Assembly: GCA_007751255.1 (NCBI GenBank)
Contig: CP036296.1
Coordinates: 3,038,001-3,102,000 of the forward strand
DNA: 64,000 bases
Source: Engelhardtia mirabilis
Lineage (GTDB): Bacteria > Planctomycetota > UBA1135 > GCA-002686595
Direction of reading: 5' to 3'
The notes beneath the pieces are model-generated. The model searched no databases. It was not told the origin of the DNA and saw nothing but the letters and a program-made list of their open reading frames with translations. Shown here piece by piece: positions 1 to 64,000 of this stretch. Within the stretch, counting starts at the first letter, position 1, and the number at the start of each line of letters is the position of its first letter. The translations under genes were made by a program, and so were the position numbers.

Positions 1-1316
1 TCCTGGATCAGCTGAACCACCTCGGCGTAGCGAGTCTTGTTGGCGGCGATCAGCAGGGAGTTGGTGGCCGGTTCGGGCACGACCACGACCTCCTCGGTGC
101 TCGAGCTGCCGCTGGAGCCACCCTGCTGGGAACTGCCCGACGAACGGTTCGCGCTGTCGGTCACCCGCGCGGCGTCCTCCAGGAAGCTCTCCAGCACGTC
201 GGCCAGCTCCTCCGCGCCCACGTTGGCAAGGGTGTAGACGTTGTAGGAGCGCTCGGGCTCGATCACCTCGGTGTCGAGGCGCGCGATCAGCTCCTTGATT
301 GCCGGCAGGTCCTTGGGAAGCGCGACGACCGCGAGCGAGTTCGTTCGCCGGTCGACGATGATCTTGGCGCTCGATTGGTTGCGGGCCTGGGGCGTCGTGG
401 TCTCGCCGGCGGCCTGCCGCGCGACCTGCTCCGCCTCCTGGCTGGCCTCGAGCAGTTGCTCGACCATGTCGGAGACGTCGTCGGCCGAGGCGAACTCGAG
501 CGGGACGTAGTCGAACACCGGCGGATCGGGGGGCGGGATGATCGACTCCTGGTCGATCAGGAACAGCAGCTTGGCGAGCTGGACGATGTAGCTGCCGAAG
601 CCCTGCAGGATCAGCGAGTCGCTGTTGCCCGCGGGGACCATGTTCAGGGTGTTCTGATCGGTGATCAGGCTGCGCAGGGAGTTCGACAGCTGGCGCACGT
701 CGGTGTGCGGCAGGGTGACCACGGTGGTGATCAGCGTGGCCGGCTGGTCCGCGTAGCCGTCAAGCTCCTCGGGCAGCACGTAGATCGACTTCTGGCGGAT
801 CGAACCCTGGGTCCGCGCGTTGCTCGAGGCCAGGCTCTGGATCACGGTCACCGTCAACGGCGGGGCGCCGACCTCGACGCACGCGAAGTTGTGGATGAAC
901 ATGATGATCTGAAAGAAGCTGTAGAAATCCTGCTTGGGGATTCGCTTCGTTCCGATCATCCGCACCGTCTCGTTCTTCAGCTCGTCGCTGGCCTCCTTGG
1001 GCACGATGAACTGGAGTCCTGTGGCCTGCTCGCAGGCCTTGATGAACTCGAGCAGGGACATGCCCTCGTCATCCTCCTTCTCGGCGAAGTTGAGGATGAA
1101 GAAGTCGCCCTCCGCCTGGATGGGGGGGACGGCGCCCTCTTGGTTGGCCGAGTTGCCGCTGGCGGCAGCGTTCCCGCCTCCTCCACCTCGTCCGTTCTGG
1201 ACCAGCGGTGTTGTCGACGCAGGGGCGACAGCCGCCGACGTCGATGCAGCCGTGACGGCGGGGGCGGGCGCCGGCGAGGCGCTGAGCAGCAGAGAGGCGA
1301 GCAGGGTGGCGATCAT
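1..1316 (-). CDS. Secretin (GspD/PilQ-like), 5' part of gene; runs off the left edge
   Basis: The leftward frame is open from ATG at 1316 to base 1, giving 438 codons; the gene is cut by the window. Residues 1-18 are a short hydrophobic signal-like segment ending in Ala/Pro repeats, then a Gly/Asn-rich linker. The rest reads as repeated secretin N domains: LPHTDVRQLSNSLRSLI at about 235 and FVPLEFASAEDVSDMVEQLL-type text at about 300, followed by DRRTNSLAVVALPKD and, near the edge, VPEPATNSLLIAANK. These N1-N3 (NolW-type) repeats sit before the outer-membrane ring domain in type II secretion and type IV pilus secretins. The signal segment lacks an early Lys/Arg, so a start further upstream is possible. 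Family assignment is solid; the exact secretion system cannot be told from this part. Confidence 0.85.
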   Translation of the reverse strand, partial: MIATLLASLLLSASPAPAPAVTAASTSAAVAPASTTPLVQNGRGGGGGNAAASGNSANQEGAVPPIQAEGDFFILNFAEKEDDEGMSLLEFIKACEQATGLQFIVPKEASDELKNETVRMIGTKRIPKQDFYSFFQIIMFIHNFACVEVGAPPLTVTVIQSLASSNARTQGSIRQKSIYVLPEELDGYADQPATLITTVVTLPHTDVRQLSNSLRSLITDQNTLNMVPAGNSDSLILQGFGSYIVQLAKLLFLIDQESIIPPPDPPVFDYVPLEFASADDVSDMVEQLLEASQEAEQVARQAAGETTTPQARNQSSAKIIVDRRTNSLAVVALPKDLPAIKELIARLDTEVIEPERSYNVYTLANVGAEELADVLESFLEDAARVTDSANRSSGSSQQGGSSGSSSTEEVVVVPEPATNSLLIAANKTRYAEVVQLIQ

Positions 1317-1791
1317 GTTCGAGCGTCGGTCGGCGAGTGGCTTCTGCGGTCGCGGGCGTGTTCGGTGGAAGGGCCGAATTCGGCCGATGGCCGGCATTCT
1401 TGGCCTGAGGCCCCGAGGCCTCGGCGCCCGTTTCGGTGACCGGAGGTCGCCGAGTCGGTCGAGGACGTGAGCCGGGCGAGCCAGGCGCGTGGCCCCCAGG
1501 GGGGCCTTGCGGCGCGCCGCGACTCACCGTTTGGTTGAGCTTATCTCGTTGTGCTGTCTTGATTTAGGCGCCCCGATCGGAGGCGATCGCGGGCACTCTA
1601 TGGAGCCGCCGGTCACGTGTCAAACCCGCGACCTGTGGAGAGGATGCCTCGCGATGTAGTGCGACGTTCGGGGAAGCCTAATCTTCCCGCCGAAGCATCA
1701 AGAGGGCCGCCTCGCCCTTCCAGACCATCTCCGACGTCGGCACCATGTTCGGCCCACGGCCGCCGCTGTCCCCGTCCCGCTCCCACCCTCG
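1317..1791. other. Divergent intergenic region between secretin and EIIA-like gene
   Basis: I see no convincing gene in these 475 bases. GC falls around 1530-1566, which stands out in a 70% GC window and is the likely promoter zone. On the + strand GCCTAATCTTCCCG at about 1676-1689 resembles the -10 pattern seen before other genes here and could serve the EIIA gene. Open frames in this stretch have codon use unlike the real genes. Confidence 0.5.
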
Positions 1792-2262
1792 ATGCGCCTT
1801 TCCGAGCTCCTGCGACAGGAGGACCTGTTGGTCCCCTTGGAAGCCGTTGACAAGTGGGACGCGATCGCGCGCCTGGTCGCCCACCTGGTCAAGTGCGGGC
1901 GGATTCCCGAGGACGCCCGCGGCGAGCTGCTGGAATTGGTCCTGGCCCGTGAACGGTCCATGTCCACCGGCATGGAGCACGGGATCGCGATCCCCCACGC
2001 CGCCGTCGACGCACTCGACGAGCTGGTGGCCTGCATGGGGGTGGTGCAGTCGCCCGAAGGCTTGGCCTTCGAGGCCATCGACGCCCGGCCGAGCTACCTG
2101 GTCGTGGTGCTCTTGATTCCGCGCGCCCAGAAGCTGCTGCATATCCGCACCCTGGCCGACGTGGCCCGGGTGCTCAGGCAGGAGTCCGTGCGCCAGGGAC
2201 TGCTGAGTGCCCCGAACTCCCAGGGTGCTTGGAAGGTCCTCGACGAGGCCGAGGCCGACTGA
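1792..2262 (+). CDS. PTS EIIA type-2 domain protein (PtsN/fructose-IIA-like)
   Basis: A 156-residue single-domain protein of the PTS EIIA-2 (mannitol/fructose/Ntr) family. The phosphorylation site is the His in GIAIPHA (His69), the family signature. LVVVLLIPRAQKLLHIRTLADVARVLR matches the C-terminal half of PtsN-type proteins. Without fused EIIB/EIIC domains it is more likely a regulatory EIIA (PtsN-like) than a sugar transporter subunit; no EI or HPr gene is in the window. It converges with the YrdC-phosphatase gene, with 8 bases between stop codons. Family is sure, the role is inferred. Confidence 0.85.
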   Translation: MRLSELLRQEDLLVPLEAVDKWDAIARLVAHLVKCGRIPEDARGELLELVLARERSMSTGMEHGIAIPHAAVDALDELVACMGVVQSPEGLAFEAIDARPSYLVVVLLIPRAQKLLHIRTLADVARVLRQESVRQGLLSAPNSQGAWKVLDEAEAD

Positions 2263-2270
2263 CGAACGCC

Positions 2271-3320
2271 TCAGGCCCAGCTCTCGCCACGGGCGCTGAC
2301 CATGGCGGCGATCGCTCGGGCGCAGCGTTGGTAGTCGTCGAGGGAGCCGCCGACCGGGTCGGGAACGTCGCCCCCCTGCGGATCCAGCAGGTCCAGATGG
2401 TCGGCGCGCCCCGGCGGCAGGGACATCCGTAGGGCCTCGAGGTGGGAGCGGGTCAGGCAGTAGACCCGGTCGAGGCTGGCAATGAGTTCCGGGGTGGCCG
2501 ATCGCGAGCGATGTCCTTCCAGGTCCAGTCCGCGCTCGGCCATGGCCGTAACAGCGTGGGCCGAGGGCGGTGACCCCGGTCCAGCGAACACGCCCGCCGA
2601 GACCACGCTGAAGCCGAAGCGCGTGAGGTCGTCACTGGCGAGGCGTCGCGCCAGGTCAGCCCGGGCCAGGGTCTCGGCCATGGGGCTGCGGCAGGTGTTG
2701 CCGGTGCACACGAAGCCGATCGAAAGGCCCGCAGTCTGACGCAGGCTCTCGATCGGTAGGAGCCCCTCGCGGGTCAGCTCGAACGCCCCCGGCCCGACGC
2801 GCAGCACCGCCGCCGCCTCCGCCAGCCGGGTGGGGCCGCCGTCGGCGAGCAGGCGCAGGCCCGAGCCGTGGACCCGCTCGACCGCGTCGGCGTCGGTCAA
2901 CGCGGCGCCCTCGGCGTCCGACGCCGGCGTCCACACCAGCCCGTGTCCGAGCGCCTCCACCAGGCCTCGGGTCCCGACGTGGGCCGTCGCGCGGAATGCT
3001 CGCCGGCGGGCGTCCGAGGCGATGCCGTCGATGGTCAAGGGGCCCGGCCAGTAGCGCTCTACCAGGCGCGCCACCAGTGGCTGCAACTGCAGATCGCCGG
3101 TCGCCCGGTTCGGTCCCGCAACGGCCTGCACCAAAGGTGTGGCGTTCGAGCCGAACGCGGCCAGGACCCCCGGGTCGTTGACGTCCGCCGCCAGGACGTA
3201 GCCGCACTCCGTCGGCAGGCCGACGACTCCGCCGCCGTCCAAGGCCTGCGCGATGGCCGAGACGGCCTCGTTCGAGGGAGCTCGGTCCGGGAGGGGGATG
3301 CGCTTGCAGGTGGCAGTCAT
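2271..3320 (-). CDS. YrdC/Sua5-like domain fused to YwlE-like low-molecular-weight phosphatase
   Basis: The protein has 349 residues from ATG at 3320; a longer frame to 3575 is open but its extra N-terminus looks non-coding and would overlap the divergent promoter. Residues about 12-190 look like a YrdC/Sua5 (TsaC) fold: ALDGGGVVGLPTE and RYWPGPLTI match family landmarks, but the KGR and PSAN substrate motifs are replaced (AAFGSNATPL, WTPASDAEG). Residues about 198-349 are a low-molecular-weight phosphatase: GFVCTGNTCRSPMAE gives catalytic Cys205 and Arg211, and DPVGGSLDDYQRC carries the general-acid Asp (about 321). Thr209 matches the Thr that gives Bacillus YwlE its phosphoarginine specificity. 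In Bacilli the sua5 homologue ywlC and ywlE are close neighbours; here they are one chain. Phosphatase activity is likely; t6A synthesis by the YrdC part is doubtful. Confidence 0.82.
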   Translation of the reverse strand: MTATCKRIPLPDRAPSNEAVSAIAQALDGGGVVGLPTECGYVLAADVNDPGVLAAFGSNATPLVQAVAGPNRATGDLQLQPLVARLVERYWPGPLTIDGIASDARRRAFRATAHVGTRGLVEALGHGLVWTPASDAEGAALTDADAVERVHGSGLRLLADGGPTRLAEAAAVLRVGPGAFELTREGLLPIESLRQTAGLSIGFVCTGNTCRSPMAETLARADLARRLASDDLTRFGFSVVSAGVFAGPGSPPSAHAVTAMAERGLDLEGHRSRSATPELIASLDRVYCLTRSHLEALRMSLPPGRADHLDLLDPQGGDVPDPVGGSLDDYQRCARAIAAMVSARGESWA

Positions 3321-3377
3321 GGGGATTCGAGGCCTCGCGGAGGCCGGATCGGTGCCGGGGCGGGCAGCGGCCCAAGT

Positions 3378-3383
3378 AGAGTA
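3378..3383 (-). promoter_or_regulatory. Possible -10 element of the YrdC-phosphatase gene
   Basis: Read leftward the sequence is TACTCT followed by ACTTGGGCCGCTGCCC, similar to the -10-like motif before hisS, osmC, mrfA and others in this window. It lies about 58 bases upstream of the chosen ATG and supports that start over the longer frame. No clear -35 is visible. Confidence 0.3.
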
Positions 3384-3430
3384 CGCACCTGCGCGCGGCG
3401 CCTCCAACTCGCGCGGCACCCCCAAGCCCA

Positions 3431-4422
3431 ATGACCCCCAGCGATTCTGGCAGTGAGGCCGAAGCGGCCGCCGAGAAGCCGGTCCCCCAGCCTCCGTCGC
3501 CGAGCCCCGACGGGCGCGGTGGGCGCGATGGGGCGGCCGACGCCCCCCGCGCGGAGCCTTCCCGCGCGGAGCCATCCCGCGCCGAGACCGCCCGGGTCGA
3601 GGCCGACGACCAGTTTGCCTTCCTTTCGCGCCTGGCCGGGGGCCTGGCCCACGAGATCAAGAATCCCCTCTCGACCATGGCCATCAACCTGGCCCTGCTC
3701 CAGGAGGATTGGGAGCGGGTCGCCGCCCAGCGCAGCGCGGACGTGCCCCTGCCGCCCCGGGAGCAGCGCACCTTGAAGCGGGTCACGACCCTGCAGCGCG
3801 AGGTGCAGCGGCTCGAGACCATCGTCCAGGACTTCCTCGACTTCGTGCGCGGCGCCGCCGTGAACCGTCGGCCCCAGAACATCGGCGCGATCGTCCAGGA
3901 GGTGCTCGATTTCGTCGAGCCGGAGAACGACCAGGCTGGCGTCCGTCAGCGCACCGACATCGTCTTCGGCCTGCCCTTGGTGTTGGTGGACGAGGCGCAG
4001 ATCAAGCAGGCCCTGCTCAACCTGCTGATCAACGCGCGTCAAGCCATGCCCACCGGCGGCGAGATCCTGGTGCGCGTGCGGCGGGTCGGTAACGACGCGG
4101 AGGTGTCGATCACCGACACCGGCATCGGCATGACACCGACCCAGGTCGAGCGCTGCTTCGACGTGTACTGGTCCAACAAGAAGGGCGGCACCGGTCTGGG
4201 ACTTTCGACGACCCGGCGTATCGTCGAGGAGCACGGCGGTTCGATCCACGTGATCACCGAGCAGGGCCGCGGGACCTCGTTCCTGGTCTGCCTGCCCCTG
4301 GCCGTCGAGCTGACCGGCGACAACCGTAGCGAGGTGCAGGTCGACCCGACCGAGCCCCGCACCTTCGACGTCGAAGCACGCGAGCGGCGCCTGGACGGTG
4401 CCGGAGAGGACGACGAACGGGC

Positions 4423-4426
<4 letters not shown>
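3431..4426 (+). CDS. Soluble sensor histidine kinase (NtrB/AtoS-like)
   Basis: A 331-residue kinase with a disordered, Pro/Ser/Glu-rich N-terminus (1-58, containing repeated AEPSR), then a HisKA domain with the phospho-acceptor in LAHEIKNPLSTM (His74) and an HATPase_c domain: N box NLLINARQAM (about 197-206), ITDTGIGM (about 227-234) and the G2 box GGTGLGLSTTRRI (about 252-264). There is no transmembrane segment and no PAS, GAF or HAMP domain, so it is cytosolic and its signal must come through a partner or the short N-terminus. The last four bases overlap the NtrC-like regulator gene (ATGA), which should be its cognate partner. The specific stimulus is unknown. Confidence 0.93.
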
Positions 4427-5808
<1,382 letters not shown>

Positions 5809-6066
5809 CGGCGAGTTGGAGTGGCGTCGCGCACTGGCCGTGACCGGCCCGTGCGGAACCGAGGCCCTCGCGGGCGGTGTTCGGTGGCTGCGGTGATCGA
5901 GAAACGGGGCAATGGGCAAGCGGGCTTCATCCGAGCGCGCGAGCCGCGCGGTTCGATCGGCATCTGGTACGGCCCGCGACCGACGTGGCTTCGGCCTGTC
6001 GAGGATCTCCGCGCGGCGAAGCTGCGGGAGTCGCGCCCAGAACCAATCCGGCGGGGCAGCCCAGGA

Positions 6067-6501
6067 TCACTCCGAATCGGGGAGCGAGGACTCGGCCAAC
6101 TCGGCCAACTCGGCCATGAGCTCGACCAGGGAGCCGTGATCCAGGCGCGCCAGATCCAGGTCGCCCGTGTCCGAATACTCGAGCAACTTCCGTCGGCTTA
6201 CCTCACGCATCGAGAGGAAGCCCATGGACCAGTTGCTGAACGTCCGTCGCTCCACGTCTTCGCAGCCGACCAGGTTGATCTCACGGTGCCGGTCGTCCGC
6301 CATGATCCTCTCGAGCAGGCGCGAGACCTGCTCGCGTCCGCCCTCGAGCACCTGGACGAAGCAGTCATGGCGGTAGAGCATGAAGCCCGTGATGGATGCC
6401 TCTCGATTGCGCACGCGGGCCACCCCGAGGATCTCGTTGATCTCGACCAGCGTCGTGCCGTCCGCCGGGCGACTGAAGTAGCTGAGTTGAGTCATCACCA
6501 T
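6067..6501 (-). CDS. Single-domain BLUF blue-light photoreceptor
   Basis: A 144-residue protein whose first ~97 residues form a BLUF (FAD-binding blue-light sensor) domain. All photocycle residues are at expected spacings relative to AppA: Tyr8 (LSYFSR), Asn32 (ARVRNREASITG), Gln50 (FVQVLEGG), Trp91 and Met93 (NWSMGF); ADDRHREINLV is also typical. The remaining ~45 residues are a charged, Leu/Glu-rich tail, perhaps two helices that carry the signal to a partner. There is no output domain, so it acts as a short BLUF protein through protein contact. Two starts are possible (6501 or 6495, MVM). It converges with the sigma-54 regulator gene, with 258 bases between, so they are not co-transcribed. 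Confidence 0.93.
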   Translation of the reverse strand: MVMTQLSYFSRPADGTTLVEINEILGVARVRNREASITGFMLYRHDCFVQVLEGGREQVSRLLERIMADDRHREINLVGCEDVERRTFSNWSMGFLSMREVSRRKLLEYSDTGDLDLARLDHGSLVELMAELAELAESSLPDSE

Positions 6502-7024
6502 GATCCAACCGGGGTCGACCGTCGTCGATCGCAGACTTGAGTGGACCGGAACCTATCTGACTGAGCGCTGGGGGTGGCGGGCTCGCGTTCCGCGGGTTCG
6601 CCCCCCCCCCCTAAAGTGTTCGCCAAGCTCGCCCTTGGAGCCGCGATCTTGGGGACTGGCGCGAGGTGCGCGGGGTCCGCCGCTGGGCCAGTCGAACCAG
6701 GTGCAGGGCGATCGAGCCCGGCCAAGGCCCTGGATCCGAGGTCCTTGGCCCGCATCGGTCACCAGGATCCGCACCCAGCACGCCCAAACGGCGGCCCGCG
6801 GCCGCCACTCGGCCGCCACTCGGCCGCAGACGGCAGCTCGCGAACCGATCCGTCGTCGGCGGGGTTTGTAGCCCCGCCTGCGCGGGCTCGGTCCACAAGG
6901 CACCGTCGCTGACGAGTTGGAGGCACGAGCCCCGGGGAGGTGACGACGAATTCCTGATCCAGGACTCTAGGATGAGCGGCGTGCCGCGCTCCTCTCGATC
7001 GCATCACCTCCCCATCCACGATCC
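6502..7024. other. 523-base intergenic region with poly-C tract and a repeat end
   Basis: No gene is supported here; all open frames have random-looking Arg/Pro/Ser-rich translations. The region holds an uninterrupted run of C at about 6600-6611, a short GGCCGCCACTC direct repeat near 6800-6825, and at 6933-6970 a solitary end of the inverted-repeat element described separately. The GATAGGTTCC stretch read leftward near 6555 could be part of the BLUF promoter. Confidence 0.5.
6933..6970 (+). repeat. Solitary end of the 161-bp inverted-repeat element
   Basis: The stretch CGAATTCCTGATCCAGGA and its flanks match the right terminus of the element at 54953-55113, including the closing CTAG at 6967-6970. 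No matching left end was found within about 300 bases, although CCTGGATCCGAGG near 6729-6741 is faintly similar. It is likely a decayed or deleted copy. Its CTAGGAT end coincides with a possible -10 hexamer for the following small gene. Confidence 0.6.
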
Positions 7025-7282
7025 ATGACCATCGAGCGGAATCTCGGCGAACAGCCCCTCGCCCGGCTCTTGATCCAACTCGAGCTGAGCCCGGCGCAAT
7101 TGGTGCGGGCTTCGACCGAGCAGTTGAATCACAAGATGGTCAGCCGCGCGACCAAGGGGCGGCGCTTGACCCCTAGTGTCCAGGGCAAGGTCCTGCGGGC
7201 TCTGAACGCGGCCAGTGGCCGTGAGTTCCAGCTGGGCCAGTTGTTCACCTACGGTCCGCCGCCGCGCGCTATCGGCGAGTAG
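7025..7282 (+). CDS. Small HTH-like conserved protein upstream of dnaK
   Basis: An 85-residue protein. The pattern PLARLLIQLELSPAQLVRAS, then HKMVSRATKGRRLTP and KVLRALNAASG, reads like a compact Cro/CI-type helix-turn-helix: a short helix, a turn at LSPAQL, a basic recognition-like helix and a closing helix. It ends in LGQLFTYGPPPRAIGE. I recognise the general type (small HTH proteins with a THKxVxxxxxGRRLTP-like core) but no named family. It precedes dnaK by 267 bases on the same strand and might regulate it, or just be a neighbour. Gene status is supported by GC-rich third positions and the well-formed core. Confidence 0.65.
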   Translation: MTIERNLGEQPLARLLIQLELSPAQLVRASTEQLNHKMVSRATKGRRLTPSVQGKVLRALNAASGREFQLGQLFTYGPPPRAIGE

Positions 7283-7549
7283 GGGTCCTCGGTCCGACCG
7301 CTGGGGGGCCCTCCGATGCTCCTGCCGTATCGGCAGCGGCTGTTTGGAGCCCTCAGCAGCGAGCTGCCAGATTGGCGGGGTGGGCCATGGCGGGGTCGTC
7401 GAGAAGGCTTCCATGGCCGCATCCGGCCCGATCGCGCTCCTGGCACGACCCTTGCAATCCCACGGCGCGGGCCCAACCAGCCAGGCAGCGGGCTCGACCG
7501 CGCCGCGCACGCCCGTGCGCCACTAGGCCAGGAGGGGCCCCGACACACC

Positions 7550-9454
<1,905 letters not shown>

Positions 9455-9812
9455 CGGGTAGGGTCGACAACGCGACCCGAACTCAGTTGGCAGCGGGCCG
9501 GCACTCCGAGGGGAGTGCCGGCCCGCTGTCGATCCGTAGAGCGACTTTCCTGGTCACCCTTGTGGCTGGCCGCCCGGACTCACACCCGTGACCGCGGGGC
9601 CGGCGGCGCCTCAACCACGGCCGACAGCCAGCAGGTCGGGAACCGTCCCCTGCGGCGATGGGGGGCCTCCGCGAGCGGATGGCTCGGCACCGGACTCGAT
9701 TGCGAGGCAGTCGCCCTCGCCGACCGCGCGGACCCTGGCGCTGGATTGGGGCTAGGATCGGGTCCCCCCCCGATCACGGCCCTCTTCCAGACCCCGTCCC
9801 TCGATCCACTCC
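9455..9812. other. Intergenic region after dnaK
   Basis: These 358 bases hold the dnaK terminator hairpin (9491-9528), a possible -10 hexamer TAGGAT (9753-9758, in GGCTAGGATCGGG) and a run of eight C at 9764-9771. I see no gene in it. Confidence 0.5.
9491..9528 (+). terminator. Strong hairpin terminator after dnaK
   Basis: A perfect 17-bp stem (9491-9507 pairing with 9512-9528) around a GAGG loop, 36 bases after the dnaK stop. The stem is almost all G/C and no T tract follows, which is normal for hairpins in this window. Confidence 0.8.
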
Positions 9813-11096
9813 ATGTCGACTCCGCAGCCCCGTCGCCGCCGGGCGTCCCTAGTCTCCACTTCCGCGGTGCTCGCCACCGTCGGCGCGCTGGTCCTGGTGC
9901 CGTCCGTCGAGGCCCAGACCTGGCTCGACCTGGGAAATGCCCTGCCAGGATCCGCTGGCACGCCACAACTGGTGGGGCAGGGCACGCTCATCGGCGGCAC
10001 CCACTACTCCCTCGAGCTCACCGGCGCCGCGCCCGCCAGCCAGGCCTTCCTGGTCTTCGGCCAGAGCCAACTCCTGCTGCCGATCGCCGGCGGAACCCTG
10101 GTGCCCTCGCCCGACCTGGTTGCAGGTCCGCTCGAAACCGGGGCGGGCGGCGGCTTGGCGGGCGAGTTCACCTGGCCGGTCGGCATGCCTGCGGGCGTGC
10201 AGGACTTCTGGCAGGTCTGGATCGCGGACGCCGGAGCGCCCGGCGGCTGGTCCGCCTCGAATGCGCTGCGGTCGACCACGCCGACCCAGCTCGGGGGGAC
10301 CTTCCCCGACGACTGGATCTACGGCGGTGACTGTGCGAACGACCCCTTGATCCAGGTGCACCGCTACAACCAGGACACCTTCATCCTGCGTCAGTCCATG
10401 TGCACGAACTTCGAGGGCCCCTTCATGTACCTGCTCTTCGGGCAGGACAAGGTGCTGCTCGAGGACACGGGCGCGGGCGGCATCCCGATCGCCGCGACGG
10501 TCTACTCGCTCATCGACACCTGGCTGCTCGAACAGGGCAAGACTTCGATCGAGCTGATCGTCGCCCACTCCCACGGACACGGCGACCACATCCAAGGGGA
10601 CGGACAGTTCAACGGTCAGCCGAACACGACGGTGGTGGGGACCTCCATGGGCGCGGTGGCCAACTTCTTCGGCATCGGTGCGGTGACCGACGTGGTGACC
10701 TACGACCTCGGCGGACGCGTGCTCGACGTGATGGCGATCCCTGGCCACCAGTCGGCGCACATCGCCCTCTACGACCGCAACACTGCGCTGCTGCTCACGG
10801 GCGATTCCCTGTACCCGGGCTTCATCTTCCTCTCCAGCTCCACCTGGAACGACTTCCGCGACAGCATCTCGCGCCTGCGCGACTTCGTCGAGGACAAGCC
10901 CGTGGCCTGGGTCATGGGGACCCACGTCGAGATGAAGTCGACGCCCTTCGAGGCCTACACCTACGGGACCAAGAACCAGCCCGAGGAGCGCGATCCGCAG
11001 CTCGAGAAGAAGCACCTGCAGGAGCTCGACGAGGCACTCGACCAGTTGCCGACGGCCACGACCGAGGTCCACGCGGACTTCATCATCAACGGCTGA
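9813..11096 (+). CDS. Secreted metallo-beta-lactamase-fold hydrolase with N-terminal secreted-protein domain
   Basis: A 427-residue exported protein: basic start and hydrophobic core (residues 1-30) with probable cleavage at VEA-QT. Residues ~45-160 form a Gly/Pro/Leu-rich beta domain similar in style to the C-terminal domains of the proteins at 15830, 20438 and 28296. Residues ~165-400 are the MBL fold: metal motif HSHGHGDH (252-259, core HGHGD-H), a later His in PGHQSAH, the bridging Asp in LTGDSLYPG and a His in MGTHVEM. The set should bind two metals. Substrate is unknown; MBL-fold enzymes include lactamases, lactonases and phosphodiesterases. A hairpin terminator follows immediately. Confidence 0.82.
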   Translation: MSTPQPRRRRASLVSTSAVLATVGALVLVPSVEAQTWLDLGNALPGSAGTPQLVGQGTLIGGTHYSLELTGAAPASQAFLVFGQSQLLLPIAGGTLVPSPDLVAGPLETGAGGGLAGEFTWPVGMPAGVQDFWQVWIADAGAPGGWSASNALRSTTPTQLGGTFPDDWIYGGDCANDPLIQVHRYNQDTFILRQSMCTNFEGPFMYLLFGQDKVLLEDTGAGGIPIAATVYSLIDTWLLEQGKTSIELIVAHSHGHGDHIQGDGQFNGQPNTTVVGTSMGAVANFFGIGAVTDVVTYDLGGRVLDVMAIPGHQSAHIALYDRNTALLLTGDSLYPGFIFLSSSTWNDFRDSISRLRDFVEDKPVAWVMGTHVEMKSTPFEAYTYGTKNQPEERDPQLEKKHLQELDEALDQLPTATTEVHADFIING

Positions 11097-11109
11097 CGGA
11101 CCCGTCCGC

Positions 11110-11135
11110 GGCCCGAGGCTTCCCCGCCTCGGGCC
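11110..11135 (+). terminator. Hairpin terminator after the MBL-fold gene
   Basis: A perfect 10-bp stem (GGCCCGAGGC pairing with GCCTCGGGCC) and a 6-base loop, 13 bases after the stop codon. No T tract follows. Confidence 0.65.
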
Positions 11136-11214
11136 TGATCCGGTCGAGGTCACCTGAGCGGTCAAGGACCCGCCGGCGAAGTGTCGATCGCCTCCCGAGA
11201 GGAGCGCGCTCGCC

Positions 11215-12795
11215 ATGAACCCCGGAGAGTCCAGGACCGCGTCGGAGATCCCGTCGGTCGTCCAGACGTCGCGTCTGCGTCGGGGTGCGGCCCTCGCGGC
11301 CGCTGGTCTCGGTGGCCTGACCGTGGGGCGGCGCACGAGTGAGGCCACCCGCCGCAAGTCGGCCGAGCACCTCGCGCGCCGCCTGGGGGGCCTGCGGGGT
11401 CTGCCCCAGAAGGTCGGCCAGATCCTCTCCATGGGGGCGCAGGACTCGATGGCCGAGCCGTTCAGGGCCTTGACCGACGGGGCGCAAGCCGTACCGCTGG
11501 CGGACCTGGCACCGGTCCTCGAGCAGGCCTGGGGACGGCCGCTGGCCGAGGTCGTGGCCGACATCGATCCGCAGGGCCGTGCCGCGTCCATCGGGCAGGT
11601 CCATCGCGCGACCCTGCTCGACGGTCGCGACGTGGCCATCAAGATCCAATACCCCGGCATTGCCGCCGCGATCGACTCCGACCTGTCCCTGATCGGATTG
11701 ATCGCCCAGCCCCTGGCCGTAGGCGCCAGCGGGCTCGACCAAGGCCGCCTGCGCGCGACCCTCCGGGAGGCGCTGCTGGAGGAACTCGACTACCGCTGCG
11801 AGGCCGCTTCGCAGATCGCCTATCGGGAGGCCTGCGCCGCGCAGTCGGTCCGGGTTCCCGCGGTCGTGGAAGAGCTCAGTGGCGACCGGATCCTGGTCAG
11901 CGTCTGGGAAGAGGGCCAGACGATCGAGGAAGCCCGCGCCTGGCCCGCCCAGGATCGCAGCGCCCTGGCGCGTCTGCTGGTCGAGCACTTCCTCCAGCAG
12001 CTCTTCGACCGTGGCATGGTTCACGCCGACCCCCACCCGGGCAACGTGCGATTCCGTCGCGGCGCTGGGGGCCCCGAACTCCTGCTCTACGACTTCGGGT
12101 CTGTCTACCGGGTTGATGCGCCCACCCGACTGGCCCTCTTGCGACTGATTGCCGAGACCTTCGGTCGGCCCGAGGTCGACCCGTTCCCGCTCATGGTCGC
12201 AGTGGGTTTCGACGCGGATCTGCTGCGCCCACTGCGGGCCAAGCTGCCCGCCGTGTGCCGGGTCCTGTTCACCCCCTTCGGAGCGCCCACCAAGTTCGAT
12301 GTCTCAGGTTGGCAGCGTTCGGAGCTACTCGCCGGTATCCTGGGCGACGACCGCTGGAACTTTCGGATGAGTGGGCCGCCGGAGTTCATGCTGCTGGTGC
12401 GCGCGTTCCAGGGACTGCTCTACTACCTGGCTGAGCTGGGCGAGGGGGTGTGCTGGTCGCGCCTGCTGGATCCGCTCGTGGCCAGGCACGCCTTGGAGAT
12501 GGGGGCCCTGGCCTTGGCCGAGCCTCCGGATCCTCGAACCACGTTCAACTCGATCGCACGGCAGCTCTGCATTCGGGTCATCGAGGCAGGTTCCGTAAGG
12601 GTCAAGGTTTCCCTGCCGGTGACGACCGTCGACTCTCTCGACGACTGGCTCGACGGCGAGATTCGGCAGCGCATCGCTGCCCGTGGGATCGATCTGGCGG
12701 ACCTCGTTCGAAGGGTCCGCAGTCGCTGCTACGAGCCGCAGTCCCTGATTCGCTTGGAAGACGATGCCAAGCAGTACGAGGTCTGGCTCGAGTGA
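11215..12795 (+). CDS. ABC1/UbiB-family atypical kinase
   Basis: A 526-residue member of the ABC1/ADCK/UbiB family. The family-specific PQKVGQILSM (KxGQ, about 65-74) is followed by the Ala-rich nucleotide loop AASIGQVH (123-130), the catalytic Lys in VAIKIQYPG (Lys143), the catalytic segment VHADPHPGNVRF (Asp272, Asn277) and the metal Asp in LYDFGSV (Asp293). UbiB proteins support ubiquinone synthesis or lipid homeostasis as ATPases, but planctomycete homologues are not all tied to quinones and no ubi genes are near. The start is set by an SD-like GAGAGGAG at 11197-11204. No C-terminal hydrophobic pair is evident, unlike E. coli UbiB. Confidence 0.9.
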   Translation: MNPGESRTASEIPSVVQTSRLRRGAALAAAGLGGLTVGRRTSEATRRKSAEHLARRLGGLRGLPQKVGQILSMGAQDSMAEPFRALTDGAQAVPLADLAPVLEQAWGRPLAEVVADIDPQGRAASIGQVHRATLLDGRDVAIKIQYPGIAAAIDSDLSLIGLIAQPLAVGASGLDQGRLRATLREALLEELDYRCEAASQIAYREACAAQSVRVPAVVEELSGDRILVSVWEEGQTIEEARAWPAQDRSALARLLVEHFLQQLFDRGMVHADPHPGNVRFRRGAGGPELLLYDFGSVYRVDAPTRLALLRLIAETFGRPEVDPFPLMVAVGFDADLLRPLRAKLPAVCRVLFTPFGAPTKFDVSGWQRSELLAGILGDDRWNFRMSGPPEFMLLVRAFQGLLYYLAELGEGVCWSRLLDPLVARHALEMGALALAEPPDPRTTFNSIARQLCIRVIEAGSVRVKVSLPVTTVDSLDDWLDGEIRQRIAARGIDLADLVRRVRSRCYEPQSLIRLEDDAKQYEVWLE

Positions 12796-12801
12796 CGCCG
12801 T

Positions 12802-12827
12802 GGCCCCGGGCGGCCTGAACCGGGGCC
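12802..12827 (+). terminator. Hairpin after the UbiB-family gene
   Basis: An 8-bp perfect stem (GGCCCCGG with CCGGGGCC) and a 10-base loop directly after the stop. It ends one base before the furthest-upstream possible start (TTG 12828) of the next gene, which argues that the chemoreceptor starts further downstream. Confidence 0.55.
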
Positions 12828-15554
12828 TTGAAGGTTCCTGACCCCGCCCTCCCTGCGGCGAGACCCAATCGGATCTCAAGGACCGAAATTGCCGAGAGGT
12901 TGGGATGGCCGGCAGCCGATAGGGGCGTTGCCCCGTCCGAGTTGCCGCCGGCTCCGCCCCATTCCCCCGAGGCGCCCGCGACGATCCGCCCTGGAGGCGA
13001 ACAGTCTCCCCCCCCAACCCGCCCCAACGATGTGAACTCGGTGTCGGCCGCGGCCCGGAACGCTGTGCCGGCCGACAGACGATCGAAGCCCCAGGATCAA
13101 GCGATTTCCAGCCAGTCCAGTGACGAGTCCAAGGAACCCGCGAGCCGCCTCCTCGGCGAGCTCAATCGGATCGTGACCTCATCGAATGCCCCCGAGGGCA
13201 GTCGACCGATCGACCTCGAGAGTCTCAACGACGCCGATAGCAAGGTCCTGACCCTGATCGAGGATCTGGTCGAGCTGCTCGAGAACCGAGTCGTGCGCGC
13301 CGAGGCAGCCGTCGGCGGGTCGGCGACGGCCTGCATGCAGATCGATCGCGACCTGGTCGTCACCTACGTCAACCCGGCGACGGTGAAGCTGGTTCACGAG
13401 AACCTGGCGGTGTTCCAGGGTCTCTACCCGAACGTCGACTTCGACGACCTGATCGGAACCTGCATCGACGTCTTCCACGTCAAGCCGGAGCTCCAGCGAG
13501 CCATCCTCGGCAGCGCGGACAACCTGCCCTACGGGGCCGAGATCCAGGCCGGACCGCTCAAGTTCCTGCTCAACATCTCCGCTCTCATCGACGCCGACGG
13601 GGAGTACATCGGCGCCCACCTCGAGTGGCAGGACGTGACCGCCCTGCGCGCCAGCGAGATCGCGACCGCGCGCCTCGAGAGTGCGGTGGCCGGTTCCGGA
13701 ACCGCATCGATGCAGATCGATCTGGACCTGGTGATCACCGGTGCGAACCCTGCGACCATCGAGCTCGTCAGCAACAACCTGTCGACGTTCCAGAAGGCCT
13801 TCCCCAGCGCGGACTTCAGCAACCTGATCGGGGTCTGCATCGACGACTTCCACAAGGACCCGTCACTCCAGCGCCGGATCCTCGGCAATCCCGCGAACCT
13901 CCCGCACCAAGCGGAGATCCAGGTCGGCGACCTCCGCTTCGCGCTCAACATCTCTGCGATGTTCGACAACGAGGGCAACCACATCGGTGCCAACCTCGAG
14001 TGGCAGGATGTGACCGAGATGCGTCTCAAGGAGGACGCTGCGGCTCGATTGGAGAGTGCCGTGCTCGGTTCGTCGACGGCATCGATGCAGGTCGACCGGG
14101 ACCTGGTGATCACCTCAGCGAACCCGGCCACGATCAAACTCGTCCGCGAGAACGTCGATACGTTCCGCCGGGTCTTCCCGGGGATCGACTTCAGCAACCT
14201 GATCGGGGTCTGCATCGACGTCTTCCACGAAGATCCCGGCCTCCAGCGCCGGATCCTGAGTGATCCAGGCAATCTCCCGTACCAGGCCGAGATCCAGATC
14301 GGCGAGCTCTTCTTCGCCCTGAACATCTCGGCCATGGTGAACCGGGACGGCGACTACATTGGCGCCAACCTCGAGTGGACCGAGATCACCGAACGGAAGC
14401 TGAACGAGGAACAGCAACGGCTGGCGAACGGCGCCATCGCCGATCTCGTCGACGCGGCCTCGCGGGGCGACCTCGCCACGCGTGCCGAGACCTCTGCCTT
14501 GACCGGGCAGTTCGCGACCCTCGTCCACGGCGTCAACGAGATGCTCGACGCTATCCTGGCGCCCATCAACGAGGCGAGTGCGGTCCTCGAGGCGGTGGCC
14601 GGCAAGGACCTGCGTGCCCGGGTACGCGGCGCGTACGTGGGGGACCACGAGAAGATCAAGCGCAACCTGAACCTGGCCGTCCAGAACCTCGACGAAGCCC
14701 TGGCGCAAGTGGACGCAGGAGCGGTCCAGGTGGGCTCGGCCAGCGATCAGATCTCCCAGGGCAGCGCGACCCTCGCCGATGGCGCAAGCAGCCAAGCCAG
14801 CGCGATCGAGGAGATCTCCGCGTCCCTCGAGCAGATGTCCTCGATGACGTCGCAGAACGCCGAGAGCGCTCAGCAGGCCAAGACCTTGGCGATCTCCGCC
14901 AAGGAGTCGGCCGATCGTGGCGACGAGCAGATGCTGAGGCTGAAGGAGGCCATCGACACGATCAAGGCCTCGAGCGACGAGACCGCCAAGATCGTCAAGA
15001 CGATCGACGAGATCTCGTTCCAGACCAACATGCTGGCCCTGAACGCCGCGGTGGAGGCAGCCCGAGCTGGCGACGCCGGCAAGGGCTTCGCCGTGGTCGC
15101 CGAGGAGGTGCGCTCCTTGGCCCAGCGCAGCGCTGAGGCGGCCAAGAACACGGCGTCCTTGATCGAGGGCTCGACCCGGAACGTCGAGGGCGGCGTGGTG
15201 CTCACCGAAAGCGTCCAGGCGATCCTGGCCGAGATCAACCAGGGGGCGAACCGCGTCACCGACTTGATCACCGAGATCGCGGCTGCCTCGAAGGAGCAGT
15301 CCGAGGGGATCGGACAGGTCGCCGTCGCGGTCGATCAGATGAACAAGATCACCCAGGACAACGCCGCCGGTAGCGAGGAGTCCTCGGCCGCAGCTTCGCA
15401 GTTGAACGATCAGGTCGCGGATCTGATCCAACTGGTCGGGCAGTTCCAGATGACCCGCCATGGCGATGGCGCCGAGCCGCCGATGACGATGTCGCCCGAC
15501 GACGTTCCCGGCGCGGTGCCGTCGGGGCGCCAGAGCGAGGTGTCCTCGTTCTAG
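12828..15554 (+). CDS. Soluble chemoreceptor (MCP) with three tandem Aer2-type haem-PAS domains
   Basis: Up to 908 residues, numbered from the furthest start (TTG 12828). GTG at 13032 is more likely, since codons 1-68 have poor G/C third positions and abut a terminator hairpin. Three PAS repeats lie at about 160-272, 285-397 and 410-522 with an exact 125-residue period. Each has ANPAT or VNPAT, then CIDxFH with an invariant His (217, 342, 467), and LEW with an invariant Trp (267, 392, 517). In Pseudomonas Aer2 the same FH His ligates haem and the Trp stabilises bound oxygen. HAMP-like helices follow (about 530-620), then the signalling hairpin with the conserved tip SFQTNMLALNAAVEAARAG. There is no transmembrane segment, so it is a cytosolic receptor, probably for O2 or another haem ligand. 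No che genes are near. Confidence 0.88.
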   Translation: MKVPDPALPAARPNRISRTEIAERLGWPAADRGVAPSELPPAPPHSPEAPATIRPGGEQSPPPTRPNDVNSVSAAARNAVPADRRSKPQDQAISSQSSDESKEPASRLLGELNRIVTSSNAPEGSRPIDLESLNDADSKVLTLIEDLVELLENRVVRAEAAVGGSATACMQIDRDLVVTYVNPATVKLVHENLAVFQGLYPNVDFDDLIGTCIDVFHVKPELQRAILGSADNLPYGAEIQAGPLKFLLNISALIDADGEYIGAHLEWQDVTALRASEIATARLESAVAGSGTASMQIDLDLVITGANPATIELVSNNLSTFQKAFPSADFSNLIGVCIDDFHKDPSLQRRILGNPANLPHQAEIQVGDLRFALNISAMFDNEGNHIGANLEWQDVTEMRLKEDAAARLESAVLGSSTASMQVDRDLVITSANPATIKLVRENVDTFRRVFPGIDFSNLIGVCIDVFHEDPGLQRRILSDPGNLPYQAEIQIGELFFALNISAMVNRDGDYIGANLEWTEITERKLNEEQQRLANGAIADLVDAASRGDLATRAETSALTGQFATLVHGVNEMLDAILAPINEASAVLEAVAGKDLRARVRGAYVGDHEKIKRNLNLAVQNLDEALAQVDAGAVQVGSASDQISQGSATLADGASSQASAIEEISASLEQMSSMTSQNAESAQQAKTLAISAKESADRGDEQMLRLKEAIDTIKASSDETAKIVKTIDEISFQTNMLALNAAVEAARAGDAGKGFAVVAEEVRSLAQRSAEAAKNTASLIEGSTRNVEGGVVLTESVQAILAEINQGANRVTDLITEIAAASKEQSEGIGQVAVAVDQMNKITQDNAAGSEESSAAASQLNDQVADLIQLVGQFQMTRHGDGAEPPMTMSPDDVPGAVPSGRQSEVSSF

Positions 15555-15647
15555 ACAGGCTGAACCGTATCACCGGCGACGGTTCCTGGCCCCGGGGGGG
15601 AGCCAGGCTCGCTGACCGCCGGCGACTAGACTGAGCAGTTCCTGGCA

Positions 15648-15675
15648 AGGACCCGCGGCCGGCGCCGCGGGTCCT
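15648..15675. terminator. Bidirectional hairpin between convergent genes
   Basis: A perfect 12-bp stem (AGGACCCGCGGC with GCCGCGGGTCCT) and a 4-base loop, in the 275-base gap between the chemoreceptor and the leftward FG-GAP gene. It can serve both strands. Confidence 0.65.
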
Positions 15676-15829
15676 CGCTCGTTCGGGCCGATCGCGCGAC
15701 GGCTGTCAGCCCCCATGGCGATCGGCTCGGGTAGTGCTGCGGTGAGTCGGGTGCGCCGACTCTGAGGTTGCCGGAGGAAGCGCCGCGCGACCGATGCTTG
15801 GCCGGTTGGGCGAGGCGGCGCCTTCTGAT

Positions 15830-18586
15830 TCACGGCAGTAGCAAGAGTCCCACGGGGTTGCTGACGAAGGAGACCACCGCACCCGCCGGAGCGGCCGGAT
15901 CGAGCAGACCGAAGGCGTGGTCGAGCGCCAGGCCCGCGAGGGCGGGGTCCGTCGCCGCAGGCAGGGCGATTGCGGCCGTGGCCCGGCCGTACTGGTCGAG
16001 TTGGCCCAGGGTGTTCGACAGCACCGCGCCGTTGGCGGCCGTCAGGGTGAAGAGGGTGTAGGCGTCGAGGTTCAGGGGCCAGAGGGCGCCCCCCAGGCTC
16101 GTGCCCGGGCTTACGCCGCTGGCCGAGCCCCCCACGAAGAAGGTGGCGAACTGGCTCTGCGCGCCGGCACGCAGGTCGAGCTGCTGGCTGCCTCCGGATG
16201 AGAGCGACAGCCAGACCAGGTCGGCGGTCAGCGGCGCCAAGAGATTGCGGAACAGGACCACCGACGAGCCGCCTGTGGTGGCCAACAGATCCGCGTCCCC
16301 GTCGTTGTCGACGTCCTCGGCGACCAGGGCCCGGGCGAGCCCAGCCGACGTTTCGACCCGCACTGCCGAGGCGAATGCCCCCGAGCCATCGGTGTTCTCG
16401 AACCAGAGGAAACTCTGGTCGGTCCCGGCCTCGCTCGAGGCCGCGAACAGATCGAGGTCGCCATCGCCGTCGAAATCCGCCGCCGCGACGTCGAAGATCG
16501 CGGTCGACGTGCTGCTACCCGGATCGACGGTCACCACCGGACCGAAGCTGCCCAGGCCGTCCAAGTTCTCGATCCAGACCACTGCGGCGTCGCTGATCGA
16601 TCCCGGGCTGTACTCGCCGGCGGCGATGTCCAGGTCCCCGTCGCCGTCCAGGTCGGCGAGGTCGAAACGTGCGCCCGGCAGGAGTAGGTCCGTGACGAGT
16701 TGACTCGATCCGAAGGCTCCCGCGCCGTCCACGTTCTCGAACCAGGTCAGGCTGTCGCCGAACGCCACCGCGGTCGCGACGACCAGGTCGGCGTCCCCGT
16801 CCCCGTCGATGTCCGCGGTCCTGATCTGCTGGGGTGACTCGATCGACCCGCCGATCTGCTGGCCCGCACCGAAGCCGAAGCCCGAGATGTTCGGGTACCA
16901 GACGACGCGATCCTGGGTCTGCTCGGCGATGACCAGGTCCTGGTCGCCGTCACCGTCGAGGTCCGCCGTGGCGGCGGCACTGGGGGATCCGGTGACCAGG
17001 GTCAGGATCGTCGGCGCACCGAAGACTCCATTGCCGTTGTTCGGGTGTAGCCGGACCAAGCCGTCGCCGGTCGAGACCGAGAGCAGGTCGACCGTCCCAC
17101 CGAGATCCAGCTTGGCGGCCACCAGGCTCACCGGTCCGTCGACCCCGCTCGCCACGTTCCAGGCCGGCCCGAAGTTCCCGAGACCGTCGGTGTTCTCGTA
17201 CCAGACGATGCGGTCGTCGAAGCGGGCGGCGACGGCCAGATCCAGGTCTCCGTCGGCGTCCAGGTCGACGGCGACGGGCGACGTCACCCCGCTCTGGTCC
17301 AGGTCGAGCTCCACAGCGGCGAAGAGGGGCGCGGGCTGGGAGGGAACGGGGGCGAACGAGGCCTCGAGGATCAGCTGCGCCCGGGGCGGGCCGTTGTGGG
17401 TCAGGACGCCGCCTGCGTCGACGAACTGGGCCTGGACGAAGCGCAGTCTGGCTTTCGCGCCGGCCGGCAGGGTGGCCGCGGGCAGGGCCGCGACGGTCTT
17501 GCCGTTGGGCAGGAGCAGCGCGGACGTGGCGAGTTCGCTCGGGCCGAGGCTCCAGGGCAGGTCGGTGGCGTCCGCATCGAGCTGCACCAGTAGGTCCGGC
17601 GAGGCGTAGACGTGTACGGCCTCGAGCGGCTCGCCCGTCAACTGCACCGTCTGCGGATGGCCCGCGAAGCCCACGCTGTTCGATGAGAGCACCCGCGCCG
17701 AGCTGGCGTGCTCCGTGTAGGGCCCCTGCACCGCCTGCCCATTCGCCGTCCCGGCGCACTGGTGGAAACCCGCGCTCAGGAGACCGCCGAAGCCGCCCAC
17801 GGCGGAGCCGCCCTGGGCCACGATTGCCTCGGTCGAACCGTCGCCCGCGCCGCCGACGATCTCGCTATCGGTCAGGACTAGAGCGCAGAATTCCGTGGCC
17901 ACGATGGCGCGCGCACCGAAGAGCCAGTCGCAACCCCCTGCGAAGCAGTTGCAACACAGCGCGCCACCGTCGCCGCCCGCAGCCGTGGCCGAGGAGAGCA
18001 AGATCGAGGAGCGGGTCAGCGCCATGGCTTGCAGCCCGTCCGCGCCGCCGTCGCAGTGGTCGCCGCCGTCTTCGCCGTTCATTCCCGTCACCGTCGTCGT
18101 CGCGAGCACGATCGCGTCGCAGTCGGAGGCGACCAGAGTCGCCGAGGTCGGAGTGCCGCCGGCGGCGCCGGGCAGGATCGTGCAATCCTGGAACAGGACC
18201 ACTCCAGCGTCGTTCGTCAGTTGCACCGACGGAGTCAGAGCGCTCGTCACGTTCTCGAGGCGCAGCCCGATCCCGACGAAGACGTCGCTCGCCTGGAGGT
18301 CGCGCACGAGCAAGCGCGATAGGGCGACGTCGCCTGCGGCTCCCGGGTAGGGTGCGAGGACGAGCGACTTGGCCACGACCAGCGAGTCACCTTCGAAGGC
18401 GCCCGGCCCGATCAGGACCACGTCGCCCGGTTGGGCGGCGTCGATGGCGGCCTGGGGACTCGAGAAGTCCGGTGCCAGGGCTGCGTCGCTGCTGACGACC
18501 AGCACGTCCGTGGGGGACGCTTCGGCGGTCGAGGGGTGGGTGACGGCGAGGAGAACCAGTCCGAGCGCGATGGGGGAGAGCTGCAT
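15830..18586 (-). CDS. Secreted FG-GAP/VCBS-repeat protein with beta-helix-like N-terminus and shared C-terminal domain
   Basis: A 918-residue exported protein from ATG at 18586 (signal peptide MQLSPIALGLVLLAVTHPST, about 1-23); the same frame stays open to 19684 over the antisense of the sulfatase and is not real. Residues ~30-230 resemble a right-handed beta-helix start (SPQAAIDAAQPGDVVLIGPG). Residues ~310-760 contain at least six FG-GAP/VCBS-type repeats, each with a Ca-binding-like D-x-D-x-DGD-x-D loop such as ADLDGDGDQDLVIAE, followed by VVWYEN or LTWFEN. The last ~125 residues form the domain also ending the proteins at 20438 and 28296. Such proteins are usually surface-exposed or secreted; the ligand is unknown. 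Confidence 0.85.
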   Translation of the reverse strand: MQLSPIALGLVLLAVTHPSTAEASPTDVLVVSSDAALAPDFSSPQAAIDAAQPGDVVLIGPGAFEGDSLVVAKSLVLAPYPGAAGDVALSRLLVRDLQASDVFVGIGLRLENVTSALTPSVQLTNDAGVVLFQDCTILPGAAGGTPTSATLVASDCDAIVLATTTVTGMNGEDGGDHCDGGADGLQAMALTRSSILLSSATAAGGDGGALCCNCFAGGCDWLFGARAIVATEFCALVLTDSEIVGGAGDGSTEAIVAQGGSAVGGFGGLLSAGFHQCAGTANGQAVQGPYTEHASSARVLSSNSVGFAGHPQTVQLTGEPLEAVHVYASPDLLVQLDADATDLPWSLGPSELATSALLLPNGKTVAALPAATLPAGAKARLRFVQAQFVDAGGVLTHNGPPRAQLILEASFAPVPSQPAPLFAAVELDLDQSGVTSPVAVDLDADGDLDLAVAARFDDRIVWYENTDGLGNFGPAWNVASGVDGPVSLVAAKLDLGGTVDLLSVSTGDGLVRLHPNNGNGVFGAPTILTLVTGSPSAAATADLDGDGDQDLVIAEQTQDRVVWYPNISGFGFGAGQQIGGSIESPQQIRTADIDGDGDADLVVATAVAFGDSLTWFENVDGAGAFGSSQLVTDLLLPGARFDLADLDGDGDLDIAAGEYSPGSISDAAVVWIENLDGLGSFGPVVTVDPGSSTSTAIFDVAAADFDGDGDLDLFAASSEAGTDQSFLWFENTDGSGAFASAVRVETSAGLARALVAEDVDNDGDADLLATTGGSSVVLFRNLLAPLTADLVWLSLSSGGSQQLDLRAGAQSQFATFFVGGSASGVSPGTSLGGALWPLNLDAYTLFTLTAANGAVLSNTLGQLDQYGRATAAIALPAATDPALAGLALDHAFGLLDPAAPAGAVVSFVSNPVGLLLLP

Positions 18587-18663
18587 GGGTGGGCAAGGTC
18601 GACGTCGTGAAAGGGCTCGGCCAATCCTGCGTCGGGCGAGCAAGCAGGGTCGATCGGACCTCG

Positions 18664-20247
18664 CTAACTCTCCCCGACTGCGACGCGCATCTGCGCCAGC
18701 CGTGCCTCGAGTTCCGCGCGCCGCCCGGCGTAGGCGGGGTCCGCGTGGACGCTGTGCAGCTCGTGGGGGTCGGCCTCCAGATCGAACAGCTCCACGGCCG
18801 CTTCGGACTCGCCCTCGACCCCGGGGTAGACGATCCACTTGTAGCGCTCGGTCCGAACCCCGAAGTGGGGCGCCACGTTGTGGGTACCCCACTCGTAGTA
18901 GTGGTAGTAGATCGCCTCGCGCCACCCCGCGGGCTCGCGGCCGGCGACCAGGGGCACGAGGCTCCGGCCTTGGTTGAGGGTCGGAGCCGGAGTCCCGGCG
19001 AGCTCGCAGAGGGTCGCCGCCAGGTCGATGTTCTGGACGAGAGCGCCTTCCCGTCGACCCGCTTCGATCACGCCCGGCCAACGCATCACGAGGGGCAGGC
19101 GCAGGCTCTCCTCGTACATCCAGCGCTTGTCGTACCAGCCGTGCTCGCCCAGGTAGAAGCCCTGGTCGGAGGCGTAGACGATCAAGGTGTTCTCGGCCAG
19201 GCCCAACTCGTCCAACTCCGCGAGCAGCCGCCCGACGTTGCGGTCGACCCCAGCCACCGAACGCAGGTAGTTCTTGATGTAGCGCTGGTAGTTCCAACGC
19301 ACCCGCTCGTCGCCCTCGGGGGGATCCGCCAGGAACGCATCGTTGCGCGGCCCGAAGTGGGCGTCCCAGGCGGCGCGCTCGTCGTCGCTCATGCGGTCGA
19401 GCAGAGCCTGGGCCCAGCGATCGGGACCCGTCAGCTCGACACCCGCTGGAATCGGCAGCTTCAGATCGTGGGCCGGCCAGAGGTGGTTCGCGATCGTCAT
19501 CTCCTGTTCGGCGGCGGCCGGCGCGCGCCCGGACCAGTCGTCGAACAGCGTCGCGGGCTCGGGCAGGTCCTCGTCGGCCCACAGGGAGAGCTCCTGGGGC
19601 CCGGGCATCCAGGTGCGGTGGGGCGCCTTGTGGTGCACGTGCAGCAGGAACGGCGCATCCGGATCGCGCTCCTCGCGCAGCCACTCGACCGCCATGTCGG
19701 TGACCACGTCGCTGACGTAACCGGACACGGTGAACTTCCCGTCGGGTCCGATGAAGTCCGGCGAGTAATAATTCCCCTGCCCCGGCAGGATCGCCCAGTC
19801 ATCGAAGCCCTGGGGATCGCTGCCCAGGTGCCACTTGCCGTAGAGGGCCGTCTGGTAGCCGGCGTCGTGGAGCCGGCGCGGGAAGGTGTCGAGGCTCGGG
19901 TCGAAGGAGTTGCCGTTCTGGCGGAAGCCGTGCACGTGGCTGTAGGCGCCGGTCAGGAACGCCGCGCGACTCGGCCCGCAGAGGGAGTTCTCGCAGAAGG
20001 CGTTCTCGAACAGGAGGCCCTCGGCGGCCAGTCGATCGAGGTTCGGCGTGTAGGCGCGCTCCGAGCCGTAGGCGCCGAAGCCTTCGATCGCGTGGTCGTC
20101 GGCCAGGATGAAGACGATGTTGGGGCGCGACGTGAGGCCTCGCGCTTCACGCCTTTCGGAGTGATCGGCGGCGTCCGGCGCAGAGCACCCCACCAGGGCG
20201 AAGAAGAGGACAGCGGCAACTCGTCGGGCGGGGGCGCAGCGGTGCAT
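18664..20247 (-). CDS. Sulfatase lipoprotein (type I, Cys-type)
   Basis: A 527-residue exported sulfatase. The N-terminus is a lipoprotein signal (FFALVGC, lipidated Cys21), so it should sit anchored in the envelope. Metal-binding Asp50-Asp51 lie in NIVFILADDHA, and the formylglycine site is LCGPSRAAFLTG with Cys90; the C-x-P-S-R core is intact and requires a maturation enzyme or anaerobic sulfatase-maturase not seen here. TALYGKWHLG and VHHKAPH carry further active-site Lys/His. Planctomycetes use many such enzymes to remove sulfate from algal polysaccharides; the exact substrate cannot be read. It lies between two secreted-protein genes on the same strand, 77 bases upstream of the FG-GAP gene. 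Confidence 0.94.
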   Translation of the reverse strand: MHRCAPARRVAAVLFFALVGCSAPDAADHSERREARGLTSRPNIVFILADDHAIEGFGAYGSERAYTPNLDRLAAEGLLFENAFCENSLCGPSRAAFLTGAYSHVHGFRQNGNSFDPSLDTFPRRLHDAGYQTALYGKWHLGSDPQGFDDWAILPGQGNYYSPDFIGPDGKFTVSGYVSDVVTDMAVEWLREERDPDAPFLLHVHHKAPHRTWMPGPQELSLWADEDLPEPATLFDDWSGRAPAAAEQEMTIANHLWPAHDLKLPIPAGVELTGPDRWAQALLDRMSDDERAAWDAHFGPRNDAFLADPPEGDERVRWNYQRYIKNYLRSVAGVDRNVGRLLAELDELGLAENTLIVYASDQGFYLGEHGWYDKRWMYEESLRLPLVMRWPGVIEAGRREGALVQNIDLAATLCELAGTPAPTLNQGRSLVPLVAGREPAGWREAIYYHYYEWGTHNVAPHFGVRTERYKWIVYPGVEGESEAAVELFDLEADPHELHSVHADPAYAGRRAELEARLAQMRVAVGES

Positions 20248-20310
20248 GGTCGGATGGGGGGCTGATTCCGCGGGGCGACTGCGGCCGACACCGACTCACA
20301 GTCGCCCCGC

Positions 20311-20316
20311 AGTCTA
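20311..20316 (-). promoter_or_regulatory. Possible -10 element of the sulfatase gene
   Basis: Read leftward this is CCCTAGACTGCGGGGCG: a TAGACT hexamer followed by a GC-rich stretch, as before several other genes here, about 65 bases upstream of the ATG. Confidence 0.3.
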
Positions 20317-20437
20317 GGGCCCCAGGTCCCGAACTCCGTGGCACCGGCCCCGCGCAGGTCGCCGCTGCCTGCCCTGCGCCTGCTTCCCCGATTCGCAGCG
20401 AGCACCCGGGTTCGGCGCGTGCTGCTGCTCGGGGCGA

Positions 20438-22096
20438 TCAGGGGACGAGCGTGAGGGGCGTCGCCTGGCTCGCGGAGGTGAGCGCCAGGCCCAGCCCCGC
20501 GTCGATCGTCACGAAGGCGTGGTGCAGCGTCAGACCAGCCAGGACGGGGTCGAGCGGTCCTTGGAGGTCTAGAGCCGCCAGGGCCCGACCGTCACCGTCC
20601 AGGACGCCGAAGGTCGACTCCAACGGCGGGAGGTTGGGCGCGGAGAGGGTCGCCAGGGTCCAAGCGTCGAGGACCAGGGGAATCAGGACACCGCCGAAGG
20701 GAATGCCGGGTGCGGTGCCGCTGACCGAACCCAGGACGAGGTACAGCTCGCCCGCGTGGTCCGGCCCGGCGTCGAGCAAGAGGTCCTGCCGGCCAGCGCC
20801 GGACGGGGCCGCAGAGGCGTTGATGAACGAGATCGAGCGGGCCCACGGAACGCCGAGCATGTCGGGGCAGCCGACACCCGCGAAGGACCACAGGGACCCC
20901 GAGCCGGCGCTGACTTCGAGCGAATCGTCCAGGTAGGCACCGACCGCGACGGTGTCGCCGGAGACAGCGACGTTCGAGCCGAACTCGGTGGTGTTCGACG
21001 GCGGCCAGCTCGGCGTCAGGACCCCGGCCGGTTCGAAGCCCGTGACGCCGTCTTGATAGAGGTAGACCTTGCCGTGCGCCCCGCCCTGTGCGGCCAGTGC
21101 CAGGGAACTACCGACGGCCAGGCGTCCCTCGTCGAGATCGATCGACTCGCCCCACGCTTCCGACGGGGTCCCGAAGGGTTGAGGGACCTGCTGCAGCAGG
21201 TTGTAGGAGCCGCCCGATCCGATCGGCGCGAGCACGTCGACCCGGGCCCCGCAACCGGGGTCCGGCGCGCCCGCGGCGACCTGGAGCGAGACAGCGATCA
21301 GCTCGCCGTCGAAGGCCAGATCCACCAGGTCCGTGTCGGGCGTGCAGAGGCTCAGCAGCACCTGCTCGGAGAGGAACCAGTCCCCATTGGTGTTGCGGTC
21401 GTAGATGAAGACGAGGTTCTCGTTCGACGTCACGACGCAGCGCTCGCCGCGAATGTCGACGTTGTCGCCGTGGACCTTCGGCGGCTGTCCGAACGCGCCG
21501 AACTGACCTTCGAGGGACCAGGTACCACTCTGACGCCCGTAGATCCGGGCGTAGCCGACGCCACTCGGGTTGAAGGGGAAGCCGGCCACGAAGTGATCGC
21601 CGTCGGCGGCCAGGTCCCGCACGAGCGCCGCCGCGGCGGGCACGGCCGCGGTCACGATCCGCTCCTCGAAGGTGAACTCGTCGCCGACGCGGTCGAAGAC
21701 GTAGATCGCGTCGGGGGCGACGAGGCTGCCGCCCTGCAGGTTGCCGACCCCGACCGTGACCAGGAAGTCGTCCGCGATCGCGACCCGGCGGCCGAAGCCC
21801 TGGACGGTTTCGGTGGGCGGCGCGGTCAGCTCCTGGCTGAACTGCCACTGGCCCTGACCGTCGCGCAGGTACACGAACAGGCTTCCGGTGGAAGTCGCCC
21901 CGGGATGCGCCTTGCGGTGGGCCGAGAAGACGGCCACGTCCCCGTGAACGGCTATGGCGCGGCCGAACTCGTCCCCGGTCGAACCGCCGAAGTCGGTCAC
22001 GTGCTGGAGGGGGCATTGGGCGGCGGCGACGCTGGAGGTCGCCAGGGCCGCGAGGAGCAGCGAGCCGTGGCGCAGTAGAAGTGAGATGGGTTGCAT
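20438..22096 (-). CDS. Secreted propeller-like protein with shared C-terminal domain (paralogue 1)
   Basis: 552 residues from ATG at 22096, which puts a clean signal peptide (LLLRHGSLLLAALATSSVAA, cleavage near AAA-Q) first; an upstream ATG at 22153 only adds Pro-rich text. Residues ~25-400 hold about seven repeats of the type GRAIAVHGDVAVFSA, GSLFVYLRDGQGQWQFSQEL, as in FG-GAP-like seven-bladed propellers. After a Cys (VGCPDMLGVP) comes the ~130-residue terminal domain (RQDLLLDAGPDHAGELYLVL ... LTLHHAFVTI ... PLTLVP). It is close throughout to the protein at 28296-29960 (552 versus 554 residues). Function unknown; an exported binding or structural role is likely. Confidence 0.8.
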   Translation of the reverse strand: MQPISLLLRHGSLLLAALATSSVAAAQCPLQHVTDFGGSTGDEFGRAIAVHGDVAVFSAHRKAHPGATSTGSLFVYLRDGQGQWQFSQELTAPPTETVQGFGRRVAIADDFLVTVGVGNLQGGSLVAPDAIYVFDRVGDEFTFEERIVTAAVPAAAALVRDLAADGDHFVAGFPFNPSGVGYARIYGRQSGTWSLEGQFGAFGQPPKVHGDNVDIRGERCVVTSNENLVFIYDRNTNGDWFLSEQVLLSLCTPDTDLVDLAFDGELIAVSLQVAAGAPDPGCGARVDVLAPIGSGGSYNLLQQVPQPFGTPSEAWGESIDLDEGRLAVGSSLALAAQGGAHGKVYLYQDGVTGFEPAGVLTPSWPPSNTTEFGSNVAVSGDTVAVGAYLDDSLEVSAGSGSLWSFAGVGCPDMLGVPWARSISFINASAAPSGAGRQDLLLDAGPDHAGELYLVLGSVSGTAPGIPFGGVLIPLVLDAWTLATLSAPNLPPLESTFGVLDGDGRALAALDLQGPLDPVLAGLTLHHAFVTIDAGLGLALTSASQATPLTLVP

Positions 22097-22277
22097 GGAG
22101 TCGTTGGACCGGAACGGGCCGGGCTGCAAGGGGTTGGCGGGAAGAGGAGGCAAGCCGGCCGTGCGCTCGAGCCGCCGACTGCCAAACTACCCTGGTCGGT
22201 GGGGACCCGCCGTTACCGCCCAGAGAGTCGAAAGGGTCGCTGGCCTGGCCCGGAGGCGGTGGGGCAGGCCCAGGGGC

Positions 22278-22283
22278 TATAGT
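22278..22283 (+). promoter_or_regulatory. Possible -10 element of the DUF3667 gene
   Basis: GGGGCTATAGTCGCTGCCC contains TATAGT, the best -10 match in the window, about 36 bases before the ATG at 22320. It shows the same GGCTA-nnn-T layout as other genes here. Confidence 0.4.
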
Positions 22284-22319
22284 CGCTGCCCTGCCCCGGC
22301 GCCGCGCCGACGCCCCCAC

Positions 22320-23063
22320 ATGACCGAAGTCCCCTCCGACGCGACCTGCCCCAACTGCGGAGCCCCGCGGCTCGATCGCTTCTGCCAGGTGTGCGGCCAG
22401 GACAACGTCTACGCGCGGCTGCGAGCCCGCCAGATCGTGGGCGACCTGCTCGGGGGCATGTTCGGCTGGGAGTCGCGCGTCGCCTTGACGGTGCGCGGGC
22501 TGCTGCGGGATCCGGGCGGCCTGGTGCTCGACTTCCTGCGCGGTCGCCGGGTGCGCTACGTCCGTCCCGCGCGCTTCGCCCTGATGTGCCTGGCCCTGTG
22601 GCTGGTCCTCGGGCGCCTGCTCGACTTCGATCCCATGGAGTCGAGCGGCATCACGATCGGTGCGACGAACGAGGTCGCCGTCGAGCTGCGGGCCTTCCTG
22701 ACCCGGCACTTGGACCTGTTCCTGTACCTCAGCCTGCCCCTGCGCGCCCTGATCCTGAAGCAGATGTTCCGTCGCCAGGGTCTGGACCTGGCCGAGGAGC
22801 TGGTCTTGGTGCTCTACCTCGAGGGCCTCAAGTTCCTGATCGCCGTCGCGACCTTCCCCCTGGTCCTGATGGGAGTCGAGGGCATGCTGCCCTTGCAGCG
22901 CCTCGTCGCCCTGGTCTGGTTCATCTGGGCGGTGAGGCGGGTGCACGCGGTCGGCTGGTGGACGGCGATCTGGCGGGGGACCCTCGTGGCCTTCCTGCAC
23001 GCGGTCGGGACCTTCGTCCTGATGACGGCGGTCGCGCTGCCCTGGGTGCTGTTCACGCGCTGA
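22320..23063 (+). CDS. DUF3667-type zinc-ribbon membrane protein
   Basis: A 247-residue protein that begins with a zinc ribbon (CPNCGAPRLDRFCQVCGQ, four Cys in two CxxC pairs), then an amphipathic stretch that includes the family's GLLRDPGGLVLDFLRGRRVR, then four to five hydrophobic helices (about 90-110, 125-140, 160-185, 190-205, 220-245). The combination of an N-terminal zinc ribbon, the P-G-x-x-x-x-x-F-L-x-G-x-R-x-x-Y-x-x-P motif and a helical membrane part is the DUF3667 pattern. Biochemical role is unknown. It is divergent from the propeller gene and 79 bases upstream of hisS. Confidence 0.8.
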   Translation: MTEVPSDATCPNCGAPRLDRFCQVCGQDNVYARLRARQIVGDLLGGMFGWESRVALTVRGLLRDPGGLVLDFLRGRRVRYVRPARFALMCLALWLVLGRLLDFDPMESSGITIGATNEVAVELRAFLTRHLDLFLYLSLPLRALILKQMFRRQGLDLAEELVLVLYLEGLKFLIAVATFPLVLMGVEGMLPLQRLVALVWFIWAVRRVHAVGWWTAIWRGTLVAFLHAVGTFVLMTAVALPWVLFTR

Positions 23064-23127
23064 CCGGGGCCTGGGGATCGCCGGTCGGGGCTTCGCGCCG
23101 GGGCTGGGGAGCGTCGGCTCGAATCGG

Positions 23128-23142
23128 TAACCTCTGCGGCCC
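23128..23142 (+). promoter_or_regulatory. Short-leader promoter of hisS
   Basis: GGTAACCTCTGCGGCCC runs directly into the hisS ATG. The hexamer TAACCT ends nine bases before the start codon, so transcription would begin at or within a few bases of the ATG and the mRNA would be leaderless. The same TAAGCT-CTGCGGCC layout precedes osmC at 58271. Confidence 0.4.
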
Positions 23143-24480
23143 ATGGCCAAGATCCGAGCGATCAGCGGGTTCCCCGAGTGGACCCCCGAGCAGCAGCTCG
23201 TCGAGAACCACGTGCTGGACCAGGTGCGCCGGCAGTTCGAGCTGCACGGTTTCACGCCCCTGGAGACCCGCGCCGTCGAGCCCCTCGACGTGTTGCTCTC
23301 CAAGGGCGAGACCAGCCAGGAGGTCTACGTCCTCAAGCGCCTGCACGCCAAGGGCGACGAGCCGGCCGAGTTCGGGCTGCACTTCGACCTGACCGTGCCC
23401 TTCGCGCGCTACGTGGCCCAGAACCGCGGCAACCTGCCCCTGCCCCTGCGGCGCTACCAGATCCAGAAGGTCTGGCGCGGCGAGCGGCCGGCCCTGGGGC
23501 GCTACCGCGAGTTCATCCAGGCGGACATCGACGTGATCGCCTCGGAGAACCTGGCCGTGGAGTACGACGCGGAGGTGCTGCGCACGCTCCACAACGTCCT
23601 CGCGAGCCTGCCGATTCCCCCGGTCACCCTGCGGGTCAACAACCGCAAGCTGCTGCAAGGGGCCTACGAGGCGCTTGGCTTCCGCGAGCTCGACGAGGTG
23701 TTGCGGCTGGTCGACAAGCTCGACAAGGTCGGCCCCGACGAGGTCGCGAAGCTCCTCGTCAAGGAGCTTGGTGCGAGCGAGGACCAGGCGCGCTCGGTGC
23801 TGTCGATCGCCAAGGTGCGCGGCACAACCCCGGCGGCCCTCGAGGCGGTGCGCGCCATGGGCCTCGCGAACGCGACCCTCGACGAGGGTCTGGAAGAGCT
23901 CTCGACCCTGCTCGAGAACCTGGCCGACCTGCCCGAGGGCGCGGTCCTGTGCGACCTCTCGATCGCGCGCGGATTGAACTACTACACCGGCATGGTCTGC
24001 GAGGGCCAGATGCGCGGCTACGAGGACATGGGCTCGGTCTGCAGCGGCGGCCGCTACGACAACCTGGCCTCCATGGGCTCCAACGAGAAGCTGCCGGGCG
24101 TCGGTCTGTCGATCGGCGTCACGCGCATCCTCGGGCGGCTGTTCTCGGAGAAACGGTTGGTGGCGAGCCGCGCCACGCCGACGACGGTGCTCGTGGCCCT
24201 CGACGCCCCCGAAGCGCGCAGCGCCGCCGACGCCGTGGCCGTGGCCCTGCGCGCGCGCGGGATCGCGACGGAGGTCTTCGACCGGCCGCTCAAGTACGGC
24301 AAGCAGATCGCCTATGCCGACAAGAAGGGCATCCCCTTCGTGTGGTTCCCCACCGGCGCCGACGGAGCGCACGCGGTGCGTGACATCCGCACGGGCGAGC
24401 AGACCGAGGTCGACCCGGCCGCGTGGGAGCCGCCGGCGGAGGATCGCGGCGTCAGCGTGCGCCTGGTCGACCAGGTCTGA
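23143..24480 (+). CDS. hisS: Histidine--tRNA ligase
   Basis: A 445-residue class II aminoacyl-tRNA synthetase. Motif 2 is RRYQIQKVWRGERPALGRYR (103-122), followed by the EFIQADID segment; the histidine-specific signature is ARGLNYYTGMV (about 278-288), and motif 3 lies in GVGLSIGVTRI. The last ~100 residues are the anticodon-binding domain. The N-terminus MAKIRAISGFPEWTPEQQLV resembles the HisRS subtype found in some actinobacteria rather than the E. coli type. It attaches histidine to tRNA-His in the cytosol. No Shine-Dalgarno is present and the start may be leaderless (see promoter). The stop lies 15 bases from the convergent neighbour's stop. Confidence 0.96.
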   Translation: MAKIRAISGFPEWTPEQQLVENHVLDQVRRQFELHGFTPLETRAVEPLDVLLSKGETSQEVYVLKRLHAKGDEPAEFGLHFDLTVPFARYVAQNRGNLPLPLRRYQIQKVWRGERPALGRYREFIQADIDVIASENLAVEYDAEVLRTLHNVLASLPIPPVTLRVNNRKLLQGAYEALGFRELDEVLRLVDKLDKVGPDEVAKLLVKELGASEDQARSVLSIAKVRGTTPAALEAVRAMGLANATLDEGLEELSTLLENLADLPEGAVLCDLSIARGLNYYTGMVCEGQMRGYEDMGSVCSGGRYDNLASMGSNEKLPGVGLSIGVTRILGRLFSEKRLVASRATPTTVLVALDAPEARSAADAVAVALRARGIATEVFDRPLKYGKQIAYADKKGIPFVWFPTGADGAHAVRDIRTGEQTEVDPAAWEPPAEDRGVSVRLVDQV

Positions 24481-24495
24481 GGCCCGACGCTGGGC

Positions 24496-25989
24496 TCAGC
24501 GCTCGGTCGCGGCTTCCAGGGGTTCGAGCGCGATCGGCGGCAGTTGCAGCCGATCGCCCGGCTGACCGGCGGGCACGGTGACGACGACGGACTCGTAGCC
24601 CTCGAGGTGCAAGGCGATCTCGGTCGGTGTTCCGATGGGCAGGCCGCCAAGCACGAGCCGTCCTGCGCGGTCCGTCGGCGCACCGGCGGGTTGCGCCGCC
24701 TCGAGTTTGCCACCCTCAGTGGCGCGCTCGGCGAGGGCTTCGGGCAGGGGGGCGCCGGTTCGGGAATCGACGACTGTCGCGACGGCGATGACTCCGTCTG
24801 GGGCCAAGTTGAACGGATTCACCAACCGGACGTGTCCGTAGTATCTGCAGACGTAGGACGGAAGCAGGGCGACGCCGTGGCGACCATCGGTGCGCGGGTC
24901 GAATCCGCTGATCACGTTGCGCTCGCCGTAGCCGACGTCGATCCAAGGCGGAGGCTCGTCGCCGACCACGACCGTCACGTCGTAGGGCAACTCGGCGCTC
25001 ACCACGGGAAGGCCCACCGACCACTGCTCGGCCAGGCTCCCTTCGGCGCGCTTCGCACGGACCCTCAGGTCCACTGGGTTGGATCCACTCGTGGAATGGA
25101 CCGCGCTCAGGTCCAAGGTCACGCTGGCGAGGGGCCTGGGGGCGAGGTGAGCGACCTCGAGTCCGTCAGCGACGGATTGCACGCTCGCGCGGGTGGGTGC
25201 ATGTCCCACCAGGTCTAGCTCGACCTCTCGAAGGCGAGGCTCGTCGACCTCCTGCCAGGCGGTCATGCGGTCGCCGTCCACGTGCTGAGCCCACGCCGCA
25301 CGCCAGGCTCCGTCCTCACCGAGCCAACGCAGGGCGGCTCCGACACCCTCGCGCTGGTAGGGCACGTCGCGATCCCGGGTCGGATCCACGCAGCGATGCT
25401 CGGCGAGGGACGCGAAGCTGCGCTCGAGCGCCACGTGCAGGTCGATCCGACGCCTCGGCCGCAACCGCAGGATCGTCCCGTCGCAGCGCTCACCCTCGAG
25501 AACCCGGGGCATGGGGACCAGCTCGTCCCGGTTGTCGCGCGTGTAGACGCTCAGGATCTGTCCGAAGGCCCAGCGGGCGAGGTCGGTCGGGATGGTCAGC
25601 TCGAAACGGCCGTCCTCGCCGGTCCGCGTGCGCGGTCGGGAGCGTGCCGCGCCTCGGTAGCTGAGCTCGCCGGGGAGGAGCGCGCCGGTCTCGAGGTCGA
25701 CCCGCCTGGGGGTCACGACCACCAGGGCGTCCACCAGGGGACTGCCATCCGAGTCGAGCAGGATCCCGCTCAAGACCGCGCCTTCTCCTTCCCAAGGCGA
25801 AAGCTGCGGCAGCGGGTCGACCGCAGTCGTCGACGTCTGCGGCAGCGGGTCGAGCGGGGACCGGGCCGGATCGAGGTCCCCGGCACCAGGTGCCGCGAGG
25901 ACGACGACCCCCGCAGCCAGGCTCGAGATCAGCGTGGACGCGGCGCAGCAGGCGATCAGCCGCGAGATGGGTCCTGATTGAGTCACCAT
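24496..25989 (-). CDS. Exported carboxypeptidase-regulatory-like domain protein A
   Basis: A 497-residue protein with a membrane or signal segment at about 10-33 (LIACCAASTLISSLAAGVVV). The rest is made of Ig-like beta domains of the carboxypeptidase regulatory-like kind: SGILLDSDGSPLVDALVVVT (about 73-92) followed by TGEDGRFELTIPTD, and near the C-terminus VVDSRTGAPLPEAL with DRAGRLVLGGLP and YESVVVTVPAG. The middle, 170-340, matches nothing I know. It shares its organisation with the next protein at 26129 (N- and C-terminal regulatory-like domains, a VDPTRDRDV/VDFDRDRSW segment), so the two are probably tandem paralogues. Function unknown; likely envelope or extracellular. Confidence 0.72.
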   Translation of the reverse strand: MVTQSGPISRLIACCAASTLISSLAAGVVVLAAPGAGDLDPARSPLDPLPQTSTTAVDPLPQLSPWEGEGAVLSGILLDSDGSPLVDALVVVTPRRVDLETGALLPGELSYRGAARSRPRTRTGEDGRFELTIPTDLARWAFGQILSVYTRDNRDELVPMPRVLEGERCDGTILRLRPRRRIDLHVALERSFASLAEHRCVDPTRDRDVPYQREGVGAALRWLGEDGAWRAAWAQHVDGDRMTAWQEVDEPRLREVELDLVGHAPTRASVQSVADGLEVAHLAPRPLASVTLDLSAVHSTSGSNPVDLRVRAKRAEGSLAEQWSVGLPVVSAELPYDVTVVVGDEPPPWIDVGYGERNVISGFDPRTDGRHGVALLPSYVCRYYGHVRLVNPFNLAPDGVIAVATVVDSRTGAPLPEALAERATEGGKLEAAQPAGAPTDRAGRLVLGGLPIGTPTEIALHLEGYESVVVTVPAGQPGDRLQLPPIALEPLEAATER

Positions 25990-26128
25990 GGATCGGACCC
26001 AACGGCCCGGGGAGTGCGCGGTTCAGTCGAGCGGCGTCGAACCCCACCAGTCGGGCGAGCGGGCCCGCCCGGTGGGGTCCAGGCCCCCGGCGACCGGAGA
26101 TCTGCGCGCGAAGCGCCTGCCTCGGAGC

Positions 26129-28195
26129 TCAGCCGCCGGTCGACGCATCCACGACCTGGCGCCCTGTGCCGGGCTCGACGGTGAACTCGAAGGCATCCGT
26201 GCCGCTCACGGGCCCGCCGAGTCGGTAGCGCCCTGCGGGCAGGTCGAGCAAGAACCACGCATCGCGGCGAGGCGCGTCCTCCAGGGGCGCACCGAAGAAG
26301 CCCAGGTCCGGCAGCCAGTCGACACCCGCCTTACGCAGATCCACGTCGATCAGTTGGAAGGGGCGACCCACGCCGCCCTCGATGCGCAGCTCGACCGAAC
26401 GGACCTGGGTCAGGCGCAGGGTCACCTCGTCCGGGCCCGTGGGCGGGGCGAACCGCCAACCGGGCTCACGGCCCACGGTGACGAAGCTCGTGTCGTAGGG
26501 CGGCCGGCTCGGGAAGCCGACGCGACCCTCAACGTCGGTCTCGCGGGTCAACTGCCCGAGGGCGACGGCGATCCCTGCGACCGGCTCGCCGTCGGGTCCG
26601 AGGACCCGCAGCCGGTGGCTCGGCGGCTCGGGCTCGAGCGCAACGTGACCCAGGTCGTAGCGACTGCCCGCGGCGAGGGGCGGGACCTCGACGGTCTCAA
26701 GGCGGTAGCCGGGCAGGTCGAAGCCCACGGTCGTGGCCACGTGCGGCGGCAGGCCCCCGGCCAGGGTCCGACCGCGACCGTCGCTGGGCGCACTGGCGGG
26801 CCGCTCGATCGTGAGCGGACCGCCGAGACCGGAGCGCACCAGCACGACCCCGGCCAGGGGCTCGCCACTCACCGCGTCGATCGCGGTCCCCGCGACGGTG
26901 ACGGTCTCGGGCGAGAGGTCGAAGCACGAGGGTTGTCGCGCCGTGGTGCGTGGATCGGGCGGCGGCCAGGCCCCGACGGCGGGGATCTCCACCGACAGGG
27001 GGCGAGGGTCGAGCTCGGGTTCGCAGCTTGCCAAGAGCTGCTCGGATCCGTCGGGCTCCATCAGGACCACCTCCAACAGGTCGATCGACCGGCTGCCCAG
27101 GGCCACGACGACTTCGCGGGGCAGCTCCTCGAGCCGAACTCTCAGGTGAGCGGCCCAGTCGTAGTGCTCGCGCGACAGGCTCGGCTCTTGGTTGCCCCGC
27201 ACCTCGAGCCGGACCTCACCCTCGCGATGGCCTGCGACGGCGGAACGCACCCGCAGCGTGAGTTCGCGCTGGGGCGGCGCAGACAAGCGCGCATGAAAGG
27301 CGTCGACGCCGGCGCGGGTCACGGGAGCCGACGCCAGCTCGCGCCCCGGAATGGTCAGCTCGACCTCGAGCGGCGCCGAGCCCTCGGGATCGAGCCAGGC
27401 GGTCAGCCTGCGGCCGCCGGTCTGGACGGCAGTCAACGCGGTGATCCGGCCCTCGCCGTCGACGACGTGCCCCGTCGCGCCGACGAGCCCGTGGTCGCGA
27501 TACACGTCCCAGGACCAGCTTCGGTCGCGGTCGAAGTCGACGTAGCGGTCTTGCGTCAGCCGTTGCAGATCCACGTCGGGCACGTCGATGTCGAGCCGGC
27601 GCGCGGCGGGAAGGCGCAGGATGAGGTCGTCGACACGATCTCCGCTGCCCACGCGGGGCAGCTCGAGGGACTCCCAGCGACCGTCGGCGGTGACGACGGT
27701 GAGCCCGTGCCCGAACCCGGCCCGCGCCGTGTCCTCGGCGAAACGCAGGTCGAACAGGCCATCGCCATCGGTCACGACGGCGTCGAAGGCGCCCGCAGCG
27801 GGCCGCGACTCATCCGCCCCGAGGAGGTAGAGGAACGACGACGCGGGGTCGGGTTGAGACCTCACGCGCAGAATGGCGCCCGGCACCGGCCGACCGTCGT
27901 GCTCGACCAGCCGGCCCGTCACCCGGGCACCGGGCCCGTCGAGAGCGCTGAACACCGGGGTGCCATTCTCGTTCGGGTCGACCTGGCCCTCGATCGGGGG
28001 GGCGACCTCGCGCCGCTCACCGACGGTCTCGACGGGTGGCCGCGCCTCGACGGTGTCCCTTCTCGGGTCGGTCTGCGGCACGGCGACGGTGGCGTCGCCG
28101 GCCGGGTCGACGGGGTCCCCGCAGTCGAACAGGAGCCAGCCGAGCAGCGACAACGCCGCCAGGGCCGATGCTCCACCTACCGTTCGCCAGTTCAT
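26129..28195 (-). CDS. Exported carboxypeptidase-regulatory-like domain protein B
   Basis: A 688-residue protein anchored by a hydrophobic N-terminus (GGASALAALSLLGWLLFDCG, about 7-26; the Cys is not in a clear lipobox). Repeated regulatory-like beta domains are visible: ARVTGRLVEHDGRPVPGAIL with DGDGLFDLRF, then VAGTAIDAVSGEPLAGVVLV with DGRGRTLAGGLP, then RVLGPDGEPVAGIAVALG with DVEGRVGFPS, and finally FLLDLPAGRYRLGGP. Each pairs a D/E-G-x-P-V-x-G-A/I strand with a later D-x-x-G-x-F turn. No catalytic motif. It lies upstream of its probable paralogue at 24496 on the same strand (139 bases apart). Confidence 0.72.
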   Translation of the reverse strand: MNWRTVGGASALAALSLLGWLLFDCGDPVDPAGDATVAVPQTDPRRDTVEARPPVETVGERREVAPPIEGQVDPNENGTPVFSALDGPGARVTGRLVEHDGRPVPGAILRVRSQPDPASSFLYLLGADESRPAAGAFDAVVTDGDGLFDLRFAEDTARAGFGHGLTVVTADGRWESLELPRVGSGDRVDDLILRLPAARRLDIDVPDVDLQRLTQDRYVDFDRDRSWSWDVYRDHGLVGATGHVVDGEGRITALTAVQTGGRRLTAWLDPEGSAPLEVELTIPGRELASAPVTRAGVDAFHARLSAPPQRELTLRVRSAVAGHREGEVRLEVRGNQEPSLSREHYDWAAHLRVRLEELPREVVVALGSRSIDLLEVVLMEPDGSEQLLASCEPELDPRPLSVEIPAVGAWPPPDPRTTARQPSCFDLSPETVTVAGTAIDAVSGEPLAGVVLVRSGLGGPLTIERPASAPSDGRGRTLAGGLPPHVATTVGFDLPGYRLETVEVPPLAAGSRYDLGHVALEPEPPSHRLRVLGPDGEPVAGIAVALGQLTRETDVEGRVGFPSRPPYDTSFVTVGREPGWRFAPPTGPDEVTLRLTQVRSVELRIEGGVGRPFQLIDVDLRKAGVDWLPDLGFFGAPLEDAPRRDAWFLLDLPAGRYRLGGPVSGTDAFEFTVEPGTGRQVVDASTGG

Positions 28196-28295
28196 GGTTC
28201 AGCCGAGGACTTGCTGGATGGAGCAGTTGCCGTGCCGCAACGGAGTCGGGTGGCGCGAGTCGAGCGCACGCATCCCGGCTCCGCTGCGCGCCAAG

Positions 28296-29960
28296 TCAGG
28301 GCAACAGGCTCAGGGGCGCTGCTTCACTCGCGAACGTCACCGTCGGCAGCGGGACCGTGCCGAGGGTCACGAAGGCGTGGTGCAGAGTGAGCCCGGCGAG
28401 GGCGCCGTCGAGGGGCGCTGCCAGCTGGATCGCCGCCAGGGCGCGGCCCTGGCTGTCCAGGACTCCGAAGGTCGACTGGAGCGGGCCGCTGTTCGGCGAG
28501 GACAGGGTGAAGGCCGTCCAAGCGTCGAATACCAGGGGCAGCACTTGTCCGTCCAGGTTGATCCCCGGCGCCGTGCCGGTCACCGAGCCCAGCACCAGAT
28601 ACAGCTCTCCCGCGTGGGCCTGGCCGGCATCGAGCACGAGGTCCTGACGCCCGGCCGGCGCGTAGCCCGGCACATCGTTGACGTAGCCGATGGAGCGCGC
28701 GTCGGGCACCCCCGCGAGGCTGGGGCAGCCGCTGCCGTCGATCGACCAGAGGCTGACCGAACCGGCGGCGACGCCGACCGAGTTGTCGGAGTAGGCTCCG
28801 TTGACCACCGTGTTGCCGACCAATGCCAGGGATCTCGCCGCGCCCGTGTGGTTGTTGGCCGGCCAGGACGGCGTCAGCAGCGCACCGGCGACCCAGCCCG
28901 ACGGCCCGCGGTCGTAGACGTGGACCTCACTGTGGGTGAAGGGCGCGCTGGTGTCGTTGGACGGACTACCCACGACCAGTCGGTTGGGCTCGGCGACCAT
29001 CTTCTGACCCCAACGCAGCTGCGGATCGGTCACCGGCGACAGCAGGGTCTGGCTGGCCGCGAAGGGCAGGCCCGCCGCGGGTCGCTCGAAGATCTCGATG
29101 TGGCTGGGGCAGTCCGCTGGCGTCTCGTAGACGCTGACGAACGCCTGGTTCCCGGCGAGGGCGACGTCCATCACCCCCGAGTTCTGGCTGCAGGCTGACG
29201 TCGCGAAAGTCTGGGTGTACTGCCAGGTGCCGGCGGAGCGCTCGTAGTGGTGAACGAATCCGGGCCACTGGGCGACCAGCAGTTGGTTGCCGTCCAGGTC
29301 CACGTCGCCGCCGAAGTTGGCGTTGCCGAAGCCGGCCGGGGCGGAGATGGTCGGACCGGAAATCCACAGGCTGCCGCTGCGCTCATAGGTGGCGACGGCG
29401 CCACCGGCCCAGCCCAGGCCCAGGTCGGAGTAGCCCGCGACGATCGTCGCGTCGTTGGCATCGACGGCATGGACCGCGTTGAAGCCGAGGGCGTCGCTGA
29501 CGACGCCGGTGTCGAGCTGTTGGGACAGGACGAAGTCGCTGCCTTGGCGCTCGAAGACGAAGATCGAACTGGAGACGGGAAGCCCGGTGGGCCCTACCGC
29601 CCCAGGTTCGTTGCGCGTGAGCACGGCCAGGACGTCGCCACCGAAGCCCAACTTCTCGCCGAAGAAGCGCAGGCCGGGGGCCGACGGCATGGTCACCGAC
29701 TGGCTCAGCTGCCAGCCGGCGGCACCCTGGTCGCGGAAGAGGTGGACGATTCCCTCGGTCCCCTGGGAGCCGGGTACCTCGACGTAGGAGGAGACCGCGA
29801 AGCGGTCGGCGCTGGCCGCGATGCGCAGACCGAAGCCCCCTTCGGCGGCTCCGGCGGGCGGCGTGATCGTTCGCACCTGGCACTGGGCGGACGCGATCGA
29901 GGTGAGGGTTCCGGCGGCGAGCAACAGTGCGCCGGCGCGGGCGGGGGAGAGGGTGGTCAT
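28296..29960 (-). CDS. Secreted propeller-like protein with shared C-terminal domain (paralogue 2)
   Basis: 554 residues from ATG at 29960, with AGGAGG four bases before the start and a signal peptide (AGALLLAAGTLTSIASA, cleavage near ASA-Q). Repeats such as GLRIAASADRFAVSSY, GIVHLFRDQGAAGWQLSQSV and VHVYDRGPSGWVAGALLTPS form a propeller-like region to ~residue 415. Then CPSLAGVPDARS leads into the terminal domain (RQDLVLDAGQAHAGELYLVL ... LTLHHAFVTL ... PLSLLP). Overall it parallels the 20438 protein segment by segment, including a TPSWP(P/A)(S/N)N block, so it is a paralogue 8 kb away. Function unknown. Confidence 0.8.
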   Translation of the reverse strand: MTTLSPARAGALLLAAGTLTSIASAQCQVRTITPPAGAAEGGFGLRIAASADRFAVSSYVEVPGSQGTEGIVHLFRDQGAAGWQLSQSVTMPSAPGLRFFGEKLGFGGDVLAVLTRNEPGAVGPTGLPVSSSIFVFERQGSDFVLSQQLDTGVVSDALGFNAVHAVDANDATIVAGYSDLGLGWAGGAVATYERSGSLWISGPTISAPAGFGNANFGGDVDLDGNQLLVAQWPGFVHHYERSAGTWQYTQTFATSACSQNSGVMDVALAGNQAFVSVYETPADCPSHIEIFERPAAGLPFAASQTLLSPVTDPQLRWGQKMVAEPNRLVVGSPSNDTSAPFTHSEVHVYDRGPSGWVAGALLTPSWPANNHTGAARSLALVGNTVVNGAYSDNSVGVAAGSVSLWSIDGSGCPSLAGVPDARSIGYVNDVPGYAPAGRQDLVLDAGQAHAGELYLVLGSVTGTAPGINLDGQVLPLVFDAWTAFTLSSPNSGPLQSTFGVLDSQGRALAAIQLAAPLDGALAGLTLHHAFVTLGTVPLPTVTFASEAAPLSLLP

Positions 29961-30368
29961 GGGGCCTCCTATTGGCCTGCGGGAAGTTGGCTCGGAGATC
30001 CGGAAAGGCGGATTCGAGGACCGGGCCGAGTCCGAGCCTAGATCGCCGGCGGCCGGCGGCAAGCGGGGATGGGACCCTCTGCTCTCGCCAGCGGCCTGCC
30101 AGCCGTCAATTCCAACGGCGTGGGCCGACGCGGATCGCGCCAGGAAACCCCTGAACTCTGTCCGAACAGGGTTCCAGGCCCACTTGGGGCCGCCGCTCCG
30201 CCAGTTGCCCGCGCCCCGACGGCGCCTAGTGACCGCGACCGATCCGAGGCGACGGCGATCAGCGTTGAGACCCCGCTCGGCATCCCGGTACCCTCCCCGG
30301 CTCCCTTCCCGCCGGCCAACGCTGTGTGGGTCCCTCCGTATCTCCTCCCAGCGCCACTCGAGCCCCCC
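29961..30368. other. Divergent intergenic region upstream of the ABC exporter operon
   Basis: About 400 bases with no supported gene. Read leftward, CTAGGCTCGGACTCGG at 30025-30040 gives a possible -10 (TAGGCT) for the propeller gene. The rightward frame of the ABC ATPase is open back to 30069 but the extra residues are Pro/Ala-rich and unlike any ATPase N-terminus. Confidence 0.45.
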
Positions 30369-31604
30369 TTGATCGACGCACGCGACCTGACCAAGACCTT
30401 CGGTGCCCACACGGCGGTCGACGACATCTCGTTCCGCCTGGAGCAGGGCGAGGTGGTCGGCTTCCTGGGCCCCAACGGCGCCGGCAAGACGACCACCATG
30501 CGGATGCTCACCGGCTACCTCCCGGCGACCCGCGGGACGATCCGGGTGGGGGGCTTCGACGTGCTGCGCGAGTCGATGCAGGTGCGTCGCCGGCTGGGCT
30601 ACCTGCCCGAGAACGTGCCCCTGTACCGCGAGTATCGGGTCGAGGAGATGTTGCTGTTCCAGGCGCGGCTGCACCGCATGTCGAAGGCCGACGCCAAGCG
30701 CCGCTGCGGCGAGGTGCTCGAGCAGGTCGGCCTGACAGACCGCCGCCGCTCGCGCATCGGCGACCTGTCCCGCGGGCTGCGTCAACGGGCGGGCCTGGCC
30801 GTGGCGCTGCTGCCGAATCCGGACGTGCTGATCCTCGACGAGCCCACCAGCGGCCTGGACCCGATCCAGCGGCTCGAGGTGCGCGCGCTAATCCGGGACT
30901 TGGCAGCCCAGCACACGGTGCTCTTGTCCTCGCACATCCTGGCCGAGGTCGAGGCCGTCTGTCCGCGGGTGATCATCCTGGCCGAGGGTCGCATCGCCGC
31001 CGACGGCACGCCCGAGCGCCTGGTCTCCGAGCTGGGCGGAGGGGGCCACGTGCGCTTCGAAGCCGTGGTCGGTGACGCCGCCGTTGCGCGCGAGATCCTG
31101 GAGTCCCTGCCCGGCGTGAGTCGAGTGGAAGACGACGGGCGCCTGGGCATCCACCACCAGTTCGACGTCTACGGCTCCGAGGACCTGCGCGAGGACGTGG
31201 GGGCCCTGTCGGCGGCCAAGGGCTGGGCCATCCGCGAGTTGTCCTGGCGCCAGCCGACCCTCGAGCAGCTCTTCGCGCGCATCGCCCTGGGCCTCGACAA
31301 GGAGGCACAACTGCCGAGCGACCGGCCGGTGGTGACCGCGCCCGCCGCCGACGAGCCGGTCAAGCTGGTCTACAACCTCGATCCCTTCGCCGGCGGCGCC
31401 GAGCGTCCACTGGATGCACCCGTGGATGCGGCCGCCGCCAAGAAGCCCGCGGCGCCGACCCTCAACCCCTTCGAGAACTTCGGACAGTCCGCGCCCGCCG
31501 CGCCGCCCAAGCCCGCGGGTCCGACCCTCAATCCCTTCGAGAACTTCGGACGACCGGCGCCCTCCGAGGACGACCCCAACCGCGACGTCGGGGGTGAGGG
31601 GTGA
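30369..31604 (+). CDS. ABC transporter ATP-binding protein (GldA/NatA-like) with repeated C-terminal peptide
   Basis: 411 residues from TTG at 30369, chosen because MIDARDLTKTFGAHTAVDD is the expected ABC start; GTG 30324 would add 15 residues. Walker A is GPNGAGKT (34-41), signature LSRGLRQ (133-139), Walker B VLILDEP (153-159), with a switch His in LLSSHILAE. Residues ~230-320 are the domain common to ABC-2 ATPases. The tail (~330-411) is Pro/Ala-rich and contains the identical decapeptide PTLNPFENFG twice (about 363-372 and 385-394), an odd feature that could be a docking motif. It is the first gene of a four-gene operon with GldF-, GldG- and DUF4340-type partners, overlapping the permease by 4 bases. 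Confidence 0.92.
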   Translation: MIDARDLTKTFGAHTAVDDISFRLEQGEVVGFLGPNGAGKTTTMRMLTGYLPATRGTIRVGGFDVLRESMQVRRRLGYLPENVPLYREYRVEEMLLFQARLHRMSKADAKRRCGEVLEQVGLTDRRRSRIGDLSRGLRQRAGLAVALLPNPDVLILDEPTSGLDPIQRLEVRALIRDLAAQHTVLLSSHILAEVEAVCPRVIILAEGRIAADGTPERLVSELGGGGHVRFEAVVGDAAVAREILESLPGVSRVEDDGRLGIHHQFDVYGSEDLREDVGALSAAKGWAIRELSWRQPTLEQLFARIALGLDKEAQLPSDRPVVTAPAADEPVKLVYNLDPFAGGAERPLDAPVDAAAAKKPAAPTLNPFENFGQSAPAAPPKPAGPTLNPFENFGRPAPSEDDPNRDVGGEG

Positions 31605-32350
31605 GCGGCGCCGTCGCGATCTTCCGGCGCGAGTTGTCGGGCCTGTTCTTCCAGCCCCTGGCCTGGGTGCTGTTGTTCCTGGCGCTGCTCTTCAACGGCT
31701 ACCTGTTCACCTACTACGTGCAGGCCACCGAGGGCGACGTGACCGAGGCGATGCTGCTCTCCCTGGGCCAGGCCCTGCCCTTCTGGGGCGTGCTGTGCGT
31801 GCTGGCGCCCCTGATCACCATGCGGATGATCAGCGAGGAATCGCGCAACGGCGTGCTCGAGTTCCTCTTGACCGCGCCCGTGACCGACGCCGCGGTGGTC
31901 GCCGGCAAGCTGCTCGCCGCGACGTTCTTCTTCGCCGTGCTGTGGTCTTCGGTGCCGCTCTACGGCCTGGTGATCGACCTGCTCGGGACCTCGCCCGACT
32001 GGGGCCAGCTGCTCACGGCCTACGCCGGTAGCGTGCTGCTCTCGGCCTTCTTCTGCGCCCTCGGCCTGTTCGCCAGCACCCTCACCTCGACCCCGGCCCT
32101 GGCCGCCTTCCTGGCCTTCCTGCTGAACATCGGCTTCCTCTTGCTGCCGCTGCTCAAGCGCGTGCTCGTCGGCGTGGTCTCCGAGGACCTGCTCGAGGCC
32201 GCCGTGGCCAAGGTCGACGTGATGACCCGCTTCCAATCGTCCTTCATGGTCGGCGCCCTCGACACGGGCCACCTGGTGTTCTTCCTGGCCTGGACCGGCG
32301 CGCTCCTGTTCGCCACCGTGCGCCTGCTCGAGACGCGGAGGTGGAGCTGA
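31601..32350 (+). CDS. ABC-2 type permease (GldF-like)
   Basis: A 249-residue integral membrane protein starting with GTG at 31601 inside the ATPase stop (GTGA). It begins IFRRELSGLFFQPLAWVLLF, the usual ABC-2/GldF start, and has about six hydrophobic helices. Between helices 2 and 3 is the conserved MRMISEESRNGVLEFLLTAP segment, which couples to the ATPase in this family. With GldG and DUF4340 partners it forms an exporter-like complex that in Bacteroidetes supports gliding, but whose substrate in planctomycetes is unknown. Confidence 0.92.
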   Translation: MSGAVAIFRRELSGLFFQPLAWVLLFLALLFNGYLFTYYVQATEGDVTEAMLLSLGQALPFWGVLCVLAPLITMRMISEESRNGVLEFLLTAPVTDAAVVAGKLLAATFFFAVLWSSVPLYGLVIDLLGTSPDWGQLLTAYAGSVLLSAFFCALGLFASTLTSTPALAAFLAFLLNIGFLLLPLLKRVLVGVVSEDLLEAAVAKVDVMTRFQSSFMVGALDTGHLVFFLAWTGALLFATVRLLETRRWS

Positions 32351-33930
32351 TGGTCGCCCGCACCTTCACCCGCTGGACCCGCGCGTCGCTCTCGATCCAG
32401 GTCGCCTTCGCGGTGCTGCTGTCGATTGCGGCTGCGGTGCTCGTCATCGGCCTGGCCGAGCAGCCGCGCTTTCGAGCCCGCGTCGACCTGACCGAGAGCG
32501 GGCGCAACAGCCTCGACTCCCAGACCGTGGCCCTGCTCGAGTCGCTCGAGGAGGAGGTCCAGGTCGACCTCTTCTTCCGCGCCCAGACCGGCGCCCTCGG
32601 CCCGCCCCTGGCCGAGGTGCAGCAGCGCACGCGCGAGCTGCTCTTCGTGGCCGGCGAGGCGGTCCCCGGCTCCCTGGACGTCACCGACCACGACCTCTAC
32701 TCGCGCGAGGGCCGAGCCGCGGCCGACGAGCGCATGCGCGAACTCGGCGTCTCCGTGATCCAGGTCATGGTGATCTCGATCGGCGAGCGGCGCGCCGTTT
32801 TGGGCGTGGACACCGACCTCGCCACCTTCGATCCGGGCGACCCGAACCCGCGTAGCTACCGCGCGCCCTCGGTGGCCTCCTACCGCGGCGAAGAGGCCTT
32901 CGACGAGGCCCTGGCGCGGCTCTTGAGCGAGCGCAGCCCGCGCGTGCTCTTCGCCACCGGCCACGGCGAGTACGGCATCGACCCGGTCCCCGCGGCCGAG
33001 CGTCAGACCCTGCGCGCGGCCTCGTTGCTGGGCGCCGAGCTACGCGGCGAAGGCTTCGACGTGGGCACCTGGGACCCCCTGCGCGACGGAGGCGTGCCGG
33101 CCGACTGCGACGTGCTCGCGATCATCGGACCGGACCAGCCCTATCCCGCCAACCACGCCGACGCGGTGGCGGCGTTCGTGGAGCGCGGTGGCGGCCTGAT
33201 GGTCGCCGTGGACGACGGCCTGTTCATGCGCGACGACGCCCTCTCGGAGCTGCTCGCGCGCTACGGCATGGGCATCCAGCGCGGCATCGTCAATGCCCCG
33301 GTCCGCAATCCCCTCTCGGGCAGCCTCGAGTCCGGCTTCGAGCAGTGCGCCCTGTTGGACGTGTCCGAGGATCGACTGTCGAACGGCCACCCGATCACCG
33401 CGCCCCTGCGCGAGCGTGGCCGCCGCCTGCGCCTGTGGCGCTCGCGCAGCTTCGAGCGCTTGCCCGCGCCGGCGGGCGCCGTGCTGTTGGACCTGGTGCA
33501 GACGCCCGAGAACGCCTGGCGCGACCTGCCGGACGACTTCGGCCGTTGGAACTTCATCTACGAGCCCAAGCGCGAGGATCGCTCGCCCGCTCACCTGGCC
33601 TTGGCAGCGCAGATCAGCGTCGACGGATCCAGCGCGGTCGATGGGGGGCTCGGCGCCGCGGACGACGATGCACGCATCGTCGCCGTGGGGGCTGCCAGCG
33701 CCTTCGACGACGAGTTCGTGACGATCAACCTCGACTTCGCGCGCAACGCCTTCAACTGGCTGGTCGACCGCGACCTGCGCATCCGCGTGGCCGAGCGCGA
33801 CCCATTCGAGGCGCGCATCGACACGCGACGCGGTACGGCCTTCCCGGTCCTCTCGAAGGTGGCCCTGTTCGGATTGCCGGGCCTGTGCCTGGCCCTGGGC
33901 TGTTTCGTGGCCTGGCGTCGCCGCCGCTGA
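32350..33930 (+). CDS. GldG-like ABC transporter auxiliary protein
   Basis: 526 residues from ATG at 32350, which overlaps the permease stop by one base (TGATG) behind a GGAGGTGG ribosome site at 32337-32344; GTG 32341 is an alternative. One N-terminal helix (about 16-37) and one C-terminal helix (VALFGLPGLCLALGCFVAW) bracket an outer domain. RFRARVDLTESGRNSLDSQT is the GldG hallmark. VLFATGHGEYG and GGGLMVAVDDGLF lie in its Rossmann-like ABC_transp_aux domain. It presumably forms the periplasmic part of the ATPase-permease complex. Confidence 0.9.
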   Translation: MVARTFTRWTRASLSIQVAFAVLLSIAAAVLVIGLAEQPRFRARVDLTESGRNSLDSQTVALLESLEEEVQVDLFFRAQTGALGPPLAEVQQRTRELLFVAGEAVPGSLDVTDHDLYSREGRAAADERMRELGVSVIQVMVISIGERRAVLGVDTDLATFDPGDPNPRSYRAPSVASYRGEEAFDEALARLLSERSPRVLFATGHGEYGIDPVPAAERQTLRAASLLGAELRGEGFDVGTWDPLRDGGVPADCDVLAIIGPDQPYPANHADAVAAFVERGGGLMVAVDDGLFMRDDALSELLARYGMGIQRGIVNAPVRNPLSGSLESGFEQCALLDVSEDRLSNGHPITAPLRERGRRLRLWRSRSFERLPAPAGAVLLDLVQTPENAWRDLPDDFGRWNFIYEPKREDRSPAHLALAAQISVDGSSAVDGGLGAADDDARIVAVGAASAFDDEFVTINLDFARNAFNWLVDRDLRIRVAERDPFEARIDTRRGTAFPVLSKVALFGLPGLCLALGCFVAWRRRR

Positions 33931-33967
33931 GGACCGCCGGTCCCGCTGTCTCCGCTACCAAGAACCG

Positions 33968-35779
33968 ATGCACCTCCGTACGACGCTCGCCCTGCTCCTG
34001 GTTGTCCTCGCGCTCGGCGCCCTAGCCTGGTGGGGCGGTGACGGGCAGGAGACGGATCCGATCGCGCAGTTGGATCGCCCCCTGTTCTCGGGGCTCGAGT
34101 CCTCGCGCGTCGTGGGCCTGCGCGTGGACTTCACCGATCGCGAGCTGACCCTGGAGCTGGAGCGGGGCCCGTCGGGGAGCTGGTCCCTGATCGCGCCGGT
34201 GAGCTTCGCGGCGGACCCCGGGCCGGTGAAGCACCTGCTCGACCTGGTCACCCGCAGCCGAGCGGAGCTGGCGCCCCTGATGACGCCCGACGCGGTCGGA
34301 CTGGATCCGGGCGTGGTCGAGATCGAGGTGATCGAGTCCCTGGCCGACGGGAGCACGCGCAGTCGATCGATCCAACTGGGCGAGACCGACTTCGACGGCG
34401 CCCAAGTCTTTGCCACGATCCGCGCAGGGGGCGCCGACGACGAGCTGGCGGACGCCGTCTACCGCGTGCCCCGCGCCCTGTTGACGGCGGTCGACCTGCC
34501 CCTGGTGGAGTGGCGTGAGCGGCGGCTACTCCAGGCCAGTTCGCGCGACGTGATCGTCTTCCGCCGGCGCGGAAGTCTGCCGGAGATGGACGGCTCCTTC
34601 GATCCCGCCTTCGCCGGTGAGCTCGACCTGGACTTCGAGTTGGCCGCGAACCAGTTCTACGCCACCGCGCCCTACCGCGCGCGGCTGCATCCCTCGGCGG
34701 TCGAGCCCCTGCGTCTGGCCATTGCCGGCGCACGGGCGCGACGCTTCCTGGCCGACGACACCAGCGACCTGCGGCCATTCGGCCTCGAGCCGCCGGCCTT
34801 CACGATCGAGGTCGAGCTGCGCGATGGCGTCCGCCAGCGGGTTCTGTTCGGCGTGATGCCCGACCCCGGGGCCGACCCTGCGGACCGGCGTTGGACCGCG
34901 TTGGTCGAGGGGCGCCCGGTCGTCTACGAGTTGAACCCGGTGGATGTGCGCATCCTCTCGGCGCCCGTGGACCAGCTCCTGGATTACGACGTGATCAACG
35001 TGCTCGCCACCGGGGTCTTCGGGCTCGAGCTACGAGTTGACGGTGCCGAGGTCGGCCTGGAGCGCGACAACCTCGGTTGGACCGTCGCGGACTCCGCGGC
35101 GACGGGCGACGAGCCCCGGCGCGCGGACGAGGGCGCGGTGGCCGACCTGTTGGGTGAAGTCCTGAGCGCGGAGGTGGCGGCGTTCCTGACCGAGCCCGAG
35201 CAGCGCGAGCAACCCGTCACCGGCCGCGTCTCCGTGCGGCTCGAGGGCGGCGAGGAGATCGGCGCCGACGTGGGGCCGCGCATCGAGTACCGCGGTCTCG
35301 AGGGGCGTTTGGTGCGGCGCGACGGCGAAGACCTGTGGGGCCTGGTGACCGTGGACCTGGACGGACTCGCCACGACGGACCAGAGCTCCCTGCTCAGCGC
35401 CTACGTGTTTCGGTTGGACGAGCTGAACCAGGCCACGATCGAGCTCGCCGGCGACGAGCGCAGCGCGACCTGGCGCCGCGACCCGCAACAGGGCCTGTGG
35501 AGCCGCGCGGGGGCGAGCGGCGAGGATCGCGAGTTCGCACTGCAGGTGGAGAGCATTCTGGCACCGCGGGTGCGCCGCTGGCTCGAGGTGGACTCTGGCG
35601 CCGTGATGGAGAGCGCGCTATCGGTCGAGATCGTCGATCGGGCCGGCCGCAGCCAGACCTACGAGCTGGGTCGCATGGCGGTCGGCGGCGAGAGCCTTTC
35701 CGTGGTGCGCGCCGGAGTGCGGACCGGTGAGATCGCTCCGCGGTTGACCGAGACTCTGGTCGACCTCCTGGCGCGCTGA
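33968..35779 (+). CDS. DUF4340-domain envelope protein, fourth gene of the ABC exporter operon
   Basis: 603 residues: an N-terminal membrane segment (LALLLVVLALGALAWWGG, about 7-24) and a large outer part with repeated DUF4340-like units. Typical strings are SSRVVGLRVDFTDRELTLEL, WSLIAPVSFAADPGPVKHLL, and later DVINVLATGVFGLELRVD. DUF4340 proteins commonly follow GldG genes and are thought to work with them. It starts 37 bases after the GldG stop, so the four genes should be one transcript. Two small hairpins follow it. Substrate and role unknown. Confidence 0.85.
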   Translation: MHLRTTLALLLVVLALGALAWWGGDGQETDPIAQLDRPLFSGLESSRVVGLRVDFTDRELTLELERGPSGSWSLIAPVSFAADPGPVKHLLDLVTRSRAELAPLMTPDAVGLDPGVVEIEVIESLADGSTRSRSIQLGETDFDGAQVFATIRAGGADDELADAVYRVPRALLTAVDLPLVEWRERRLLQASSRDVIVFRRRGSLPEMDGSFDPAFAGELDLDFELAANQFYATAPYRARLHPSAVEPLRLAIAGARARRFLADDTSDLRPFGLEPPAFTIEVELRDGVRQRVLFGVMPDPGADPADRRWTALVEGRPVVYELNPVDVRILSAPVDQLLDYDVINVLATGVFGLELRVDGAEVGLERDNLGWTVADSAATGDEPRRADEGAVADLLGEVLSAEVAAFLTEPEQREQPVTGRVSVRLEGGEEIGADVGPRIEYRGLEGRLVRRDGEDLWGLVTVDLDGLATTDQSSLLSAYVFRLDELNQATIELAGDERSATWRRDPQQGLWSRAGASGEDREFALQVESILAPRVRRWLEVDSGAVMESALSVEIVDRAGRSQTYELGRMAVGGESLSVVRAGVRTGEIAPRLTETLVDLLAR

Positions 35780-35820
35780 GCGGCGGGGGCTGGCCGCTCG
35801 GCGGGGCCGAGTCGCCCCGC
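35778..35820 (+). terminator. Double hairpin ending the ABC exporter operon
   Basis: Two consecutive 7-bp perfect stems: GAGCGGC/GCCGCTC (35778-35799) and GCGGGGC/GCCCCGC (35801-35820). They overlap the stop codon and precede the mrfA promoter region. Confidence 0.45.
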
Positions 35821-35843
35821 TGTGGCCCGGATCGAGGGGACCG

Positions 35844-35873
35844 TTGCCGCCCACGGCTCCGCCGGGCTAGGCT
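35844..35873 (+). promoter_or_regulatory. Possible mrfA promoter
   Basis: TTGCCG (35844-35849), an 18-base spacer and TAGGCT (35868-35873, in GGGCTAGGCTGCGCCC) resemble -35 and -10 elements. The ATG follows 35 bases later. This is the clearest -35/-10 pair I see for the shared GGCTAnnnT pattern. Confidence 0.4.
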
Positions 35874-35908
35874 GCGCCCTAACGGAAAGCGAACGCCTCC
35901 GTCCCGCC

Positions 35909-38515
35909 ATGAGCCTCGATCAAGACCCCGAGTTCCACCGGCCCCTGGGCGTACCCCGAACCCCCCCCGTGGGCGCGGGCGCCGGTCCCGGCGCGTCCCC
36001 CTCGGTCACGCCCCGGCCCGACCGGGGTGGGCCACGGAGGGCGCGGCGCGTGCACGGGGTCGACCGCATCGTCGACGCGCTCAAGGCAGATCCGGAGCTG
36101 CGCGATCGCTTCCTGCACTGGCACGAGGCTCCGCCCAGACCGGCTCTCGTGCAGGACCTGCCCGCCAGCTTGGATCCGCGGCTGGTCGCGATGCTGCGCG
36201 CCCAGGGCTTCGATGGCCTCTACGCCCACCAGGCGCGCGCGATCGAGTTGGCCCTGGCCGGTGAGGACGTGCTCGTCGCGACGCCGACCGCGTCGGGCAA
36301 GACCCTGGCCTACAGCTTGCCGGTCTTGCAGCGCATGCTTGAAACCGGCGGCCGCGCGCGCTCCCTTTGGTTGTTCCCCACCAAGGCCCTGTCCCAGGAC
36401 CAGTCGGCCGCGCTGAACGCGCGCATCGAAGGCTTGGCCGCGACTTGCGCCAGCGAGGGCGGCGAGCCCTTGGACTGGCACTCGTTCACCTACGACGGCG
36501 ACACGCCGCCGAGCGTTCGGCGCACCCTGCGCGATCGCGGCAACGTGATCCTGACCAACCCCTGGATGCTGCACCAGGGCATCCTGCCCAACCACGGCAA
36601 GTGGTCGGAGCTGTTCCGCGACCTGGCCTTCGTTGTGATCGACGAGGTGCACACGCTCTCGGGCGTGTTCGGCTCGTCCGTGGCCAACGTTCTGCGGCGG
36701 CTCGTGCGATTGGCACGCTTCTACGGTTCCGATCCGAAGTTCCTGCTCTCCTCGGCCACGATCCCCGAGCCCGCGGCCCACGCGCGGGCGTTGATCGGAC
36801 GCGACGTGCAGGTGGTCGACCAGGACGGGTCGCCCGCCGGTCGCCGCATCTTCGGCGTCTACGATCCGCCGCTGGTCAATCCGGTGGCGGGGCTACGAGC
36901 CAGCGCGCTCGAAGAGGCTCGCCGCCTGGCGGCCCACGTCTGCGGGCCGAAGCACCAGACGATCTTCTTCTGCAACCGGCGCACGGCGGTCGAGGTCCTG
37001 ACGCGCTACCTGAAGGAGGGTGCGTCGCGCATGGGCCTCTCGCCGGACGAGGTGCGCGGCTATCGCGGGGGCTACCTGCCCAACCTGCGCCGCGAGATCG
37101 AGACGGGCCTGCGCGACGGCAGCGTGAAGGTCGTGGTGACCACCAACGCCCTGGAGCTGGGCGTCGACGTGGGGGCCCTCGACGTGGCCGTGTTGGTGGG
37201 CTATCCCGGCAGCCAGGCATCCTTCTGGCAGCGCGCCGGGCGCGTCGGTCGACGGGCCGGGGCCAGCCTGTGCGTGATGATCGCGCGCTCGGACCCGGTG
37301 GATCAGTTCCTGGCCCAACACCCCGATTGGCTCTTCGCCGCGCCCAAGGAGCGCCTCGGGGTGGACCCCGACAACCTGGTGCTCTTGTCCGAGCAGCTCA
37401 AGTGCGCGGCGTTCGAGCTGCCCTTTAGGGCCCAGGACGACAGCGGCGGCGGCGAACCGACGGTGGGCGACTTCGGCGACAGCCCGCACCTGGTGGACGT
37501 GCTCGACTACCTGGCCGAGGAGGCCGGCTTCCTGCACCGGCGCGGCGATGCCTGGTACTGGATGGCCGACGCCTACCCGGCCCAGGACGTCTCCCTGGCC
37601 GGCGGCGAGCCCGACAACGTGCTGGTGATCGACCTCGAGACCCAGAAAGCGATCGGTGAGGTCGACCGCGAAGGCTCGATCACCACGGTGCACGAGGGGG
37701 CCATCTACCAGGTCGAGGGCGAGACCTGGAAGGTGGAGCGCTTCGACTACGCCGGGCGGCGGGCCTACGTGCGCCAGACCGTCAGCGACTACTACACCGA
37801 CGCCCAGACCGACACGGAGGTGCGCGTGCTGCGCCTGGAGGAGCGGCGCGCGCGCGTGCTGGAAGGCACCGACACGGAGGACGCGTCGCTGTTCCGCGGC
37901 GAGGTGCACGTCACGACCCTGGCCACGCTCTACAAGAAGATCCGCTTCTACACCCTCGAGAACGTGGGCGCCGAGGACATCCACCTGCCGGCCGAGGAGC
38001 TGGACACCGAGGCCTTCGTGCTGACGCTCTCGGAGGAGACCGCGGCGACGCTCGAGTTGCACCAGGGCAGTCGCGGGGCCGCGTGGTCAGCGGTGGGGGG
38101 CCTGTTGCGGCGTGTGGCGCCCCTGTTCCTGCGTTGCCAACCGGCGGACCTGGGGCTCTCCTCGCAAGTCAAGAGCGGCCACTTCAACCGGCCAGCGCTG
38201 TTCCTCTACGACCGCGTCCAGGGCGGCGTGGGCTTGTCGGCGCTGCTCTTCAACCACGCGCGCGAGTTGATCGGCGCGGCCCTCGAAGTGGTCGAACGCT
38301 GCGCCTGCCTGAGCGGCTGTCCGGCCTGCGTCGGTCCGACCCAGGAGGCGGGGGTGTTGGGCAAGGAGACCGCGCTGGCGATCCTGCGACACTTGCACGG
38401 GGGCGCCGGCTTCGAGCCGGCCGAGATCGGCGAGGACGAGGTCGTGCACGCGCCGGACGACGGCGAGACGTTGGCGAGCGGCGGCGAGAAGGCGGCCGCG
38501 GAGAGCTCGGGGTGA
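35909..38515 (+). CDS. mrfA: MrfA/YprA-type DEAD/DEAH helicase with DUF1998 zinc domain
   Basis: 868 residues. Helicase motifs: Walker A ATPTASGKT (124-132), DEVH in VVIDEVHTLSG, SAT in LLSSATIPEP, and motif VI QRAGRVGRRAG. EQLKCAAFELPF is typical of the YprA/Hrq1 group. The C-terminal DUF1998 (MZB) domain ends with the zinc cluster CACLSGCPAC (Cys798, 800, 804, 807; C-x-C-x3-C-x2-C), as in Bacillus MrfA, a 3'-to-5' helicase that repairs mitomycin adducts with the exonuclease MrfB. The next gene is the MrfB homologue, overlapping by 4 bases, which strengthens the call. The start at 35909 gives a normal N-terminus; upstream in-frame codons run into the promoter. Confidence 0.93.
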   Translation: MSLDQDPEFHRPLGVPRTPPVGAGAGPGASPSVTPRPDRGGPRRARRVHGVDRIVDALKADPELRDRFLHWHEAPPRPALVQDLPASLDPRLVAMLRAQGFDGLYAHQARAIELALAGEDVLVATPTASGKTLAYSLPVLQRMLETGGRARSLWLFPTKALSQDQSAALNARIEGLAATCASEGGEPLDWHSFTYDGDTPPSVRRTLRDRGNVILTNPWMLHQGILPNHGKWSELFRDLAFVVIDEVHTLSGVFGSSVANVLRRLVRLARFYGSDPKFLLSSATIPEPAAHARALIGRDVQVVDQDGSPAGRRIFGVYDPPLVNPVAGLRASALEEARRLAAHVCGPKHQTIFFCNRRTAVEVLTRYLKEGASRMGLSPDEVRGYRGGYLPNLRREIETGLRDGSVKVVVTTNALELGVDVGALDVAVLVGYPGSQASFWQRAGRVGRRAGASLCVMIARSDPVDQFLAQHPDWLFAAPKERLGVDPDNLVLLSEQLKCAAFELPFRAQDDSGGGEPTVGDFGDSPHLVDVLDYLAEEAGFLHRRGDAWYWMADAYPAQDVSLAGGEPDNVLVIDLETQKAIGEVDREGSITTVHEGAIYQVEGETWKVERFDYAGRRAYVRQTVSDYYTDAQTDTEVRVLRLEERRARVLEGTDTEDASLFRGEVHVTTLATLYKKIRFYTLENVGAEDIHLPAEELDTEAFVLTLSEETAATLELHQGSRGAAWSAVGGLLRRVAPLFLRCQPADLGLSSQVKSGHFNRPALFLYDRVQGGVGLSALLFNHARELIGAALEVVERCACLSGCPACVGPTQEAGVLGKETALAILRHLHGGAGFEPAEIGEDEVVHAPDDGETLASGGEKAAAESSG

Positions 38516-40182
38516 GCGGCGGGGACTTCCGCGCGAAGCTCCGCCGGCTGCGGCGCGAGGAGCCGGCGCAAGCCGCGGCGGGGGGCCCCGGGGCCGCCGA
38601 GGCGAGCGCGGTCGGAGCGCCCGACCCGGGCACCGGGGGCGAGCCGACCGGCGACCGAGCAACACCTGTCGCGGACCCGGGGCTTGGCGGGGCCCTGGAC
38701 GGGGCGGAGGGCACGGAGGTCGAACAGGCTGCCGGAGGGACCGCCGAGCGGGCGGAGCTTGTCGTCCGCTCGGACTCCACCGACGAACGAGTCCCTGCGG
38801 TTTCGCCCCGGCTGGTGGTGCCCACCGGACCGGCGCCGCGCGGAGAGCTGCCATCCTGGCTCCGCTCCCATCTGGGCCGTGGCGCTCGACCGATCTCGTC
38901 GGGTGGATCCATCGATCCACCTGCGGGTCTGGAGCCCGTGCTCGTGGACGGCGTGCCCTCGCGCGCCGTCGCGCGCACCACTCGCTTCGAACCGGATCAC
39001 CGCCACGGCGCCTGGCGCTTGGAGGCCGTGCACGGGGCCGACTGCGCGTGCCTGTCCTTCGTTGCGCGGGATCCGGCGGTGGCCGAGTTCGACAGCTCGC
39101 GGGCCGTCTTCCTCGACATCGAGACCACCGGCCTGTCCGGCGGCGCGGGGACCTACCCGTACCTGGTGGCCCTGGGGTCGTTCGCCGAGGACGGGCGCTT
39201 CGAGCTGTGGCAAGGCTTCCTGCGCGAGCCGGACGAGGAGCGCGACCTGCTGCGGGAGGTAGCCCGGCGCGTGGCCTCGGCGGGCCAACTCGTGACCTTC
39301 TTCGGCAAGTCCTTCGACCGCCACCGGCTCGAGGACAAGATGCGCCTGCACGGGGTGGCGGCGCCCTTCGAGTCCGTGTTGCACCTGGACCTCTACCACC
39401 CTTGCCGACGCCTGTACCGCGAGGGCTTCGTCGACGGTCGTCTGCAGACCATGGAGCGCGGTCTGTGCGGCTTCGAGCGCGTCGACGACCTGCCCGGCTC
39501 GATGGCCCCCGCGGCCTGGTTCGACTTCATCGGGGGCCGGCCGCACCAGTTGGAGCGGGTCTTCGACCACAACCGCGACGACGTGTTGTCGCTCGTGACC
39601 CTGACCGCGCACCTGGGCCGGACCGTGCTCGAGCGCGACGCCGACGGCGGTGAACTCGAGGGCTGCTCCCTGGCCCGCGCGAGGGGGATGGGCAAGCTGG
39701 CCGGCGCCGCCGGTGAACGCGCGGCTGAGTTGCAGTGGGTCGAGCGCGCCCTCGAGCGGCTCGAGCACACGCGCGGCGACCGCGATCATGCGCGGCGGGA
39801 GCACCTGCTCTGGCGCGCCGCGACCATCGAGCGTCTAGGGGACCGCGCGCGAGCCTTGGAGCTCCTGGTCGAGCTGGCCCAGGAACGACTGGACGCGAAC
39901 GCCGCCCACGCCTGGGCGCGGGCCTCGAAGCTGCTCGAGCACCACGCCCGCGACTTCGACGGCGCCGTGGAGGCCTGCGATCGGGCCTCGAGCTTGGCGG
40001 CGAGGACGCTGCTTGGTCGTGAACGGCGAATGCTCGAAGCCGAAGTGAGCAAGCGTCGCGCCCGCCTGGAGCAGCGGCAGGCCGATCCTCGTGCGAACAG
40101 CACTCGCGCGGATGGACCTGGCCCGGATAGCCGTCGAACCGACGAACCTCGGCCAGCCGATTCGGAACCCGCGCCGAACTGA
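38512..40182 (+). CDS. mrfB: MrfB/YprB-type DEDD exonuclease with TPR-like tail
   Basis: 556 residues from GTG at 38512, overlapping the mrfA stop (GTGA). Residues 1-110 are disordered and Gly/Ala/Glu-rich. Residues ~195-370 are an RNase H-like 3'-5' exonuclease: VFLDIETTGLSGG gives Asp202 and Glu204, FFGKSFDRHRLEDK gives Asp269, and VFDHNRDDVLSLV gives His353 and Asp356/357. This matches YprB, renamed MrfB in Bacillus, which trims DNA at mitomycin lesions. Residues ~400-530 are helical repeats (RRALELLVELAQERL style), like the TPR-type end of MrfB. The pair gives this organism a UvrABC-independent route for mitomycin-type lesions. Confidence 0.9.
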   Translation: MSGGDFRAKLRRLRREEPAQAAAGGPGAAEASAVGAPDPGTGGEPTGDRATPVADPGLGGALDGAEGTEVEQAAGGTAERAELVVRSDSTDERVPAVSPRLVVPTGPAPRGELPSWLRSHLGRGARPISSGGSIDPPAGLEPVLVDGVPSRAVARTTRFEPDHRHGAWRLEAVHGADCACLSFVARDPAVAEFDSSRAVFLDIETTGLSGGAGTYPYLVALGSFAEDGRFELWQGFLREPDEERDLLREVARRVASAGQLVTFFGKSFDRHRLEDKMRLHGVAAPFESVLHLDLYHPCRRLYREGFVDGRLQTMERGLCGFERVDDLPGSMAPAAWFDFIGGRPHQLERVFDHNRDDVLSLVTLTAHLGRTVLERDADGGELEGCSLARARGMGKLAGAAGERAAELQWVERALERLEHTRGDRDHARREHLLWRAATIERLGDRARALELLVELAQERLDANAAHAWARASKLLEHHARDFDGAVEACDRASSLAARTLLGRERRMLEAEVSKRRARLEQRQADPRANSTRADGPGPDSRRTDEPRPADSEPAPN

Positions 40183-40273
40183 CGCGGCGGTCCCTCGTTC
40201 CGACAGCGGACTCGATCAAGTCGAGTAGCGCTCAGCAGCTCGCCCCCGTGCGCCGCGGCGCGAACCCACCGGG

Positions 40274-42826
40274 CTACTCGTACTGCAAGCTGGCTTCGGT
40301 CGTCGTGCCTGCCACGACCTCGAAGGTCGTCGAGAGACGAGTGGGCTCCCTGCTCAGCCGTGCGGTGTAGGTCCCCGGGGCGATCGGACCCAGGTTGATC
40401 GACCAATCGCCTTCGAGGGTGCGATCGTCAGCTCGCGGGGTCAGCCAAGTGAAGAAGCTCCGAGGTGCGTCCGTGTCCGACGAACGGATCGCGAGCGGGG
40501 CCGGCTCGCCTTCCGCCAGCGTCGATTCCGCGGGAACGTGGACCGTCAGTGCGCCCGTCTCGAAGTCGAGCTCCTCGTCGAGCGCTCCACGTACCTCGAA
40601 CTCGCGCGAGACTCCGACCGACAACCCGCGGCCGTTGCGCAGGTCGAAGCGCAGTCGCGAGCCGTCTTTGACCCAAGCCACGCAGCGGCCGTTCGCATCG
40701 GTCTTGCCGAGCTCGTCGGCGGCACTCTCGCCCTCGATCTGCTGCAACCTCCACACCCCGAATCCGGCCGCCGGCTCGCCATCCACACGCACGGCCAGGC
40801 GGGCTTCGACCGTGGCGCCGGCCGTCAGGTCGACGAGTAGCTCGCGTCGCTCTTGCGGTCCCAGGTCCACGCGCTCGCGGTAATTCTCGTCGAGGACGCC
40901 AGGCGCGGCGTGCACCCACAAGTGGTAGCGACCCGGGCGCAGCCCGGTGAACTCGAAGCGGCCCGCCGGGTCCGTCTCGGTGAAGGGCTCGTCATCGGGG
41001 TAGTTCTCGCTCCCCAGGCCGACCCGCAGACCCTCGGCGGAGTGTCCCGTCGCCACCACGATCGTTCCGCCCAGGGCGGCGCCCGGGGAGCTGGGTACGT
41101 CACCGAGATCGAGCACGTCGCCCCGCGAGATTTCGAGCAACTCGACCCAGGTGGTGGGGGCGCCGGGCCCCCGCAGCTCGAGCTCCCAGGTGCCTGCCGC
41201 GAGCCCTTCGACCTCGAAGGTCCCGTCCGCGCTGCCGCGCAGGCTGCGCTCGCTGCCTTGGACGTCCCCGAGATCGCGCCGGGTGTCCGCTTCGAAGATG
41301 TCGTAGCGATCCTCGGGTGCACCGGGGACCTTCGGGATGCGGTCAGCGCGCACCGAGACCATCGGGTGGGGAACCGGCCGACCTTCGTGCACGAAACGTC
41401 CGCGAATCCCGCTCTGCCGCTCGAGTTGCACGACCAAGTGGCCCGCGGCATCGGCTCGATCGAAGGTTCCCCGCTGGAGCACGAAGCCTGGAGCGAAGAC
41501 GGTGAAGTCGTCGACCTCCGGATCGGCCTGGACCTGGGCCGATCCGCCTGGATGGGGGACCACGGCCGCGGGCGTCCCGAAGACGCTCGAGTGAATCGTC
41601 CCTCCGCTTGTGGTGCGGACCTGGATCACCCTCAGCCCGAATTCTTCGACTGCCTGCCCCTCCGCGTCCTGCACCGAGATGCGGAAGCTCGGCTTGTCGG
41701 CAACGACGAGCTCGACCTCGCGAGCGCCGGGCGGGAACTCCTGCCAACGGCCGTCCCACATCGGCGGGGTCTGGTCCGGTCTACCGGCAGTCAGGCCGTA
41801 CCGGCGGTCGACGAGCAGCGACACCTCGAAATGCCCCTGGTCGTCGGCTTCAGCGCTGATCGAGTACCCGCCCCGTTCGGGCACGCCCCAGACCTGGGCC
41901 GCGGCGATCGGCCTGCCCGAGGCGTCGACGACCCGCCCGGCGATCGTCGGCGCGATCTCGAGCACGATGGTCGGTTGCTCACAAGTTCTTCCCGGTTGCA
42001 CCTCGACGGACTCGAACTCACGGGTGAGGAAGCCCTCGCAATCCGCGCTCAAGACATGGGATCCGCCGGGCAGGTGCTCGAGGACGAAGGAGCCATCCGG
42101 GCCGGAGCGAACCCGTTGCCCTCGGCCGGGCCCAGCCACACCGATCCGCGCTGCCTCGACCGGCGCGCCGTCGGGCCCCACGACGAGGCCGTGCAACAAG
42201 CCGCACTCGGCCAACTCGATCCGACCCAGGTCGTTCTCGCCCGCCTGCAGCGGGGGCTCGTTGCGCCCCCCCGCGCGCCCGAAGTCCCGTCGTAACTGCG
42301 CGCGCATGGGCGGCGATGCGGCCGTGAGGGCGACCCAACTGGACGTCGGGAGGATCGTCCCGAGGGCAAAGCGACCCTCGGCGTCCGTCTCCGCCACCAG
42401 GGGCTGGTCCGGGTCGAACCCGGCCGGCGGCGTGAGGTGCCAGGGCTCGCCCACGGACTCCAGGCGCAACTCGATCCCCTCCAGGCCTTGACCGAACTCA
42501 TCGATGAGCTGGCCGCGCAGGCTGAACCGCGGGAGGTCGTCCGGGGTCGCGGCGACCCCATCGTCCTCGCCCGAGAAGGACTGGTCTCCCACGACGACCG
42601 TCCGCTCGACCAGAGCACCGACCGGCGCCTCCAACTCGACGGACGGCGCGGAGGGAGCCGAGAGCCTCGCCGGCCCCACCCCCGGCTGCTCGGGAGCCGC
42701 CGTTTCACGCTCCGCGGCCGAGCTCCCCAGGTTCGAGATGACGGCGACCACCAGCACGGCGAGGATCGCCAGAACCACAAGCAAGGCTGGCCGGATCGAG
42801 CCGGCGCGGGAATCGTCGGTGGACAT
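40274..42826 (-). CDS. Membrane-anchored multi-domain carboxypeptidase-regulatory-like protein
   Basis: 850 residues from ATG at 42826. One helix (PALLVVLAILAVLVVAVISN, about 13-32) anchors it; the frame stays open to 43231 but that part is antisense to purN. At least six regulatory-like beta domains follow: LRGQLIDEFGQGLEGIELRL with DAEGRFALGT, LLHGLVVGPDGAPVEAARIG with GPDGSFVLEHLPG, IAGRVVDASGRPIAAAQVWG with DDQGHFEVS, and further copies with DGTFEVEGLAAG and DPAGRFEFTGLRPG. No catalytic residues are apparent. It is the third protein of this style in the window and the longest; role unknown, probably envelope structure or adhesion. Confidence 0.75.
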   Translation of the reverse strand: MSTDDSRAGSIRPALLVVLAILAVLVVAVISNLGSSAAERETAAPEQPGVGPARLSAPSAPSVELEAPVGALVERTVVVGDQSFSGEDDGVAATPDDLPRFSLRGQLIDEFGQGLEGIELRLESVGEPWHLTPPAGFDPDQPLVAETDAEGRFALGTILPTSSWVALTAASPPMRAQLRRDFGRAGGRNEPPLQAGENDLGRIELAECGLLHGLVVGPDGAPVEAARIGVAGPGRGQRVRSGPDGSFVLEHLPGGSHVLSADCEGFLTREFESVEVQPGRTCEQPTIVLEIAPTIAGRVVDASGRPIAAAQVWGVPERGGYSISAEADDQGHFEVSLLVDRRYGLTAGRPDQTPPMWDGRWQEFPPGAREVELVVADKPSFRISVQDAEGQAVEEFGLRVIQVRTTSGGTIHSSVFGTPAAVVPHPGGSAQVQADPEVDDFTVFAPGFVLQRGTFDRADAAGHLVVQLERQSGIRGRFVHEGRPVPHPMVSVRADRIPKVPGAPEDRYDIFEADTRRDLGDVQGSERSLRGSADGTFEVEGLAAGTWELELRGPGAPTTWVELLEISRGDVLDLGDVPSSPGAALGGTIVVATGHSAEGLRVGLGSENYPDDEPFTETDPAGRFEFTGLRPGRYHLWVHAAPGVLDENYRERVDLGPQERRELLVDLTAGATVEARLAVRVDGEPAAGFGVWRLQQIEGESAADELGKTDANGRCVAWVKDGSRLRFDLRNGRGLSVGVSREFEVRGALDEELDFETGALTVHVPAESTLAEGEPAPLAIRSSDTDAPRSFFTWLTPRADDRTLEGDWSINLGPIAPGTYTARLSREPTRLSTTFEVVAGTTTEASLQYE

Positions 42827-42906
42827 GGGATCGATCATGCCTCGGTCGTGGATCCTCCAGATCCTTCGGAGCCTCCAGTGACAGACCCGTGACAACTCGG
42901 GCTGCG

Positions 42907-43530
42907 TCAGCCATCGCCGCGCACGACGCGGCCGGCGACGAAACGCACCTCGCCTGCCAGGTGCTGGCGTAGGGCTTCGGGGAGGGCGATGCACTCCTCG
43001 TCGAAGACGCGGCCGGCCAGGCTGTGGACGTCGTCGTCGGGGCGCACGTCGACTCGGCGTTGCAGGATGATCGGGCCGGCGTCGAAGACGTTGTCGACGT
43101 AGTGCACCGTGCAGCCGGTCACGGCGTCGCCCGCTTCGAGCACCGAGCGGTGCACGTGGTCGCCCCAGAAGCCCTTGCCGCCGTGGGCCGGCAGGAGAGA
43201 CGGGTGGATGTTGAGTACGCGGCCCAGCCAACCCGCGGGGATCGGGAGGTGTCGCAGGAAGCCCGCCAGCACCACCGTTCCGCAGGCCGCGGCCTCGACC
43301 GCGTCGAAGACCTGTGCCGAGAAGTCCTCGGGGCCGTCGCAGTCGCGGGGTCGGATGACCTGGGTCGGGACGCTCGCCGCCTCGGCGATCTCGAGCCCGC
43401 GGAGCTTGCCCCGGTCGGCCACGACCAGGCCGACCTCGGCGTCCAGCTCACCGGCCGCGCACACCCGCAGCAGGTTCTCGAGGCTGCGACCGGTGCCCGA
43501 GATCAGCACCGCGATGCGCGAGGGACTCAC
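42907..43530 (-). CDS. purN: Phosphoribosylglycinamide formyltransferase 1
   Basis: 207 residues from GTG at 43530, overlapping the upstream PNP-like stop (GTGA). It transfers the formyl group from 10-formyl-THF to GAR in purine synthesis. SGTGRSLENLL is the phosphate-binding loop. LNIHPSLLPAHGGKGFWG contains catalytic Asn107 and His109, and VDNVFDAGPII holds the third catalytic residue, Asp150. The GTGRS loop replaces the usual GxGSN, a mild change. The rest is standard. Being last in an overlapping chain with a kinase and a nucleoside phosphorylase-like gene, it should be translationally coupled to them. Confidence 0.95.
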   Translation of the reverse strand: MSPSRIAVLISGTGRSLENLLRVCAAGELDAEVGLVVADRGKLRGLEIAEAASVPTQVIRPRDCDGPEDFSAQVFDAVEAAACGTVVLAGFLRHLPIPAGWLGRVLNIHPSLLPAHGGKGFWGDHVHRSVLEAGDAVTGCTVHYVDNVFDAGPIILQRRVDVRPDDDVHSLAGRVFDEECIALPEALRQHLAGEVRFVAGRVVRGDG

Positions 43531-44405
43531 GAGCGGCGCGGGCGCGGCGTGCCGAGCCCCTCGTCGTGGTCGGTCTGGCGAGCGATCGGGCCGGCCAGGT
43601 GCACGATCAGCTCCTCGATGGCGGGGGCGCTGCGCTCGGCGCGCTCGAGGATACGCCGCAAGTCCACGCGCTCCTCGGCGGAGGCGGCCAGGGCCACGAT
43701 GGCGACGCTGGAGAGGCCGGCGTGGGCGGCAGCGATGTAGGGCCAGGCGGCCGATTGCACCGCGACGTCGGCACCGGCCTTGGCGAAGTAGCGACACTCC
43801 GCGGGGGTGTCGAGGCTCGGGCCGGCGGTGCAGGCCACCACGGCTTCGCGCGCTTCGATGCCGTTCTCGGTGCAGACCTCCAGGGCGGCGTGGCGCAGCT
43901 CGCGGTCGTGGACCGTGGTCTGGTCGGGGAACAGGGGGCCGAGGGTCGTGGTGCCGAGGCCGGTCAGGGGCGAGCGGCCCGAGAGGTTGATGTGGTCGCT
44001 GGCGAGGGCCAGGCCACTGGCCCGGGCTGCGGCGCCGGTGCCGAGGGCGACTCCGGCCGAGACGTGGACCATGACCTGCGCGCCGCAGGCGGCCGCGAGC
44101 CAGACGGGCAGGGCCCGGCGCCAGTCCGGGCCGCCGTCGTCGAGCGCTTCGCCCGACAGGTCGTCGAGGACCCAGACCGGGAGCGGTCCCAAGCGGCCCG
44201 CGACCAGGGTGGTCGTGGTCCAGGGCGCCGGAACGCCGTCCAGCTCCGCCAGGGGCACGCTGGTCGAGGCGGAGCAGCGCTCGGGCAAGAGGCCCACGCC
44301 GGTCGCCATCAGGAGCAGCGCGCGCGGCGCCGGAACGTCGTGTTCGTCGAGCTGCGCGCGCAGTCGTTCGACACTGTCGTCGAGGTTCGGCGGGCTGGCG
44401 ATCAA
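43527..44405 (-). CDS. Purine nucleoside phosphorylase-like protein with altered active site
   Basis: 292 residues from TTG at 44405, which overlaps the kinase stop (TTGA) behind a GAGGA ribosome-site-like stretch. The PNP fold is shown by ATGVGLLPERC (for GSGLGxLxD), the hallmark LASDHINLSGRSPLTGLG, and GPSLDTPAECRYFAKAGADV with the conserved Glu. Key residues differ from trimeric PNPs: the phosphate-binding His is missing (GRLGPLPVW for GRFHxYEG), VGMST is replaced by AVQSA, and the base-binding Asn (ITN) is an Ala. It may have another substrate (MTAP-like) or reduced activity. The purN neighbour fits a purine role. Confidence 0.72.
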   Translation of the reverse strand: MIASPPNLDDSVERLRAQLDEHDVPAPRALLLMATGVGLLPERCSASTSVPLAELDGVPAPWTTTTLVAGRLGPLPVWVLDDLSGEALDDGGPDWRRALPVWLAAACGAQVMVHVSAGVALGTGAAARASGLALASDHINLSGRSPLTGLGTTTLGPLFPDQTTVHDRELRHAALEVCTENGIEAREAVVACTAGPSLDTPAECRYFAKAGADVAVQSAAWPYIAAAHAGLSSVAIVALAASAEERVDLRRILERAERSAPAIEELIVHLAGPIARQTDHDEGLGTPRPRRS

Positions 44406-47400
44406 CGGGGGTCCTCGTTCGTGGGGGGGGGATCGGTCGACTCGGCTTCGTCCTCGGGAGTGACCGGAACCTGCGCTTGCATCGCCGCGGCTTCGTCCAC
44501 GCCGGGCAGCGTCGGCGGCCAGTGGGCGGGTTCCTCGAGCGGACGCCCGTCGGAGAGGATCATCACGAGCAGGGAGGTGGTCTCCTGCTCGAGCAGGGTC
44601 TCGAAGGCGTGGGCCGCGCTGGTCCAGTCGTCCTCGTCGAGGGCTCGCAGGGCAGCGCTCAACAGGGAGCCGGCGTGGGCTTCGGCCGCCGCGGCGGCCT
44701 CGGCCTCGCCTCCCGCTCGGGCACCCCAGTCCGTGGCTCGCGCGAAGGCGTCGGCAATCTGTCGCGCCTCGGAAGGGCTGAGCCGAGACTGCCGCTCGGA
44801 ATCGAGCACGGGATCCGCCAGGACCAGGGCCTCGTTGACCGCGGCGACGCGCAGCAGCGTGGCGACGGCGGTCAGCTCGGCCGTGACGAATTCGCGCTGT
44901 AGGCGCGATTCGTAGAGCTGCTGCAGGGCGTCCGTGTCGGCGGCGAAGGCGGACCAGGGCAGCGTTTGCGGATCGCCGTCGCCCGTGCCGAGGACCAGGC
45001 CCGACGAGATCACGCCGCGCGCCTCGACCACGCTGCGATCGGCGCCGGGCAGGGCCAGGGACTGTCGACGCCATTCACCCTCGCTCCAGGCTCGAGCCAG
45101 GGTGGCGAAGGCCGACGGCGCCGCGCGCAAGTCCCGCGCGAGGTCAGCCAGTGCCTCGCCGTACTCGGGCGAGCGCGCTTGGCCGGCGAGCGCCTCGACG
45201 GCCGTCGCAGCCGCGGCGAAGTCGAAGCCGCGCAGGTCGCGTTCGACCTTGCCAGCCGGCAGGGTGCGAGCGACCAAGGCGCGGTCCGCCTGGCGCATGG
45301 CCAGGGCGTGGGCTTCGATCCAGGTCGGGAGGGTGGCCAGGCGCGAGCGTACCAGGGTTACGCGCGCGGGCAGGGCCCAAGCGGTCGTGCCGGCGCTGCC
45401 ACCCAGTTGCTCGCGCAGCTCCTCCGGAGTCTGGGGCAGTTCGGAAGCCTCAGCGTTGTCGTCGTCGGTCGCCGGAGCATCGTCGCCTCGGCCGGCCACT
45501 CCGTCCTGGCCGTCTTGTCCCGAGCCACCTTCCGTGTTGCCGTCGGTCTTGCCGACAGCGGGGGCAGCGGGTGACTTCGCGCCGGATTTCGCTGGTGGTT
45601 GCTCGGTGAGCCAGGCCAGCAGTTCTTCATAGCCTGCCTTGGCCGCCTCGAAGTCGCCCGCCGTCAGCAGCGCGTCGATCGGCACCAAGCGTGAGTCCGC
45701 TTCCGCGCGCAGTTGGGTCGAGACCTTCTCGCGCAGGGCTGCATAGCCCTCGAAGTACTCGGCGTCGGCCACGTAGCCGGGTGGCAGGGTCACACCGGCC
45801 AGGGCAGCCAGGGCCAGCTCGGGCGCGAGCAGCGCGCCGTCGGCGTCGCGCGTCGCCGCCTCGGCGGTGGCCAGCAGGGTCTGGGCCACGGACACCCCGG
45901 TCGAGCCCGCATCGTCGGTCGCGGCGGTCGACTGCTCGGGTTGTTGCAGCTCCTTGGCGCGCGCCAAGGCCACGGTCGCCGCGGTCGTACCCGGGAACTC
46001 GGCGGACACTGCGTGCAGGGCTTCCGTACGTTCGACCGGATCGACCAGGGACTCCGTGGCGAGCAGCGCCGCCGCAGCGCGCTCCTCGAAGCGTTGAAGT
46101 TGAGCCTCGGCTTCGGCGGCGTCGAGGGTGTCGGGCTCACCGACTTCTGCGCCTGGATCCTCGCTCGCGTCGACGGACGGCTGCGGGTCGTTGGTACTCG
46201 TCAGGTCCGCGACTTCGGTTCGGCCGTTTCGTTCGCCGTCGATCGAACCACCGTCGCCGTTGCTCGAGCTGCCGTCGCCCGTGGTGAGCAGCACGACCCC
46301 AATCGCCACGGCGGCCAACAGAACCAGCGCGCCGACGACCAGACCCAGCTTGCTGCCCTTCTGCGAGCCGTCGCCGCCAGCCGAGTTGGCCGCGGAAGCG
46401 AGCTCTTCGACCCGAGCGCGCAGCACGCTCGCCGAGCGTGGCCGGGCATCGGGGTCCTTGGCCATCAGGCCGTGCACCAACGCAGCCACCGGCGGCGGCA
46501 GGTCGGGCACCAGTTCGGTCAGGGGCCGCGGCTCGTCCTGGACCACGGCCCGCAGGATCGCCTTGCTGGACGCCCCTTCGAAGGGCGTCTTGCCCGAGAG
46601 CAGGCGGTAGGCGGTGGCTCCCAGGGCGTAGAGGTCCGAGCGCGCGTCGACGGCCATGCCGCGCGCCTGCTCCGGCGCCATGAAGTGCGGCGTGCCGCGG
46701 ATCTTGCCGTCGCTCTCGGCCTCGGCGGCCGTGGCCAGGCCGAGGTCGACGATCTTGGTCGCGCCCGCGGCGCTCTGCATCAAGTTCGCCGGCTTGATGT
46801 CGCGGTGCACGATGCCGTGCTGCTCGGCGAACTCGAGGCCCGCCGCCGCGTCGCGCAGGATCCCGAGCACCGCGCGCCAGGGCAGGGGGCCCTCGGCCGC
46901 GAGTCGGTCCTCGAGGCTCCCGCGCTGCATGTACTCGAGCGCGAGGTAGTGCTGGCCCTTGTCCTCGCCCACGTCGTAAACGGTGACGACGTTGGGGTGC
47001 GCGAGCTTCGCCGCGGCGCGTGCCTCGGCCTGGAAGCGCGCCACGAAGTCGGCGTTCTCGCAGAGCTGGCGGCGCAGGAGTTTGAGCGCAACTTCGCGAT
47101 CGAGGCTCTCCTGCACGGCGAGATAGACCAGTCCCATGGTCCCCTTGCCGAGCAGCTTGGAGACGCGGAAACCGGTCACGTCGACCTCAGCGCCCCGGCT
47201 GGCGGCAGTCGCATTCGCATTCGCATTCGCAGCCGCAGTCGCAGCCGCAGTCGCAGTCGCAGCCGCAGTCGCAGCCGCAGCGGGGCGAGCGCGCTCGGCT
47301 GGCGCCGCTCCCCGGGCCTCGATGGTCAACTCCACGGACCCCAGGCGCAGTCGTGTGCCCGCGTGCAGGCGCGCCTTGCGGACCGGGTGCCCGTCGATCT

Positions 47401-47614
47401 CGGTGGTTGCCCCATCGTCGAGTGCGACCACGCCGTGGCCTCCGCCGCGCACCGCGGCCAGGGCCACGTGCTCTGGTGCCACACCGACGCCGGCGAGTTC
47501 AAAACCGCCCTCGCCCGGCGCGCTACCGACGACCAGTCGCCCCTGGGGCGGGATCTCGGCCGTGCGCCCGTCGGGAGCGCGGACGACCAAGCGATCGGAT
47601 CGGGCGGCGCTCAT
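44402..47614 (-). CDS. Transmembrane Ser/Thr protein kinase with degenerate FHA-like N-terminus
   Basis: 1070 residues from ATG at 47614, which overlaps the yggS stop (ATGA). Residues 1-100 look like an FHA fold (RLVVGSAPGEGG, VAPEHVALA, IDGHPVRKARL) but lack the Arg/Ser phospho-Thr pocket. Residues ~112-138 are an Ala/Thr/Asn linker made of six-base repeats. The kinase domain (148-405) has GKGTMG, Lys178, HRDIKPANLM (Asp272), VDLGLA (Asp290, DLG) and GTPHFMAPEQ. One helix (423-443) leads to a ~625-residue outer region that is Glu/Ala-rich and largely helical, unlike PASTA domains. It probably senses an envelope signal. Its position between PLP-homeostasis and purine genes is unexplained. Confidence 0.9.
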   Translation of the reverse strand: MSAARSDRLVVRAPDGRTAEIPPQGRLVVGSAPGEGGFELAGVGVAPEHVALAAVRGGGHGVVALDDGATTEIDGHPVRKARLHAGTRLRLGSVELTIEARGAAPAERARPAAAATAAATATAAATAAANANANATAASRGAEVDVTGFRVSKLLGKGTMGLVYLAVQESLDREVALKLLRRQLCENADFVARFQAEARAAAKLAHPNVVTVYDVGEDKGQHYLALEYMQRGSLEDRLAAEGPLPWRAVLGILRDAAAGLEFAEQHGIVHRDIKPANLMQSAAGATKIVDLGLATAAEAESDGKIRGTPHFMAPEQARGMAVDARSDLYALGATAYRLLSGKTPFEGASSKAILRAVVQDEPRPLTELVPDLPPPVAALVHGLMAKDPDARPRSASVLRARVEELASAANSAGGDGSQKGSKLGLVVGALVLLAAVAIGVVLLTTGDGSSSNGDGGSIDGERNGRTEVADLTSTNDPQPSVDASEDPGAEVGEPDTLDAAEAEAQLQRFEERAAAALLATESLVDPVERTEALHAVSAEFPGTTAATVALARAKELQQPEQSTAATDDAGSTGVSVAQTLLATAEAATRDADGALLAPELALAALAGVTLPPGYVADAEYFEGYAALREKVSTQLRAEADSRLVPIDALLTAGDFEAAKAGYEELLAWLTEQPPAKSGAKSPAAPAVGKTDGNTEGGSGQDGQDGVAGRGDDAPATDDDNAEASELPQTPEELREQLGGSAGTTAWALPARVTLVRSRLATLPTWIEAHALAMRQADRALVARTLPAGKVERDLRGFDFAAAATAVEALAGQARSPEYGEALADLARDLRAAPSAFATLARAWSEGEWRRQSLALPGADRSVVEARGVISSGLVLGTGDGDPQTLPWSAFAADTDALQQLYESRLQREFVTAELTAVATLLRVAAVNEALVLADPVLDSERQSRLSPSEARQIADAFARATDWGARAGGEAEAAAAAEAHAGSLLSAALRALDEDDWTSAAHAFETLLEQETTSLLVMILSDGRPLEEPAHWPPTLPGVDEAAAMQAQVPVTPEDEAESTDPPPTNEDPR
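47203..47282 (-). repeat. In-frame hexanucleotide repeat encoding the kinase linker
   Basis: About 13 near-perfect copies of a 6-base unit (CGCAGT, CGCAGC or CGCATT on the + strand) coding Ala-Thr, Ala-Ala and Ala-Asn pairs. Because the unit is two codons, slippage would change linker length without a frameshift. Confidence 0.8.
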
Positions 47615-48354
47615 CGTCGAGCCTCCTGCGCCGACTCGACGAACAGGGCGGATCCGATCCGCAGCCAATCGCTGCCCTGGTCGACGGCCTGTTCGAGGTC
47701 GTCGCTCATGCCCATCGAGAGCAGCGCGCGGCCCTCGATCCAGGGCGCGTCCCCATGGCGCTCGGCCAGCTCGGCCAGGCGACCGAAGGTGCGGCTAGCG
47801 GACTCGGCACGGCGCTGGGGATCGTCTTCGAGGGGTGCCATGGTCATCAGGCCGGCCAGGTCGAGGCAGGACGGGTCGCTGGCCTCGATCGCCTGGGGCA
47901 GCTCACTCGGGTCCAGCCCGTGCTTGGTGGCCTCGTCGGTCAGCCGTACTTGGAGGTAGATGCGCGGCCGCAGGCCCTCCTCGGCGCAGACCCGCGACAG
48001 GGTCCGGGCCAGGGCGACCGAGTCCACCGCGTGGATCTCGTCGGCCAGGCGGGCCACGCGGCGGGCCTTGTTGCGTTGCAGGTGCCCGATGAAGTGCCAA
48101 CGCACCCTGCGCCCACCCTCTGATTGTCCCGACTCCAACTCGGCGTCGAAGAGCCGCCGCTTGGCCTCGAGACCTTCGGGACGGTTCTCGCCCAGATCGA
48201 GCTGACCGAGCCGCGCCAGCGCCAGGGCGACTTCGGGCTCCACGGATTTGGTCACGGCGAGCAGGCGCGCCTGGCCGCTGCGAGTCGCGGTCCGTCGGGC
48301 GCGCTCGATCCGCGCGCGGACGCGCTCGAGGTTCTGTGCGAGGGCCAGGGCCAA
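47611..48354 (-). CDS. yggS: YggS-family PLP-homeostasis protein
   Basis: 247 residues from TTG at 48354; this start makes the protein begin ALALAQNLERVRARIERA, which is how YggS proteins begin. The frame is open to 48591 but that part is Arg/Pro-rich and non-coding in style. The PLP-binding Lys is in LLAVTKSVEPE, then LGENRPEG, WHFIGHLQRNKAR, the substrate strand IYLQVRL, and near the end LSMGMSDDLEQAVDQGSDWLRIGSALF, all family landmarks. It keeps PLP and amino-acid pools in balance. It is the first gene of the chain yggS > kinase > PNP-like > purN with 4-base overlaps at each junction. Confidence 0.9.
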   Translation of the reverse strand: MALALAQNLERVRARIERARRTATRSGQARLLAVTKSVEPEVALALARLGQLDLGENRPEGLEAKRRLFDAELESGQSEGGRRVRWHFIGHLQRNKARRVARLADEIHAVDSVALARTLSRVCAEEGLRPRIYLQVRLTDEATKHGLDPSELPQAIEASDPSCLDLAGLMTMAPLEDDPQRRAESASRTFGRLAELAERHGDAPWIEGRALLSMGMSDDLEQAVDQGSDWLRIGSALFVESAQEARR

Positions 48355-48563
48355 ATCGGGAGCGGGGCGGTCGGGCCGGCGGGGCGTGGTGAGCGGGTCC
48401 CGGCGCGTCTGGCGCCCCCCCGTTGCTGGTCGACGAGGGTACCCCCCGAGGACCGTGAAGTCACCGCGCGGGGCGACTCCGGGTCCCTGTCGCTGTGGGC
48501 GCGGCGGAACTCGGCGCCTCGGAGCGGGGCGCGGGCCGGTGATCGGCGCAGGCGGACCCGTCC

Positions 48564-50150
48564 TCAGCCCGCCCGCGCGACCGCGCCGCACAGCAGCGTC
48601 AGTCTCAGGCGTCGCTCCGTCGTCGAACTCACCCGCAGGCGCTCACAGGGCCGCAGGCCCACCACCCACAGCACTTCGTCGCCCGCGCACACGACGGGCA
48701 CCCGCTGTCGTTCCTCGCGCGGCACCCCGGCGTCGGCCAGAAAGCGCCGCAGGGTCTTGGACCCGGGCGCGCCCAGGGGGTGGAAGCGATCGCCGGGCCG
48801 GGGCCAGCGAACCTGCAGCCCCGATGCGAGCAGGTCCATGCCGATCGCGTCGGCCGAGAGCTCGACCTCGTCGCGCGCCTGGGGGATCGGCGCGCCGGCG
48901 GGGCTCTCGATCAGCTCGGCCACGATGCGGCGGCCGTCCTCGAGGCTCGCGACACCGGGAATGGGCAGGTGGCGCGTGCGGTCGATCTCGTCGGCGGCGG
49001 CGCGCCGGGGTCCGAGGTCGGGGAAGGGCAGGTGCAGTTGGATCGATTGGGCCGGATCGGTGGCCTGGGCGATCCGCGGCCGGCGCTCGAGGGCCGGCGG
49101 CGGCGGGATCAGCAGCAGCTCGGCCGAGCGCAACACGATGCGCCAGCCCCCGGGCAGGGTGTGCCGGGCGCAGCGACCGCCGCGCAGGTCCGTCACGATG
49201 AGCTGCAAGAGGTGCTTGCCGGGCGCGCGACCGCTGCCCTCCGTGATCAGGCGCCACAGCGCTCGGCGCGCCAGGGCGGCCGGCAGGCTCATCAGGTCCG
49301 AGCGCGGCATGGAGCCGCCCAGGTCCGCGGCCGAGGCGTCCCGGCTGGCGCCCGCGAAGGAGGGCCGGCGCCAGGCCAGGTGGGCGGTGCTCTTGGCCAG
49401 ATGGTTTTCGAGCCCCTCGACCGCGCGGGCGAAGGCCGCCAGGGCCTCGCGACCGCCGGCTTGCTCGAGGGCCGGGACCAGGCCGTGGCGCACCCGCGAG
49501 CGGGCGAAGCGCGGGTCGCGGTTGCTGGTGTCGTCGACCCAGGTCAGGCCCCGCCCGCGCAGCAGCGCGCGGACCTCCTGGCGCCGCAGGGTGGCCAGAG
49601 GGCGCACAACTTCGACGGGCTCCAGGTCCTCGGGACGCTCCTCGGGGGCCTCGCCCGGGCGTCGCCCGCGAATCACCAGGCTCCGCCGAGCGCCGCGCAG
49701 GCCGCCCAGCTCGCTGCCGCGCATCCAGCGCAAGAGCAGGGTCTCGAGCTCGTCGTCGGCGTGGTGGCCGGTGAGCAGGGTGGTGTGGCCCGAGGATCGG
49801 GCCTCGCGGGCCAGCAGCTCGTAGCGCGCCTCGCGGGCGCGTTCCTCGAGCCCCGACGTGCCCGCCGTGGGGTCGAGATCCGCCTCGAGCACCGCCAGGG
49901 GCACGTCGAGGGAGGTGCAGAGGTCCTCGCAGAAGGCTCGGTCGCGCCGGCTCTCGGCCCCGCGCAGGCCGTGGTCGACGTGGACCGCCCGGAAGGTCGG
50001 CCGGGGCCGGGCCGCCGCCAGAAGGTGCAAGAGGAGCACGCTGTCGGCACCGCCGGAGAGGGCCAGGGTCAGCCGGCGCCCCTCGTTCAGGCCCGCGCCA
50101 CGGGCCAACTGGGACCAACGCTGCCCCCAGGGGTCGACGTGGTCGGTCAT
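48564..50150 (-). CDS. tilS: tRNA(Ile)-lysidine synthetase
   Basis: 528 residues from ATG at 50150 (MTDHVDPWGQRWSQLARGAG); longer frames reach 50354 but are not conserved in style. The PP-loop LTLALSGGADSVLLLHLL is at about 27-44, followed by VHVDHGLRGAESRRD and TLLTGHHADDELET, and a helical middle and C-terminal substrate-binding domains (WPRPGDRFHPLGAPGSKTLR is typical of TilS-C). It modifies C34 of tRNA-Ile2 to lysidine using ATP and lysine. The stop is 210 bases before the likely yggS start, so it may or may not share that transcript. Confidence 0.95.
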   Translation of the reverse strand: MTDHVDPWGQRWSQLARGAGLNEGRRLTLALSGGADSVLLLHLLAAARPRPTFRAVHVDHGLRGAESRRDRAFCEDLCTSLDVPLAVLEADLDPTAGTSGLEERAREARYELLAREARSSGHTTLLTGHHADDELETLLLRWMRGSELGGLRGARRSLVIRGRRPGEAPEERPEDLEPVEVVRPLATLRRQEVRALLRGRGLTWVDDTSNRDPRFARSRVRHGLVPALEQAGGREALAAFARAVEGLENHLAKSTAHLAWRRPSFAGASRDASAADLGGSMPRSDLMSLPAALARRALWRLITEGSGRAPGKHLLQLIVTDLRGGRCARHTLPGGWRIVLRSAELLLIPPPPALERRPRIAQATDPAQSIQLHLPFPDLGPRRAAADEIDRTRHLPIPGVASLEDGRRIVAELIESPAGAPIPQARDEVELSADAIGMDLLASGLQVRWPRPGDRFHPLGAPGSKTLRRFLADAGVPREERQRVPVVCAGDEVLWVVGLRPCERLRVSSTTERRLRLTLLCGAVARAG

Positions 50151-50222
50151 GGCGCGGGGATTGATCACTGTTGGGGTGGGCCTTCGTTGGAGGGCCCCCG
50201 CGTGCGAGGGCCTGAGTGGGGC

Positions 50223-50270
50223 GAGAGCCCCCGTGGTCGAGAGCCCCCGTGGTCGAGAGCCCCCGTGGGG
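50223..50270 (+). repeat. Three-copy 16-base tandem repeat
   Basis: GAGAGCCCCCGTGGTC occurs at 50223-50238 and 50239-50254, with a third copy at 50255-50270 that differs only in the last two bases (GG for TC). A fourth, partial unit GAGAGC-like text is not seen. It sits upstream of tilS on its promoter side. Confidence 0.85.
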
Positions 50271-50404
50271 TCCGGTTACGCAGGTCGCGGGCGGGACGAC
50301 ACCCCAGCCCCGTGGCCGGCAAGATCGCGCACTGTCGGAGTCCGGCACCGCCAATGCGCAGTGCGGAGGCCCTGCCCGAGATTGATGCCATCGGCGGCCA
50401 GGGC

Positions 50405-50410
50405 TAATCT
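50405..50410 (+). promoter_or_regulatory. Possible -10 element for gap
   Basis: GGGCTAATCTGTTGGCCC contains TAATCT with the GGCTA-nnn-T layout seen elsewhere. It lies 325 bases before the gap ATG, so it would give a long leader. No -35 is clear. Confidence 0.25.
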
Positions 50411-50734
50411 GTTGGCCCGTTTTCGCCAGGAATCGTGGCTTTCGGAAGTCGGGACCCGGGACCTTCCGAGCGGCTCTCGACTTGCAACGGGCCGAGAGCC
50501 GTCGGACCTCGATCCGCGCGGCTCCCGACAGCGAGACTGGACCCCGGGGTCCCGAGTCCTCGACTCGGCTCGGCCCCGAGCCACCCTCTCCCGTGGCCCC
50601 AGCGAGCCAACCGCAGTCCGCGCGCGTCGATCCTGGCGCGAGACCCTTCGATCACCGGCCGGAACCCCGGCCGAGACAACCAGTCGATCCCCGCCGCCCT
50701 CTCGGGCGGTCCAGCCCCCCCGGCAAGGAAATTC

Positions 50735-51745
50735 ATGTCGATCCGCATCGCCATCAACGGCTTCGGCCGCATCGGTCGCACCGTGTTCCGCATCGCCGCC
50801 GGTCGCGACGACCTCGAAGTCGTGTCGATCAACGACCTGACCGATCCGGCGACCCTGGCCTACCTACTCAAGTACGACTCGATCATGGGTCGTTTCGACG
50901 GAACGGTCTCCTCCGGCGACGGCTACATCGAGGTCGACGGCAAGCGCATCGCGGTCAGCGCCGAGCGCGACCCGGCCGCGCTGAAGCACGCTGACAACAA
51001 GGTCGACATCGTGGTCGAGGCCACCGGTGTCTTCTCCAGCCGCGCCGACTGCCAGAAGCACATCGACGCGGGCGCGAAGAAGGTGGTGCTCACTGTTCCG
51101 CCCAAGGACGCGATCGACAACATGATCGTGCTGGGCGTCAACCACGAGACGCTGGAGAAGGAGCACCGCATCATCTCCAACGCCTCGTGCACGACCAACT
51201 GCTTGGGTCCGATCGCGCGCGTGCTGCACGAAGCGTTCGGTATCGAGCACGGTCTGATGACGACCGTCCACGCCTACACCAACGACCAGCGCATCCTCGA
51301 CTTGCCGCACAAGGACCTGCGCCGGGCGCGGGCGGCGGCCGAGAACATCATCCCGACCACCACCGGCGCGGCCCGCGCGGTGGGCAAGGTGCTGCCCGCC
51401 CTGGCCGGCAAGCTAGACGGCATGTCCATGCGCGTTCCGGTCAAGGATGGCTCGGTGGTCGACCTGGTCGCGACCCTCTCGCGCGACGTGACCATCGACG
51501 AGGTCAACGCCGCCGTCCTGGCCGCCTCCAAGAGCGAGTCGTCCATGGGCGTGATCGAGTACTGCACCGACCCGATCGTCTCCAGCGACATCATCGGCAA
51601 CCCGCACAGCTCGATCTTCGACGTGGCCTCGACCATGGTCATGGCCGGGCGCATGGTCAAGGTCGTGAGCTGGTACGACAACGAGTGGGGCTACTCGAAC
51701 CGGGTCTGCGACCTGATCGCCTTCGCCCACTCCCTCGGCTATTGA
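50735..51745 (+). CDS. gap: Glyceraldehyde-3-phosphate dehydrogenase, type I
   Basis: 336 residues from ATG at 50735 (IRIAINGFGRIGRTVFR), with AAGGAA five bases upstream. NAD-binding starts at the N-terminal GxGxxG; the catalytic Cys152 is in SNASCTTNCLGP and the activating His in TVHAYTNDQ. The C-terminal WYDNEWGYSNRVCDL is typical. It oxidises glyceraldehyde-3-phosphate to 1,3-bisphosphoglycerate with NAD. The next gene is pgk, the following glycolytic step, then rpe and accD, so this is a central-metabolism run. The Asp at the end of strand 2 (VVSINDL, Asp34) suggests NAD rather than NADP use. Confidence 0.98.
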   Translation: MSIRIAINGFGRIGRTVFRIAAGRDDLEVVSINDLTDPATLAYLLKYDSIMGRFDGTVSSGDGYIEVDGKRIAVSAERDPAALKHADNKVDIVVEATGVFSSRADCQKHIDAGAKKVVLTVPPKDAIDNMIVLGVNHETLEKEHRIISNASCTTNCLGPIARVLHEAFGIEHGLMTTVHAYTNDQRILDLPHKDLRRARAAAENIIPTTTGAARAVGKVLPALAGKLDGMSMRVPVKDGSVVDLVATLSRDVTIDEVNAAVLAASKSESSMGVIEYCTDPIVSSDIIGNPHSSIFDVASTMVMAGRMVKVVSWYDNEWGYSNRVCDLIAFAHSLGY

Positions 51746-51769
51746 GCCGCTGAAGTGACTGGTGCAGGG

Positions 51770-51800
51770 GGCACGCTCGGGACGACCTCCCGGTCGTGCC
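51770..51800 (+). terminator. Imperfect hairpin between gap and pgk
   Basis: A 13-position stem with two mismatches (GGCACGCTCGGGA against TCCCGGTCGTGCC) and a 5-base loop, 25 bases after the gap stop. It may attenuate read-through from gap to pgk rather than stop it fully. Confidence 0.4.
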
Positions 51801-51879
51801 TCCTTCCCGTTCCGGACCAATCTCCGCCCGGGCCGCCCTTGGGTCCGGGGATCCGATCTCTCCCTTCCGCCAACCCAAC

Positions 51880-53067
51880 GTGAAACTCTCGATCCCCGGT
51901 CTCGACACGCTCGACGTCAGCGGCAAGCGCGTGCTGGTGCGCGTGGACTTCAACGTGCCCCTCGACGGTGACCAACGCATCACCGATGACACGCGTATTC
52001 GCGCGGCCCTACCGACGATCCAGGCGCTGCTCGAGCGCGGCGGGCGACCCGTCTTGATGAGCCACCTCGGTCGCCCCAAGGGACAAGTTGTCGACGAGCT
52101 GCGGCTCGACCCGATCGCCGATCGCCTGGCGCAACTGCTGCCCGGGCGTCAGGTGATCAAGCTCGACGCCTGCCGCGGGCCGGAGGTCGAAGCAGCCGTG
52201 GCGGGCGCGCCCGCGGACGCGGTCGTGTTGCTCGAGAACATCCGCTTCGAGCCCGGCGAGACCAAGGGGGACGAGCAGTTGGCCGCGGACCTGGCGCGTC
52301 TTGGCGACTGCTTCGTGAACGACGCCTTCGGCACCTCCCATCGCGATCATTCGAGCGTGTGCGGCGTCGCGCGCATCCTGCCGGCGGCGGGCGGGCTGCT
52401 GCTCGAGCGCGAGATCGCGGCCTTCGCGAGGGTGCTCGAGGATCCGGCGCGTCCCTTGGCAGCCGTGCTGGGCGGGGCCAAGGTCTCCGACAAGCTGACG
52501 GTCATCGAGCGCCTGCTGGACGTCGTCGATCGGCTCCTGATCGGCGGCGGCATGGCCTACACCTTCCTGGCGGCGCGCGGCGGGTCGATCGGTTCCTCGC
52601 TGGTGCAGCCCGACCAGTTCGACATGGTGCGCCGGGCGATGGCGATGGCCAAGGAGCGCGGCGTGCAGCTCCTGCTGCCAGTGGACCACGTGATCGGGCG
52701 CGACTTCGCCGAGGGCACCGAGCACCGCACGGTCGAGGGCGACATCCCCGACGGTTGGATGGGGCTCGACATCGGCCCGAAGGCCTGCGCCGCCTACGCC
52801 GCCGCCCTGGCCGACGCCAAGACCATCGTCTGGAACGGCCCCATGGGGGTCTTCGAGTGGCCGTCCTTCGAGGCGGGCACGCGCACGGTGGCAGAGGCCG
52901 TGGCGGACTCGCCCGCCTACTCGGTCGTGGGCGGCGGTGACTCCGTCGCGGCCGTGGAGAAGTTTGGCCTGGCCGAGCGCATGGGCCACATCTCCACCGG
53001 TGGTGGCGCATCCCTGGAACTGCTCGAGGGCAAGGTGCTGCCCGGGATCGCGGCCCTGCAACGTTGA
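51880..53067 (+). CDS. pgk: Phosphoglycerate kinase
   Basis: 395 residues from GTG at 51880; MKLSIPGLDTLDVSGKRVLV is the usual start, and codons upstream to 51796 are Pro/Ser-rich. RVDFNVPLDG and NDAFGTSHRDHSS are the 3-PG-binding landmarks, GGAKVSDKL and LIGGGMAYTFL belong to the hinge and nucleotide side, and VWNGPMGVFEWP and VVGGGDSVAA close the ATP site. It transfers phosphate from 1,3-bisphosphoglycerate to ADP. It lies 134 bases after gap, with a hairpin between. Confidence 0.97.
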   Translation: MKLSIPGLDTLDVSGKRVLVRVDFNVPLDGDQRITDDTRIRAALPTIQALLERGGRPVLMSHLGRPKGQVVDELRLDPIADRLAQLLPGRQVIKLDACRGPEVEAAVAGAPADAVVLLENIRFEPGETKGDEQLAADLARLGDCFVNDAFGTSHRDHSSVCGVARILPAAGGLLLEREIAAFARVLEDPARPLAAVLGGAKVSDKLTVIERLLDVVDRLLIGGGMAYTFLAARGGSIGSSLVQPDQFDMVRRAMAMAKERGVQLLLPVDHVIGRDFAEGTEHRTVEGDIPDGWMGLDIGPKACAAYAAALADAKTIVWNGPMGVFEWPSFEAGTRTVAEAVADSPAYSVVGGGDSVAAVEKFGLAERMGHISTGGGASLELLEGKVLPGIAALQR

Positions 53068-53072
53068 TCGAC

Positions 53073-53078
53073 TAACCT
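53073..53078 (+). promoter_or_regulatory. Possible internal promoter for rpe
   Basis: GACTAACCTCGAGGGCC contains the hexamer TAACCT identical to that before hisS, starting just after the pgk stop and 45 bases before the rpe ATG. It suggests rpe can be transcribed separately from gap-pgk. Confidence 0.3.
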
Positions 53079-53122
53079 CGAGGGCCTCTCCGACCCGCCG
53101 CACGCATCGGTACGCAGATCCA

Positions 53123-53815
53123 ATGACCGACTCCGATCGCCCGATCCTGATCGCCCCCTCGCTGCTGTCCTGTGACTTCGCCCGCATCGGCGAGGAGGTC
53201 GCGCGGGTCGAGGCCGGGGGCGCGGACTGGCTCCACGTGGACGTGATGGACGGGCACTTCGTGCCCAACCTGACCATCGGCCCGCCGATCGTGAAGGCCA
53301 TCCACGCGGCGGCTCGGATCCCCCTCGACGTGCACCTGATGATCTCGGAGCCCGTGCGCTACGCCGAGGCCTTCGTCGACGCCGGGGCCCACGTGCTGAC
53401 TTTCCACTGGGAGGTGACGGGCGCGGCGGGCACCGGAGCGGCGATCGAGGCGATCCGCGCCACGGGCGTCCCCGCGGTGGGCATCTCGGTCAATCCGGAT
53501 ACGCCGGTGGAGCCCCTGGAGCCCTTCCTGGACAGCCTGGATCTGATCCTGGTAATGAGCGTCTTCCCGGGCTTCGGCGGTCAGAAGTTCATTCCCGAGG
53601 TCCTGACCAAGGTCCGGCGACTGCGGGAAATGGGTTTCGAGGGCCTGATCGAGATGGATGGGGGGGTGGCGCCGGCCACGATCGCGGACTGCGCGGCGGC
53701 CGGAACCGACGCCTTCGTCGCTGGATCGGCTATTTTTGGGTCCGAGGACGTCGCGGCGACCATGAAGGAGATGCGACGATTGGCCGCAGAAGGACGCCAG
53801 ACGGCCGCGATCTGA
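53123..53815 (+). CDS. rpe: Ribulose-phosphate 3-epimerase
   Basis: 230 residues. The TIM-barrel landmarks are IAPSLLSCDFARI, WLHVDVMDGHFVPNLTIGP (metal and catalytic Asp/His), LDVHLMISEP, VMSVFPGFGGQKFIP and the second catalytic Asp in IEMDGGVAPAT. It interconverts ribulose-5-phosphate and xylulose-5-phosphate. It starts 55 bases after pgk on the same strand. Length is normal (about 220-230). Confidence 0.96.
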   Translation: MTDSDRPILIAPSLLSCDFARIGEEVARVEAGGADWLHVDVMDGHFVPNLTIGPPIVKAIHAAARIPLDVHLMISEPVRYAEAFVDAGAHVLTFHWEVTGAAGTGAAIEAIRATGVPAVGISVNPDTPVEPLEPFLDSLDLILVMSVFPGFGGQKFIPEVLTKVRRLREMGFEGLIEMDGGVAPATIADCAAAGTDAFVAGSAIFGSEDVAATMKEMRRLAAEGRQTAAI

Positions 53816-53921
53816 GCCGAAGTCACCAGGGGGACGCTGGTGCCGGCGAGACCATCGCGGACAGAGCGACCCGTCACAGCCTCCCGAGTCCGAGCCTGAA
53901 CCCGAGACCAGTCGAGCTGCC

Positions 53922-54953
53922 ATGAGCAAAGAACCCGATCCCAAGGAAGTCGCGGAGCAAACCGAGGACCCGTCCGAGCGCAAGCCCGGCCGCCTCTCCC
54001 GCCTGCGTTTCTCGAAGAAGAAGGACATGCCGGGCGGGCTGTGGCTGAAGTGCGAGAACTGTAGCTCCCTGATCTACCGCAAGGAGCTCGAAGCCGCCGG
54101 GCGGGTGTGCCCCTCCTGCAGCTTCCACTTCACCCTGCCTGGGCGGCAGCGCGTCCAGTCGCTCTTGGATCCGGGCTCCTGGGAAGAGGTCTTCGCCGAC
54201 ATCACCGGCCTCGACCGCCTGTCGTTCACGGACAAGATCCCCTACTCCGAGAAGCTGGCCAAGACCGCCGAGCGGCTTGGCCAGAACGAGGCCCTGATCT
54301 GTGGGCGCGGCAGCATCGAGGGTCGCTCGGTCATCCTGGCCGTGCTCGACTTCTCCTTCATGGGCGGGTCCATGGGCGAGGTCGTGGGCGAAAAGCTGGC
54401 CCTGGCCAGTGACCTGGCCCGCGTCGAGGGCCGGCCCCTGGTGATCTTCACCAGCTCCGGCGGCGCACGCATGCACGAGGGCGCCCTGTCCCTGATGCAG
54501 ATGGCGAAGACCTGCTCGGCCCTGCAGAGCCTCTCCGACGCAGGCGGCATGTCGATCTGCGTCATGACCCACCCGACCACCGGCGGCGTCACGGCCTCCT
54601 TCGCCAGCGTCTGCGACCTGGTCCTGGCCGAGCCCGGCGCCCTGATCGGCTTCGCCGGCCCGCGCGTGATCGCGGCCACGCTCAAGCAGGAGCTGCCCCC
54701 CGGCTTCCAGCGCGCGGAATTCCTGATCAAGAAGGGCATGCTCGACGGCCTCGTCTCGCGTTCCGAGCTGCGCCCGATGCTCGGTCGCCTGCTCGACTAC
54801 GCCAAGGGCTCCCACGTGGGCGGCGACGTCGAGGACGACCTGGCGGCAGACGAGGTGCCGAACCGCTTGAGCGGAGGCCGTACCGATTCGCGCACGCCCA
54901 GCGAGCGCGGCAAGGTTCGTCTCGACGTCCCCTCGGCCGAAAGCTCGAACTAG
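53922..54953 (+). CDS. accD: Acetyl-CoA carboxylase carboxyltransferase subunit beta
   Basis: 343 residues. The zinc ribbon uses Cys44, Cys47, Cys63 and Cys66 (CENC ... CPSC). The carboxyltransferase core has SFMGGSMGEVVGEKL, the oxyanion segment FTSSGGARMHEGALSLMQMA and VMTHPTTGGVTASFA, ending GFAGPRVIAATLKQELP. It joins AccA to transfer CO2 from biotin to acetyl-CoA; accA is not in the window. The N-terminus (1-35) is charged and the C-terminus (~300-343) is a disordered tail. The TAG stop is shared with the end of a 161-bp inverted-repeat element: the TA is the presumed target and the G is the element's first base. Confidence 0.96.
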   Translation: MSKEPDPKEVAEQTEDPSERKPGRLSRLRFSKKKDMPGGLWLKCENCSSLIYRKELEAAGRVCPSCSFHFTLPGRQRVQSLLDPGSWEEVFADITGLDRLSFTDKIPYSEKLAKTAERLGQNEALICGRGSIEGRSVILAVLDFSFMGGSMGEVVGEKLALASDLARVEGRPLVIFTSSGGARMHEGALSLMQMAKTCSALQSLSDAGGMSICVMTHPTTGGVTASFASVCDLVLAEPGALIGFAGPRVIAATLKQELPPGFQRAEFLIKKGMLDGLVSRSELRPMLGRLLDYAKGSHVGGDVEDDLAADEVPNRLSGGRTDSRTPSERGKVRLDVPSAESSN

Positions 54954-55113
54954 CGTCCTGGATCAGAAACTCGGCGTCACTTCCCGGGCTCCGATCGCCG
55001 CTGGCGTCGCCAGCGCCTCCTCCGAGTATCGCAGCGGATACGCGTCGTCGGCGCGCCTAGCCAGCATCGATCGGACTTCCGGGCAGTGACGCCGAATTCC
55101 TGATCCAGGACAC
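54953..55113. mobile_element. MITE-like 161-bp inverted-repeat element, copy 1
   Basis: Starts GCGTCCTGGATCAGAAACTC and ends with its inverted match GAATTCCTGATCCAGGACAC, giving imperfect terminal repeats of about 26-28 bases. The interior is nearly identical to the copy at 60643-60803; I count seven differences over 161 bases. Inside are further hairpins, GCTGGCGTCGCCAGC and GTATCGCAGCGGATAC, and TCCGATCG/CGATCGGA pairing that extends the outer stem. It has no coding capacity. It is flanked by TA on the left (inside CTAG) and CA on the right. Both copies sit between convergent genes. Confidence 0.85.
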
Positions 55114-55147
55114 CAGACGCCCGATCCGCGGGTGATCGTCACCCCGG

Positions 55148-55198
55148 AACGGGCGAGGGCCGCGCACGACAACCGGTCGTGCGCGGCCCTCGCTCGTT
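55148..55198. terminator. Long bidirectional hairpin between accD and the methyltransferase gene
   Basis: A 17-bp perfect stem (55154-55170 with 55176-55192), extended to 23 bp with one mismatch, around an AACCG loop. It is the longest simple stem in the window and can end transcription from both sides. It stands 35 bases beyond the inverted-repeat element. Confidence 0.8.
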
Positions 55199-55231
55199 CT
55201 CGCGCGCCAATCCGTACCGCAGCGGGGCGGA

Positions 55232-56419
55232 TCAGCCCAGCGTGGACGGGTCCCAACCCGTCGGCACGTCGAACTCCATCACCCAGGAGTCGAACTGGCT
55301 CGCGAGCCCGTTGCCGGACATGCGGTCAATGGCCGTCAGGCCGGCATTGGCCCAAACCAGGGGGTGCGACAGCAGTCCGCCGAGCTTGGTCTCGTTGACC
55401 TGCATGATCTGCGGCATGGGCCAGGTGGCCTGGTAGCCGACGGTCTGCTTGTGGACGAAACCGCGGGCCTCGAGCCAGGTGCGCAGCTCGGACGGCCGGC
55501 GACCGTTCAACTCGCGAATCGGCAGGATCGGCTTGGCGCCGCGGCGGCGGTGGAAGCCGCGTGAGTCGGGGTTGATGTCGCCGACCACCAGCGTGCCGCC
55601 GGGCTTGCAACAGCGCACGAGGCCGCGCATCCAGGCCTCGAAGTCGGGCGAGAAGCTGACCACGCCCGAGCTGATCACCAGGTCGAAGGGCTCTTCGCCC
55701 TCGGCCGGGAAGGGCGGGGCCTCGCCGAAGCCGACGCGGCCGGTAAAGTCGGTCACGCCTTCCTTGGCGGCGTTGGCGGCGGCGATCTTGACCATCTCCG
55801 GGGAGGGGTCGAAGGCGGCCAGGGCGATGTTCTTGTGACCTGCGGCGGCCTCGATCCCGACCCAGCCGGCGCCGCAGCCGAAGTCGATGATGCGCTGGCC
55901 GTCGGCGGCGGGGGCGAACTTGCCCACGAGCTTTCGCATCCAGCGGAAGTGCGGGTAGCCGGGGCCGCCCGGCTCGCCGTTCCAACCGCTGGCGTTCTGG
56001 TCGAACTTCTCGCGCGTGGCCTCGGGCGACATCACGTGACTGACCCGCCGCATGGCCATCACGGTGCCGCTGCCAGGGCAGGCGCCCAGCTTGGTGCGCC
56101 CTTGCAGGCTGCGTCGAACCAGCGGATCGCCCAGCTCGTAGATGGCGACCACATGCAGCAGCGGCCACAGGTCGTTGCGCCAGCGCGCGAGCTCAGCATC
56201 GTCGGGCTGGCCCTCGAGGACCAGCAGTACGGCGCCCGCTGCTCCCAGGCTGGATTTGGCCTCGGCCAGGATTCCGCTCGCCCCGCTGCGACTCGACAGG
56301 GCCAGGCTGGCGGTGTCCGCGGCGGCGGCCCTGGAGCCCTCGAGGGCGTCAGCCGGCAGGCCGAGGTCGGCGAGGATCGGGGACCAGTCGAGGTCGATGG
56401 GGGCGCTGACGGCGGGCAC
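55232..56419 (-). CDS. SAM-dependent methyltransferase (class I) with extra N-terminal domain
   Basis: 395 residues from GTG at 56419. Residues ~165-290 are the Rossmann core: IIDFGCGAGWVGIEAA is motif I, AAFDPSPEMV the acidic loop, FDLVISSGVVSF motif IV and CCKPGGTLVVGDIN post-motif. Residues ~125-160 (SPEATREKFDQNASGW) form the cap helix common before this fold. The first ~110 residues are Ala/Leu-rich, match nothing I know and could be a recognition domain. The region 300-395 is likewise unassigned. Substrate unknown. It converges with accD and diverges from panB. Confidence 0.82.
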   Translation of the reverse strand: MPAVSAPIDLDWSPILADLGLPADALEGSRAAAADTASLALSSRSGASGILAEAKSSLGAAGAVLLVLEGQPDDAELARWRNDLWPLLHVVAIYELGDPLVRRSLQGRTKLGACPGSGTVMAMRRVSHVMSPEATREKFDQNASGWNGEPGGPGYPHFRWMRKLVGKFAPAADGQRIIDFGCGAGWVGIEAAAGHKNIALAAFDPSPEMVKIAAANAAKEGVTDFTGRVGFGEAPPFPAEGEEPFDLVISSGVVSFSPDFEAWMRGLVRCCKPGGTLVVGDINPDSRGFHRRRGAKPILPIRELNGRRPSELRTWLEARGFVHKQTVGYQATWPMPQIMQVNETKLGGLLSHPLVWANAGLTAIDRMSGNGLASQFDSWVMEFDVPTGWDPSTLG

Positions 56420-56524
56420 GGCTGGGCTGAGGGGGGACGCGGGGAGCCGGGGATCCTACGCGGAGGCCTTCCCGGGACGGCGCTCCGGCTCCCGAAAGCT
56501 AACCCGTCGGTCCGGCCCGCGTCG

Positions 56525-56530
56525 TACGCT
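56525..56530 (+). promoter_or_regulatory. Possible -10 element of panB
   Basis: GTCGTACGCTCTGCGCCCTC contains TACGCT followed by CTGCGCCC, closely matching the hisS and osmC promoters (CTGCGGCC). The ATG lies 42 bases downstream. Confidence 0.35.
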
Positions 56531-56572
56531 CTGCGCCCTCTTCGGACCCATCGGACCCGAATCGACCGCCCC

Positions 56573-57397
56573 ATGAGTGCGACTCCCCCCCCGCCCCGGC
56601 GGCGCAAGGTGACGACCGAAGCCCTGCGCCGCATGAAGGCCAAGGGCATCAAGATCAGCGCCCTGACCGCCTACGACCACCAGATGGCGCAGGTCCTCGA
56701 CCTGGCCGGCATCGATGTGATCTTGGTCGGCGATTCGGTGGCCACCGTGGTCCAGGGTCGTGATTCCACGGTCACCGTGACCATGGAGCACATGCTCTAC
56801 CACGCGTCGATCGTCTCGGGCGCGGTGGCGCGGGCCCTGGTGGTGGGCGACCTGCCCTTCATGAGCTTCCAGGTGAACTCCGACGAGGCCCTGCGGAACG
56901 CCGGCCGCATGGTGCAGGAGTCCGGGGTCGAGGCGGTCAAGGTCGAGGGCGGCGAGAAGGTCGCGCCGACCGTGGCGCGCATCGTCGACGCCGGGATTCC
57001 GGTCATGGGGCACGTGGGGCTCACACCACAGTCGATCCACAAGTTCGGCACCTACAAGGTGCGCGCGACGAACCCTGCCGAGGCCGATGAGGTCCTGGCC
57101 GGTGCGCGCGCGCTGCAGGACGCCGGGGCCAGCGCCGTGGTGGTGGAGAAGGTGCCGGCGGCGCTCGGCAAGCGCCTGGCCGACGAGCTCGAGATCCCGG
57201 TCATCGGCATCGGGGCCGGACCCCACTGCGACGGGCAGATCCTGGTCAGCCACGACATGCTCGGGCTCTACAGCAAGTTCCACCCGCGCTTCGTGCGGCG
57301 CTACGCGTCCCTGGGGGATGAGATGCAGCGCGCCTTCGAGAGCTACGTCGCCGACGTCAAGTCGGGCGAGTTCCCGACCGACGACGAGAGCTACTGA
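56573..57397 (+). CDS. panB: 3-methyl-2-oxobutanoate hydroxymethyltransferase
   Basis: 274 residues from ATG at 56573; the open frame extends far upstream, antisense to the methyltransferase, but MSATPPPPRRRKVTTEALRR then KGIKISALTAYDHQMAQ is the normal PanB start. Landmarks: VGDSVATVVQG (metal-binding Asp), VVGDLPFMSFQ (second Asp), KVEGGEK, GHVGLTPQSIHKFG, and VVVEKVPAALGKRLAD with the catalytic Glu. PGIGAGPHCDGQILVSHDM-type text completes the site. It makes ketopantoate from ketoisovalerate and methylene-THF in pantothenate/CoA synthesis. panC and panD are not adjacent. Confidence 0.96.
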   Translation: MSATPPPPRRRKVTTEALRRMKAKGIKISALTAYDHQMAQVLDLAGIDVILVGDSVATVVQGRDSTVTVTMEHMLYHASIVSGAVARALVVGDLPFMSFQVNSDEALRNAGRMVQESGVEAVKVEGGEKVAPTVARIVDAGIPVMGHVGLTPQSIHKFGTYKVRATNPAEADEVLAGARALQDAGASAVVVEKVPAALGKRLADELEIPVIGIGAGPHCDGQILVSHDMLGLYSKFHPRFVRRYASLGDEMQRAFESYVADVKSGEFPTDDESY

Positions 57398-57429
57398 GCG
57401 GGCGAGGAGGGCTCCCCGGGCAGAGTGGC

Positions 57430-57477
57430 TCCGGGTAGGCGTTCGTACGGTGCCAGGCACAAGACCGCCTACCCGGA
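57430..57477. terminator. Nested hairpin between panB and the SDR gene
   Basis: A perfect 12-bp outer stem (TCCGGGTAGGCG with CGCCTACCCGGA) encloses a 24-base loop that itself contains the palindrome GTGCCAGGCAC (57450-57460). It lies between convergent genes and should end both transcripts. Confidence 0.7.
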
Positions 57478-57493
57478 CGCGCGCGGGCCCCGT

Positions 57494-58234
57494 TCAGCGG
57501 CGCGTGAGCTTGGTGGTGCTCGACTGGGCCGAGGCCCAGAGCACGAGTTCGCCCACGTTGACGCGTTGGGGACGAGTCGCGATCCAGACGATCGACTCGG
57601 CGACGTCCTCCGGTGTCAGCGCATCCACGCCGTCGTAGACCGCGGCGGCGCGCTGCTCGTCACCGCGAAAGCGCACGCGGCTGAAGTCGGTCTTGACCAT
57701 CCCCGGATCGACCGTGCTGAAGCGCACGCCGCGCCCGCCGGCGTCCTGGCGCAGGCCCTCGTAGATGGCGCGCACCGCGTGCTTGCTGGCGCAGTAGACC
57801 GCGCCGCCCGGGTAGACCTGGCGCCCGGCCACGCTGCCGAGCAGGATCACGTCGCCGCGGCCGGCGTCGAGCATCGGCTGTAGGGTGGCGCGAACCGTGT
57901 TGAGCACACCCTTGACGTTGGTGTCGATGACCTCGGACCACTCCGCGGGGTCGCCCTCCTGCAGGGGCTCGACCCCGCGGGCCAGGCCCGCGTTGGCCAC
58001 CACCAGGTCGAACTCGCGGCCCGCGAGGGCGGCGGTCACCGCGGCGCTGTCGGTTACGTCGAGGGCCAGGGCCTCGGCGCCATCGAGTTCGGCCGCGATG
58101 GCCTGGACGCGCTCGAAGCGGCGGGCGGCGAGGGTGACGCGGGCGCCGGCGGCGGCCAGGGCGCGGGCCGTGGCCTCGCCGATTCCGGCCGAAGCCCCGG
58201 TCACCAGGGCACGTCGTTGGGAGAGGTCGCTCAT
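57494..58234 (-). CDS. Short-chain dehydrogenase/reductase (YdfG-like)
   Basis: 246 residues of classical SDR type: cofactor loop VTGASAGIGEATA (11-23), NAG at 81-83, Ser134, Tyr147 and Lys151 (YCASK) as the catalytic triad, and the PG motif TVDPGMVKTDFSRVRF. This last part resembles YdfG-type 3-hydroxy acid (serine/3-hydroxypropionate) dehydrogenases, which use NADP. The residues after strand 2 (AARRFERV) with paired Arg agree with NADP. Substrate remains a guess. It diverges from osmC with 50 bases between. Confidence 0.88.
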   Translation of the reverse strand: MSDLSQRRALVTGASAGIGEATARALAAAGARVTLAARRFERVQAIAAELDGAEALALDVTDSAAVTAALAGREFDLVVANAGLARGVEPLQEGDPAEWSEVIDTNVKGVLNTVRATLQPMLDAGRGDVILLGSVAGRQVYPGGAVYCASKHAVRAIYEGLRQDAGGRGVRFSTVDPGMVKTDFSRVRFRGDEQRAAAVYDGVDALTPEDVAESIVWIATRPQRVNVGELVLWASAQSSTTKLTRR

Positions 58235-58270
58235 GGGCGACAGGTTAGCCCGAAAGCCAGCGCGGCTCCG

Positions 58271-58284
58271 TAAGCTCTGCGGCC
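58271..58284 (+). promoter_or_regulatory. Short-leader promoter of the OsmC-family gene
   Basis: CCGTAAGCTCTGCGGCC is directly followed by ATGG. TAAGCT ends eight bases before the start codon, as for hisS, so the transcript is probably leaderless or nearly so. Confidence 0.4.
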
Positions 58285-58701
58285 ATGGTCGAGATCCACG
58301 TCACCTATCGCGGCGAGCTGCGTTGCGGCGCGGTCCACGCTCCTTCTTCGGCCGAACTGGTCACCGATGCTCCTGTCGACAACCAGGGGCGCGGCGAGTC
58401 CTACTCGCCGACCGATCTGGTGGCCACGGCTCTTGGCTCGTGCATGCTCACGATCATGGGCATCCGGGCCCGGGACGAGGGCTGGGACCTGGACGGCGCG
58501 ACGGTCAAGGTGACCAAGCACATGGTCGCGGATCCCCGTAGGCGGATCTCGAAGCTGGAGGTGCGGTTCGCCCTGCCGAACCTCGCCGATGAGGCCCGCG
58601 ACGTGTTGGAGCGCGCCGCCGAGACCTGTCCGGTGTTTGAGAGCATCCACCCGAACATCGAGGTCCCGGTGCACTTCGGATGGGCCGAACTCGTTCGCTG
58701 A
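58285..58701 (+). CDS. OsmC/Ohr-family peroxiredoxin-like protein
   Basis: 138 residues with the OsmC fold. The two redox Cys are Cys53 (ATALGSCMLTIMG) and Cys115 (ERAAETCPVFESI), at the standard spacing. The conserved segment SPTDLVATAL precedes the first Cys. OsmC/Ohr proteins reduce organic hydroperoxides in the cytosol using dithiol donors. The sequence resembles the YhfA/OsmC-like branch more than Ohr. No Shine-Dalgarno is present (short leader). Its last 22 bases overlap the next gene. Confidence 0.92.
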   Translation: MVEIHVTYRGELRCGAVHAPSSAELVTDAPVDNQGRGESYSPTDLVATALGSCMLTIMGIRARDEGWDLDGATVKVTKHMVADPRRRISKLEVRFALPNLADEARDVLERAAETCPVFESIHPNIEVPVHFGWAELVR

Positions 58702-59582
58702 GGGGCGGGCGATCGTCGGTGTGGATCGCGGCCCTGGCCCTGGTGGTCACCGGCTTCGGTTGTTTGAACGCGCTGCTGCCCATCGACGGAGCGGCTCGAC
58801 TGTTGTGGTCGGCGGCCCTCGGCGATGCCCCGGCGAGCGGCGCGGCCAGCCTGGCCGCCGCGACCTGGCGCACGGTGCTCTGCCTGGTGGCGGCGGGCGC
58901 GGTGGTCGGGATGGCAGAGGGCGGCTCGACCGACGCCCGGCGGCGCTGGCCGAGCCTCTCGATCGTGGCCGCGAGCCTCGCGGCCAGTGCGGCGGCGGCG
59001 CTGGTGCTCGAGCGCGGCGAGGTCTGGCCACCGACCGCTAGCGTCTTGCGATCAGTGACCGCGGCCCTCGCGGCGATGGCGGCTGCGGCCCTCTCGCTTC
59101 GATGGACCCGCACTCGGCCCGCCCTGGCCCTGTGCTCGGCGTTGCTGCTGGCCGCTGCCCTGTGGGGCTGGCTGGGGTTCGTCGCCGCAGGGGCGCCTGA
59201 GGCCCAGGCCTCGCGCGGGCGCTTTCTGCTCGGCGGGTACTGGGCGCCATCGGTGACCGACACGGCCCTGGCCCTCTTGGGCTGGGCAGTCACCTGTCTG
59301 CCAGGCGGCGCTCGCCGATGGGCGCCCTTGGGAATGGGTCTCGTGGCGGCGTCGGTGGGTCCCTTGCCGCTGGTCGGCGCCCTGGCCCTGGTCCCAGGCG
59401 CGGCCGCCGGCCCGCTCGCGCGGGGACTGTGGGGGGGATCGGCAGCTCTGCTCGCGGCAACGGTGTCGGCCTTGATCGCGCCCTCTGCCTCGGTTCCGGC
59501 GGGTGCCCTAACCCTCCTGGTCGGGTCGCTTTATCTCGCGGGGCGCCTCGTCTGGAGCCGCGCGCGTCCGGGATCGGTCTGA
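58680..59582 (+). CDS. Multi-pass membrane protein of unknown function
   Basis: 300 residues, Ala/Leu/Gly-rich, with about eight to nine predicted helices: 14-33, 62-80, 92-112, 126-142, 148-170, 193-208, 216-236, 248-268 and 272-290. I recognise no family. The ATG at 58680 lies inside the end of the OsmC gene (22-base overlap in another frame), so translation may be coupled; the next ATG downstream is much later. There are no conserved polar motifs inside the helices that would suggest a transporter. High GC third positions and the clear alternation of helices and Arg-rich loops support a real gene. Confidence 0.65.
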   Translation: MGRTRSLRGGRSSVWIAALALVVTGFGCLNALLPIDGAARLLWSAALGDAPASGAASLAAATWRTVLCLVAAGAVVGMAEGGSTDARRRWPSLSIVAASLAASAAAALVLERGEVWPPTASVLRSVTAALAAMAAAALSLRWTRTRPALALCSALLLAAALWGWLGFVAAGAPEAQASRGRFLLGGYWAPSVTDTALALLGWAVTCLPGGARRWAPLGMGLVAASVGPLPLVGALALVPGAAAGPLARGLWGGSAALLAATVSALIAPSASVPAGALTLLVGSLYLAGRLVWSRARPGSV

Positions 59583-59734
59583 CCTGGGTATCCTGCCCCG
59601 CTCGCTCGACCGGAGTGCGACTCCGAGCGACACCGCAGAGACCGTCCCCTGTCCTCCCGTTCCCCCTCCGACGCCGGTCTCCGACCCCCGTCGCACCGCG
59701 CCTTCGACCCGCAGCGCAACGCGACACGCCCCCG

Positions 59735-60643
59735 ATGAGTGAAGCGATCTGCGTGCTCGGTGCGCTGCACATGGACCTCACCATCGAGGTCGAACACCTT
59801 CCGTCCGTCGGCGAGACCGAGATCGGCAAGGGCCTCGAGGTCCATCCCGGCGGAAAGGGAGCGACCCAAGCGGTGGCCGCGGCGCGCCTCGGGGCCAGCG
59901 TCAGTCTGGTCGGTGCGGTCGGCGACGACGGTTGGGGAGCGGATTTGCGCTCGGCGCTCTTGGCCGAGGGCGTGAACCTCTCGGGGGTCGTCTCCTCCAG
60001 CGCTGCCGTGACTGGCGTGGCCCTGCGCGCTCGGCACGCCTCGGGCGAGAGCGCGACGGTGATCGGTCCGGGTGCCAACCGCATGGTGGACGTGGCGGTG
60101 ATCGAGGCCGCGCGGGAGGCCTTCGCCCACGCCAAGGTCTTCCTGTGTCAGCTCGAGATCGGCGAAGACGCCCTGTCGGCCGCGGTCGAGTTGGCGCGGG
60201 CGTCGGGCGCCCTGGTGGTGCTGAACGCTGCGCCCGCGCGCGAGTTGTCGCGCGAGTTCCTGGCCAAGATCGACGTGATCGTGGCCAACCGGCGCGAGGG
60301 CGCTCGGCTGGCACGGGTCGAGAAGGACGAGTGTTCGGACTCCGGGCTGATGCGCCGCATCGCGGCCCTGGGACCGTCCAAGGTGGTGCTGACCCGGGGC
60401 AAGCGCGGCGCGATGTTCTTCGACGGCGAGCGCACCTTCGAGCAAGCGGGCTTCCCCGCCGAGCGGCTCGACTCCACCGCGGCCTCCGACGCCTTCTGCG
60501 GCGCCCTGGCAGTGGCCCTGGCCGAGGAACAGCGCTGGGACCAGGCCCTGCGCTTCGCCTGCGCGGCCTCGGCCCTGTCGGCGGAAGTGCAGGGGTCCTT
60601 CCCCAGCCTGCCGACGCGGGACGTGCTCGAGCCGCGACTCTAG
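59735..60643 (+). CDS. PfkB-family sugar kinase (ribokinase-like)
   Basis: 302 residues from ATG at 59735. Ribokinase landmarks: LGALHMDLTIEVEHLPSVGE, the substrate loop HPGGKGATQAVAAARLG (38-54), VGAVGDDGWG, and VVLNAAPARE. The C-terminal PfkB signature normally reads DTTGAGDAF; here it is DSTAASDAFCGA (about 246-257), which keeps the catalytic Asp252 but alters the GAG anion hole. VIVANRREGARL replaces the usual NExE with NRREG, again slightly off. It likely phosphorylates ribose or a related sugar, with reduced certainty. The TAG stop is formed with the end of the second inverted-repeat element. Confidence 0.85.
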   Translation: MSEAICVLGALHMDLTIEVEHLPSVGETEIGKGLEVHPGGKGATQAVAAARLGASVSLVGAVGDDGWGADLRSALLAEGVNLSGVVSSSAAVTGVALRARHASGESATVIGPGANRMVDVAVIEAAREAFAHAKVFLCQLEIGEDALSAAVELARASGALVVLNAAPARELSREFLAKIDVIVANRREGARLARVEKDECSDSGLMRRIAALGPSKVVLTRGKRGAMFFDGERTFEQAGFPAERLDSTAASDAFCGALAVALAEEQRWDQALRFACAASALSAEVQGSFPSLPTRDVLEPRL

Positions 60644-60803
60644 TGTCCTGGATCCGAAATTCGGCGTCACTTCCCGGGCTCCGATCGCCGCTGGCGTCGC
60701 CAGCGCCTCCTCCGAGTATCGCAGCGGATACGCGTCGTCGGCGCGCCTAGCCAGCATCGATCGGACCTCCGGGAAGTGACGCCGAATTTCGGATCCAGGA
60801 CAC
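60643..60803. mobile_element. MITE-like 161-bp inverted-repeat element, copy 2
   Basis: The ends are a perfect 38-base inverted repeat when flanking CTAG is included (60640-60677 with 60769-60806). The element proper begins GTGTCCTGGATCCGAAATTC and ends with its exact complement. TA flanks both sides (60641-60642 and 60804-60805) within CTAG, as expected for an IS630/Tc1-type TA target duplication. The interior carries the same hairpins as copy 1, and removing the element with one TA restores a CTC-TAG stop for the kinase gene. No transposase gene is present here. Confidence 0.88.
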
Positions 60804-60854
60804 TAGCTCGCTTCGGCCGCCGGTGTCCGCGGCCAGCGCCGGCCCACACTTCGG

Positions 60855-61343
60855 CTACCGCATCGAGCGCAATAGCGCCGGCGGGATCGACGCGCGTAGG
60901 ACCATGCCGCCGGGCACGGGGTTGCCCTCGAGCCAGATCACGCCACCCTTCTTGAGCGGCAGGGAACTGGCGGCCTCGGTCGAGCCAATGGTCAACCACG
61001 CGGCGAGTTCCCCCAGCCAGGGCTGATGCCCGACCAACGCCAGTCGCTCGGCACCCTGCTGCTGGAGCTCGGACAAGAGGGTGAACAGGGGCCGACCCGG
61101 CGGCCGCGCGAGGAGGTCATCGACGCGGATGTCGTCACAGAGCCCGGCCATCAACTCCGCGCTCTCTACGGCGCGCAGCAGGGGACTGTGCACTATCGCG
61201 TCGTAGCGCGGGCCGATCCGACCCAGGCCTCGGGCGCACTTGCGGAAGCGTCGCTTGCCCTCCGCGGTGAGCGGGCGGGCCGCGTCTCGCTCCGCGCCGG
61301 CGCGCTCGGCTGCGATCGCATGTCGAACCAGGTGCAGGTGCAT
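60855..61343 (-). CDS. sixA: Phosphohistidine phosphatase SixA-like
   Basis: 162 residues of the histidine-phosphatase superfamily, SixA branch. The catalytic site is LVRHAIAA (Arg7, His8), then IVHSPLLRAVESAELM and the second His in LVGHQPWLGELA. Short length and absence of a lid agree with SixA, which removes phosphate from His in HPt or PTS proteins. It may act on the Ntr-type PTS suggested by the EIIA gene at 1792. It lies 19 bases after the CHAD gene in the same direction and probably shares its transcript. Confidence 0.9.
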   Translation of the reverse strand: MHLHLVRHAIAAERAGAERDAARPLTAEGKRRFRKCARGLGRIGPRYDAIVHSPLLRAVESAELMAGLCDDIRVDDLLARPPGRPLFTLLSELQQQGAERLALVGHQPWLGELAAWLTIGSTEAASSLPLKKGGVIWLEGNPVPGGMVLRASIPPALLRSMR

Positions 61344-61362
61344 GGTCGGATCGTGGCGCCCT

Positions 61363-62103
61363 TCAGCGGCTCCGTCCAGCGGTCTTGCCCACCAGCTCGC
61401 CGCGGCATTCGTGCCATGCGGCCAGTGCGTCCACGTGGGCGTCGTCGATGCGGGCCGCCAACTCGCGGGCGAAGTCGTCCAGTTGCTGGCGGTCGTCGAG
61501 CAGGCCTAGGCGGCGCCGCAGCTGCTCCAGATCGTTGAGCTCTCCCAGGGCGGTCTGCAGCCGCTTCAGGGCAGGGTCGTTCTCTCCCAGCCATTCGCGG
61601 GCGTAGCGCAGCCGTCGCAGCGCCCGTCGCAGGGCATGCAGCCGTCGGCGTTGGGCTCGGGAACTCTTGCGCTCGCGGTCGACCTGCTCGCCCCGCCGGC
61701 GGACGACATCGACCAGTCGGGCCACGCCGTCGGCTGCGCTCCGCGCGGAGAGGGCCGACAAATTCTCGAGCGCGGCCAGCAGGCCGGTGAGTCGAGTGCT
61801 CTCGAGCTCGTCCACGAGCTCCCGTCGTGCGCCGTCGCGCCGGGCCGCGAGTTCGCTGCCCAGGCGCTCGGGGAGGGGCTGCATCATCAGCACGTCGAGA
61901 TCCCGCACTTCGCCAGCGACCTTGCGTAGCCAATGCAGATCCCCGGCCAAGGTCCGCCGCTCGGCCAGCTCGAGCCAGACGGCGATGCGTCGCGCGGCCA
62001 CGCGCAACTGATGGACTCCCTCGGGATCCAGGCCCTCCAGTGCCGCGGGCAGGTGCCCACGCAGGTCATCGAGGGCGGGTCGCAGCGGGATGGTCCGGGG
62101 CAT
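61363..62103 (-). CDS. CHAD domain protein
   Basis: 246 residues of a helical CHAD domain. Typical features: EGVHQLRVAARRIAVWLELA (conserved His-x3-V-x2-RR), RKVAGEVRDLDVL, RLHALRRALRRLRYAREWLG and LGELNDLEQLRRRLG. CHAD domains bind inorganic polyphosphate through their basic surfaces. This one stands next to ppk1 (divergent, 112 bases apart) and upstream of sixA, which fits a polyphosphate-linked group. No CYTH domain is fused. No catalytic role is expected. Confidence 0.92.
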   Translation of the reverse strand: MPRTIPLRPALDDLRGHLPAALEGLDPEGVHQLRVAARRIAVWLELAERRTLAGDLHWLRKVAGEVRDLDVLMMQPLPERLGSELAARRDGARRELVDELESTRLTGLLAALENLSALSARSAADGVARLVDVVRRRGEQVDRERKSSRAQRRRLHALRRALRRLRYAREWLGENDPALKRLQTALGELNDLEQLRRRLGLLDDRQQLDDFARELAARIDDAHVDALAAWHECRGELVGKTAGRSR

Positions 62104-62215
62104 CGGGGGCCGGGCATATTAACTTGCCCGGCGGCGATGGGGGGCCGAGGCTGCGAAGTCCAGCGACCGGGCACCTTCGGCCGATGAGAGTGTCCGAGCA
62201 GATTCGACCCGCGCC

Positions 62216-64000
62216 GTGAAGCAACCCGAGCACCAGCCTCCGATCGACCTACGCCAGCCGGAGCTGTTCCTCAACCGGGACCTGTCCCTGCTGGAGTTCA
62301 ACCAGCGGGTCCTGGCCCAGGCTCAGGATGAGCACAACCCGCTCTTGGAGCGGCTGCGCTACCTCGCGATCTGCACCACGAACCTCGACGAGTTCTTCGA
62401 GATCCGTGCAGCGGGTCTGCGCCAGCAGGTGGTGGCGGGCGTCACGCGGCCTCCCGGACCCGACGGGAACTCACCGCGTGAGGTCCTGCAGGCCATCTCG
62501 ACCAAGGCCCACGAGCTGGTCGACGAGCAGTATCGGACCCTCAACGAGATGATCCTGCCCGCCCTGGCGGCGGAGGGCATCCAAGTCGTGGCCCGGGACC
62601 AGTGGAACGAGGACCAGGCTGCCTGGGTGCGCAAGCACTTCCGGCGCGACGTGCAGCCGGTCCTGACGCCCATGGCGATCGACCCGGCCCATCCCTTCCC
62701 GCGCATCGTCAACAAGAGCCTGACCTTCCTGATCTCCCTGCAGGGCAAGGACGCCTTCGGGCGCAACGACGGGTTGGCGGCCCTGAACGTGCCTCGCTCC
62801 CTGCCGCGGGTGATCCCGCTCCCGGAGGAGGTCGCGACCGAGCCCAACTCCTTCGTGCTGCTCTCGTCGGTGATCCACGCCCACGTGGACGAGCTCTTCC
62901 CCGGCATGGAAGTGCGCGGCTGCTACCAGTTCCGAGTCACGCGCAACAGTGACTTGTGGGTCGAGGAGGAGGAGGTCGACGACCTGCTGCACGCCCTCGA
63001 GGGGGAGTTGCCCCGCCGCAACTACGGTGACGCCGTGCGGCTCGAGGTGGCCGACAACTGCCCGGTCGAGATGACCGAGTTCCTGCTCGACCAGTTCAGC
63101 CTGGGGGAGCAGGACCTGTACCAGGTCAACGGCCCGGTCAACCTGCACCGCCTGGCCGGCTTGATCGACCTGGTGGAGCGCCCGGACCTGCGCTTTCGCA
63201 GCTTCGTGCCCGGTTGGCCCGAGGGACTCGAGCAGGGCGCCGACATGTTCGCGGCCCTGGGCGAGCGTGACCTGCTGGTGCACCATCCCTACCAGTCCTT
63301 CCAGCCCGTGGTCGACCTGGTGCGCCAGGCGGCGGCCGATCCGAACGTGCTGGCGATCAAGCAGACCCTGTACCGCACCGGCGAGCACTCCTCGGTGGTG
63401 GAGGCGCTGATCGACTCCGCCGAGGCCGGCAAGGAGGTCACCGCGGTGGTCGAGCTGCGCGCACGCTTCGACGAGCGCGCCAACATCGACCTGGCCCATC
63501 GGCTGCAGGCGGCGGGGGTCAACGTGGTGTACGGCATCGTGGGCTACAAGACCCACGCCAAGATGCTGCTGGTGGTGCGGCGCGAGGGGCGGCGCCTGCG
63601 ACGCTACGCGCACCTGGGCACGGGCAACTACCACCCGGGCACCGCGCGGACGTACACGGATTTCGGCCTGTTGACCAGCGATCCGGTGCTGTGCGAGGAC
63701 GTGCACCAGCTCTTCCTGCAGATGACCGGCATGGGCAAGGTGCGTCGACTCAAGAAGCTCTTGCAGGCGCCGTTCACGCTCCACAAGACGCTGGTCGAGA
63801 TGGTCGACGCGGAGGCCGAGGCGGCGCGGGCGGGTCGACCGGCGGCGATTCGGGCCAAGATGAACTCCTTGACCGAGCCCGAGATCGCGATCGCCCTGTA
63901 CCGCGCCTCCCAGGCTGGGGTGAGCATCGACCTGATCGTGCGCGGGGCTTGCTGCCTGCGCCCGGGCATTCCCGGGGTCAGCGAGAACATCCGGGTGCGC
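62216..64000 (+). CDS. ppk1: Polyphosphate kinase 1, 5' part of gene; runs off the right edge
   Basis: 595 codons from GTG at 62216 with no stop before the window end; family length is about 690-720, so about 100 or more residues are missing. N-terminal domain: FLNRDLSLLEFNQRVLAQAQ, then LRYLAICTTNLDEFFEIR. Head: LTPMAIDPAHPFPRI. The catalytic half has AIKQTLYRTG, VELRARFDERANI, and the autophosphorylated His447 in VGYKTHAKMLLVVRRE, then HLGTGNYHPGTARTYTDFGL. It reversibly makes polyphosphate from ATP. Other starts in this frame are absent close by. The CHAD neighbour supports the context. Confidence 0.96.
   Translation, partial: MKQPEHQPPIDLRQPELFLNRDLSLLEFNQRVLAQAQDEHNPLLERLRYLAICTTNLDEFFEIRAAGLRQQVVAGVTRPPGPDGNSPREVLQAISTKAHELVDEQYRTLNEMILPALAAEGIQVVARDQWNEDQAAWVRKHFRRDVQPVLTPMAIDPAHPFPRIVNKSLTFLISLQGKDAFGRNDGLAALNVPRSLPRVIPLPEEVATEPNSFVLLSSVIHAHVDELFPGMEVRGCYQFRVTRNSDLWVEEEEVDDLLHALEGELPRRNYGDAVRLEVADNCPVEMTEFLLDQFSLGEQDLYQVNGPVNLHRLAGLIDLVERPDLRFRSFVPGWPEGLEQGADMFAALGERDLLVHHPYQSFQPVVDLVRQAAADPNVLAIKQTLYRTGEHSSVVEALIDSAEAGKEVTAVVELRARFDERANIDLAHRLQAAGVNVVYGIVGYKTHAKMLLVVRREGRRLRRYAHLGTGNYHPGTARTYTDFGLLTSDPVLCEDVHQLFLQMTGMGKVRRLKKLLQAPFTLHKTLVEMVDAEAEAARAGRPAAIRAKMNSLTEPEIAIALYRASQAGVSIDLIVRGACCLRPGIPGVSENIRVR

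Follow-up and report, generated by a model that had tools for sequence, protein, structure and literature searches.

The element analysed here is a MITE of roughly 159 bp that inserts at CTAG and is palindromic along nearly its entire length. It is one of a scattered set of palindromic MITEs in Planctomycetota that have a hairpin core and a common geometry, but not their ends, in common. We consider it probable that these elements form a lineage that retains a cis-acting core while its ends are exchanged between transposase families; both the exchange and the function of the core are inferred from the comparisons described below.

Two copies of the element lie in the window, i.e. the whole stretch of 64,000 nucleotides from Engelhardtia mirabilis (contig CP036296.1, positions 3,038,001 to 3,102,000) that was analysed. 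An earlier note on this DNA had placed a hairpin element at 54953-55113 and 60643-60803, and these positions were borne out, with 161 bases each; the identity, given as about 96%, amounts to 95.7% (7 differences). Including the flanking tetramers, both on the forward strand, copy 1 spans 54950..55116 (body 54954-55112, 159 bp), flanked by CTAG (left) and CCAG (right), and copy 2 spans 60640..60806 (body 60644-60802, 159 bp), with CTAG on both sides, as the note had described. The perfect 38-base inverted repeat attributed to the element is present in copy 2, counted from the CTAG at 60640 and 60806, while copy 1 retains just 2 perfect bases; its ends have changed, and its arms pair nevertheless. 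The conserved hairpin core occupies 55000..55066 in copy 1 and 60690..60756 in copy 2 (forward strand, 78.5 bits each with the covariance model R1). Each copy has an internal CTAG in its sequence, at 55057..55060 and 60747..60750, respectively, and the site equivalent to the former takes a nested insertion elsewhere in the same genome. A degraded single end of the same element, adjoining a CTAG, was found at 6927..6970 by BLAST within the window and from the sequence. As single-stranded DNA, the two strands of copy 2 are predicted to fold with -71.2 and -77.9 kcal/mol (z -13.9 and -14.4), which none of 200 shuffles equalled on either strand.

The whole-genome search that the earlier note had called for, carried out on the 6.95-Mb genome (two contigs), reveals that the element is not limited to two copies. 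An interior 25-mer, with up to 3 mismatches allowed, is found 73 times, in forward orientation in 35 cases and in reverse in 38 (none for the reversed control), and an 18-mer from the inverted repeat with up to 2 mismatches has 152 matches, compared to 1 for the control, which is well beyond chance. In the surroundings of all 73 copies, which were taken for analysis, both ends could be resolved in 68, with CTAG/CTAG flanks in 47 and a body of exactly 159 bp in 58. The element is thus short, non-coding, multi-copy and of fixed boundaries, with terminal inverted repeats throughout the genome. Per site, the mean departure from the consensus is 1.0-3.3% across the four segments of the arms, compared to 0.65% over the 32 bases at the centre (67 copies, with six of the 73 left out as chimeric or truncated), and this low divergence indicates that the family has spread recently. 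Direct evidence of mobility is provided by a nested copy at about C1:1666866-1667188, where one MITE sits inside the internal CTAG of another; when the insert and one CTAG are removed, the outer copy agrees with the consensus at 164 of 167 positions. The nested insertion can be set against the intact site as a filled and empty pair, and the flanking tetramers match as expected of a target-site duplication. The 73 copies, their common ends, the CTAG target and the self-insertion support the MITE family that the note had proposed.

A pure, coreless palindrome of some 110 bp, bounded by the same ends, is located near C1:1666233-1666347, beside the complete nested pair (locus L046, C1:1659000-1672000), and shorter coreless forms occur at L044 and L045. 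We rejected these three as empty sites, as they have the appearance of internal deletions; they look like derivatives of template switching or internal deletion. At consensus positions 16 and 18, some copies have variants that are matched by the pairing base at the mirror positions (C with G, G with C), which gives the impression that the sequence of one arm was transferred to the other. CTAG is scarce in 732 kb of this genome, where trinucleotides predict 865 sites and 433 are observed; MITEs contain 177 of the latter.

Beyond this genome, it is the centre of the element that is found again. In a BLAST search of relatives, 11 of 41 genomes (including the one studied here) gave matches, mainly to the middle of the element alone. 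A pattern derived from the middle recovered at least 81 stretches in genome contigs belonging to Planctomycetota by title, the sole exception being the isolate Bpl_4, titled "bacterium". This middle is a hairpin core of 66 nt, in which the stems covary and certain mismatches are conserved. The joint fold of 30 cores has 20 pairs, 13 of which show changes on both sides, and a covariation score of 0.265, compared to 0.088 for shuffled and at most 0.051 for slid alignments. For 33 further matches from 28 fetched loci, five of them from genomes of the E. mirabilis family, the score is 0.496 vs 0.120 shuffled, and eight positions in two mismatch steps keep the same letters in 31-33 of the 33 sequences, whereas the apical stem varies freely, its changes being paired. 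As the model had guided the fitting of alignment A2, these covariation and conservation figures lean towards it. On the purine strand the mismatch steps are two tandem G.A steps (GACGA facing GAGGA). In one element of genome G019 (L100/L245) both steps are paired, and therefore they are not indispensable. It must be noted that covariation of inverted repeats may also arise by template switching at the level of DNA, and is no proof of selection on the folded strand.

With the covariance model, the core was detected in 41 of 392 Planctomycetota genomes, representing 26 families, at E<=1e-5. This threshold was adopted because a chance match with an E of 2.4e-4 was encountered within a coding gene from a different phylum; strict filters and E<=0.001 would give 55 of the 392 genomes, and the 14 weaker ones were dropped. 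The distribution is patchy: among the genomes listed for the family of E. mirabilis, 5 of 22 have the core, and in most genomes of the 392-genome sample it was not found. A GTT filter removed nine sequences, seven of them apparent chance matches and two (L165 and L235) probable true copies. In L443 and L445, both from genome G405, the apical loop is longer than in seven other core copies examined in that genome.

Presence outside Planctomycetota was examined in plasmid and viral collections. In viral contigs, the strict core pattern has no match, and a looser one has seven loci, which we rejected as cores: they look coding-like by eye, have no inverted arms and are not matched by the covariance model, whose only match in these loci lies elsewhere in L295 and is weak (18.8 bits, E 0.013). 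A third pattern has at least 120 viral loci, and the 22 of these to which the model was applied gave no match. In the same scan, which also took in five loci of the E. mirabilis genome and the window, the model found both window copies and a chance-level match in L191 (E 0.92). BLAST of the element against the plasmid collection produced short weak matches at most, or none. In five plasmid records of other phyla, picked because BLAST had touched them, the model made two weak matches (29.5 and 21.6 bits), both in the P. aeruginosa plasmid NZ_CP131792.1, and the better of them (29.5 bits, E 2.4e-4) was dismissed as chance, being within the annotated gene quiP. Similar palindromes may also occur in Proteobacteria.

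The arms behave differently from the core. In 116 pairs of elements from different end classes, the identity is 0.87 for the core (0.61 after shuffling), 0.63 for the inner arm (0.60) and 0.55 for the ends (0.54); in other words, the arms are unalignable between end classes. Nonetheless, each of the 19 elements compared, the family described here among them, has 62-65 nt between end and core on either side and a total length of 155-164 bp, which suggests that the geometry of the hairpin outweighs the sequence of its arms. Among the 28 further matches, 19 (three of them from the E. mirabilis family) have inverted ends 46-59 nt outside the model, a figure that may include flanking bases and that is counted from a model starting 17 nt before the TCCTCC used for the 62-65 nt; six of the remainder have no inverted ends in this range and three have inner ones only.

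By their ends, the elements divide into IS630-like and IS1182-like classes at CTAG sites and a GAG/GGG class whose target duplications are 3-bp TNA repeats. CTAG flanks, with some one-sided changes, are seen in the TG and CAG classes. In the GAG/GGG class, identical TNA 3-mers (e.g. TTA/TTA or TAA/TAA) flank 13 of 17 elements, and in six of these 13 the neighbouring bases differ, which argues for a repeat of 3 bp rather than 5 bp. Presumably, the TNA-class elements resemble those of the IS1031 type. Elements of the CTAG and TNA classes reside together in four genomes (ND5_Bin_60, Baikal-deep-G170, Bpl_4 and N075bin59); S-RSF-IL-06 also has both end classes, but its sole GAG element is flanked by TAA/TAG. 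The link between the CAG class and IS1182 comes from one locus in G009, partial or diverged and below the NCBIfam cut-offs, in which an IS1182-like element has an end with 17 of 20 positions in common with the CAG class of the same genome. For the GAG/GGG class, no transposase with matching ends was found when DUF4096 was sought in 12 genomes.

We propose that the element is a non-autonomous DDE-type transposon, inserted at CTAG most likely with a 4-bp duplication, whose core would be a cis-acting hairpin module needed for multiplication or tolerance of the element. The core may have passed from one transposase family to another through the exchange of arms, probably helped by the insertion of CTAG-targeting elements at each other's ends, as well as by the ability of palindromes to rewrite one arm from the other. 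Alternatively, gradual drift combined with palindrome correction may account for the arm turnover. It is tempting, if only as a tentative idea, to regard the 66-nt core (with its purine strand GACGA..GAGGA, two tandem G.A steps and a variable covarying tip) as a selfish module indifferent to the transposase, which would persist by taking on, at a fixed arm length, the ends of any DDE transposon that happens to be active, and which would switch between IS630-like, IS1182-like and TNA-duplicating families across Planctomycetota.

A simpler scenario would be an ordinary IS630 MITE family, in which the core is common through ancestry or recent horizontal spread and the arms have drifted. The ends of several relatives suit one IS630-like pattern, the copies in the E. 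mirabilis genome are young, and a TA duplication suits some of them. However, the core is present in 26 families while the arms are at the level of shuffled identity between classes, and the change from CTAG to a 3-bp TNA duplication is unexplained by the drift of one IS630 MITE. We regard this scenario as unlikely.

The length of the target-site duplication also bears on the identity of the mover. IS630 elements are known to duplicate TA only, and the earlier note had proposed the same for this element. In that case, the element itself would include the inner bases of its flanking tetramers. Four copies have an altered inner target base (CTAC/CTAC, GTAG/GTAG, CTAA/CTAA and CCAC/CTAC), and each of them has an identical base on the opposite side, which fits a 4-bp duplication and disfavours that of TA. 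On the other hand, three of the 68 copies have the outer base changed on one side only (CTAG/CTAA, GTAG/CTAA and TTAG/CTAG) and would suit a TA duplication without any mutation, and two copies in OFTM220 likewise have an unmatched outer base. One-sided changes are common at the T and A positions (16 at the four of them), and therefore later mutation can explain the three outer-base copies. We favour the 4-bp duplication over TA, although not as a final verdict. The duplicated tetramers, mostly CTAG but also CTAA, CTAC and GTAG, are of the type seen in the IS5 group (MITEPsy1-like), not the 2-bp TA duplication by which an IS630-derived MITE would be recognized.

The most likely mover is a resident IS630. 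The genome has seven strong matches and one weak match to DDE_3, and the gene that was compared with NCBIfam proved to be an IS630 transposase (267 bits against a cut-off of 100). Six copies of the IS630 element are 1204 bp long, differ from one another by 0-6 bases and each adjoin a MITE at a common CTAG, whichever of the two arrived first; the seventh has a variant end and no adjoining MITE. The adjacency in six of seven cases has a binomial p of 6e-7 relative to the estimated supply of CTAG (MITEs occupying about 7% of the sites, as extrapolated from 732 kb). The MITE and the IS630 have in common the CTAG target and the end pattern TG...TG..TCA.A..TTCG, and their ends have 12 of 20 positions in common. 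Among 497 control CTAG flanks, from which any similar to MITE or IS630 ends had been removed, 1 attains this agreement for one IS end and 2 attain it for the other. In the relative G001, a fragment of an IS630 gene (97.4 bits, just below the cut-off of 100) ends at TGTCCTGAGTCA beside a CTAG, close to the MITE end TGTCCTGGATCA. Thus CTAG use, end similarity and adjacency all speak for the connection with IS630 that the earlier note had suggested, while the counterpart it had hoped for, an autonomous element or transposase gene with the MITE's own ends, was not seen among the matches listed (at least 122 end matches, up to about C1:5.28 Mb). Judging from this association, mobilisation in trans by the resident IS630 is likely; the family may be moved by its transposase or by that of a lost relative whose ends were of the same type. 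The MITE family of the earlier note is borne out, its connection with IS630 is probably correct, and its TA duplication probably is not. A DDE_3 gene in L298 (genome G067), in an element of 1473 bp bounded by perfect 26-base ends CTAGTGCAACAAACGAAAAGTTCTGG, probably represents another CTAG-targeting IS630. Genome G405 (one contig, 89% complete) has 14 core matches at E<=0.1, yet no DDE_3 transposase.

An IS5-type transposase, rather than IS630, could account for the 4-bp duplications CTAG, CTAA, CTAC and GTAG, and the IS5-like MITEPsy1 is known to duplicate CTAG or YTAA (PMC3189936). We find this improbable: when DDE_Tnp_1 and DUF4096 were sought in the E. mirabilis genome, no IS5 partner for the MITE appeared, the sole DDE_Tnp_1 match being a single-copy IS701-like gene with the ends CTAGCCTGGGG and CTAGGCTGGGG and DUF4096 having no match, and the MITE ends look like those of IS630.

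The context of the insertions allows for an assessment of the structural RNA role that the earlier note had entertained. In the window, the TAG stop of an accD-like gene (acetyl-CoA carboxylase carboxyltransferase-like; 53922..54953, forward strand) is formed by the left CTAG of copy 1, and that of a PfkB-family sugar kinase gene (59318..60643, forward strand; open frame as listed, with a putative start) by the left CTAG of copy 2. Overall, 48 of 111 element ends fall on the TAG stop of an open frame that is 150 codons or longer, compared to 109 of 440 control ends (p 0.0002), with the same direction at thresholds of 60 and 100 codons. This enrichment, together with the strong hairpin and the covarying stems, could indicate that the core is a structured RNA or an element of mRNA 3' ends (a terminator or stabiliser) kept by the host, its mobility being secondary. 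However, the enrichment is also expected from CTAG targeting combined with selection against insertion inside genes, and the coincidence is best read as such targeting and tolerance. Moreover, the preference for one orientation relative to the upstream gene is not significant (30 of 61 left vs 18 of 50 right, p 0.18), a search of the window against Rfam gave no match over the curated threshold, and the search of the phylum sample did not find the core in most genomes. The conserved, covarying secondary structure thus stands, but since no significant orientation preference was observed, a strand-specific RNA role is unsupported and a role at the level of DNA is more likely; a host-kept RNA seems to us quite improbable. 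Our best guess is that the core acts in cis on DNA, either in movement or in keeping the long palindrome tolerable.

Single-strand mobility of the HUH/REP type, with a Y1 transposase recognizing the folded core and the arms free to vary, has in its favour conserved hairpin mismatches reminiscent of REP sequences and arms that vary while palindromy and length are retained, but is very improbable, and for this genome largely refuted, given that Y1_Tnp (PF01797) has no match in it (5 of 14 control genomes have one), that replication-strand bias is absent (40 vs 33, p 0.48, as judged by the skew of sampled regions only), and that the ends look like DDE transposon ends and produce target duplications.

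The exchangeable-end lineage that we prefer can be compared with several known systems, as far as the consulted parts of the respective papers describe them. Bacterial MITEs are 50-500 bp long, mobilised only in trans, and carry terminal inverted repeats and target duplications, and one of them, QMITE2, has a strong predicted hairpin (PMC10969869); size, repeats, duplication and hairpin are all shared by our element, while that part of the paper does not mention a core retained throughout a phylum on ends that are unrelated. MITEPsy1 of Pseudomonas syringae (100 nt, listed as "IS5?", with 18-nt ends, nearly identical to the ends of ISPsy2, and with demonstrated transposition) is likewise a short MITE with a 4-nt duplication at CTAG or YTAA; unlike in our element, no core common to unrelated ends is described in the portion consulted (PMC3189936). 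REP sequences and REPINs (GTAG/CGTC repeats) are palindromic and multi-copy with conserved non-paired motifs, as here, but the portion consulted gives REPs as 20-40 bp, with GTAG REPs tied to RAYT (Y1) transposases (PMC3733652), while elements of our type are 155-164 bp long, have DDE-like ends and occur in a genome without a Y1 match. From IS630/Tc1-mariner elements, with which it has the CTAG target and, for the resident IS630, the end pattern in common, our MITE differs in the 4-bp duplication that we favour. In the literature searched by title and the opening of the abstract, no published description of the hairpin core was found.

MITEs are usually read as deletion remnants of one insertion sequence and are defined by their ends. 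Here it is the centre that is conserved and the ends that seem exchangeable, so that families filed apart by their ends would form one lineage. This raises the question which protein or process recognizes the core. If our interpretation is true, the covariance model can find such elements throughout the whole phylum, and bacteria would have a class of parasites that switches its helper enzyme.
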